This document shows, one piece after another, positions 1 through 35,380 of a stretch of DNA of 35,380 bases. Source of the stretch: a virus; the IMG/VR virus record IMGVR_UViG_3300044701_002204, positions 1 through 35,380 of that record; one strand, 5' to 3'. The translations under genes were made by a program, and so were the position numbers. How positions within the stretch are numbered: the first letter of the stretch is position 1; each line of letters starts with the position of its first letter. The notes beneath the pieces were generated by a model that worked only from the letters and a program-made list of their open reading frames with translations, was not told where the DNA came from and ran no database searches.

Positions 1-2622
1 AGAACCGCTAGACGCATTGATTACCTCAACTGCCGTATCAAAGTACCCCATACCAAGGGGTGACAAATAACCTTGATAAAAGTTTGGATCGGCAAAACGA
101 ACAATGCCTGCGTTTTGTGGGGTCTGCACTAACTTGCCTGTGGTTCCATCAAAGACAACAATCATGTTGTCAAGGGCTGACGAAGGCCCAACGACATCGC
201 CACCACCTGCTGGCGTAGTCCAAGTCAATCCACCCGCCCCATCAGTCGTTAGAACAGTTCCGTTTGTCCCATAGTCTGTTGGGAACGTATAAGTTTGCGG
301 TGTCGTTGTTGCAGAACTGTTTGGCTGAATCCGCAGAATCTTCGTACCAGTACCGCTATCGTTAGACTGCAACTCAAGATAACCTGGTGTTCCAGCACCC
401 GTATTAGCCGTGACTTGTACATAGCCAACAAACGTCGCCTGCCCAGTATCAGTAATCGTTGCCGCAGAGTTTTGTAACAACTTGCCGGTTGTTGAATCAA
501 ACCTGACGATAGCGTTATCCGTTGAACTTCCTGGCCCAACAACATCACCTGCTGTCAGCGTTGCGTATTCAAGCGCCGATGCTCCAGCATTGACTCGCAA
601 GTATTGAAGGGCTGTGCCAATTGTGGTTAAACCCGTGCCACCATTGCTTGTACCAAGCGTACCTGTCACGCCTGTTGATAGTGGAAGACCTGTTGCATTG
701 GTAAGCGTTCCGCTTGAAGGCGTTCCGAGTTCGCCATTAAACAACACTACGGCGCCAGCAGAACCTGTATTAACTGCAAGCGCAGTCGCGACACCTGTTC
801 CCAAGCCAGATATACCAGTTGAAACAGGAAGGCCCGTAGCGTTTGTTAATGTGCCTGAACTTGGCGTACCTAATGCGCCACCGTTAACAACAATAGCTCC
901 AGCGGAACCAACATTGACTGCTAGTGCTGTAGCGACGTTTGTCCCAAGACCACTTACACCCGTTGAGATAGGCAAACCAGTTGCATTGGTTAAAGTACCC
1001 GATGAGGGCGTACCTAGCGCACCACCAGGTGCAACGTAATCTGTTCCTGCTGTCGCGGCAGCAATAACGCCACTGCTAGCCTTAACCATGCCAGTCGTTG
1101 TTGCGGCTTGAATGATCTTGCCTGTAACGCCGCTGAATAAAGCAATCTGTGCATTGACAGACGAAGCAGGGCCAGCAACGTCACCTGTTCCTATGGGAGT
1201 TCCGTACTCTAGGCCAGTGCCACCAGAATTAACTCGAAGCACTTGGCCTGCCGTACCCACTGCTGTGAGACCTGTACCGCCAGAAGTGATCGGTATAGCC
1301 GTACCTGAATAACTAAGCGTGATGTTTCCGGCGCTAGTTACCGCAGAACCAGCAGTAAGAAACGCTGGCGGCGATATACCAACCGAGGTAACTGTGCCTG
1401 CGCCACTTGATGTAAACCACTTAACACCTTCAGTGGTTGTCGAGTCAGCAACCAATATTTGACCGTCTGTGCCTATAGGTAAACGAACATTGTCCGTACC
1501 CGTATAGACAATCATGTCACCTTTGGTTGTACTCGGTGCTAGCGCATCAAAGGCTGAAGTCTTATCGCTTTGACCTGTACCACCATTAGCAATAGGCAAA
1601 GTGCCTGTGATCTTGGTTGCTGCAATAGATGTAATCCATGCAGGGTTGGCATAACTACCTGACGTATAGACGCCATTAGTTACAGTGCCTGCATTACCAA
1701 GTACATCAATATTCCATGTGCCGGTTGCACCTGTACCTCCTGTAGGAACAAATGCACCGCTTGCTCCAACAGCGGTTTGTAAGGCAGTAAGTACACCAGA
1801 ACCCAATCCGGTAATACTTCCAGAAGGCAAGTTAGTACAGTTTGATAGATCGCCAGAAGATGGTGTGCCAAGTGCGCCTCCTGGTGCCACATAGTCCGTG
1901 CCAGCAGTTGCCGCTGACAGTACACCTGACGTTCCTTTTAAAATGCCAGTAGTCGTTGCACGTTTGATGACCTTACCGGTCGTGCTTGAGAAGAGCGCAA
2001 TCTCACTATCAACCGAAAGCGCTGGGCCATTTACATCGCCTGCGCCAATCGTAGTGCGTATACCCGCAGCAGTCGTCGCACCTGTACCGCCATTAGCAAT
2101 GGGTAGCGGCGTACCAGAGTAAGTGACTGCTAACGTACCGGATGTCGTGATTGGCGAGCCAGCAACCGAAAGAAATGCGGGAACGGACATCGCAACCGAG
2201 GAAACACTCCCTCCGCCACCTCCACCTCCTGCTGCATTTTTAACAGACAGCAATTGAAAACTCGTGCCGTCATACATGACCGAAGCAATAGCTCCGATCA
2301 CAATGGCATTTGCAGACAATGTGCTGCCATCAGGGTAGATGATGTTCTTAGCGCCTTGACCGTTGACGTTTAAGGTGCAAGGCCCAGTGTTTGCAGTCGT
2401 TGCCTGAAACTGAATAGCAAGACCTGCCTGGTAGGTCGTGGATAAACCCGATAATGAGACTACATAGGCGTCTGTTGTACCGGAATCGAGTGCGTAGTTG
2501 CTATACGTTGACGCGTCGTTGAGTGCCGTTGCAACCGTAGAAAAATCAGCATCCAGATTAGCAAGCGGGATGGATGTTGTTGCCGTGGCAAACGTATTCG
2601 GGATTGTTACTGGCTTTGCCAT
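1..2622 (-). CDS. Tail fibre / receptor-binding-type repeat protein (C-terminus cut by window edge)
   Basis: The frame is open for 874 codons from an ATG at 2622 to the left edge with no stop, so the C-terminus is missing. Residues 1-130 look like a globular virion-anchoring domain. A run of seven glycines (132-138) follows, then a long low-complexity beta-repeat shaft. The shaft contains NGGTG motifs, three 48-residue units beginning with LGTPSSGTL, and four copies of a GDVxGPxSS...TTGK module. Such Gly/Ser/Thr/Ala repeats are typical of phage tail fibres. The start overlaps the stop of the upstream nozzle-like gene (TGATG), so translation is probably coupled. It is the last gene of the head-tail block in this window. 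Receptor binding is inferred from family style and position; no enzymatic domain is visible. Confidence 0.85.
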   Translation of the reverse strand, partial: MAKPVTIPNTFATATTSIPLANLDADFSTVATALNDASTYSNYALDSGTTDAYVVSLSGLSTTYQAGLAIQFQATTANTGPCTLNVNGQGAKNIIYPDGSTLSANAIVIGAIASVMYDGTSFQLLSVKNAAGGGGGGGSVSSVAMSVPAFLSVAGSPITTSGTLAVTYSGTPLPIANGGTGATTAAGIRTTIGAGDVNGPALSVDSEIALFSSTTGKVIKRATTTGILKGTSGVLSAATAGTDYVAPGGALGTPSSGDLSNCTNLPSGSITGLGSGVLTALQTAVGASGAFVPTGGTGATGTWNIDVLGNAGTVTNGVYTSGSYANPAWITSIAATKITGTLPIANGGTGQSDKTSAFDALAPSTTKGDMIVYTGTDNVRLPIGTDGQILVADSTTTEGVKWFTSSGAGTVTSVGISPPAFLTAGSAVTSAGNITLSYSGTAIPITSGGTGLTAVGTAGQVLRVNSGGTGLEYGTPIGTGDVAGPASSVNAQIALFSGVTGKIIQAATTTGMVKASSGVIAAATAGTDYVAPGGALGTPSSGTLTNATGLPISTGVSGLGTNVATALAVNVGSAGAIVVNGGALGTPSSGTLTNATGLPVSTGISGLGTGVATALAVNTGSAGAVVLFNGELGTPSSGTLTNATGLPLSTGVTGTLGTSNGGTGLTTIGTALQYLRVNAGASALEYATLTAGDVVGPGSSTDNAIVRFDSTTGKLLQNSAATITDTGQATFVGYVQVTANTGAGTPGYLELQSNDSGTGTKILRIQPNSSATTTPQTYTFPTDYGTNGTVLTTDGAGGLTWTTPAGGGDVVGPSSALDNMIVVFDGTTGKLVQTPQNAGIVRFADPNFYQGYLSPLGMGYFDTAVEVINASSGS
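661..1020 (-). repeat. Tandem 144-bp coding repeat (48 aa) in the tail fibre
   Basis: Two full units (877-1020 and 733-876) and a shorter third (661-732) repeat with exactly 144-bp phase. Each begins with codons for (A/E)LGTPSSGTLTNATGLP and continues to a GSAGA segment. The DNA copies differ at many third positions while the protein is nearly identical, which indicates selection on the protein rather than a very recent duplication. A more distant LGTPSSGDL copy lies near 1860-1890. Confidence 0.9.
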
Positions 2623-4547
2623 CAGAACCTCGCTCTTAGTTCATGTTCAAGCTGGAAGCCATTGAATGTAAAGGCTGGCGCTGTGGATGTTACCGTCATG
2701 CCAAGGTATTTGCCATACATCTGCGCATCGTACTTGAGCAGTTTGTACCCTTCAGTCAACTGATACCCAGACGAAATCCATTGCAAGGTGCTTCCAGCAT
2801 TGTTTGTCCATGCAATGTTACTAAACGAATTGTTTTGCCACGCAACTGCATTGCCAAGTGCAATCGATGTTGATGCGCGAGACTCACTATCAATCGAAAT
2901 ATTCAATGAACCGGCAACGGTGACAGGGAAAGTCGCTTCAACGCCAAGTTTGAGCGCTTGCTTGTCTCTAATCGGGTCTTTCAAGTCCCAAAGGGCAGTA
3001 ACAACCTCAGTTGAGATGTTAGCTGTCTGGTCTTCGTACATTCTAAAAAACGCGCCGCCCGATTCAACGCCATACGAATTGATCAATCCATTGACTGGCG
3101 ATGAATTGATGTGCGTAAGGTTGCCTTGATAGCTAATAAACCACTTGCGATCGAAGAAAACCAGTTGCACACGCCGATAGGTGCCGTTGTCGTTGTACCT
3201 GACGTTCCATGCAGATACCAAAATGTTGTAAATCAGTGTCTGGCAACCCGTTACTGACGAACTAAAGTCAATATTAGGGAAGATGCCGTCCAAAGCATCA
3301 CTTATCTTGGTCGTTGTAGCGCCAACTAAGGCGTACACCCCATACCGATTGATGAATAGGATGCTACGAAAGTATGCAAAGACGCCTAAGAACAACTCTG
3401 TGCCAATTGAGGCACTGATATTGGTATTGGTGAACAGTGTTTCACCCAACGTATTGACGCGAACGTCTGAGAACACGTTGATCGATGACTCACCAAAGAT
3501 GTACAGGAAGTTGTTGGCAGCAATAATCTGCGTGATGTCACCATAAAGCGTTCCATCAACTAGCGTTATGTTGCCAGCAGAGATGCTTGTGAAGTCGTTG
3601 TAACTATCTGCTGCTGTGTAGTAGATGGTTCGACCATCAGCAATCCATACACGGCCAGAGAATGACTGAATACAAGTGCCAGGTTGGTTGATTGCATCAG
3701 CCGTAGCGGTTGCACTGCTACCGGCGCCATTAGGATCGGCTACATAAAGCAGTGTGCAAGTGCCATTGGTAGCAGAACCGCTTGTATGGCTAGGTGCTGT
3801 GCTCGATGTCGTGCCACCTACTGTGACGTAATAGTAATTGCCGCTCGATGAGAGCAATCTTCCAGCCTGAAATGCTGTGGTTGATGCCCAAGCAACTGCG
3901 CCTGATGTGCCAATGTAAACCGTAGGAGCCGAGGTGTAGCCGGTTCCATGCTCGCCAATCGTAATAGCCGTCACTGCGTTAGCAGTAACCGTCGCTGTAG
4001 CCGTTGCTTGAATGCCGCCAGTTTCATTAGGCGCGGAGAAAGTTACGATAGGCGCTGATGTGTATCCTGAACCTGCTGCTGTGATCGTAACGGTGCCGAC
4101 CGAACCGACCCGAACGAGATTCGTCCCGTCGAACGTAGCGTATCCATAAGTTGTGTCAATGATGAGCACTCGCTCATTTTTCCATTGACTGATTTGAGTA
4201 CGGGTTCCGCTGAACGTACCTGAGCCAGCCAGGGTAATCGGTGCGGTAGGGGTTTCCAAGCTGACATACTGCGCACCTCCATTGGTGAAGAACGCAAACA
4301 TGTAGGCAACACCGCCAATATTGGCTGGTGCCAAGTAATGCACCGTTCCGCCCCAACTAAAATTGGTACTACTGTAAGTAACGCGCTTTTCTTTGGGTAT
4401 AACCTTCAGGTTTGAGTACCCGATAGGCATCACGTTCTCTATCCAGGCAAACTCATTCTCCTGAATAGCCGTGCGATTGGCCTTGGTGTTAAGCCCTTTG
4501 AAATCCTTGGTAACGTGGTAGGACTTCTTTTGCTCAACTGCGGCCAT
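2622..4547 (-). CDS. Tail nozzle-like virion protein (P22 gp10 / T7 gp12-type role), 641 aa
   Basis: The position between the adaptor and the fibre, the length, and the all-beta composition suggest the beta-propeller nozzle/hub closing a short tail. The N-terminus (KDFKGLNTKANRT, then NEFAWIENVMP) and the segment GRVWIADGRTIYYTAADS (about 298-315) match the style of this class of structural protein. Residues about 148-287 look like an insertion: two GTGYTSAP-type beta repeats (about 159-167 and 201-208) and a surface-module-like part with PSHTSG. The start has only a weak ribosome-binding site and lies 2 bp after the adaptor stop, so translational coupling is likely. The assignment is by context; a generic structural protein is the alternative. 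Confidence 0.7.
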   Translation of the reverse strand: MAAVEQKKSYHVTKDFKGLNTKANRTAIQENEFAWIENVMPIGYSNLKVIPKEKRVTYSSTNFSWGGTVHYLAPANIGGVAYMFAFFTNGGAQYVSLETPTAPITLAGSGTFSGTRTQISQWKNERVLIIDTTYGYATFDGTNLVRVGSVGTVTITAAGSGYTSAPIVTFSAPNETGGIQATATATVTANAVTAITIGEHGTGYTSAPTVYIGTSGAVAWASTTAFQAGRLLSSSGNYYYVTVGGTTSSTAPSHTSGSATNGTCTLLYVADPNGAGSSATATADAINQPGTCIQSFSGRVWIADGRTIYYTAADSYNDFTSISAGNITLVDGTLYGDITQIIAANNFLYIFGESSINVFSDVRVNTLGETLFTNTNISASIGTELFLGVFAYFRSILFINRYGVYALVGATTTKISDALDGIFPNIDFSSSVTGCQTLIYNILVSAWNVRYNDNGTYRRVQLVFFDRKWFISYQGNLTHINSSPVNGLINSYGVESGGAFFRMYEDQTANISTEVVTALWDLKDPIRDKQALKLGVEATFPVTVAGSLNISIDSESRASTSIALGNAVAWQNNSFSNIAWTNNAGSTLQWISSGYQLTEGYKLLKYDAQMYGKYLGMTVTSTAPAFTFNGFQLEHELRARF

Positions 4548-4549
4548 GA

Positions 4550-5191
4550 TTACTGAACCGAATAAGGCGTGGGTAAACGGCGCGTGAAGCTCGAATTAAT
4601 CGCTGCCAGCAATTGCTTCTTATACTCGGCATTGAATATCTCTGCTTCACCGTAAGATTGCTCTTTGTACTTTGCCTTATAAGCCGCATAAAACGCTACA
4701 GGCGAGGTGTAAGGCTCTAAGATCACTTCAGTCTGCGAGTCTGATGTCAAAGGCACAGGCAAAAGGATGGTATCCACCTCAATCACATAGACCTGATCAG
4801 GCACTGGGCCAAAGTAAATTTCATTCTGCCCGTATCGCGTAAACGCAATAGGTCTTCCTGTGTAGTTCTGCCAAAACCGCAACTCAGCATTGAACTGCGT
4901 CCATGACATGTATCGCAGTGGTATGCGCGTATTACCCCAGTACAGGTTGATATTAAGGATGTCGAGAATCTGCTCTGCCCATGAGGGCAGTGTCAGTGTC
5001 GAGATGTTAAGTGTTTCAACCGAGGTGGTGGTAGCACCCGTCAGGATATTGCGCAGACAACCGGTGTCACGCACGACACGATGCCGAGCACCGTTGATGT
5101 AGTCGGTTAGTTCGGTATCTGTCCAGAAGTTGCCAGCAGCATCATGCAGCAGTCTGCGAACTTCTGCGATATACCCTGAGTAGGTTGCCAT
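4550..5191 (-). CDS. Head-to-tail adaptor protein (SU10-adaptor / gp11-like), 213 aa
   Basis: The N-terminus has the TYSGYIAEVRRLLHDA and FWTDTELTDYINGAR motifs followed by a conserved VVRDTG. I recognise this pattern from short-tailed phage adaptor proteins such as those of SU10-like phages. These adaptors form a ring under the portal that receives the nozzle. The C-terminal half has an aromatic beta region and a helical YKAKYKEQ segment. A GAGG ribosome-binding site lies before the ATG at 5191, directly after the stop of the 114-aa gene. The gene order MCP - small head proteins - adaptor - nozzle supports the call. Confidence 0.8.
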   Translation of the reverse strand: MATYSGYIAEVRRLLHDAAGNFWTDTELTDYINGARHRVVRDTGCLRNILTGATTTSVETLNISTLTLPSWAEQILDILNINLYWGNTRIPLRYMSWTQFNAELRFWQNYTGRPIAFTRYGQNEIYFGPVPDQVYVIEVDTILLPVPLTSDSQTEVILEPYTSPVAFYAAYKAKYKEQSYGEAEIFNAEYKKQLLAAINSSFTRRLPTPYSVQ

Positions 5192-5536
5192 TTATGCCTC
5201 ATCGCTTGTCTGGGGCTGGACTTTGACCCCAGCTCGCCCACGCGGAGCGGGAGGGGCTACTCGTTCCACCAACACGGCTGATTGTTGGTCGGGTTTAACT
5301 GGTGCATCCGTAAAGGTGAACTCGGCTAGTCGAGCCATCGCTTTATCGTGGTCGGTGTTCATCTTCATCCAACCTAAACGCACCAAGTATTCATATTTAT
5401 TGTTGTCGCCATACCCAAAGATATGTCGCGCAACATAAGGTTCGACTGGAACGCTTTTACCTGAAGGAAACTCAAACCACTGATCGACGTATCTGGCGAC
5501 CAGTGGCTGAGAACCTTTGTTTGTCACAAAGATCAT
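5192..5536 (-). CDS. Small structural-region protein of unknown function, 114 aa
   Basis: Not assigned to a named family. The N-terminal 60 residues are rich in aromatics and basic residues (WFEFPSGKSVPV, then VARHIFGYGD), followed by a helix-prone part and a Pro/Arg-rich tail. The ATG overlaps the stop of the 139-aa gene by ATGA. It sits between minor capsid-type proteins and the adaptor, so a head-completion or tail-joining role is possible, by position only. Confidence 0.75.
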   Translation of the reverse strand: MIFVTNKGSQPLVARYVDQWFEFPSGKSVPVEPYVARHIFGYGDNNKYEYLVRLGWMKMNTDHDKAMARLAEFTFTDAPVKPDQQSAVLVERVAPPAPRGRAGVKVQPQTSDEA

Positions 5537-5952
5537 GCTTCTAAAATGTCCCCGTAAACGTATACATCTGCTGTTGCTGCCGCACCTTGAGCGGTGGTGA
5601 GCGATAAGTATAAGTTGGGAATGCTCGATTTAACCGTGGTACTTGCACTGCTTGTCGTACTAAGGGTCAAGTCAAGAAAAAGCGCTGACGTTGTAAGGGA
5701 GGAGTAAGCCTGGGCCGCTGCCACAACCGCTGTACCACCTTTGCTAGCAGCGGTATAAACGCCGCCAGCAGCCGTGGTCAAAGAGATTGAAGCATTGGTC
5801 ACCACAATCCGTCGCAGAATGAACTTTGACGGATTGCTAAAGATGGTGATTTGCTGATCGTCAGTCGAATTCATATTCGCGCCGATCAATTTCCCAAGCA
5901 GGATGCCTCCAAACTGCTGCGGCAATAAACTACCGACTTTGTTTGCATCCAT
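5533..5952 (-). CDS. Putative minor capsid / head decoration protein, 139 aa
   Basis: Rich in Ala, Ser and Thr with alternating hydrophobic residues, consistent with an all-beta virion protein. A TGGAG ribosome-binding site lies 6 bases before the ATG. It is the second small gene after the major capsid gene, where many phages keep decoration or head-fibre proteins. There is no catalytic motif. The sequence supports a structural protein; the exact role is inferred from the neighbourhood. Confidence 0.65.
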   Translation of the reverse strand: MDANKVGSLLPQQFGGILLGKLIGANMNSTDDQQITIFSNPSKFILRRIVVTNASISLTTAAGGVYTAASKGGTAVVAAAQAYSSLTTSALFLDLTLSTTSSASTTVKSSIPNLYLSLTTAQGAAATADVYVYGDILEA

Positions 5953-5964
5953 GCTTTACTCCAA

Positions 5965-6288
5965 TTACGAGTTGTAGGTGCCAGAAGCAGCCTGACCGCC
6001 ATTGACGGTCAAGAACAGTGCCGTAACAGTACTAGAGGTCGAAACGATCTTCACGTTCTGACCATCCGAAACTATCATGCCACCGGTATTGGCTGCAATT
6101 ACATCGGCCCAAGCGGAACCGTTGTAAGCCTGATACTTACAGTTTGCGACGGGATAGATGACGTACAGACCTGCTGGCAGCGTGTAATCAGTGCCTGCCG
6201 TTACCGATTGGGTAACGTAGTCAAAATACGCGCCATCAGCATTGCTGTTTAAGCCACTAACGATGATTTTATTAAGTGCCAATGCCAT
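5965..6288 (-). CDS. Putative head decoration / minor structural protein, 107 aa
   Basis: A beta-rich small protein (LPAGLYVIYPVANCKYQAY in the middle, VTALFLTVNGGQAASG at the end) encoded directly after the major capsid gene. A strong AAGGAG ribosome-binding site lies before the ATG. The composition and place suit a capsid-surface or decoration protein, but no named family is recognised. The 10-bp gap from the capsid stop shows they are co-transcribed. Confidence 0.65.
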   Translation of the reverse strand: MALALNKIIVSGLNSNADGAYFDYVTQSVTAGTDYTLPAGLYVIYPVANCKYQAYNGSAWADVIAANTGGMIVSDGQNVKIVSTSSTVTALFLTVNGGQAASGTYNS

Positions 6289-6298
6289 GATCGACTCC

Positions 6299-7300
6299 TT
6301 ACAGCGTGAGTGAGTTAAGGCCGGTCACAACGGTCATGCTCTTAGGCTTCGTGCTTACCATTTCTGCAATGGTCAACACAGCGCCAACATAACCAATCTG
6401 CCAGTTAGGCAGCGTGGACTCAAAGCCAGTGAACGCAAACTCAGCCTGATCGTGAATGTACATGCTGAGGTAGTTCGTGTTCAGCAAGTACAACGTGCCT
6501 TCTGGGCAGTAGGGATCAGGATAAATCGGCACACCCGCAACCATGAGCGCACGGAAACCAGACGTTGGGCCTTCTTCACCGCTAGCAAAGTTGCTGCCAG
6601 GGGTGATCATGTAGGTTTCTTGGCCTACAAAGTCTTGCGCCAACAATGTCCATGTGCCAAAGCCGCAAACACCAAAGGAAGGCACCTCAGCACCGTTTTT
6701 CACCGTTCCAGAGATGTACTGGAGGATGTTTTGACGGGTTGGGTTAACCGAACCAGCGGCATACTCTTTGGATTTCCACCATGTGTAGGTTGAACGGTCT
6801 AGGCCACCATAGGTGCCTGCCGAATCAACTGCAATGGGCAAGCCAGTAAATTGCTGCGCGTTGCTGGTGTTGTTGTACAGCGCTGTTGCCATTGCATCCA
6901 TCATGACGTTGGTCGCATCGTTCATGCGAGCCTCAATCAAAGGAATCACAGCGTAGTCTTGCTGTACGGCACCTTCCATACCAAGGAAGGGAACCGGTGC
7001 GATCATCAACTTAAGGTTGAATTCAGCGTTGTATGCGCCTTGCTGAACGCTAGGCTGCGCAAACGAACCGCTGTAGTCCGACCATTGTGCGTTGACAAAC
7101 TGGGAACCCTGGACAGGCACGGTTACAGACGACACACCGCCAGAGGCAGTCTGCGAGTTTGCAAGCAATGCAGCAAGCAGGGGAGTTGAGTTATAAAGCT
7201 GGACAACCAGTTTCGGGATGAAAGCCCTACGGGTAACGTAGGTCAGTTCATTGTACTGACTGGTGCCTGCTGTCGGGATAATACCGCCACCAATAGGCAT
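6299..7300 (-). CDS. Major capsid protein (HK97-fold type), 333 aa
   Basis: The length is typical for a podovirus major head protein. The N-terminal helix region (YVTRRAFIPKLVVQLYNSTP) is followed by beta segments including PVPFLGMEG, a long helix-rich A-domain-like centre with MNDATNVMMDAMATAL, and a beta-rich C-terminus. An AAAGGAA ribosome-binding site 6 bases before the ATG is among the best in the window, as expected for the most abundant virion protein. It is preceded by a scaffold-like coiled-coil gene and followed by two small head proteins. HK97 fold is inferred from the gene order and length; the sequence alone does not prove the fold. Confidence 0.88.
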   Translation of the reverse strand: MPIGGGIIPTAGTSQYNELTYVTRRAFIPKLVVQLYNSTPLLAALLANSQTASGGVSSVTVPVQGSQFVNAQWSDYSGSFAQPSVQQGAYNAEFNLKLMIAPVPFLGMEGAVQQDYAVIPLIEARMNDATNVMMDAMATALYNNTSNAQQFTGLPIAVDSAGTYGGLDRSTYTWWKSKEYAAGSVNPTRQNILQYISGTVKNGAEVPSFGVCGFGTWTLLAQDFVGQETYMITPGSNFASGEEGPTSGFRALMVAGVPIYPDPYCPEGTLYLLNTNYLSMYIHDQAEFAFTGFESTLPNWQIGYVGAVLTIAEMVSTKPKSMTVVTGLNSLTL

Positions 7301-7329
7301 GATAGGTTCCTTTTAAGAAACAGACCTAA

Positions 7330-7872
7330 TTAACGAAGTCCAATCGGGCGAGACTGGTTTCCCTGTCTTAGCTCGTTGAGTGCATTCGCCGCTGCTTCCC
7401 TAGCCGCTGCCGCAGGATTCTTCAAATACTTCTGAAAGTCATTGACTTTAGAGGTAATTGGAGAATTACTGAATGCAGGCGTAGGCTTGTCAGCTTGGCG
7501 CATCCAGTTGTAATACTCAGCAGCCGATTCGTGATTGCTAATGCCTTTTTCAATCATCAATTTCTCGATGGCTTTGACATCATCATCCGATTCAGCAAGA
7601 CGTTTCTCCTTCAACGTATTTCTACGCTTTTCTAACTCAGAGCGAGCGTCCTTCTCTTTCAATCGAGCCTCTAACTCGGCAATCCTCTGCTGTTGCGCAG
7701 AAATAGCCTGGTTAGTGCGCTCTTCTATCTCAAGTTCAGGTACTGGAAGGTCGGGATGGGCCTGCTTTGTCAGTTTCAAAAACTCCTTTCGGGTCTTTGG
7801 ATTCTCAGCCAAGGCTTTCGCTAAGGCAGCAAGCTCATCACGGGCGTCGGGGGTAAGGTTTTCTAGCGACAT
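7330..7872 (-). CDS. Putative capsid scaffolding protein, 180 aa
   Basis: Highly charged and helix-rich. A predicted coiled coil at about residues 55-100 (QQQRIAELEARLKEKDARSE) and a basic, Ala-rich C-terminus ending NQSRPIGLR are typical of scaffolding proteins, whose C-terminus contacts the coat protein. It lies 29 bp upstream of the major capsid gene. The ATG at 7872 has no clear Shine-Dalgarno sequence. Function is from position and composition. Confidence 0.75.
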   Translation of the reverse strand: MSLENLTPDARDELAALAKALAENPKTRKEFLKLTKQAHPDLPVPELEIEERTNQAISAQQQRIAELEARLKEKDARSELEKRRNTLKEKRLAESDDDVKAIEKLMIEKGISNHESAAEYYNWMRQADKPTPAFSNSPITSKVNDFQKYLKNPAAAAREAAANALNELRQGNQSRPIGLR

Positions 7873-7900
7873 TGTTTTTTCAGCCGTTCAAAACAATTAA

Positions 7901-8080
7901 TTAAATGACACGCTTGGTGTCACCAGGTTTGGAGAGCGTCATCTGGTTTTTAGTAACCTTGTTGGCGCCACTCAAGCCACCAAACGGCTCATACCGAGGT
8001 GGGTTGTAAATCTGACCATTCTTTTGCTGGTTGTCCGTCGGGCGACGGATTGTTCCAGCACGGGGACGAAATAGCTCCAT
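7901..8080 (-). CDS. Small hypothetical protein, 59 aa
   Basis: Begins MELFRPRAGTIRRPTDN and ends with a basic GDTKRVI tail; rich in Pro, Gln and Asn. An AAAGGA ribosome-binding site lies 6 bases before the ATG. It fills the space between the HNH gene and the scaffold gene with no other candidate in any frame. Small disordered proteins are common in the portal-capsid interval of such phages. No function can be assigned. Confidence 0.7.
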   Translation of the reverse strand: MELFRPRAGTIRRPTDNQQKNGQIYNPPRYEPFGGLSGANKVTKNQMTLSKPGDTKRVI

Positions 8081-8090
8081 ATCAAATCCT

Positions 8091-8555
8091 TTAATGAAGA
8101 GTTTTCCAAATCTTGCGATTTACGATGTCGTACACTGTTTTTGGGTTTACACCATAAATTGACGCAAGTCTAAAACAGGAATGCTTCCCTGTGTCATGCA
8201 AGTCACGAATTTCAAGAACTTGATAACTCGTTAATTTATTTCTGCCATGTTTCATGCCATAAGCATGATTGCCGCGATCTCTTGTTTCCCTATCTACTGC
8301 GTTATTTTTGTAAGTTCCAAGGTACAAGTGTTTTGGATTCACGCAATGAGGGTTGTCGCATTTGTGCAAAACAGACATACCATCAGGAATAACGCCAGAA
8401 TACAACTTGTAAGCAACTCGATGAGCAAGCTCCCAAGCGCCGCTTTTCATTGCAAATTTCCCATAACCTCGTTTTAAAGCAGAGGCAGTCCAAATATGGC
8501 ATTCAAAAAAAGGAATGCGCTCTACCTTTTGCTCAAATCGTTGTACGGTATTCAT
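8091..8555 (-). CDS. Free-standing HNH homing endonuclease, 154 aa
   Basis: Central HNH motif: AHRVAYKLYSG (about residues 44-54), then VLHKCDNPHCVNPKHLYLGT (about 61-80), giving the His, Asn and Cys pattern of the HNH_3-type nucleases. After HGRNKLTS comes a helix-turn-helix region (YGVNPKTVYDIVNRKIWK) of the kind that binds target DNA. The frame stays open upstream to 8633, but that would overlap the preceding gene by 77 bp. The ATG at 8555, one base after that gene's TAG stop, is preferred, although its ribosome-binding site is poor. Likely a mobile selfish gene inserted in the late operon. Confidence 0.9.
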   Translation of the reverse strand: MNTVQRFEQKVERIPFFECHIWTASALKRGYGKFAMKSGAWELAHRVAYKLYSGVIPDGMSVLHKCDNPHCVNPKHLYLGTYKNNAVDRETRDRGNHAYGMKHGRNKLTSYQVLEIRDLHDTGKHSCFRLASIYGVNPKTVYDIVNRKIWKTLH

Positions 8556-8556
8556 C

Positions 8557-9033
8557 CTAGATAGGTAAGGGTGGGTTTTGAGTCCCAGGGGTTGGAGCCG
8601 CAGCCATTGCTCGCATCTCAGCCGACGCGCCACCAGCTTGAGGCAGGGTTTGAATCATTTGCATGATTTCAGAAGGCACAAGTTCCTTGGCTTTGTAGTC
8701 CATCTCGCCAAATGCAGAACCAATCTTGCCAATAGCGTCCTTGATAGCCTTTTGCTCAGGCGAACCATCAGGAAACTTTTGCATCGCACCCATCAACATG
8801 CCCATGCCAAGTTGCACATCAATGCGCCCTTGCATTTCTTCACCTTTTTTGGGTTCAGGCGTAGACATAGGGGAAGACATGGGTGGCGAGGAAGCACCAG
8901 ACAATGCTGGTTTCTTTTCTTCGCCTTCTTCGCCTTCAGTGCCTTCCTCTTCAACCTCGATTTCCATCGAAGATTTGCCGTTTTTGGCACCGCCGCGAAT
9001 CAACTTCATCAATTCTTCTGCGCTAACAGCCAT
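8557..9033 (-). CDS. Acidic structural-region protein of unknown function, 158 aa
   Basis: An N-terminal helix is followed by a very acidic stretch (EIEVEEEGTEGEEGEEKK), a Ser/Pro linker and a Met-rich helical C-terminal half with LVPSEIMQMIQTLPQAGG. A strong GAAAGGA ribosome-binding site lies 6 bases before the ATG. It follows a consensus-like promoter (9054-9082). The position before the scaffold and capsid genes suggests an assembly or accessory head role, but no family is recognised. Confidence 0.75.
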   Translation of the reverse strand: MAVSAEELMKLIRGGAKNGKSSMEIEVEEEGTEGEEGEEKKPALSGASSPPMSSPMSTPEPKKGEEMQGRIDVQLGMGMLMGAMQKFPDGSPEQKAIKDAIGKIGSAFGEMDYKAKELVPSEIMQMIQTLPQAGGASAEMRAMAAAPTPGTQNPPLPI

Positions 9034-9053
9034 ATTGAGTCCTTTCAGGGCGG

Positions 9054-9082
9054 TTTGTAACCACTTACCGACCGTCTGTCAA
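9054..9082 (-). promoter_or_regulatory. Candidate sigma70 promoter inside the late operon
   Basis: On the minus strand a perfect TTGACA -35 box (9077-9082) is followed after exactly 17 bases by TACAAA (9054-9059), four of six matches to the -10 consensus. It falls in one of the few intergenic gaps of the block (9034-9130), just upstream of the 158-aa gene, the scaffold and the major capsid protein. It could raise capsid gene expression independently of packaging genes. Confidence 0.5.
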
Positions 9083-9130
9083 GCGATTAACGGCGTGATG
9101 GCCGTGTATAACGGAGCATTTTGCGTTGCA

Positions 9131-9331
9131 TCATGAGAAACGACCTCCTGCGCGTTGATAACCCGTGCGATTCATCGTCGCACGACCATAATTGAGTTGC
9201 GGCGTCCGATAAATCTGTTTTAAGTCAGATTTTGTTGTTCTTGGTTGGTCATTTTGAAAGGAATAGCGAGCAGAGCCGCCATTTGAACCGCCAGAACCGC
9301 CATTGATGTTGGAATTACCGTTTGTCAGCAT
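9131..9331 (-). CDS. Small Gly/Asn-rich hypothetical protein, 66 aa
   Basis: Low-complexity N-terminus (NGNSNINGGSGGSNGGS) and a basic, Tyr-containing C-terminus (LNYGRATMNRTGYQRAGGRF). A GAGG ribosome-binding site partly overlaps the portal stop codon and precedes the ATG by 5 bases. It resembles the short disordered proteins often found after portal genes. No function is known. Confidence 0.65.
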   Translation of the reverse strand: MLTNGNSNINGGSGGSNGGSARYSFQNDQPRTTKSDLKQIYRTPQLNYGRATMNRTGYQRAGGRFS

Positions 9332-9339
9332 AAAAACCT

Positions 9340-10968
9340 CTACATAGCAGGTGGAGCAGCGCTTTCAGGGGTTGGCGCTTGCTGTTTTTGCATTTCCTGA
9401 GCCGCTTGCTGCGCTTGTTCCATCTTTCGAAGGTCTTCCTTGAGCAATTGCTTCATGGGAGGCTCCAAAATGTCAATCAAACGCTCTTTAGTGATCGCAC
9501 CACGGTCTGCAAGCGCAAATGCAAGGCTTCGCAGGTCTTCCGTGAAGATTGGTGAGTTGGAATGAGCATCCACTTTCACCACAAAGTCCTTCGTGAACTG
9601 GTTTGCAATGAACTTATCACCCTGATCATCGGTATAAATGCGGTCTGAATAGGTTTGCATGGCCTTTAAGTACAACGTTGCCATCTTTTCTAACGCATCT
9701 TCAATGATCAATGCACGTTTTTTGGCCCTCGAGGAACCTAAACGCGCTAACTGCGAGGCATGGCCCGCACTTCGCACACCGGATTCACCCCTGCCCTGCA
9801 ACACATTGACAATGCCAGAGGCTTCTTCAAACATCTGGTCAATCTCTGCAATCTCTCTGAAGAGATCGTTAGGGATGGAAGGTGCCATTTGCTCGACTTT
9901 GGCATTAGGCATGTCCGTAGAAAGCAAGCCACCTACGCGATTAAGCGCAAAGTTCTTCTCATCAAGTAAGCCTGTAAAGCCAATAAGCGCTGTAGGCGGT
10001 GAGACTTGCTTGGATAACAGGTCAAGAATCTCTTGCATCCGCTTATTGCGCATGTCTTGCAAGAAAACCAGCCTTGCAACTTCAGAGATACCCCAGTAGT
10101 AGTCATACTGCGGGGTTGGGCAGAGCTGAATAAAGGGCAACTCACCCTTCAAAAACATGCTTTCACCTGAACGGTCATAGATGATGACGTTCGGGTCAGC
10201 AATGGTGACGCACTGATAGTCCTCAGTGTCATCGTTATAGACCCACAACTCGGTCATCTTGATCGTATCTTCAGCCACACGAGCCTTGTATTGCTGCATA
10301 CCAGCAATATTGAGGTTCACATTACCGTACATCGTGGGGTCAGTGGCCGACAGGATCAAACGCTGGATGCCATCAGGCACCTGGTTCTCTTGGCTTTGTC
10401 CCATTTGCAAGCGAGCAAGCAATGCCTCACGTTGCGGATGCGAGTAAAGCCTGGCATACAACTCAGAGCGTGTGATGTAGTAAATCTGAATCAACGCTTC
10501 CTGGCGATCCGTGTGCGGGGTATCTTCTCGATACACGCCAATACACCGTGGATCAACCATGTAGGGGTGTAAGCCATTCTTTTGAATGAGCTTAATGAAG
10601 GTTGAGTTGTAGCAAAGCGCCCAGTTCAGCGCTTGGGCAAAGACTTGATCAGCGTTGCTGTTTAACCAATCGTCATTTAATGCGCCTGTCAGCGAAGGAA
10701 TCTTGGTCTGTTCGTGCTTATTGACCGAGGCGCCAAGCGAGATGGTAAAGCGCGTGGTTTCAGCGGAATAGAGAAAGGAGGAGAGCTGATCAATATGCGG
10801 GTAAATCTTGTTGTAGTACGCAGGCGGTGCATCCAATCCCGCACCAAAGAGATAGTAAGAGCGCAGCGAGTCATAAGTTCCCGTGCGCTCCTGAATGCTG
10901 ACGGAGCACTTATCTACCAAGTCATTGTAGAAATACTCTCTCTGGATGGGATCGTCAGGAATTCTCAT
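9340..10968 (-). CDS. Portal protein, 542 aa
   Basis: Length and layout fit a podovirus-type portal, the dodecameric ring at the packaging vertex. Supporting segments are the N-terminal YDSLRSYYLFG and PHIDQLSSFLYSAETTRF, the wing-like beta region with YGNVNLNIAG, and the stem-helix part around residues 290-335 (SEVARLVFLQDMRNKRMQEI). Next comes GIVNVLQGRGESGVRSAGHA, a glycine-rich segment common in portals. The C-terminus is a Gln/Ala/Pro-rich helix. The ATG overlaps the upstream stop as ATGA. The place, two genes after the terminase, supports the call. Confidence 0.9.
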   Translation of the reverse strand: MRIPDDPIQREYFYNDLVDKCSVSIQERTGTYDSLRSYYLFGAGLDAPPAYYNKIYPHIDQLSSFLYSAETTRFTISLGASVNKHEQTKIPSLTGALNDDWLNSNADQVFAQALNWALCYNSTFIKLIQKNGLHPYMVDPRCIGVYREDTPHTDRQEALIQIYYITRSELYARLYSHPQREALLARLQMGQSQENQVPDGIQRLILSATDPTMYGNVNLNIAGMQQYKARVAEDTIKMTELWVYNDDTEDYQCVTIADPNVIIYDRSGESMFLKGELPFIQLCPTPQYDYYWGISEVARLVFLQDMRNKRMQEILDLLSKQVSPPTALIGFTGLLDEKNFALNRVGGLLSTDMPNAKVEQMAPSIPNDLFREIAEIDQMFEEASGIVNVLQGRGESGVRSAGHASQLARLGSSRAKKRALIIEDALEKMATLYLKAMQTYSDRIYTDDQGDKFIANQFTKDFVVKVDAHSNSPIFTEDLRSLAFALADRGAITKERLIDILEPPMKQLLKEDLRKMEQAQQAAQEMQKQQAPTPESAAPPAM

Positions 10969-11402
10969 GTAGGCAACTTTAAGTTCTCATGATCACGAAT
11001 GACCACTGAAGGCGTTGGTTTGCGCAATGCTATACCACTTTCTTTAACCGCAGACAAGCCCCCAACGGTTTCTCCGCGTATCGAATTCAGATTGTAGTTG
11101 CTAATTTGACCAGGATTACCCCACTGCACGGCAAAGGGATTTTGCGGTTGTGAGGCCTGTTTATTGCCAAGCAGGGCATGTTGTTGGTGATCACCTTCAC
11201 GCGATGACTTAATGTCACTCATGCCGTAATCCTTGGCTAGTTCACGCAAGGTGGTGTCAGCATGTTTGGTGGAATCGGACTTCATACCTACGGCTTGCAA
11301 AAAAACCATCTGGACTTCCGATGTACAACCATGCGGACATACAGGCTCTCTGCTTTCAAAAAAGCCATGTGCGGGACATTTGTAATCATGAACGACTGCC
11401 AT
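10965..11402 (-). CDS. Zinc-ribbon-like small protein (FmdB-style N-terminus), 145 aa
   Basis: The N-terminus HDYKCPAHGFFESREPVCPH followed by GC holds a metal-binding-like Cys/His pattern resembling the FmdB/zinc-ribbon group. The rest is polar with a TLRELAKDYGMSDIKSS helix. A strong AAGGAG ribosome-binding site precedes the ATG. It overlaps the HTH-like gene upstream by 17 bp and the portal downstream by 4 bp. The role is unknown; a packaging or regulatory accessory is possible by position. Confidence 0.75.
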   Translation of the reverse strand: MAVVHDYKCPAHGFFESREPVCPHGCTSEVQMVFLQAVGMKSDSTKHADTTLRELAKDYGMSDIKSSREGDHQQHALLGNKQASQPQNPFAVQWGNPGQISNYNLNSIRGETVGGLSAVKESGIALRKPTPSVVIRDHENLKLPT

Positions 11403-11790
11403 AGTTTCTCCTTAGTTGCTGGTCAAGATTAGGGCGTTGATAGTCTTGTGCTTTAGGGCGAATGCCAAGGTCTAACTTAAAACCGCTGCCATCATAGGTA
11501 AGCAGTCTTCTTCTCACCATGAGTGGCTTGGGTTGCTTTCTGAATTCCACATACTTCTTGCCAGCCTTGATCATGACCGCCACATCGCCATTAACCCAAT
11601 GCTCATAAGCACGGTTCACACGGGTCTGCACAAGCTCTGTGAGCGGGTATTTCCCATTGAGAAACACATCTCTTAGGTGCAGGGGATCAAGGCCGCATAG
11701 CTCGGCAAATAAAGCAATGGATATACCGCGTTTCTTATCACGCATAAACGCAGGAATCACTTCCATCATCTGACGCTTACTGAGGCCCAA
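11386..11790 (-). CDS. HTH-like protein next to terminase, 134 aa
   Basis: The first half is helical, with ISIALFAELCGLDPLHLRDV resembling a helix-turn-helix, followed by LTELVQTRVNRAYEHW. The C-terminal part is basic (KPLMVRRRLLTYDG). There is no ATG at the front; a TTG at 11790 sits 9 bases after AAAGG, while a TTG at 11796 is too close to that site. It overlaps the terminase end by 14 bp. A small terminase subunit is usually upstream of the large one, so DNA binding during packaging is only a guess. Confidence 0.65.
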   Translation of the reverse strand: MGLSKRQMMEVIPAFMRDKKRGISIALFAELCGLDPLHLRDVFLNGKYPLTELVQTRVNRAYEHWVNGDVAVMIKAGKKYVEFRKQPKPLMVRRRLLTYDGSGFKLDLGIRPKAQDYQRPNLDQQLRRNYGSRS

Positions 11791-13537
11791 CGCCAATTGC
11801 CTTTAAGTAGTTGTTGATTTGCTTATCCACCACCGGCACTTGCACCGGTGTTATCGCTTCTTCTTTGCGATCACGCGTCATACGCATTTGCAGCAACCTG
11901 GGCATGAGTTGCTCAGCAAAGGCAACGCATCCAAGGGCTGTAGCAATCACACGATCATCTTTGTTGCGCCCATAGGCAGCAATGGAACCCTGATCTCTCA
12001 CAATGGATTTCATTTCTTCCAGTAAATCCATTGAGTAGACATTCATCATCCCGCGCTCAAAGTAGTCCTTAAAGTAATTCAACATCCGCTCTTTGGATGA
12101 ATGCGTGGTGAGATAGCCAAGCGAGTTTGAGACACCACCCAAGGAATCATTACGCCGCCAAAGGTAATGCTGCATGTGCGATAAGACATCCATTAAACCT
12201 CTAGCCTTGCGTGGTTCCATTGTTTGCGCCTGTCGTTTTAGGTTGCGCATCTCATTGATGACCGCCTGACCTGGCCCATTCACTTCTAAGTTGAGGGTGG
12301 AGTTTTTATAAGCCCCTGCCAGGTAGCACACGACCCAGGCAAACTGGTAGGTGTTGAGTTCTGAGGTAGCGAATTCCGCAACCTGATCAAGTCCATCTGC
12401 ATAGCAGCGGTAGATTTGGATGCAGAAACGATCAGCCCAGTCGCTGCTTCCATATGCTGGATCAGCACCGATGACGTAATAGGCGTTATCAACAGGTTCC
12501 TCCCATACTTTGAGCGTAGCCATGCGCTCGGTTGAGTTAATTAACTCAGTGTCTTCAAAGTATTGTCCCATTGAGAAGCGGTAGAACCGAGGTAATAACT
12601 GCTTGGCAACCTTGGCTTGATCGGTACAACGGGCGTGTGAGAAGAAACTCGAACCCGTCATGATGAAGGCATAGTCTTCAGTGGGCGGAAACTCCTGATA
12701 CATGAGGGCTTCATCCTTAATCCCCTCATTCATCTTCCACCGCCACCAGGCAATCTGCCTTGAATTGATCTCGAACTGGTAGAGCTTTTTAACTTCTCGT
12801 GTCCATTCCTTTTCTTCAGGACTTAGCTTGCCATCCCAGTACACCTTGTAGACATCTGACTTAGCATCTGCCGTATAGAGTTCATTACGCCACCAGCCAC
12901 AAAAGATGGCTTTTTGCGTTCTTGCACGTTTGGCAACGGCCCACATGTCATGCCACATGTTGAATCCACGCGCCGTGCTTTCAAAGAGATAAAGCCTATT
13001 GGGATTTTTCTCAGCCAAAGAAGCTAGCAGTGAGGCCAGCCCTTCTTCATCACCCCAAGAAGAAGTCTCTGTGCCATGCAGGTAGGTAATACCTTTACCA
13101 CGCCCTAATGAACCCTTGGCTCGCAAGCCTGCTACCTGGTAGAAAAGCCTTGAGCGGTTCTTTAACACCATCTGATTCCTGTTATGCGTCATCAAAGGAA
13201 TCTTGTACTCCGGTGGCAACCCATCCATGTACATGGCTAGTGTCGTTCTGAATTGATCTCGGTTCTCTTCGGTGTCGGTCGTGAGCGTTCCTTGAAATCC
13301 AGGGTTCTTAAAATGCCAGTAAAGGTCGAGTGCAAGCGATATGGTGGTAATCCCAAGCTGCCTGCCTTTGAGAATCACAAAGAAGTGAATGTCATTGTTC
13401 AGACCCTTGGCAATCTCTTCCATCACATAGGTCTGGCTACCAAGCAAACGCTGTCCAAGACGCTGTATGCCTAACTCTTTGGTTTCAACCTTCAGTTCCT
13501 TGCAGAACTTGTAGAAGTGATTCAGGTCAAACTTCAT
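11777..13537 (-). CDS. terL: Terminase large subunit, 586 aa
   Basis: Packaging motor and DNA-cutting enzyme. The ATPase half has a Walker A-like LKGRQLGITT at residues 56-65 and a region with GITYLHGTETSSWGDEEG (about 149-166) that may hold the Walker B acidic residues. The RNase H-like nuclease half has VIGADPAYG with D359 and LNLEVNGPGQ with E418. Its likely third acidic site is KDDR (D527/D528). The length is typical. The ATG overlaps the 52-aa Cys-rich gene's stop as ATGA. No clear small subunit is seen beside it. Confidence 0.93.
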   Translation of the reverse strand: MKFDLNHFYKFCKELKVETKELGIQRLGQRLLGSQTYVMEEIAKGLNNDIHFFVILKGRQLGITTISLALDLYWHFKNPGFQGTLTTDTEENRDQFRTTLAMYMDGLPPEYKIPLMTHNRNQMVLKNRSRLFYQVAGLRAKGSLGRGKGITYLHGTETSSWGDEEGLASLLASLAEKNPNRLYLFESTARGFNMWHDMWAVAKRARTQKAIFCGWWRNELYTADAKSDVYKVYWDGKLSPEEKEWTREVKKLYQFEINSRQIAWWRWKMNEGIKDEALMYQEFPPTEDYAFIMTGSSFFSHARCTDQAKVAKQLLPRFYRFSMGQYFEDTELINSTERMATLKVWEEPVDNAYYVIGADPAYGSSDWADRFCIQIYRCYADGLDQVAEFATSELNTYQFAWVVCYLAGAYKNSTLNLEVNGPGQAVINEMRNLKRQAQTMEPRKARGLMDVLSHMQHYLWRRNDSLGGVSNSLGYLTTHSSKERMLNYFKDYFERGMMNVYSMDLLEEMKSIVRDQGSIAAYGRNKDDRVIATALGCVAFAEQLMPRLLQMRMTRDRKEEAITPVQVPVVDKQINNYLKAIGVGPQ

Positions 13538-13692
13538 TGCGTACCTGGTTCATATTCGTAATAAGTGCAAACCTTCTCTGCTAGCAAGCCATCTCTCATG
13601 CAGATCAATACCACTTCCTTCCCATCATGGCTTTCTTTTAGTCCAATCTCTTGGCTGTAATGGCAGTTTCTGCAATCGGGCTTCAATTCCAT
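13534..13692 (-). CDS. Small four-cysteine protein, 52 aa
   Basis: Begins MELKPDCRNCHYSQEIG and has further cysteines at 31 and 42 (LICMRDG, KVCTYYEYEPG). The CxxC...C...C pattern suggests a metal-binding ribbon. AAAGGA lies 6 bases before the ATG, and the stop overlaps the terminase ATG (ATGA), which argues for a real coupled gene. Its first 68 bp overlap the 3' end of the 73-aa gene in another frame. The function is unknown; a miniature DNA-binding helper of packaging is conceivable. Confidence 0.7.
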   Translation of the reverse strand: MELKPDCRNCHYSQEIGLKESHDGKEVVLICMRDGLLAEKVCTYYEYEPGTQ

Positions 13693-13846
13693 AGTTTTCC
13701 TTTAACCACAACACCGTCTTTTGCTCATCAGCATTCAACGGCCTCTTCTTTCTCTCATCCTCATACCACTTCATCGCCAGATACGGATAGGTTGGATCAC
13801 CCTCTGCATACTTCGTAATCCATCTCACCGCATCATCATGCTTCAC
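13625..13846 (-). CDS. Small charged hypothetical protein, 73 aa
   Basis: Starts with GTG at 13846, overlapping the stop of the previous gene (GTGA). The protein has a tryptophan- and lysine-rich helical composition (YLAMKWYEDERKKRP, then VLWLKENYG). No family is recognised. The 3' third overlaps the Cys-rich gene in a different frame, which is unusual even here, so one of the two might be shorter than drawn. Confidence 0.55.
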   Translation of the reverse strand: MKHDDAVRWITKYAEGDPTYPYLAMKWYEDERKKRPLNADEQKTVLWLKENYGIEARLQKLPLQPRDWTKRKP

Positions 13847-14055
13847 TCAATCCTCCACACCCTAACCCCATTCTCTACCTTCCTTGCCGTGTACTTCTTT
13901 CCTGTTCTTCTCCACTCTCGATAGTTAGCATTACATAGCTTGGATAGATCACCACCTTCAAGGTAGAAACTATCTCCTAGTTCTAACTGTTCATAAGGGT
14001 ATTTAGGCCCAGTCTTCCTCTCCGGTATATCTAAACCTCTCTCTAACTTGAACAT
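13843..14055 (-). CDS. Small conserved phage-type protein (DUF7303-like), 70 aa
   Basis: The segments YPYEQLELGDSFYLEGGD and KYTARKVENGVRVWRIE at the C-terminus match a small phage protein type I know as widespread but uncharacterised. The frame is open up to 14229, but that extension is Gly/Pro-rich and unlike the family. The ATG at 14055 has GGAG 9 bases before it, so the short form is chosen. It is the first gene of the leftward block, after the divergent region. Confidence 0.7.
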   Translation of the reverse strand: MFKLERGLDIPERKTGPKYPYEQLELGDSFYLEGGDLSKLCNANYREWRRTGKKYTARKVENGVRVWRIE

Positions 14056-14341
14056 CTCGTACATCTCCATGTTGTCGATGTACTCATCATACACACAAAG
14101 ATATTTAAGGTAGGCAGGAAAACAGAAAATTCCTTGGGGCGGGGAGGGTAGTGGTGCACCCAAATCCCGACCCTCCGTCCCATTCGCATCGCCAGACAAC
14201 GATCGCTCTGCGATGCTGGTTTCGACCATGTCATGGCCATGTGACCTCGAGCATGTGCCTGCTCATGCACTGTCATGACGGGGAAAGGCTCACTGTCGAC
14301 CCTTGTGGCTCATCGATAAAATCGATCAAGGGAGCGTATAG
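14056..14341 (-). promoter_or_regulatory. Structured 5' leader of the leftward block
   Basis: About 285 bp without a credible gene. Three palindromic elements are visible: GGAGGGT (14143-14149) pairing with ACCCTCC (14170-14176); ATCGC-TCT-GCGAT near 14200-14213; and CCCTTG (14300-14305) with CAAGGG (14327-14332) enclosing ATCGAT-AAA-ATCGAT (14312-14326). If transcription starts near 14335, all would be in the untranslated leader. Possible roles are RNA-level control or operator sites; this is inference. Confidence 0.4.
14227..14277. repeat. Cluster of six CATG sites with overlapping palindromes
   Basis: CATG occurs at 14227, 14232, 14238, 14252, 14264 and 14274, six times in 51 bp. The perfect palindrome CATGGCCATG (14232-14241) and the near-palindrome GCATG...CATGC lie within it. 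The density is far above chance for a 4-base word. It may be a protein-binding or methylation-sensitive control site. Confidence 0.45.
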
Positions 14342-14371
14342 ATAAGAATCCATCAATAACCCCATAGTCAA
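14342..14371 (-). promoter_or_regulatory. Candidate promoter for the leftward (late) block
   Basis: On the minus strand TTGACT (14366-14371) is followed after 18 bases by TCTTAT (14342-14347): five of six and four of six consensus matches. It points to the 70-aa gene at 14055 and the packaging genes beyond. It is the best leftward candidate in the divergent region, but it is not proven. Confidence 0.35.
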
Positions 14372-14384
14372 GATGATAGGACTA

Positions 14385-14568
14385 ACCCTATATATATCTA
14401 TAGATAGAACTACACCTATATACCTATAAACCTTTATAGATTCTAAGAGTACTTATCGAGCATAGATAATGTCTCGGTGTGTATTTGTGTGTTTATATAC
14501 TAAAGTCTAGTATGCAAGCATGAAAAACATGTGATTATTCTCTTACTTACTTTATATGGAGGTAACAC
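14385..14568. other. AT-rich divergent intergenic region
   Basis: About 180 bp rich in TATA-like steps. It includes CTATATATATCTATAGATAG (14389-14408) and several CCTATA/CTTTATAG repeats up to 14440. A -10-like TATACT at 14496-14501 could serve the rightward genes but lacks a good -35 box. The combination of an AT-rich block and a divergent position suits a promoter region or an origin; no recognisable DnaA-box cluster was seen. Confidence 0.4.
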
Positions 14569-14691
14569 ATGAAAGCACTAAACGTAATCAGCAATGTCTT
14601 AGCAGTATCGCTACTCGGATTCATTGCCTTTCATTTCATTGCACTGTTAGTACTGTGCACCGGTGGAAAACTAACCGGTCTACTTGCTTAA
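14569..14691 (+). CDS. Tiny single-pass membrane protein, 40 aa
   Basis: Begins MKALNVISNVLAV and contains one hydrophobic segment (about residues 5-30) followed by GGKLTGLLA. A very good GGAGG ribosome-binding site lies 6 bases before the ATG. It is the first gene of the rightward block. A role at the host membrane early in infection is possible. The strong start signal is the main evidence that it is real. Confidence 0.65.
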   Translation: MKALNVISNVLAVSLLGFIAFHFIALLVLCTGGKLTGLLA

Positions 14692-14701
14692 TCAACCACA
14701 A

Positions 14702-14718
14702 AGGGGCTAACAGCCCCT
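14702..14718. other. Hairpin AGGGGCT-AAC-AGCCCCT
   Basis: A perfect 7-bp stem with a 3-base loop between the 40-aa gene and ardC. No T-run follows on either strand, so it is not a classical terminator. It may stabilise mRNA ends or weaken read-through into ardC. Confidence 0.5.
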
Positions 14719-14739
14719 AAAACTTGAGGAATAAACATC

Positions 14740-15591
14740 ATGGATATAGCTCAGACAATCACTGATCGAATCATCAGCGAACTAGAGCAAGGCACTGCGC
14801 CTTGGGTTAAACCTTGGCATGAGGATGCTGAGTCATACAATCCTGTTTCAGGCACTGTATATCGCGGCATGAATCAGTTATGGCTCAGCATGATGAGCCT
14901 TGGTCGTTCAAATGCTTGGCTCACGTTTAAGCAAGCTAGCGATGCAGGCTTGAATGTTCGCAAGGGTTCTAAAGGCGTTCCAATCATCTTCTGGAAGCAA
15001 TTATCAATCAGCAAGAAAGATGATTTAGGCAATGACGTAAACGCCACAATTCCAATGCTTAAGCATTATTTTGTATTCAATGCTGACGACATCGAAGGCG
15101 CAACATTCTCAAAAGGCTCAGGCAGGCTTGAAGGTTCTATCGATTCTAGAGTGCAGGCAGTCGTTGATAGGCTTGCTCTTGATGGTGGAGTGCAGCAAGC
15201 AAGCGGAGCGTTCTATCAGGCAAGCAAGGACTGTATCGGTATGCCTGAACTAAGTAGCTTTCGATCGCTTGCTGACTATCACGCCACATTGCTACATGAG
15301 TGCGTTCATGCTACTGGCGCAAAAACAAGGCTTGATCGTCAACTCATGAATCGCTTTGGCTCGGAAGCATATGCCTTTGAAGAGTTAATTGCGGAACTAG
15401 GCGCAGCAATGCTTTGCATGAAAACTGGCGTTGATGGTCAGCTGCAACATGCGAGCTATATCGAATCTTGGCTCAAAGTCTTAAAGCAAGATAAAAACGC
15501 CATCATCAAAGCAGCAAGTAAGGCTCAGGCAGCAATGGACTACTTGATTGATACCAAAGTAGCGGAAGAACAAATGCCATTGGCAGCATGA
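14740..15591 (+). CDS. ardC: ArdC-type antirestriction protein, 283 aa
   Basis: The N-terminal ssDNA-binding ArdC_N-type domain (about residues 1-115) includes GTAPWVKPW, YRGMNQLWL and KGSKGVPIIFWK. The C-terminal zincin-like domain has the metal motif HECVH at 186-190, followed by ATG, and a downstream FEELIAEL (about 213-220) that may supply the third ligand. The length is as expected. Family members protect incoming DNA from restriction enzymes, and those on plasmids have been linked to ssDNA binding. Its early position fits a protein made soon after DNA entry. AGGAATAAACATC precedes the ATG. Confidence 0.9.
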   Translation: MDIAQTITDRIISELEQGTAPWVKPWHEDAESYNPVSGTVYRGMNQLWLSMMSLGRSNAWLTFKQASDAGLNVRKGSKGVPIIFWKQLSISKKDDLGNDVNATIPMLKHYFVFNADDIEGATFSKGSGRLEGSIDSRVQAVVDRLALDGGVQQASGAFYQASKDCIGMPELSSFRSLADYHATLLHECVHATGAKTRLDRQLMNRFGSEAYAFEELIAELGAAMLCMKTGVDGQLQHASYIESWLKVLKQDKNAIIKAASKAQAAMDYLIDTKVAEEQMPLAA

Positions 15592-15600
15592 TTTCAGCTT

Positions 15601-15626
15601 ATAGCCGATTAGCAATAGTCGGCTAT
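15601..15626. other. Hairpin after ardC
   Basis: ATAGCCGA (15601-15608) pairs perfectly with TCGGCTAT (15619-15626) across a 10-base loop, starting 9 bp after the ardC stop. There is no T-tract. It is probably an mRNA 3'-end or processing structure rather than a strong terminator. Confidence 0.5.
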
Positions 15627-15667
15627 GGGATGCAATCAGCATCAATTAACCATTGGAGATAAACATC

Positions 15668-15850
15668 ATGAGAAAAGATATTGAATTGTCTACAGGCCGG
15701 ATTGTTTCGCATAGACCGTACTTATCCAATGGCGAGCCTAATGGAGCCACAGAAGCCTTCATCCTTGGGGGGCATGAAATGACCAATGAAGAGTGGCTCG
15801 AATACGTATCAATCATTCACAGCCCAAGGGATGAACCATGCAAAGCCTAA
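15668..15850 (+). CDS. Small hypothetical protein, 60 aa
   Basis: Begins MRKDIELSTGRIVSHRPY and has an acidic helical part (MTNEEWLEYVSIIHSP). GGAGA lies 8 bases before the ATG at 15668; an in-frame TTG at 15653 lies just before that site and is not favoured. No family is recognised. It lies between ardC and other small early genes, which in phages often act on host functions. Confidence 0.65.
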   Translation: MRKDIELSTGRIVSHRPYLSNGEPNGATEAFILGGHEMTNEEWLEYVSIIHSPRDEPCKA

Positions 15851-15915
15851 TCGATTGGAGCATAGCCGTTCTATTCGGCATTGCCTTTGCTGTAACCGTG
15901 TTTTTTAACCTATAG
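15838..15915 (+). CDS. Micro-ORF for a single transmembrane helix, 25 aa
   Basis: Starts with MQSLIDWSIAVLFGIAFAV and is almost entirely a hydrophobic helix. AAGGG lies 7 bases before the ATG, inside the end of the preceding gene, and the reading frame fills the gap to the next ribosome-binding site. It could be a small membrane effector. Its short length makes it uncertain. Confidence 0.45.
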   Translation: MQSLIDWSIAVLFGIAFAVTVFFNL

Positions 15916-15924
15916 GACAACATT

Positions 15925-16194
15925 ATGAGCATTACATACCGACTTTGCATGAAGCTAGCTAACGTCCATCAACCATGGTTCACCAATTCAAACGAGCAAA
16001 AGCAAATGCAACCATGGCGAATCAAACAACGCGAAAGGCTTGCCGACTCATTGTTCCAAGCTACATGGCGAGCCGACAAAGGCGCTAACTGGCAAGCGCA
16101 TCAAGCGGACATCATGCTCACTGCGAATCTAGCATCACTCATTCGCCAAGACATGGCACCAGCAGCCGCCCTTGAATACTTAGGCTTGCTCTAA
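15925..16194 (+). CDS. Hypothetical early protein, 89 aa
   Basis: Tryptophan- and glutamine-rich, mostly helical (LADSLFQATWRADKGANWQA), with no membrane segment. AGGA precedes the ATG. No known family is seen. It belongs to the run of small early genes after ardC. Confidence 0.65.
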   Translation: MSITYRLCMKLANVHQPWFTNSNEQKQMQPWRIKQRERLADSLFQATWRADKGANWQAHQADIMLTANLASLIRQDMAPAAALEYLGLL

Positions 16195-16213
16195 CCCATC
16201 ACAATGCCCCTAG

Positions 16214-16235
16214 AAGCCTTTAAACGGGCTTTTAC
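16214..16235 (+). terminator. Weak intrinsic-terminator-like hairpin
   Basis: AAGCC (16214-16218) pairs with GGCTT (16227-16231) across 8 bases, followed by TTTACGGGCTTTTCTT. The stem is short and the T-run is broken, so partial termination or attenuation between the early genes is the most that can be claimed. Confidence 0.35.
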
Positions 16236-16268
16236 GGGCTTTTCTTACCTTTACTGGAGCCAACCTAC

Positions 16269-16469
16269 ATGGAAGATAGACAAGTCCCTTCCTGGCTCGA
16301 TTTAATCGACCATCAAATTGCAACCGATAAATGGTTCCGGCCGGTCGATCAAGTCTGGCGTGAACACGGATGGAAACCACCATCGACTGAATGCCCAGAG
16401 ACAATGCGAAAGCACAAAGCCTTCCGCACCTGGTCGCATTACGCACCCTCGCGGGAGACCCAAGCATGA
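16269..16469 (+). CDS. Hypothetical early protein, 66 aa
   Basis: Rich in Trp, His and Pro (VPSWLDLIDHQIATDKW, then HGWKPPSTECPETMRKH), probably a small globular fold. TGGAG lies 9 bases before the ATG. The stop overlaps the next start as ATGA, so the two are translationally coupled. Function unknown. Confidence 0.65.
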   Translation: MEDRQVPSWLDLIDHQIATDKWFRPVDQVWREHGWKPPSTECPETMRKHKAFRTWSHYAPSRETQA

Positions 16470-16741
16470 AAGAAAGCCTAACCATTAAAGCCGATGAACT
16501 GCTGATCGAGCACTATGAAAAGCAAGTCAAAGAGATGGATGATGATCAGATGAACTCGACCCTGATCTATCACACAGCAATTAAGTTGTATGAAGAGACA
16601 CTTTTTCGAGTGTGTGGCTATGAAAGCCTTATGAAGTTAGCCACTGAAGCAGATAAACGTATTGAGAAAGAATTTGGCAAGAAAAGGTTCGGATTTGCTG
16701 AAGGTGTTCATGAAAACTTCCAACACAGGGCAAGCAAATGA
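16466..16741 (+). CDS. Hypothetical helical protein, 91 aa
   Basis: Begins MKESLTIKADELLIEHYEK and is acidic and helical throughout, with KEMDDDQMNSTLIYHTAIKL. The start at 16466 overlaps the preceding stop as ATGA. A longer frame from 16391 would run fully inside that gene and is not favoured. No family recognised. Confidence 0.65.
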   Translation: MKESLTIKADELLIEHYEKQVKEMDDDQMNSTLIYHTAIKLYEETLFRVCGYESLMKLATEADKRIEKEFGKKRFGFAEGVHENFQHRASK

Positions 16742-16926
16742 GTAAGAAGCAATTAAAAGACATTGAGACGCAAGCGATGATCGATAAGTGGCAGGAGGAA
16801 CTGGCAAGACATGTTGCCTATCTCCCCATCCTATGCGAGCAGGCAGGGGTTGATGAGATGGAACTGCATCGAGCTATTGAGATTCACTTCTATGTTCGCA
16901 GTATGAGTAAGGGGGCTATGCAATGA
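16738..16926 (+). CDS. Hypothetical protein, 62 aa
   Basis: Short helical protein (IETQAMIDKWQEELARHVAY, then VDEMELHRAIEIHFYVRS). It overlaps both neighbours by ATGA, so it is part of a coupled string of four genes. Function unknown. Confidence 0.65.
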   Translation: MSKKQLKDIETQAMIDKWQEELARHVAYLPILCEQAGVDEMELHRAIEIHFYVRSMSKGAMQ

Positions 16927-17171
16927 ACAAAGAAACCATGCGTTTAGTACTTGACGTAAACATGAACGAAGAACGTGTCGATGAAACGGCAAAACAAGAA
17001 CATGACTTAGCCAGAGTCGGGGAGGTCGGCGTATGGGGCGAATGGGTTGGGCTGACTGATGATGTTGTGTTTGAGCTAGCAGACACAAACCTTTATGAAA
17101 ACGGTAAGAATTTTGGTGTGCTGGCGTTCGCTAAAGCGATTGAGCAAGCCTTGAAGGAGAAGAACACATGA
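16923..17171 (+). CDS. Hypothetical protein, 82 aa
   Basis: Acidic N-terminal half (MNEERVDETAKQEHDLARVG) and a compact C-terminal half with WGEWVGLTDDVVFELAD and a helix. It overlaps both flanking genes as ATGA. No recognised family. Confidence 0.65.
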   Translation: MNKETMRLVLDVNMNEERVDETAKQEHDLARVGEVGVWGEWVGLTDDVVFELADTNLYENGKNFGVLAFAKAIEQALKEKNT

Positions 17172-17347
17172 GAAAGCTACTCAACCGGCTGGCAAGCACC
17201 AATGACTTTGTGATGATTCACTCTAGTGAACTGGAAGCAATCCTGGACTATGTGGAAGACATGGAGCAAAGGATAAGCATTGTCAGAGAGCAGTTGCAGT
17301 ATCTGGTTGCAGAATCTGTAGAACCTGGTGCAGAACCAGAGGTTTAA
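17168..17347 (+). CDS. Small helical / coiled-coil protein, 59 aa
   Basis: Begins MRKLLNRLASTNDFVMIHSS and has a heptad-like part (YVEDMEQRISIVREQLQYLV). It starts within the end of the preceding gene (ATGA) with a GGAGA site upstream. It is the last gene before the non-coding stretch at 17348-17871. Function unknown. Confidence 0.65.
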   Translation: MRKLLNRLASTNDFVMIHSSELEAILDYVEDMEQRISIVREQLQYLVAESVEPGAEPEV

Positions 17348-17560
17348 CCCCTCTTTCCTCCCAAAGACCCCCCTACCCCAAACAAGAACGGGGTAGAGAG
17401 GGGAGGTTCCTCCGCTGCAAGCAGCATCTCGATGTCAGTTTCCTGACCCCTCGGCTTCGAGATAAGACCAGCCGCGCCGGTTATTCGGGAACTGCCCCCT
17501 AGTCCTAAGACATACGGCGTACCACCTCAACTCCGAGCCACCATGGTAAGTGCCTACTAT
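17348..17560. ncRNA. Structured non-coding segment (candidate RNA element)
   Basis: There is no credible gene. CTACCCC (17373-17379) pairs with GGGGTAG (17390-17396), flanked by CCTCCC (17357-17362) and GGGAGG (17401-17406). ATCTCGA (17426-17432) pairs with TCGAGAT (17457-17463) and encloses GTCAG-TTTC-CTGAC (17434-17447). Several perfect nested stems in about 120 bp suggest a folded RNA or regulatory DNA. The strand is unclear because the pairings are symmetrical. It may be the 3' end of the first rightward transcript or a separate small RNA. Confidence 0.45.
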
Positions 17561-17586
17561 CGTGCGGAGTACGGCTGTCGGACTGG

Positions 17587-17663
17587 AAAACAAAAAAGCC
17601 ACTTACTGCTGCTCCTGGTCGTTGTCCCTCTGGGGTAAGAGGGCAGAAGCATGAGTAAGTGGC
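17587..17663 (-). terminator. Minus-strand hairpin with T-tract (terminator-like, inside a rightward block)
   Basis: GCCACTTACT and AGTAAGTGGC (17654-17663 and 17598-17607) form a perfect 10-bp stem. On the minus strand it is followed at once by six T, a G and four T (17597-17587). The 46-base loop contains a second hairpin, CCCTCT/AGAGGG. This is the look of an intrinsic terminator or the 3' end of a small RNA on the strand opposite to the surrounding genes. It implies leftward transcription here. Confidence 0.5.
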
Positions 17664-17673
17664 CTTCAGATTG

Positions 17674-17704
17674 TTGACAACGACGACAACAAGCGAATCT
17701 TAAT
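17674..17704 (+). promoter_or_regulatory. Candidate rightward promoter with perfect -35 box
   Basis: TTGACA at 17674-17679 is followed by a weak -10 (CTTAAT at 17699-17704, spacing 19, four of six matches). It sits within the inverted repeat TTGTTG...CAACAA and next to the GGCAAA array, which would lie at the start of the transcript. The non-ideal spacing suggests a regulated or false promoter. Confidence 0.3.
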
Positions 17705-17782
17705 GGCAAACATCTTTTGATGCAAGCGGCAAAAAAGCGGCAAAAAAGCGGCAAATCTGGCAAATCTGGCAAACCATTTGCC
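17705..17782. repeat. GGCAAA iteron-like array
   Basis: GGCAAA occurs on the plus strand at 17705, 17728, 17739, 17750, 17759 and 17768, and once inverted (TTTGCC, 17777-17782). The last direct copy and the inverted copy form a perfect 6-bp palindrome with a 3-base loop. Copies two to four sit in an 11-bp repeat GCGGCAAAAAA and the rest in a 9-bp repeat, so most face the same side of the helix. Repeats like this act as iterons of replication origins or as operator arrays; both are open here. Confidence 0.75.
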
Positions 17783-17808
17783 AACCCGACGAACGGTTGA
17801 TTATTAGC

Positions 17809-17837
17809 TATGTACATATGTTCCTAGTGTGTATAAT
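17809..17837 (+). promoter_or_regulatory. Promoter with consensus -10 and a 10-bp palindrome upstream
   Basis: A perfect TATAAT lies at 17832-17837, 34 bp before the ATG at 17872. No good -35 box is at the right distance, but the palindrome TATGTACATA (17809-17818) occupies that place, so an activator- or repressor-controlled promoter is plausible. It would drive the recombination genes. Confidence 0.5.
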
Positions 17838-17871
17838 CACTATCGTTGTACTTAACCAAAGGAGAAACAAC

Positions 17872-18129
17872 ATGGATGATTACAAGTTATGTAGGTTGAT
17901 CGAATCGGATTTGTTTGATCTTAGGCTCAAAGGAGTTCGTGTCCTTGAAGCTGCCGCCAGCATGCACCGTGTGATTGCAGGTGAATGGCCTTACTTGTCA
18001 CGTTACCAGGTCAAAGTTCTTGAAAATGTTTTCAATGAGGCAGAAGAACTCAAGCACATGCTCAATGTCATCAAGAACCGTGACGCTGTTAAAGACATCA
18101 GCACTTGCTTTGATGAGGAGGCGGCATGA
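17872..18129 (+). CDS. Hypothetical helical protein, first of the recombination operon, 85 aa
   Basis: Begins MDDYKLCRLIESDLF and is helical and amphipathic (VKVLENVFNEAEELKHMLN). AAAGGAG lies 8 bases before the ATG, one of the strongest in the block. A longer hydrophobic frame from 17797 would start before the -10 box and is not used. Function unknown; a regulator of the operon is possible by position. Confidence 0.7.
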   Translation: MDDYKLCRLIESDLFDLRLKGVRVLEAAASMHRVIAGEWPYLSRYQVKVLENVFNEAEELKHMLNVIKNRDAVKDISTCFDEEAA

Positions 18130-18479
18130 TTCCAGAGATCGTAAAACGCACTATTGCTCAGGCAATTAAGTTGCTTGACGCATGTGGTTGCAAATACAAG
18201 GTCATTGATCAGGATGGCAATGAGTATGGCGTACTCACTGTCTCTGAGCCAAAGAAGGCAAGCAAGTCTTACAAGCACCCACCAGGAACGATGTATAGGT
18301 TCTATTACCCGTTTATCAAAGACATGCAACCTGGCGATGTTGTTGTTATTAAGAACTTTGATTTTGAACCAAGAGCGTTGCAAGGTGCGGTGACTGCATG
18401 GGCCTCTGAGCACTGGGGAAAGGGTTCTTACAAAACCTGCATGGTTGGCCCTGATATTGAAATTCTTCGTTGTTCTTAG
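18126..18479 (+). CDS. Hypothetical protein with HTH-like C-terminal half, 117 aa
   Basis: The N-terminal part is mixed alpha/beta (IKLLDACGCKYKVIDQDGN). The C-terminal part (LQGAVTAWASEHWGKGSYKT) resembles small phage proteins in which a helix-turn-helix follows a PGDVV-type beta hairpin. It overlaps its upstream neighbour as ATGA. Such proteins might bind DNA in operon control, but this is a guess from shape. Confidence 0.65.
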   Translation: MIPEIVKRTIAQAIKLLDACGCKYKVIDQDGNEYGVLTVSEPKKASKSYKHPPGTMYRFYYPFIKDMQPGDVVVIKNFDFEPRALQGAVTAWASEHWGKGSYKTCMVGPDIEILRCS

Positions 18480-18487
18480 GAGGCAGC

Positions 18488-19378
18488 ATGACTAGCTTTG
18501 ATACTGAATCGAGACGCAAGGCGATCTGGGCCACCGATGCTCGCAAGATCGCGGATGGCAAGGCAGCAGATGTTTACTTAGAGAAGATAGGCCAGACAGA
18601 GCGTGAAGACATAAGCCACATTGAAGCAGTGCAATGGGGTTTGAAGTTGCAGGATGTTATTGGCCGTGAGGCTAGCGCCAGGTTGCAGATGGAACTCAAG
18701 GAAGCAGACTATGAGTTGTATCACCCTGAGCATTCATGGATGGCATCTCACTTTGATTTCATCTCTGCTGATGGCACGACACTGGTGGAGGTCAAGAACT
18801 ACAACCAATCTAAACGGAATCAATACGATGCAGATATTGCACTTATGCCTGCGGCCGACAGAGCGCAATGTATTCATGAAGCTACGGTACATCGGGTACA
18901 GCGTATCGTACTTGCGGTGCTCTTTGGGGGGCAAGAACTGGTACTTATCGACACGCAAGTATCAGACGCTGAAAAAGACTCGCTCATACAACTGGAAGCT
19001 GAGTTATGGGGCTCAATACAGGCCAAGCAGCCTCCAAGCGCGACTACGGTGGACGCAGCAAAGAAACTCTACCCAATATCCACTACGGCTGGGGTTCTAG
19101 CTAATGCTCAGTTAGAACAAGCCTGCCAGCAACTGAAAGCGATTAAGGCCAACATCAAACAGTACGAAGAAGCCGAGGAAAAGCTACAAGGCTTTATCCA
19201 AGGGCAGATGAAAGAAGCAGGCTCACTCATCACATTCGATGGGAAGGTGCTTGCAACATGGAACAGTGCTAAAGGCTCCAAACGCTTTGATCCAAAGCTA
19301 CTGCAAGCAGAGATGCCTGAAGTGTATGAGCGTTACGTTATTGAACAACCTGGCTCACGGAGGTTTTTAGTCAAATGA
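18488..19378 (+). CDS. YqaJ / lambda-exonuclease-like recombination nuclease, 296 aa
   Basis: The residue pattern of this PD-(D/E)XK family is visible: a helical lead (RRKAIWATDARKIADG, about 9-24), HFD with D90, then VEVKNY with E101 and K103. A Gln/His-rich helix follows (QCIHEATVHRVQRIVLAVL, about 127-145). The C-terminal third has a coiled-coil segment (QQLKAIKANIKQYEEAEEKL). The enzyme would chew double-stranded ends to expose single strands for the annealing protein encoded next. AGGAGG lies before the ATG at 18488. The stop overlaps the next start as ATGA. Confidence 0.88.
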   Translation: MTSFDTESRRKAIWATDARKIADGKAADVYLEKIGQTEREDISHIEAVQWGLKLQDVIGREASARLQMELKEADYELYHPEHSWMASHFDFISADGTTLVEVKNYNQSKRNQYDADIALMPAADRAQCIHEATVHRVQRIVLAVLFGGQELVLIDTQVSDAEKDSLIQLEAELWGSIQAKQPPSATTVDAAKKLYPISTTAGVLANAQLEQACQQLKAIKANIKQYEEAEEKLQGFIQGQMKEAGSLITFDGKVLATWNSAKGSKRFDPKLLQAEMPEVYERYVIEQPGSRRFLVK

Positions 19379-20223
19379 GCAATCTAGTCGATCCAACCAA
19401 ACTTGATCAGTCAATCATTGATTCAATCGTACTTCGAGGTGACTTGAGTGGACTCAAGGAAGAACAACTCACTGGATACTACAACTACCGCTGCCAGCAA
19501 GTCGGACTCGATCCTTCTGCGAAGCCGTTCGATCTTCTTGTCTTGTCAGGAAAGAAGGTCTTGTATGCGAATGCTGGGGCCACACAGCAACTCTCAAATC
19601 TGCATGGACTGTCCACTGCGATCACTAACAGAGAGAGAGTTGAGAATGTGTATCTTGTATCTGTCCGATGCACTGGCAAAGATGGACGAAGCTCTGAAAA
19701 TCAGGGAGCAGTTGACATCGCAGGTCTTAATGGAGAGAGGCTAGCTAATGCCTTGATGAAGGCTACAACCAAAGCGATACGCAGGACTGTGCTTGCTCAC
19801 TGTGGATTGGGGATGCTTGATGAAACTGAACTCGACACTATCCCGACTAATCAATATCAGAAGGTTGATATGCCGCATGTACAGGCTCTCCAGCCGCTTA
19901 CTGAGGTCATTGAGGGTAAGTTTAAGGTGATGGTTCCTGAAGGCGATAAGAGCAAGGTTTACAGCTCTCACCAGGATGAGATGCAGTGGCAGGACAACTT
20001 CTTTGGTTTGATTGGCAAGATCGCTGACTCGAAGAAGATGACAACTGAGGAGAAGAACGCCAAACTGGCGTCACTCTTTCGGGTCAACCACGAAACCATC
20101 GATAACTTTGGCGGGGTTGCAGCCATTGCATTCAAGAAGCGCTGTCACGATCATGCGGTCGAGGGTTTTATCGCAAAAAAGGTAGTGACTCTGGATGTGG
20201 ACGAAGAGGTAGTGTTCGATTGA
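19375..20223 (+). CDS. Putative ssDNA-annealing recombination protein, 282 aa
   Basis: The segment GLKEEQLTGYYNYRCQQVGL followed by DPSAKPFDLL and KKVLYANAGATQQL is a pattern I know from phage recombination operons. Next come LANALMKATTKAIRRTVLAH and CGLGMLDETE, with the look of RecT/Redbeta-type annealing proteins (assignment by resemblance). The C-terminus is charged. It overlaps the exonuclease gene as ATGA, the classical exonuclease-plus-annealase pairing. It would anneal strands during repair, replication restart or concatemer formation. A distantly related recombination mediator is the alternative. Confidence 0.7.
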   Translation: MSNLVDPTKLDQSIIDSIVLRGDLSGLKEEQLTGYYNYRCQQVGLDPSAKPFDLLVLSGKKVLYANAGATQQLSNLHGLSTAITNRERVENVYLVSVRCTGKDGRSSENQGAVDIAGLNGERLANALMKATTKAIRRTVLAHCGLGMLDETELDTIPTNQYQKVDMPHVQALQPLTEVIEGKFKVMVPEGDKSKVYSSHQDEMQWQDNFFGLIGKIADSKKMTTEEKNAKLASLFRVNHETIDNFGGVAAIAFKKRCHDHAVEGFIAKKVVTLDVDEEVVFD

Positions 20224-20414
20224 CGCAGACGCAGGCAGTGCTTGAGCGTTTGCAACAAGGAACGCTCACGCAACTGCAGGCTTACGCAGAGATTGGTTCA
20301 ACAAGACTTGCAGCCAGAGTCGAAGAACTAAGAAAACAAGGTCACACCATCGTGACACACACCATTAACCGTAATGGCAAATCCTTTGCCGAATATCAAC
20401 TAGTGAGGAAATAA
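20220..20414 (+). CDS. Small helix-turn-helix protein (HTH_39-like), 64 aa
   Basis: TTLxxL-like start (TQTQAVLERLQQGTLTQLQA), then GSTRLAARVEELRKQGHTIV, a winged-helix pattern known from many small phage DNA-binding proteins. The start codon is TTG at 20220, overlapping the previous stop as TTGA with GAGG upstream. It may be a local regulator or a recombination accessory. Confidence 0.75.
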   Translation: MTQTQAVLERLQQGTLTQLQAYAEIGSTRLAARVEELRKQGHTIVTHTINRNGKSFAEYQLVRK

Positions 20415-20674
20415 TGGCTTACGAACAGCAACAAGGCAGTGGAGTACTTTTCACCGTGAAAGAGAAGAAGTCTGAAAAGGCACCCGACTGGTCAGGCAGT
20501 TTTACCTGCGATCAGGCTTACAAACCAGGTGATGTGATCAAACTGTCAGCATGGACGAAACGCAGTGCTTATGGCGATCTGATCTCGATACGGGTGAATA
20601 ACTTTGTACCAGGCCAGATGCCACGCCAGGGACGTGAAGTAAGTTCGCATGACGATGACAGCGTTCCGTTTTGA
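20414..20674 (+). CDS. Small OB-fold/SSB-like protein with acidic DDDSVPF tail, 86 aa
   Basis: Starts MAYEQQQGSGVLFTVKEKK with a short beta-rich middle (WSGSFTCDQAYKPGDVIKLS, then GDLISIRVNNF). It ends in SHDDDSVPF, like the acidic tip by which bacterial SSB recruits partners. Middle sequences of this kind are common beside phage recombination genes. The length is half that of SSB. Single-strand binding and docking to host SSB-partner proteins are inferred. Confidence 0.7.
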   Translation: MAYEQQQGSGVLFTVKEKKSEKAPDWSGSFTCDQAYKPGDVIKLSAWTKRSAYGDLISIRVNNFVPGQMPRQGREVSSHDDDSVPF

Positions 20675-20883
20675 TGCTCTGCCCTAAGTGCGCTGAAAGA
20701 GGTGAACATAACGATACGATCATCCTAGAGACTCGCCGGTATGGTGGCAAGAAACCGGCTAACTCTTGGGTGACACGCAGGCGACGCTGTGTCGCTTGCT
20801 TGCATCGATTCACGACAACGGAAGTCATTAAAGGCGCTAATGACAAAGTATGGGACGCTGCATTGCGCGAGGATATGGCATGA
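20674..20883 (+). CDS. NrdR-like stand-alone zinc ribbon, 69 aa
   Basis: CPKC at residues 3-6 and CVAC at 39-42, preceded by RRRR and followed by HRFTTTEV. This closely matches the N-terminal zinc ribbon of NrdR, the repressor of ribonucleotide reductase operons (RRRxC..C..RFTT). The ATP-cone domain of NrdR is absent. The ATG at 20674 overlaps the preceding stop (TGATG). It may bind NrdR boxes or act as a DNA-binding accessory. Confidence 0.75.
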   Translation: MLCPKCAERGEHNDTIILETRRYGGKKPANSWVTRRRRCVACLHRFTTTEVIKGANDKVWDAALREDMA

Positions 20884-21200
20884 CAAAACTGACAGAATCC
20901 CACATGAAGGTTCTTAAGTATCTTTCCAAGCGAAAGACTGAAGCCACCTTCAAAGACATTCAACTACAAACCATGCTTGGCATACCAACCACCAAGTACG
21001 TCATTCGTGGGCTTCTCCATGATGGTTACATCAAGAAACGATCAGACAGGCTTAATCGCATGACAGAGCGCTACTACACCTTTGCCAGTTGGGAACCGGT
21101 TGAGAGAGTCATCATCAAACGTCCTGTCAAATTCTCTAAGACGCGTATTACGATAGAACCTAAGTTCTTCAACAATCCGTTTAGTGTAGGTGCTTCATGA
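20880..21200 (+). CDS. Winged-helix DNA-binding protein, 106 aa
   Basis: Residues about 5-65 have a helix-turn-helix with wing: LTESHMKVLKYLSKRKTEAT, MLGIPTTKYVIRGLLHDGYI, then KKRSDRL. The C-terminus is basic (IIKRPVKFSKTRI). The ATG at 20880 overlaps the previous stop as ATGA. It could be a transcription regulator of the block, with no family name certain. Confidence 0.75.
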   Translation: MTKLTESHMKVLKYLSKRKTEATFKDIQLQTMLGIPTTKYVIRGLLHDGYIKKRSDRLNRMTERYYTFASWEPVERVIIKRPVKFSKTRITIEPKFFNNPFSVGAS

Positions 21201-21412
21201 GTGAGATGAGCAGGGAAGAGATGCAGGCCAAGATGGAAACACTCTATGCGCTTACCAGAGAGTTACGAGCCATGCTGGCAAGAACTGATCACAAACTCAA
21301 GACAAGAGAAATGTTCATTCATGCCTTGCTCGACCCTGATGCTTTTGGATATGCCGTAGAGAATGCCGTCAGAGAAGAAGCCTGGAAAATCCTGCAAGGA
21401 GAACGCGATTGA
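21197..21412 (+). CDS. Helical hypothetical protein, 71 aa
   Basis: Begins MSEMSREEMQAKMETLYALT and is predicted to be almost all alpha-helix (coiled-coil-like). It overlaps the previous gene as ATGA and supplies the AAGGAG site for the next gene. Function unknown. Confidence 0.65.
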   Translation: MSEMSREEMQAKMETLYALTRELRAMLARTDHKLKTREMFIHALLDPDAFGYAVENAVREEAWKILQGERD

Positions 21413-21723
21413 GCAAGCTAGGAAAGACCAGAGGTGCCAGTTATGAGCGAGAGGTCTGTAATGCCCTCACAGAGCGTTTAGGAACGAAGGTGACGCGTGT
21501 ACTAGGGCAAGCAAGAGATGGCGGCTCAGACATCGATCTAGGGCCGTTTATGATCGAATGCAAGCGTCGTAGGAAGATTGCTCTCTACGAATGGATGGAG
21601 CAAGCCAAGGTTTCGTCCAAAGGCGAGAAAGTACCAGTTGTGATTTGTAGGGCTGATGGCAAAGAGAGTCTAGTGATCTTTAGACTTGACGATGCGATCA
21701 CGCTCATGCAGAATGAATTGTGA
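21409..21723 (+). CDS. Holliday-junction-resolvase-like PD-(D/E)XK nuclease, 104 aa
   Basis: The nuclease pattern is complete: an N-terminal helix with YEREV (E13/E15), GGSDIDLG with D41 and D43, and FMIECKRR with E50 and K52. The helix with YEWMEQA follows. Length and order match small archaeal-Hjc-like and phage resolvases. The start is TTG at 21409, overlapping the previous stop (TTGA) with AAGGAG 8 bases before. It would cut branched recombination or replication intermediates before packaging. It is the last gene of the rightward block. Confidence 0.82.
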   Translation: MSKLGKTRGASYEREVCNALTERLGTKVTRVLGQARDGGSDIDLGPFMIECKRRRKIALYEWMEQAKVSSKGEKVPVVICRADGKESLVIFRLDDAITLMQNEL

Positions 21724-21750
21724 CTCCGCTGAATCTGCCAGTAGGTTAAG

Positions 21751-21780
21751 CGCTTGAGGCAAGCGAGCAGATAGCCTCAA
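21751..21780. other. Two mutually exclusive hairpins in the 3' untranslated region
   Basis: CGCTTG (21751-21756) can pair with CAAGCG (21760-21765), or TTGAGGC (21754-21760) with GCCTCAA (21774-21780). Both stems are perfect and share bases, so only one forms at a time. The region lies between the resolvase stop and the terminator. It is a possible RNA switch or 3'-end protection. Confidence 0.4.
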
Positions 21781-21818
21781 CCATGTCTCCTCTGAGTAAT
21801 GCTCTTTCCGACGAGCTT

Positions 21819-21980
21819 TTACCGCCTCCCCTGGCGGTTTTTTTTCGCCGTTTTTGCGGATTCTCGAAAATTCTTGGCGGTGGGAGAGCCTTTACTACCT
21901 GGCTTCCTCATTTTCTCGCCAGAGCCTGCCGCAATGCGAGCACGTTTGGCATGAATATTTGCGTACAGTCCTTCTTTCAT
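21819..21980 (-). CDS. Small basic conserved phage protein, 53 aa
   Basis: Begins MKEGLYANIHAKRARI and continues AAGSGEKMRKPGSKGSPTA, a Lys/Arg/Gly-rich small protein I recognise from many phages (function unknown). The ATG comes directly after the stop of the 81-aa gene (TAG ATG). Its last codons and stop are written by the bases of the convergent terminator hairpin. It is the last gene of the leftward block. Confidence 0.8.
   Translation of the reverse strand: MKEGLYANIHAKRARIAAGSGEKMRKPGSKGSPTAKNFRESAKTAKKNRQGRR
21821..21845 (+). terminator. Strong intrinsic terminator of the rightward block
   Basis: ACCGCC (21821-21826), loop TCCCCT, GGCGGT (21833-21838), then a run of eight T including the last stem base (21838-21845). 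It ends the early transcript about 100 bp after the resolvase gene. The hairpin lies over the last codons of the oppositely oriented 53-aa gene. Confidence 0.88.
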
Positions 21981-22226
21981 CTAACACCTCCAGCGTCTGC
22001 GAGCAGCCTTGCCTCTAGGGCCAGACCATGATCGTGATCGAGCACAGAAACTCTTCTTCCTAGCCTTTTCTCTTGGCGTTGAAGGGTTAGGTGCAGGCGC
22101 TTGCAGATTGGAGCCTGTAGCCCTGTTATAAGCCTTCCTGCCGGCTTCTGTCATGCCACCACCTTCAGACACTGACTGAAAGTGCCTTCCTTTGCCGCGA
22201 GTTGTCTTTGCAATCGGGTTTGCCAT
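21981..22226 (-). CDS. Conserved small phage protein (DUF6321-like), 81 aa
   Basis: The N-terminus MANPIAKTTRGKGRHF followed by SEGGGMTEAGRKAYNRATG is a hallmark of a small phage protein family I know as DUF6321. The C-terminus is basic with KKSFCAR and a final RRRWRC, like other members. GAGGT precedes the ATG. Function unknown; it is often encoded in late blocks. Confidence 0.8.
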   Translation of the reverse strand: MANPIAKTTRGKGRHFQSVSEGGGMTEAGRKAYNRATGSNLQAPAPNPSTPREKARKKSFCARSRSWSGPRGKAARRRWRC

Positions 22227-22228
22227 GC

Positions 22229-22696
22229 TTACCTCATCATCAATGCTTCAGCTTCTCGACGCCTGGTCAACCCTGGAAGCACTCGGCCAGCAGCCTTGTT
22301 CCACTTGCGGCATTCCACCGCTGCACCCTCCCAGTCGCTTGCGTCAATGCGTTTCTTGAAGGTAGAGATTCTGTAGTTACCAAGGCCACAGTTATAAGCC
22401 CAACTGATGACTGCGGCAATACGCCTAGGGCTTGCAGAAAGAAGCCTTGGTGAGAGTTTTACCAGTCCGGATACGAAGTGCCGGACATGCTCCTGAAGGG
22501 CAGTTTCAGCCTGTTCTTTTGACCAGACAGTGTATTGCCTAATATCACGACCAGTAGAACCATAACCAATAGTCCAAGGCTCGCCACCAGAAGCGGGGTC
22601 AGGATAAGCACAGCAACCACCGTCAGGAAGCCTTCGAGCATAGCCTTCAAAGGGCTTGATGAGTACGTTGATGGCAAGCTTAATCGCTTCATTCAC
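22229..22696 (-). CDS. Endolysin, T4/P21-type lysozyme (GH24), 155 aa
   Basis: Degrades the peptidoglycan at the end of infection. The catalytic pattern is visible: PFEGYARR with E17, AYPDP with D33, and WTIGYGSTG with T42. The C-terminal part has the helical RRIAAVISWAYNCGLGNY and ends in TRRREAEALM. The GTG at 22696 overlaps the holin-like stop as GTGA and is chosen over an ATG at 22741 that would run inside that gene. There is no signal-anchor at the N-terminus, so release probably depends on the holin-like neighbour. Confidence 0.88.
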   Translation of the reverse strand: MNEAIKLAINVLIKPFEGYARRLPDGGCCAYPDPASGGEPWTIGYGSTGRDIRQYTVWSKEQAETALQEHVRHFVSGLVKLSPRLLSASPRRIAAVISWAYNCGLGNYRISTFKKRIDASDWEGAAVECRKWNKAAGRVLPGLTRRREAEALMMR

Positions 22697-23172
22697 TTGT
22701 ACTTCTCTATGCTGCGACCAACGAACCAAAACGAGATGCACATCATGAATAGCGCAAAGTCATCCTGATCCCATACTTTAAGTATTACTTCATGCCACGG
22801 CGCATTGCTTTGAAACGCCATAACAAGCGTAGCCGCCTTGACTGTCGCATACATAAAGAACAAAGCCCAAGTAATGCCTGGACGAACCAGCCCTGAGATG
22901 CCAGCCACAAACCAACCCGCTGCTTGAGCCGTTTGACTCTGTTCTTCAAAGGCCGCTTTAATGGTGTCGAGTTGCTGAACACTGTAGTCAACATACTTTT
23001 CCTCCATCTTAAAAGTGCCGCGCATCTTCTCCAGATCGGTCTGCAACTGAAACATGTTCAGCTCATGCTGACGTTCATTCTTTTTATCGAGGAACTTCAA
23101 CACCTCCGGTGCCAGCCTGAACAGACCACCAAAGATACTTCCAAGCAAACCACCTGATAGCAGGTCAAACAT
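22693..23172 (-). CDS. Holin-like membrane protein, 159 aa
   Basis: A glycine-rich amphipathic N-terminus (LLSGGLLGSIFGGLFRL), a charged coiled-coil-like middle (KKNERQHELNMFQLQTDLEK) and two hydrophobic segments at about 86-118 and 138-153 make it a membrane protein. The sequence is of a type common beside phage lysozymes. It lies between a small membrane gene and the endolysin, so a holin or pinholin-like pore is the natural call, though not proven. It starts overlapping the previous stop (TAATG). Confidence 0.7.
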   Translation of the reverse strand: MFDLLSGGLLGSIFGGLFRLAPEVLKFLDKKNERQHELNMFQLQTDLEKMRGTFKMEEKYVDYSVQQLDTIKAAFEEQSQTAQAAGWFVAGISGLVRPGITWALFFMYATVKAATLVMAFQSNAPWHEVILKVWDQDDFALFMMCISFWFVGRSIEKYK

Positions 23173-23345
23173 TACTTGTTCAGAATCTGGTCAATGCGTG
23201 TATGCGCCTTGTCGGCAGTCATGTGCAGATGCTCCACCTTAGCCTTGAGTTCTGCCAGGTCTGAACGAATAGCCACATAAGCACCAAACGCTCCAGTAGC
23301 AGCACCAATCAGGGCTTGTATGACTACTGACATTGACACTTCCAT
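23172..23345 (-). CDS. Small membrane protein of the lysis cassette, 57 aa
   Basis: Begins MEVSMSVVIQALIGAATGAF: an N-terminal membrane helix followed by a hydrophilic helix (DLAELKAKVEHLHMTADKAH). This is the pattern of small lysis-cassette proteins (holin partners or spanin-like). GGGAAG lies 7 bases before the ATG at 23345; the inner MSVV start is also possible. Function inferred from place. Confidence 0.65.
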   Translation of the reverse strand: MEVSMSVVIQALIGAATGAFGAYVAIRSDLAELKAKVEHLHMTADKAHTRIDQILNK

Positions 23346-23346
23346 G

Positions 23347-23703
23347 TTATGACTTCCCGTTGCCTGGCGTAAAGTAAGCCTCTGCCGTACCTGATTCAGC
23401 AATGATAGCCACATACAAAGGAACGGTTGGACTACATTGGCCTGGTATCGTGTACGTCCTGATGTCGTCTTGAACGCTGACTAAAGCATACTGAGCCGTT
23501 GCGCTTGGCGTGGCTACAGTCACAGCAGAATCGGTTGTTGACATCCTAAAATACACTGGAGCACCCGCACCAGAAGGGGCATGATTAGCTACCAGTAATT
23601 GGTTGCAAATCGTGTCTGGTGTAATCGTTACTACTTGCGAGGTGGTTGTTGCGGAACCTTGATAGGTCTTGCCACCAGGCTCAAAAGGATTAACGGCTGC
23701 CAT
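23347..23703 (-). CDS. Putative structural protein, 118 aa
   Basis: Beta-rich and low in charge (SQVVTITPDTICNQLLVANH, then GAPVYFRMSTTDSAVTV and VPLYVAIIAESGTAEAYF). This looks like a small virion surface protein. The frame overlaps the 55-aa gene by 14 bp and nearly meets the lysis cassette. No family named. Confidence 0.65.
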   Translation of the reverse strand: MAAVNPFEPGGKTYQGSATTTSQVVTITPDTICNQLLVANHAPSGAGAPVYFRMSTTDSAVTVATPSATAQYALVSVQDDIRTYTIPGQCSPTVPLYVAIIAESGTAEAYFTPGNGKS

Positions 23704-23857
23704 TCTTGTTCCCCCACTGTTGCGCTGCAGTCATGGTGCCATAGCAGGGTGCACCATTGGTGAACTTAGGCTGGAAGTTAGGGTTGACTTGCTTGGTCGT
23801 GCTTTGGCTAGGCTTTAGCACCACCTGTTTGCTCACTACTTTCGTCATCGTCATCAT
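23690..23857 (-). CDS. Small hypothetical protein, 55 aa
   Basis: Begins MMTMTKVVSKQVVLKPSQST and ends in FTNGAPCYGTMTAAQQW plus a short tail, a pattern I associate with small phage virion-region proteins. AAGGA precedes the ATG at 23857 by 8-10 bases. It overlaps the 3' end of the 82-aa membrane gene by 50 bp and the next gene by 14 bp, so it is a genuinely nested gene. Function unknown. Confidence 0.65.
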   Translation of the reverse strand: MMTMTKVVSKQVVLKPSQSTTKQVNPNFQPKFTNGAPCYGTMTAAQQWGNKNGSR

Positions 23858-24056
23858 GCTTTGTTTCCTTCATTAAGGATGGTAAAAACACTGTGATGGC
23901 AAAGATAAGCAATGCGGCGATCCGCTCATAACTCGGCCCCCACATTGTCCAGCAAGCTAAGGCAAAAGTCATCGACAACGCCAAGATTGTCAACACCCTC
24001 GCCACCACTAACTTCAAACTAATGCGTACTACCTTCAATAGAAGATTAGAATCCAT
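23808..24056 (-). CDS. Two-helix membrane protein with acidic C-terminus, 82 aa
   Basis: Two hydrophobic segments (about residues 20-37 and 44-60, with VLTILALSMTFALACWTMWG and IAALLIFAITVFL) are followed by KHDDDDESSEQ. GAGG lies 6 bases before the ATG at 24056; an ATG at 24068 is less well placed. A small holin-type or accessory lysis role is possible, as two-helix proteins in lysis cassettes often are, but not shown. Confidence 0.65.
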   Translation of the reverse strand: MDSNLLLKVVRISLKLVVARVLTILALSMTFALACWTMWGPSYERIAALLIFAITVFLPSLMKETKHDDDDESSEQTGGAKA

Positions 24057-24076
24057 GTTCAGCCTCATGGGGTTAA

Positions 24077-24100
24077 TTAAGGTTATCTAGTCTACCTTAA
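24077..24100. other. Inverted repeat TTAAGGT / ACCTTAA
   Basis: A perfect 7-bp inverted repeat (24077-24083 and 24094-24100) with a 10-base spacer lies between the membrane gene start and the end of the 69-aa gene, in a 40-bp gap. Possible operator or weak terminator; no T-run follows. Confidence 0.4.
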
Positions 24101-24306
24101 CTATCTTCATCTTCGTCCTCATCCATGAAACCTCTTCCCCAGTCAGCATCACTAGCTTTCAGGCGAATGGCTTCTAACTTCAATGCTCGGTCAATAATCT
24201 TTGACTTATCGGTAAGGCTTGCTTCAGGGTCTGCCATGACTTCAGCCAAGAGTTTGCTTATCGCAGCCTCTAAGTCAGGGTTTATGCCCGACTGCTTACG
24301 CTTCAC
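24097..24306 (-). CDS. Small helical hypothetical protein, 69 aa
   Basis: The helical segment DLEAAISKLLAEVMADPEAS followed by LTDKSKIIDRALKLEAIRLK and a very acidic end (DEDEDEDS) is a type I know from small phage genes. The start is GTG at 24306, overlapping the previous stop (GTGA). A small terminase subunit has been suggested for similar short proteins in phages of this kind, but the length is too short to support it here. Confidence 0.65.
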   Translation of the reverse strand: MKRKQSGINPDLEAAISKLLAEVMADPEASLTDKSKIIDRALKLEAIRLKASDADWGRGFMDEDEDEDS

Positions 24307-24482
24307 CGCATCATGCGACGCTTGGGCTGACGCTCAGGCATCTTGTTCATAGGCTGACGGCCAAGCGCACGTTGCGCTGCAAGCGAGCCTGCAACCTCAT
24401 TGCGCCCTGCTTCAGCGGCTTGCGCTTCCTGACGCTTCATCTCTTTATTGCCTTCAGCTTTCATCATGCCATCGTAGTTCAT
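24303..24482 (-). CDS. Small basic hypothetical protein, 59 aa
   Basis: Begins MNYDGMMKAEGNKEMKRQEA and is Ala/Arg/Gln/Met-rich with a basic end RQPKRRMMR. It overlaps its upstream neighbour as ATGA and its downstream neighbour as GTGA, giving a coupled set. Function unknown. Confidence 0.65.
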   Translation of the reverse strand: MNYDGMMKAEGNKEMKRQEAQAAEAGRNEVAGSLAAQRALGRQPMNKMPERQPKRRMMR

Positions 24483-24661
24483 CGCATACCTCTCTTGGTT
24501 TTACGCGCTGTGGAATAGGCTATTGCAGCAGCCTGCTTGACTGCCGCTCTCTTACTAGCAGGACGGCTTGTGCCAATCTTGCCACTATCTTTGAATTTAC
24601 GCACCATCTCACCGATGTTGCCGGAAATAGTCTTTTGACTACCACCTTTCTTAAGGGGCAT
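24479..24661 (-). CDS. Small basic phage protein (DUF6496-like), 60 aa
   Basis: MPLKKGGSQKTISGNIGEM at the start and KQAAAIAYSTARKTKRG at the end match a small family (DUF6496-like) widespread in phages, of unknown role and probably nucleic-acid binding because of its charge. It overlaps the end of the 960-aa gene by 11 bp. Confidence 0.75.
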   Translation of the reverse strand: MPLKKGGSQKTISGNIGEMVRKFKDSGKIGTSRPASKRAAVKQAAAIAYSTARKTKRGMR

Positions 24662-27533
24662 TTGCCTCTCCTTCAGGAACTAATGAACCTGTTTCTGCCG
24701 CTAAGACATTGCGAGCAAGCGTCATGATCATGCCTGGTCTTTGACGTTCAGGCGCCGCAAGAACACGGCGTAGTTCATCAGGATTAGAAACAATTTCAGC
24801 TACCGCACGACGCAAAGCTGGCGCATAGTCACCTCTCAAAGCCTGATAGCCAAATATACCGCCCACTGTTGCTGGTACACCAATAGCCGTATATAAACTT
24901 TGACCACCAAGCCCTGCCAATGCCCCACCAATACCCAATACACCGGCAACTGTGTATTGTCCTTTTCTAGCTTTAACAACTTCTTTGCGTATCTCATCAG
25001 TAAACGCAGCTTCAGGGGTCATAGTGCCGACGGCTTTGCTAGCAGCAATCTTGGCCCGTTCAACCGCATTCTTAGCAATATCAACTGCTTCAACTAACGC
25101 CCTGACTTCTGCCAATTCGTCAGGTTTGTACAGCCCTGAAGATTTAAGTGCAGGTTCAATGTTTCTATCAAACATGCTCATAAGTTTGTTTTCTGGAGCG
25201 CGAGACAAAGCCTCTCTCACCGCAGACTTGAAAGCATCTGTAGCCTCTGGAACCTGCCTAACAGCATCAGCCATTGTTTGTATTTCTTTTTGACTATTGC
25301 TGCCAGTAAGTCTTTGATAAAAAGCGTCTGAAGCGTTCTTTTCTCCAAAACTCAGGTTGTTTTTAATCTCAGCAATCTTTGCTGTTAGCCCTGATCGAGC
25401 TTCTTCAACCTCTTTTGTCATACGAGCCTGAGATGTTTGCTGCGCCAATTGCTGCGCAGAAATTCTCGGTTGCAAATAACCAGTAATTCTTGCAACCGCA
25501 GCTTCTTCAAGTTCTTTTGCAGTTCTAGCACCTTGCGCTCTAACTTGTTCTGCCGCCGGTAACGGGGATGGCTGCGTCGGAAGTTTTCTTTCGGCCAACT
25601 GTCCGATTTCAGATTCTGCTGCTTTACTAGCAGCACCAAGTCTTGTAGCTTCAGCACCAGCCCTAGATAGATTTGATTGCAAATTAGTTAATTGATCGCG
25701 CAAGCCTTTGAACTGATCTAAAGCAAGCCAATCTCGGTTGCTATCAATTGTTCTTGCAACATCTTGCGCTGTACCACCGCGCATTTGATCATTTAGGTAT
25801 TTAGTTGCCAGGTTGTTAACTAACGTTTGGTCGCCGCCAACCAAATCGGTAAAGGTCTTAACGCTTTCTTGTGAACTAAACAACCTTGATGGTATTTGAG
25901 CTGGGTCAGTTATAAACCTTTCACCAAATGGCGTTTGCGCTGTAAGAACCTTGCCTTGCAGCGTATTGAATTGATTGATCGGCTTGCTTGCTTGCGCGTA
26001 ATTGCTCAAGTAACGCCCGAATACATCATCACCAACAAACTGCCGTTGCATAGCTTCTACAGCATTAGCAAGCTGACCAGCTTCTAATGAACTAATCGCA
26101 GCAAACCCTTCATCACCGCCATAAGAACGGTCACGCAAACGTCTGCGTATTTCTTCAAGCGAATTAAAAGAAACGGGCGTTTGCACAACAAAAGTCTGAC
26201 CTGCTTCATTAACCTTTTCTTGCTTTCCAGTCACATCTGCTAGCAAGCGTTTAAGCATTGGCTCGCGCTGAGGATCAACCTGACCTGGAATCGTTCCTGC
26301 ACCAACTTTTGTTTTGATTAATGACTCAAAGTCCGTTGCTGCTGGAACCGCGCCAGCGCTTTGATTTGTTTTGCTAGCAACAATAGCCTCAATTGCGTCA
26401 AGATCACTTTTGACTTGTTGCCTTCGATTGGTTTTAAGTTGTTCAAGTCTTGTGTTAGCAGCAGCTCTAGCCTCTTCACCGATTGGAGATGGCGTGACAC
26501 GCTCACCAAATTGACCAAACCCTTGCTGAGCTTCTTGCATTCCACGCTCAGATTCTGCTGCGGCTGCATCACGACGCTGTTTCAATTCATCAATCTGATT
26601 ACGAACACGCAACGCTTCTTGCTTAATAGCCTCTGCCGCTTCGTTTTCTATACGAGTGGCCTCGGCTTCTGCCTGAGCAATTGCTTGCTGTCCTTGGCCT
26701 CGAACTCTTTGACGTATCTGACCAGCAACTTGCGTCGCCCTTCTAACAGATGTCTCTGCATCTTGCAGCGCTTGATCTCTTATATTGCGTATTGATCTAT
26801 CAAACTGTTGAGTCAACGAACGTGCAGATTCATTTGCTTTGTCTTCCAAGGCTCTGCCAACTGTTGCCGCACCACCAGTTCCAGCGCCGCCTTCAAGTTC
26901 AGCCTTTGCTCCTGCAAGCCGTTGCTGCCTAGTTGCACCAACTTCAGGGACACCGCCTTCTCTAACCGTTTCTGGCAATCGCCTAACCAAACTTTCAGCA
27001 ACTCCTTGACGCATAGAAGGCACCAAAGGAGTGATTGCTCTTTCAATAGCCCGCCCTACTGGATATGTAACAAGACCAGGAACCATTTCGCCTGCCATGC
27101 CAGCAAGCTGCGTCACTACTGGGCCAGCACCCTGAGCCTTTGCTACTTGTTCGGCAGCGCCACCAGCAGTTCCAGCAGCAAATGCGCCTCCAGCCATCTT
27201 AGCCGCTTCACCAACCGTTTTAGGCTGCATAGATGACAACAGTTGACTTCCAACTTTTGCCGCTGTTGACGGCCCACCAAGACGCTGTGCGCCTATAGCA
27301 AGTTGAGCAAGCCTAGAGCCGCCAGCAAGCACAGGAACCGCACCAACTGCTTGCAATCCACGCTCAAAGATTGACGGCCCTTTTGGAACTTGATCAATAT
27401 AAGTACCAGGTGCTGATTTTGCGCCACCAGGTATTTGGCTAAGTACATCAGTTGAAGGCGCATCCTCCCAGCCAGAAGTCTGCGCTTTTGGTCGTGCAAC
27501 TTGTGTATCAGGAGCGTCTTCCCACTTACTCAT
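24651..27533 (-). CDS. Large internal-virion-type protein, 960 aa
   Basis: The N-terminus has two WEDAP motifs (residues 4-8 and 22-26), often seen in large phage virion proteins. Next comes a Gly/Ala-rich region with a hydrophobic stretch, then a long charged coiled coil (about 230-340, with QQAIAQAEAEATRIENEAAE). The C-terminal part has hydrophobic segments at about 865-900 (VAGVLGIGGALAGLGGQSLY). There is no tape-measure or enzyme motif. AAGGAG precedes the ATG. Together with the next three genes it may form the internal core or ejection proteins, inferred from size, composition and order. Confidence 0.65.
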   Translation of the reverse strand: MSKWEDAPDTQVARPKAQTSGWEDAPSTDVLSQIPGGAKSAPGTYIDQVPKGPSIFERGLQAVGAVPVLAGGSRLAQLAIGAQRLGGPSTAAKVGSQLLSSMQPKTVGEAAKMAGGAFAAGTAGGAAEQVAKAQGAGPVVTQLAGMAGEMVPGLVTYPVGRAIERAITPLVPSMRQGVAESLVRRLPETVREGGVPEVGATRQQRLAGAKAELEGGAGTGGAATVGRALEDKANESARSLTQQFDRSIRNIRDQALQDAETSVRRATQVAGQIRQRVRGQGQQAIAQAEAEATRIENEAAEAIKQEALRVRNQIDELKQRRDAAAAESERGMQEAQQGFGQFGERVTPSPIGEEARAAANTRLEQLKTNRRQQVKSDLDAIEAIVASKTNQSAGAVPAATDFESLIKTKVGAGTIPGQVDPQREPMLKRLLADVTGKQEKVNEAGQTFVVQTPVSFNSLEEIRRRLRDRSYGGDEGFAAISSLEAGQLANAVEAMQRQFVGDDVFGRYLSNYAQASKPINQFNTLQGKVLTAQTPFGERFITDPAQIPSRLFSSQESVKTFTDLVGGDQTLVNNLATKYLNDQMRGGTAQDVARTIDSNRDWLALDQFKGLRDQLTNLQSNLSRAGAEATRLGAASKAAESEIGQLAERKLPTQPSPLPAAEQVRAQGARTAKELEEAAVARITGYLQPRISAQQLAQQTSQARMTKEVEEARSGLTAKIAEIKNNLSFGEKNASDAFYQRLTGSNSQKEIQTMADAVRQVPEATDAFKSAVREALSRAPENKLMSMFDRNIEPALKSSGLYKPDELAEVRALVEAVDIAKNAVERAKIAASKAVGTMTPEAAFTDEIRKEVVKARKGQYTVAGVLGIGGALAGLGGQSLYTAIGVPATVGGIFGYQALRGDYAPALRRAVAEIVSNPDELRRVLAAPERQRPGMIMTLARNVLAAETGSLVPEGEANAP

Positions 27534-29062
27534 TACTGACTCCTTGGCCGTCTAGCAAATTTTCCAGTAGCAGGATTAGTTCCATATTCATATTTGTCTG
27601 GTTCATAACTACCAAAAGCAGCAATTGCTTGTTGTTGTTGTGATTGCGCTTGTGGTTGTTGCGGAACCCTTGGAGCACCGGTTCCTATTGCTCCCACGTT
27701 AACTCCCATGTTAGCGGCTCTTTCCGCAGCGCCCCTAAGTCTTCCTTCTGTCGTGGGAAGCGTGCTTGCACTCGGAACCGAATTAAGAATGCGATTTCTT
27801 GCCTGATCTAAAATTTGCAATTTAGTTTCAAAGTATTCTGGAATTGCAGAAGGATCATTCCCAGGGCCAATTATTGATCGCCTCCAAGATTCTTGTTCTT
27901 TCCCCATCAAAGTTGCGCCAAATTTTTCATGTCGCTCTGGTATTTGAAAGGCTTCAAAGCGCCTTAAAAAACTAGACATTTCTGGGTCTTTCAGCGCTTT
28001 TTCACGGTACTGCGCAACAACATTACCGGCCAAATCTGTACCAAAACCAAAAAACTTTTCTGGATTAGATAAAGCAATTTGTTGCAATTGCACAAGTTCA
28101 TCGCGTAAGTTTTCTATACCTCTTAATTCTTTCTTTTCAGTAGGCCCAAGTCTTTGTGCAGCTTCTCTGTCTTTGTCAACATTTCTATCAAATTGAGCAA
28201 GACTTAAAACAAATCTTTGTTTAGCAAGTTCTGCTCGTTCTGCTCTTGCATCACCCCTTTCTTGTTGACGAATCTGCAATTCTTGTTGTTTTAACTTACG
28301 ATCTTCATTAGCTTTGTTGATCTCAATCAATGACTTAGTAGCTTCGTCACGAGCTTTGAAAGTGGCGTCAAACATCTTGTTAACAGCATCATTGCGACCT
28401 CTAGCTATGTCCACATACATAGAACCGCCAGCAATTTCTGCCTCTAACAATGCTTTGAACTTATTAGCCTCTGCTGTTTGCCCAGCGGTCTGCGCTCTGA
28501 GTGCCGAGTCATAAAGCGCCTTAACTTCGTCTAACTTCTGTCTCTGGGTGTCCAATGCTTTTTCAAAGATTGTCTTTTCGCGGTCAAAGACATCCTTACG
28601 CCCCTGCCTGTAGCCATCAACCATACCTTTCATGGCTTTCAAGCCTGCAATGCCACTACGCTTTGCGGAACCGCCTGCTAGCGCTCCAATCAACATCATT
28701 GACACAGCAATGGTCTGCAATTGCTCTGGCGTTTGCTGGCTCGGCGCAAACTCAATAGGCTCTGGCCGCATGGCCGTGTACTTCTCTTCTAGTGCAGCAG
28801 TGTCCTTTGCTTGCTTCTCAAGCATGGTTCCGTAATCTGTAGCACCCTTTTCTCTTTTAGTTTGCAAGTCAGTCATGGCTGTTTCAACGGCACCAAGACT
28901 TTCTTTCATGACTTGTGGGCGCAACTCTTCTGCGCGAGCCCCACGCTCACGCTGACTTGTGAGCTGCTCTTCAATCGTGCCAACAGGTTTGGTTGGCGGT
29001 TGATTTAACTTTGACGTTAAATCGTCAATTGGATTGCGAAGACTAGTGACGCTTGTTGTCAT
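27533..29062 (-). CDS. Coiled-coil internal-virion-type protein, 509 aa
   Basis: Long charged helices (about residues 25-80 and 150-310, such as RKLKQQELQIRQQERGDAR) with one hydrophobic segment (IAVSMMLIGALAGG, about 117-130). The C-terminus is Gln/Pro-rich. AGGTGG precedes the ATG. It shares style with the flanking large genes. Likely an ejection-core or structural protein, by inference. Confidence 0.65.
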   Translation of the reverse strand: MTTSVTSLRNPIDDLTSKLNQPPTKPVGTIEEQLTSQRERGARAEELRPQVMKESLGAVETAMTDLQTKREKGATDYGTMLEKQAKDTAALEEKYTAMRPEPIEFAPSQQTPEQLQTIAVSMMLIGALAGGSAKRSGIAGLKAMKGMVDGYRQGRKDVFDREKTIFEKALDTQRQKLDEVKALYDSALRAQTAGQTAEANKFKALLEAEIAGGSMYVDIARGRNDAVNKMFDATFKARDEATKSLIEINKANEDRKLKQQELQIRQQERGDARAERAELAKQRFVLSLAQFDRNVDKDREAAQRLGPTEKKELRGIENLRDELVQLQQIALSNPEKFFGFGTDLAGNVVAQYREKALKDPEMSSFLRRFEAFQIPERHEKFGATLMGKEQESWRRSIIGPGNDPSAIPEYFETKLQILDQARNRILNSVPSASTLPTTEGRLRGAAERAANMGVNVGAIGTGAPRVPQQPQAQSQQQQAIAAFGSYEPDKYEYGTNPATGKFARRPRSQ

Positions 29063-29064
29063 GG

Positions 29065-30129
29065 TTAACCACCTAATGGGCCAGTTAAAGGTGTCTTCCT
29101 TACTTGTGTCGCAGGCGTTTGAACAGGTTTAGCAACTTGTGCTGATGGTGTACCAGCAAGGATGTTTCCAGCCGATTTAAGCGCTTCACCAAGTGCGTCA
29201 GCGACCTGAGAGTCAGCCTGGTAGCCAGCAAGAATGGCTTGTTGCAGATACTTGTCTGAGATGCCAATGTTCTTCAAGCCTTGGTTGATTAAGTCTTGAG
29301 CGCCACGTTGCTGCATCTCTGTCGTTCTTGCCGCCAACTGTTGCTGTGCAGTTCCTGATCTTTGCCCCATGTTTGCTAGCGCTTGGCGTTGTTGCGCCTG
29401 AAACGCTGCGATCTGCTGTTGCTGCACAGGTGTGAGCTCACCCCTCATGCCAGCACCAAGTTGCTCTTGGCCCACCTGTCTAGGTGCCTGACCTAGTTGA
29501 CGCAACTCATTTTCCATAGCGCGAGCCTGCTTATAGCCACGGCGAGCCATTAATGCAGCCAATGCTGTCTGCCCTAACGCCGCACCTGTTGGCGTCTTCA
29601 AACCTTCTAAAACTTGTTTAGCTCCAGACTTAACTAAATCACCAAGTTCCCTTTGAGGAGCCTGAGCCTGCACACCACGGTCAAAAGTTTCTGTTGCAGC
29701 GCCAGTCATGCCTTCGCCGTAATTCATAGACGGTCTAAATGAAGGCTGTATGGCTGGATATAAATCCTGCGTATAGTCAGGAACATTAGAAGCAACCCCA
29801 GTATCGGTAGGATCTGAGTAAATAAATGCGTTACTCATATTAATGGGTTGAGATACAGTTTCCGGCGAAAAGACCTGGTTATCAAACCCTTGCTGTTCAG
29901 CAGGAGCCATGTCTTCATAGTTGCCAAGAAAGTCACCGTTCTCAAACTCAGGCAACCCCGTTGCAGGATTCATGGTGCCAGCGCCACCTCTAGACTTTAG
30001 TAGTGCAGCCTCTTGCGGTGTGATGTGAGCCAAGATAGTATCTTGCCCACGCCCCTGTCTGCGCAGCATCTCTGCTAACGCTTTAAGATCGAGTCCACCG
30101 CCAAGAAGTGCGGCAAGTTGTTTAGCCAT
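29065..30129 (-). CDS. Virion-associated protein, 354 aa
   Basis: The N-terminal segment ILAHITPQEAALLKSRGGAG followed by TMNPATGLPEFENGDF is a motif I know from many uncharacterised phage virion proteins. The middle is Gln/Ala-rich helical (PVQQQQIAAFQAQQRQALAN). The position between two very large virion-type genes suggests an internal protein. AGGAA precedes the ATG. Confidence 0.65.
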   Translation of the reverse strand: MAKQLAALLGGGLDLKALAEMLRRQGRGQDTILAHITPQEAALLKSRGGAGTMNPATGLPEFENGDFLGNYEDMAPAEQQGFDNQVFSPETVSQPINMSNAFIYSDPTDTGVASNVPDYTQDLYPAIQPSFRPSMNYGEGMTGAATETFDRGVQAQAPQRELGDLVKSGAKQVLEGLKTPTGAALGQTALAALMARRGYKQARAMENELRQLGQAPRQVGQEQLGAGMRGELTPVQQQQIAAFQAQQRQALANMGQRSGTAQQQLAARTTEMQQRGAQDLINQGLKNIGISDKYLQQAILAGYQADSQVADALGEALKSAGNILAGTPSAQVAKPVQTPATQVRKTPLTGPLGG

Positions 30130-30131
30130 GA

Positions 30132-33100
30132 TTAGATTCCTAACAATCGACGTAATTTCAACGATCTAACATTCCAGACGGGTTGCTGCTCTTCTTCAGG
30201 CGTACCCTCTATACCACCTGTTCCACCTTCTGACAAGCCTGGTCTAATAGGAAGTATCTGCGCTGTCTCTTCCACTCGACTACCAGGCATGACTGTTGGC
30301 CTTACTGTCTTGGGACTTACTGTTAACCGCTGCTCTACTGTAACTGGCGGCGTCTCTACAACCGACTCTGGCGGCGTAAACGGAGGAGGCTCAATAGGTG
30401 GAGGTTCTGGTGTTTCAGGTACGGTCGGAGGTTCGAGTTCTTTAATGATCTGCTGAAGCAATAAATCTTCATCTGTGAGCGTTGGAGGTTTTTCAACAAG
30501 AGGCGGTGTAGGCTCAGGTTCCTCTGTGTTGATCTGCGTATTTACATTTGGATTGACGTTTGGATTTACATTTGGATTTACATTTGGGTCTGTGACTACT
30601 TCCGGCTCTGGTTGCGTCGTTACTTCTGGTTCTGGTTGAGTAACTACTTCAGACTCAGTAACCACTTCCGGTTCCGGCTGAGTGACAACTTCTGGCGTCG
30701 GTTTTGTCTCCGGAGTAACTACAGGAGCGGCTTCAGGAACTACATCTGGAGTTGTTTCAGGATCTGTTTCAGGAGCAACTTCAGGCGTTGATTCTGTTGC
30801 CGTGTTATTTGCAGTATCAACTTTTACCGCAGTACCAGGTTCTAACGTCTGATTTGTATTGGTATCTACTGAAGGTACATTGACGGCACCACCATCTTGC
30901 GTCAAAACAAGTGACGTTCCATCACCATTGTCTTGCAAGACAACGCCGTCGGTGATTGATGGCGCCTGATCAGGAGCAATGCCAGCATCAACAACAGGCT
31001 GAGAAACAACAGGAGCTTCTGCTGGAGGTTGCTGGTTCAAATAAGCATCAACCGACGCAGGATCGATGCCAGTAGCGCTTGCAATCTCTGATCTACTGAC
31101 ATTGTTTGCAGCAGCAGCCTGATTAATTAATTGAGCCTTTTGGTAAGGCGTAAGGCTTGGATCGTTGTAGACAGCGGCTATAGCATCACGAATAACGATA
31201 GCCCGTAACTCTGCCTCCGTGGGCGCAGCAGTCTCAGGAACGGTTGGCGTAGCAGGTATCTGAACTTGCTCACCAGGCGTAAGCGTAGCGCCAGGTATAA
31301 CGCTTAGATTTCCATTGCTATCAATGACTGATGTTTCATTGGTATCTGGATTAACTTCAACAACAACACCAGTCGTTGGAACTTCAGGAGCAGTCTCAAA
31401 CGTAGGAACTTCGGGAAGCGTCGTAGGCAGCGTACCAAGGTTGTCAGGCGTTAGGTCAACCTCTGGATTGACTGTTGCACCACCTGGCAACGAAGGGGCG
31501 GTAACAACAACTTGAGGCGTAGAACCCTCAACATTAATGTTTGTTTCGGTTCCTATTGAGACTCCGGAATAAGTACCTGGGGCAATTCCTAGATTTTTTT
31601 CTATGCCTGCAATAACAGGATTCCCAGCCTCTAGTGCAACCGTCGCCTGCTTACCAATGATGCCGCCAATAATACCTTTACCAACCGCTGTAGCGTCACT
31701 TTCGCCAGTAGCTTTAGCAATTGCCCACTCTTCAAGCGTCTCTAATGGCCCTGACAATATAGACCTGCCAACACCAGACGGAACACCAGGTATCAAGTCA
31801 ATGGCTGCTGTAATTGCTCCGGCTATTTTCCCATCTAACAAAGATGCTCTTGCAGCCTCTTGCCTGCTCATGCCAGGATTTGCTTGCTGAAGCTCATCTA
31901 TCTTTTGGTTAAGCTGTGCTCCAGCGGATTCCATTGCATTTGTAATTAATGATGGAACCAAACCAAGAAGAGCCCGCCCACCTTCTTGAAATATTTCAAT
32001 CAGACCTAATGCGCCAGCACCACCAGGATATAACTGCGCAGCCTGTATTGCTGCCCTACCAACTGTCGCCCAATCGCCATCAGACATCTTTGATGCGTCC
32101 ATGATGGTACGCATAAAATTATTACTGTCTGAATTTACTTGCTCCGGAGACATTGTTTTGCCTGCTTGAGCAACTCGATTTGCAATGTCTACTAGCTCAG
32201 ATGGATCAACGCCGATGAGCCTTGCGCTTCCAGCCAAGGATGCGGTTAAGTCGCCTCCGGCTTGAGTCAAACTTCCGGCTATAAAATTAGCTGCATTGTT
32301 AAGTTTTGTATAAGCACTTAGATTTCTACCGCCTTCAACAACTTTGTTATTTGCGTCAAAAGTAACGCTATCACCAGTTACTTTGTCTTTCTGCGTATAA
32401 CTGCCATCAGCGTTTTGCGTGATCTCCAAGTTGCCAACTGGACGTATATTGAAGTCACGCTCTGAGCTGATGCTTATATTGTTAAGTACGTCAGAGGTTA
32501 TAGCCTTGCCAATCAATGATGGATCATTTGTGTACAACACACCTTGATACAAAGCATTAGCAGGCAGCGCCTCAATAGCGCCTATGACTTGCGGCTTATC
32601 AAGGAAAACACTACCGCCTGCAACATCAGTTGCTGCACCTTGCGGCAAGACTTGCGTGATCTTCCCTGTATTGATGTCACGCATGTAAAGCGTACCGTTC
32701 TGGCCTTGGTATTGTTCATACAGTGGCGTTAAACCAAGAATGGCCGCATCTTCAGCAGTGACCTTTTGCATCTGACCTGGCGCCTGCAACACTTGGCTTG
32801 CAGAGGCAACTCGATCTGCTTCTTGTTCTTGCGCCACAATACCAATGACGTCATCTTGAATGACGCTTGGCGTCGTATCCATGCCGACATCAACCGTCCA
32901 ATTAGAATCGCCGCCAACCGTATCAGTTTCAACGCTTGCTGGCGTCGTATTTGCGCCACCGCCAATCGTTGTTGATGTTCCTGGTATTTCTGTTACCGGC
33001 TTTTGTGCAAGCGCAGCATTAGCGCCGCTGACAAAACCTTGCAGTGCAGAAAATCCTGTATCAGCACCCGTTACTTGCGACTGCAATGCACTTGTAGCGG

Positions 33101-34541
33101 CGGAAACAAGCCCACTATCAATGACACGATCACCCGTAATGCTCAATCCTTGAGATGCTGCTTGAGCGCCTGTCTGAATCAGTGAGTTTGCAATGGCATC
33201 GCCAACCTTGCCGCCTGTCAATTGCGCTGTAGCGCCTGCTTTAATAGCGTTATCAATGAACTGGTTACCAGTAAGGTTGGGCACTAGCTGACTAACCCCA
33301 AAACTTACAGCAGCATTCTTAAGCGCATCAGCAGGATTGGCACCAGCGGCAACGCTAAGTGCAGCATTCATCACAGCATTGCCAAGCGCTTGCGCCATGA
33401 CTGTACTGGTTGCTCCTAGTGCAGCGCCTATAGCTACGTTAAGGCCAGGAACAACCGATGCAACAAGTGGCAACCCTTCTCTGAGCATTCCCTCGAAGAA
33501 ACCTATGTCTTGAGCGCCTTTGTAGTAAGCAGGCTCACCCAAAGCAATGAGCTTCCCGTCTTGCAAGCGATAGCTTTGCGCCGCTCGCTCTCTGTTCTCA
33601 CCACCCGTCTTGCTTCCAATGTAGAAGACGAAATCATTAGAACCTACATCTTGTGGTGTAAATGGTGTTTCAACCGTCTGACCATCTACAACCTTATAGG
33701 TCTTGACAAAAGTGCTTGTATGGCGATTGCCTTGATCATCAAACAGTCCGTCGCCAAGGCCAGGAATCAAAGCCATAGCTGTTGATTCTGCAAAGTCTTT
33801 AGATGGTGCAAGACCTTCTCTAGGCTTTTGACCAACCTCACCTTCTACCGCAGTAGAAATACCAGTTTCAGGGACTACAGGCGAAGGCGTTGGCTCAGGA
33901 GCAACGACACCACCCTGGTCTTGCGCAACTTGATCTAATACTTCTTGATCGGTAACAACTGGTGGCGCTGCTTCAGTGGGTTTTTGCTGTGCAACAAAGT
34001 TAGTCGCATCATCTAACGTCTTATTTGCAGTCCACCATTGAAAGTCGGCTGGGCCAACATTGGGTAACTGTTTAAGGATAGATTCCATCTGCGCATAACG
34101 CTGCGCAACCAATGCTCTCGCCTCCTCTGGCGTCTTATTTCTCGCCCACCACTCAAAGTCTGCTGGCCCAGTGCCTGCAATACCACTGAGAATTCCCTGC
34201 ATTTCTGCATACCGTGCAGGATAAGTATCAACAACGGCTGGCTGTTCAACAACAGGTGGCGGTTCAGGTTCGGGAGCAGGTTCTGGAGTTGGTGCTTGTA
34301 CTACAGGTTCTGGCGGTTGTTCAACAACAGGTGTTTCTTCAACACCAGGTTCTTGATAGCCCATACCAGGCGCTTGCAAACCAGCGTTATTGAAGTAACT
34401 TATTACTTGTGACGTTGGCATACCAATAGCGTCAGCAAGTTGCTCTACATTGACGTTCAAGCGAACCATCTGATTAATGATCGTCTGAGGATCATTAAGG
34501 TAAGCAACTACAAAGTCATAGACGCCTTGGTTGAATGCCAT
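30132..34541 (-). CDS. Giant modular internal-virion-type protein, 1469 aa
   Basis: The largest gene. Modules in order: an N-terminal domain (about residues 5-54, YLNDP...IGMPTSQVISYFNN); a Pro/Glu linker; a 38-residue tandem repeat (111-148 and 149-186) with GPADFEWW/GPADFQWW; a central domain with hydrophobic Ala/Gly-rich segments (about 350-410, VASVVPGLNVAIGAALGAT); a mixed region; and a second copy of the first domain at about 1118-1169 (YNDPSLTPYQ...GIDPASVDAYLNQ). The C-terminal part is Pro/Glu/Val-rich and includes four PNVN units. The layout suggests a flexible, membrane-active DNA-ejection or virion-core protein. No catalytic site is visible. Confidence 0.7.
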   Translation of the reverse strand: MAFNQGVYDFVVAYLNDPQTIINQMVRLNVNVEQLADAIGMPTSQVISYFNNAGLQAPGMGYQEPGVEETPVVEQPPEPVVQAPTPEPAPEPEPPPVVEQPAVVDTYPARYAEMQGILSGIAGTGPADFEWWARNKTPEEARALVAQRYAQMESILKQLPNVGPADFQWWTANKTLDDATNFVAQQKPTEAAPPVVTDQEVLDQVAQDQGGVVAPEPTPSPVVPETGISTAVEGEVGQKPREGLAPSKDFAESTAMALIPGLGDGLFDDQGNRHTSTFVKTYKVVDGQTVETPFTPQDVGSNDFVFYIGSKTGGENRERAAQSYRLQDGKLIALGEPAYYKGAQDIGFFEGMLREGLPLVASVVPGLNVAIGAALGATSTVMAQALGNAVMNAALSVAAGANPADALKNAAVSFGVSQLVPNLTGNQFIDNAIKAGATAQLTGGKVGDAIANSLIQTGAQAASQGLSITGDRVIDSGLVSAATSALQSQVTGADTGFSALQGFVSGANAALAQKPVTEIPGTSTTIGGGANTTPASVETDTVGGDSNWTVDVGMDTTPSVIQDDVIGIVAQEQEADRVASASQVLQAPGQMQKVTAEDAAILGLTPLYEQYQGQNGTLYMRDINTGKITQVLPQGAATDVAGGSVFLDKPQVIGAIEALPANALYQGVLYTNDPSLIGKAITSDVLNNISISSERDFNIRPVGNLEITQNADGSYTQKDKVTGDSVTFDANNKVVEGGRNLSAYTKLNNAANFIAGSLTQAGGDLTASLAGSARLIGVDPSELVDIANRVAQAGKTMSPEQVNSDSNNFMRTIMDASKMSDGDWATVGRAAIQAAQLYPGGAGALGLIEIFQEGGRALLGLVPSLITNAMESAGAQLNQKIDELQQANPGMSRQEAARASLLDGKIAGAITAAIDLIPGVPSGVGRSILSGPLETLEEWAIAKATGESDATAVGKGIIGGIIGKQATVALEAGNPVIAGIEKNLGIAPGTYSGVSIGTETNINVEGSTPQVVVTAPSLPGGATVNPEVDLTPDNLGTLPTTLPEVPTFETAPEVPTTGVVVEVNPDTNETSVIDSNGNLSVIPGATLTPGEQVQIPATPTVPETAAPTEAELRAIVIRDAIAAVYNDPSLTPYQKAQLINQAAAANNVSRSEIASATGIDPASVDAYLNQQPPAEAPVVSQPVVDAGIAPDQAPSITDGVVLQDNGDGTSLVLTQDGGAVNVPSVDTNTNQTLEPGTAVKVDTANNTATESTPEVAPETDPETTPDVVPEAAPVVTPETKPTPEVVTQPEPEVVTESEVVTQPEPEVTTQPEPEVVTDPNVNPNVNPNVNPNVNTQINTEEPEPTPPLVEKPPTLTDEDLLLQQIIKELEPPTVPETPEPPPIEPPPFTPPESVVETPPVTVEQRLTVSPKTVRPTVMPGSRVEETAQILPIRPGLSEGGTGGIEGTPEEEQQPVWNVRSLKLRRLLGI
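30541..30590 (-). repeat. 12-bp tandem coding repeat (PNVN units)
   Basis: Four 12-bp copies encoding Pro-Asn-Val-Asn, differing by single bases, near residues 1316-1332 of the giant protein. They are next to imperfect Glu-Pro-Glu-Val-Val-Thr repeats up to about 30700. Such repeats change length easily by slippage. Confidence 0.8.
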
Positions 34542-34542
34542 G

Positions 34543-34881
34543 TCATAACCCCAAGCGATTGATAATGGATTGGTGAACGCTTAGATGACCTTGCAACCAT
34601 TCATAAAAATCATCTTCTTGGTTCCAGTCAGTATCAAACAAGTCAAACGGATTCTCAAGACTGAGCCTGTTTGCAAGCACTTCATGCTCTTGGTAGTGCG
34701 ACCATAGCCAGTCATCAAGATCATCTAAATCAGCATCTGCTAGTGGATACTGAGGTATCACAATGTCTTGGTCTAGCAACTGTATGTAGAACGTACGATG
34801 CTGCTGTGCGTTCTCAAAGATCATCTCTCGCAAGCCATCTGCGTCACCAAAGACAACATTGGAGAGATTGTCTAGATTCAT
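34543..34881 (-). CDS. Acidic protein with two W-H-H-RL repeats, 112 aa
   Basis: Two related units are visible: DWLWSHYQEHEVLANRLSL (about 57-75) and EWLQGHLSVHQSIINRLGL (about 94-112), each with Trp, two His and a terminal RLxL. The first half is acidic, with a LSNVVFGDADGLREM start. I recall similar small proteins from phage virion regions, but no named family. The stop is one base from the giant protein's start. Confidence 0.7.
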   Translation of the reverse strand: MNLDNLSNVVFGDADGLREMIFENAQQHRTFYIQLLDQDIVIPQYPLADADLDDLDDWLWSHYQEHEVLANRLSLENPFDLFDTDWNQEDDFYEWLQGHLSVHQSIINRLGL

Positions 34882-35027
34882 TCTTGTTGCTTTTGCTGCT
34901 CAATAGCAGCCATTGCCTGCGCCTTGATGTTTTCAATCAACGTAGCTACTTGCCTGTAAGGCATTTGATCTAAAGTGCCAAGGATTTGATTGATCTCTTC
35001 AATCGTAAGTTCAAGGTTGATTTTCAT
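34878..35027 (-). CDS. Small helical phage protein, 49 aa
   Basis: Begins MKINLELTIEEINQILGTLD, continues MPYRQVATLIENIKAQA and ends QKQQE. This is a common small phage protein type of unknown function. It overlaps the next gene as ATGA and the previous one by 17 bp. Too short for a long alignment, but the overlap pattern and family look support it. Confidence 0.7.
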   Translation of the reverse strand: MKINLELTIEEINQILGTLDQMPYRQVATLIENIKAQAMAAIEQQKQQE

Positions 35028-35376
35028 GCTCTACCCATGATGTCGTGTCTTCATCCCAACTGTACATCTTCCCGTCAGTTGGCATTGCTACTGGAGCCTC
35101 CCACTGCGCGTCTGCATTGAGAATCCAACTGGCAAAAGGCTTGGGTGGAACAAACGCGTCAATGTCTGCTCGGTAGGTATAACCTATCCCTGCGTAATTC
35201 TTACGCATGTTGCCGTTGTAGGAAGTCTGTTTCCAATTGCCACCAAGAATCTTTTCTAGGTGCGCTGCGCCGATATGCTCTTTCTCAACACCGAAAGCAT
35301 CAGCCGTATCTTTGTTGTCAACCACCACGACTTGTTGCACCACACCATTTTCATCAATACGGGCAAAATGACTCAT
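35011..35376 (-). CDS. Virion-associated protein, 121 aa
   Basis: MSHFARIDENGVVQQVVVVD at the start and NYAGIGYTYRADIDAFVPPK followed by PFASWILN are a pattern I know from phage structural/fibre-associated proteins in T4-like and other phages. The start lies 4 bases from the right edge, so its ribosome-binding site is outside the window or, if the ends join, made from bases at the left edge. It is the most upstream gene of the right block. Confidence 0.8.
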   Translation of the reverse strand: MSHFARIDENGVVQQVVVVDNKDTADAFGVEKEHIGAAHLEKILGGNWKQTSYNGNMRKNYAGIGYTYRADIDAFVPPKPFASWILNADAQWEAPVAMPTDGKMYSWDEDTTSWVEHENQP

Positions 35377-35380
35377 TACG

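Follow-up and report, generated by a model that had tools for sequence, protein, structure and literature searches.

In lambdoid phages, the OOP RNA has an intrinsic terminator at its end. It is 77 nt long and is transcribed from the pO promoter (PMC12197685). The GOLLD and ROOL RNAs are also phage-encoded; they are highly structured, carry kissing loops, have no known function and come mostly from environmental sequence (PMC12286853). Here, we analysed a 35,380-bp stretch of viral DNA (the window), in which the early block is read rightward and the structural genes leftward. A patch of GGCAAA repeats in it had been taken, in a sequence-only reading, for a replication origin or an operator. 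We favour the operator part of that proposal, since the array lies upstream of a leftward RNA promoter, and not the origin part. The repeats probably form an operator or activator control region of this promoter, and the leftward non-coding RNA gene that it would serve almost certainly exists.

The array consists of six GGCAAA copies starting at plus-strand positions 17705, 17728, 17739, 17750, 17759 and 17768 (steps of 23, 11, 11, 9 and 9) and is closed by an inverted copy (TTTGCC) at 17777–17782, with the palindrome TGGCAAACCATTTGCCA. Tandem Repeats Finder resolves it into a period of 11 (2.9 copies, 100%) and a period of 9 (2.7 copies, 100%). The copies, their spacings and the inverted partner had been described exactly, and the arrangement is far from chance: no 6-mer other than GGCAAA reaches at least five copies in 78 bp across the whole window, and even four GGCAAA copies per 78 bp arose in none of 300 mononucleotide shuffles. 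The window contains 39 GGCAAA matches, seven of them in the array, against 29.6 ± 5.6 predicted by shuffling, with no enrichment outside the array in the remaining window. In viral contigs, a triple-GGCAAA pattern has many scattered sites among the matches listed.

The array had been placed in a long non-coding region. No convincing protein gene was found in 17348–17871, but the region encodes a structured RNA on the minus strand, which the sequence-only reading had missed (Table 1). In relatives covering the site, an A-tract is kept beside the array, and after it a long hairpin; on the minus strand, this reads as a stem followed by UUUUUUG, i.e. an intrinsic terminator. A further hairpin lies upstream of the terminator hairpin, and its loop is the complement of an internal loop in the latter. 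In class a, all five distinct loops are perfectly complementary over 9 nt despite sequence change, and in class b/c, the complementarity was matched by none of 5000 shuffles. The pairing of RNA-1 as a whole holds in 99.7% of cells in class a (9 doubly changed pairs) and in 96.9% in class b/c (13 doubly changed pairs), with covariation scores that 0 of 500 shuffles reached in either class. A covariance model (R1) trained on classes b/c only, with the window and class a left out, recovered class a with a single match in each locus, in the minus-strand orientation, the window among them (E=2.5e-11); in some loci, the opposite strand gave mirror matches too, which were much weaker and are what a hairpin should produce. 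An RNA on the plus strand, where the hairpin also folds, was ruled out in favour of the minus strand by the U-tract, the promoters and the wobble counts, many pairs being U·G on the minus strand and A·C if read on the opposite one.

Directly 3' of the RNA-1 terminator lies a second structured module, RNA-2, which would be made by read-through of that terminator. Among 50 dereplicated sequences, its fold has a G·U:A·C ratio of 397:25 on the RNA-1 strand versus 154:157 on the opposite strand, and clear double changes are present in one helix. We claim the strand for type A only, because the strand test was weak or mixed in types B, C and D. A model (R2) built from distant phages, with the window left out, found the window copy (E=3.2e-22), and its matches lay on the RNA-1 strand in nine of nine loci, within a few hundred nucleotides downstream. 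The RNA-2 3' motif occurs in at least 119 viral stretches, and a hairpin with a T-tract precedes 82 of 111 type A copies in a rough test. L134, L151, L160 and L207 carry one more hairpin module (GGAACTAGGTCGGG...CCGACCTAGTTCC, with variants) in the interval from RNA-1 to RNA-2, which shows that the build is modular. A diverged stretch with the RNA-2 3' motif is also found at 669–1038 of a 48.6-kb viral contig (L349, IMGVR_UViG_2585427611_000002), whose name suggests an isolate genome and could point to a cultivable host.

Table 1. Features of the array and the RNA locus, with their positions in the window
Feature	Position	Strand	Basis or remark
RNA-2 (type A), structured module directly 3' of the RNA-1 terminator	17346..17588	-	Strand test; model R2 match 17475-17358
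RNA-1, putative small RNA of ~100 nt: 5' hairpin, kissing loop, terminator hairpin	17589..17691	-	Covariation; model match 17589-17698
Terminator U6 tract, followed by GUUUU	17592..17597	-	T6 invariant in 28 aligned relatives
RNA-1 long hairpin, arms GCCACTTAC / GTAAGTGGC, intrinsic terminator stem	17598..17663	-	Covariation
Kissing strand in internal loop, GACAACGAC on the minus strand	17618..17626	-	Complementarity, covariation
Kissing strand in 5' hairpin loop, GTCGTTGTC on the minus strand	17676..17684	-	Complementarity, covariation
-10 box TAAGAT of the leftward RNA promoter	17697..17702	-	TAAGAT/TACAAT/TACTAT/TATGCT/TATAAT at the same position in relatives
GGCAAA array, six direct copies and one inverted	17705..17782	+	Sequence; copy number varies in relatives
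Weak -35 box TTGCAT, 17-bp spacer	17720..17725	-	TTGACA, TTGCAA, TTTACA or TTGCCA in array-less relatives
Conserved element CCGACGAACGG adjoining the array	17786..17796	+	Comparison of relatives
TTCCTAGTGT, possible operator of the rightward operon	17821..17830	+	One copy, in this orientation, in almost every RecT-clade locus that covers the site
TATAAT, probable -10 of a rightward promoter serving the 17872 gene and the YqaJ/RecT operon	17832..17837	+	No consensus -35

The leftward promoter is of the sigma70 type by sequence. Across 92 distinct phage promoters at a fixed distance from the RNA-1 start, the mean score was 10.0 versus 7.2 after shuffling, and many of them, including divergent members, are TTGACA-16/18-TATAAT-like. 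The −35 and −10 boxes, the structured RNA and the GC stem with its U-tract give the layout of a sigma70-type small RNA gene, as read from sequence and covariation. Copy 1 of the array falls inside the −10/−35 spacer, and copies 2–6 and the inverted copy lie upstream of the −35 box, roughly one helical turn apart; the array is regulatory in position. The mean −35 score was 4.5 in GGCAAA promoters (n=11), 3.1 in GCTCGC promoters (n=10) and 5.2 in array-less ones (n=71), values that ignore kinship and come from a scan that sometimes took a different −10 register in short-array promoters, the gap between GGCAAA and array-less promoters being modest. A poorer −35 in array-bearing promoters is what would be expected if activation comes from the array. 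The −10 type goes with the array type, TAAGAT with GGCAAA and TACAAT with GCTCGC, which gives the cassette the look of a promoter module that can be exchanged. In L126 and L150, the TTGACA −35 upstream of RNA-1 is contained in the loop of a preceding intrinsic terminator (CCCCTGCTTGACAGGGGTCTTTTTTTT), and terminator and promoter thus overlap.

For comparison, 78 viral loci were fetched with the annealase ('RecT') of the window, which is Rad52-like by a sub-threshold Pfam match. In relatives that have the same genes (RecT 91–98% identical), the GGCAAA copies range from six to none, or a GCTCGC-type array is present instead, while flanking blocks are common to the loci covering the site. Six copies are found in the window, L006, L009 and L011, and five, three or one elsewhere; L016 has the inverted copy alone, which indicates that a long array is not required. 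Some relatives carry unrelated GCTCGC/CTAAGG repeats, likewise with direct copies and a terminal inverted copy, and some carry neither array type. Relatives exchange the stretch as a cassette, with a GGCAAA array, a GCTCGC array, or no array and a better −35.

The array could instead serve mainly as an operator for the rightward promoter of the recombination operon. It lies between divergent promoters, upstream of a rightward promoter that has no consensus −35, and the distance of 50–130 bp means that this promoter could be the true target. However, the array cassette changes with the leftward −10, whereas the block of the rightward promoter stays conserved whichever type is present, and we consider such a role unlikely. 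Close to the rightward promoter, the TTCCTAGTGT site, or the palindromes that replace it, suggests a repressor operator; L045, L061 and L429 lack TTCCTAGTGT and have nearby palindromes such as AACACTAG-N4-CTAGTGTT.

An explanation through DNA shape, which seems to us equally unlikely, would dispense with a dedicated repeat-binding protein, phased A-tracts acting as an UP-like element for RNA polymerase. In the GGCAAAAAAGC repeats, A6 tracts recur at 11-bp intervals a short way upstream of the −35, and no phage protein co-varies with the array type: 453 ORF clusters in partial loci yielded no usable family tracking it (lowest p 0.0015, uncorrected). However, GCTCGC-type arrays have the same layout without A-tracts, and the terminal inverted copy suggests a site for a protein or a dimer. 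The sequence-only reading had proposed binding by a small HTH protein of the phage, and the early genes do include, by Pfam, an HTH_39 protein and an NrdR-like zinc ribbon, along with an ArdC-like protein, the YqaJ exonuclease and a PDDEXK nuclease. Neither these two nor the winged-helix protein follows the array type; all three are about equally similar to those of the window in GGCAAA-type and GCTCGC-type phages (for HTH_39, mostly 94–100% in the former and 98–100% in the latter), and therefore the proposed partners do not explain the repeat specificity.

Neutral slippage in the spacer between the two promoters would fit a copy number that runs from six to none and units that are short perfect tandem repeats. 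We find it quite improbable, given that two unrelated arrays independently have direct copies with a final inverted copy and that the inverted TTTGCC persists where the direct copies were lost (L016, L025 and L076).

As iterons of a phage replication origin, the repeats would be bound by an unrecognised initiator. Their 9–11 bp steps adjoin recombination genes (YqaJ exonuclease and Rad52-like annealase), and a leftward RNA close by is reminiscent of OOP/pO in lambda (PMC12197685). No replicase is visible among the early genes, and the earlier remark that initiator, polymerase and helicase are missing was borne out by Pfam, which found no initiator, replicative helicase, primase or polymerase among the early genes scanned (14740–21723). 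However, the array is missing from L018, L004, L017, L035 and others, in which the neighbouring genes are retained. Relatives of this kind had been set in advance as the outcome telling against an origin, and on them the essential-origin reading fails. Repeats of an iteron origin should be conserved with the replicon, and here the array is absent or replaced in relatives. Typical iterons are longer than 6 bp, and the repeat core here is just 6 bp. There is no excess of DnaA boxes (2 found vs 3.9 expected); one DnaA-box-like site near the repeats (17828–17836) overlaps TATAAT, the total being not above chance. Phages that encode a primase-helicase themselves (L134) likewise carry RNA-1, which is present in further gene contexts as well, and the GC-skew check that had been proposed puts the turn near 14–16 kb, where the gene direction changes. 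An iteron origin, rejected on the dispensability of the array and the lack of a DnaA-box excess, is highly improbable, and the suggestion that the array is the control point of phage replication is not favoured either.

Under control of the leftward promoter by the array, the reading we prefer, a DNA-binding protein, probably host-encoded or common to all these phages, would bind the repeats co-operatively and activate or silence the RNA promoter; its action may extend to the divergent rightward promoter.

Exact terminator tails led to further viral contigs, most of which fit R1 (58 matches among 74 loci in one set and more in another). The carriers of RNA-1 include phages without similarity to window proteins, where its neighbours are genes for terminase, the major head protein, Sak/Erf annealases and primase-helicase. 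Two of the carriers encode phosphoadenosine phosphosulfate reductase-like proteins (L178:5282–6112 and L166:10864–11820). In the TerL-related phages L182, L131, L138, L148, L128, L165 and L194, the RNA lies in the ArdC-to-YqaJ interval and is co-directional with the early genes. A cis-antisense role was rejected, as RNA-1 lies between genes and points in different directions in different relatives. Given that both orientation and gene context vary between phages, the RNA probably acts in trans. Rfam 15 gave no gathering-level match for the window and 15 related loci, and a permissive Rfam scan of 17300–17900 gave two chance-level matches only. The RNA is absent from the annotated phage collection, save for two short partial matches in uncultured-phage records; annotated phages contained no DNA relatives of the window beyond weak partial matches and only distant RecT matches. 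In bacterial genomes, nothing was found for the terminase pattern or the RNA pattern (one exact 20-base class-a pattern).

It is conceivable, though on balance somewhat doubtful, that these loci represent a large family of phage RNAs, bipartite and so far undescribed, in which a kissing-loop RNA ends in a terminator that gates read-through into interchangeable structured modules; it would be a mobile, trans-acting and host-directed factor in unrelated aquatic phages, with a promoter retuned by array swaps. With the array as its regulatory end, an unexplained repeat patch becomes part of a gene that can be tested. Many unrelated viral contigs carry this structured phage RNA, which Rfam 15 lacks and whose kissing loop is hypervariable yet self-complementary, and it offers concrete constructs for asking about the roles of structured phage RNAs. 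The swapping of arrays at the promoter shows how the regulation of such RNAs may change from one phage to another.

The array resembles iteron origins and multi-site operators in its phased short direct repeats and inverted copy beside promoters. Unlike these, it is dispensable and replaceable among close relatives, and no cognate initiator or repressor was found. The RNA, like GOLLD and ROOL, is phage-encoded, predicted to be highly structured with a kissing loop, and known largely from environmental sequence. It differs from them in being much shorter (about 100 + 240 nt, where theirs range from roughly 650 to more than 800 nt), in having an internal intrinsic terminator and in the absence of an Rfam match. 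With OOP, it shares a short length, a direction against the rightward early operon, a location near replication or recombination genes and a terminal intrinsic terminator. In contrast to OOP, which is antisense to cII, RNA-1 is intergenic, is co-directional with the early genes in L182, L131, L128 and L165, contains a kissing loop that covaries, and has another structured RNA downstream of it.
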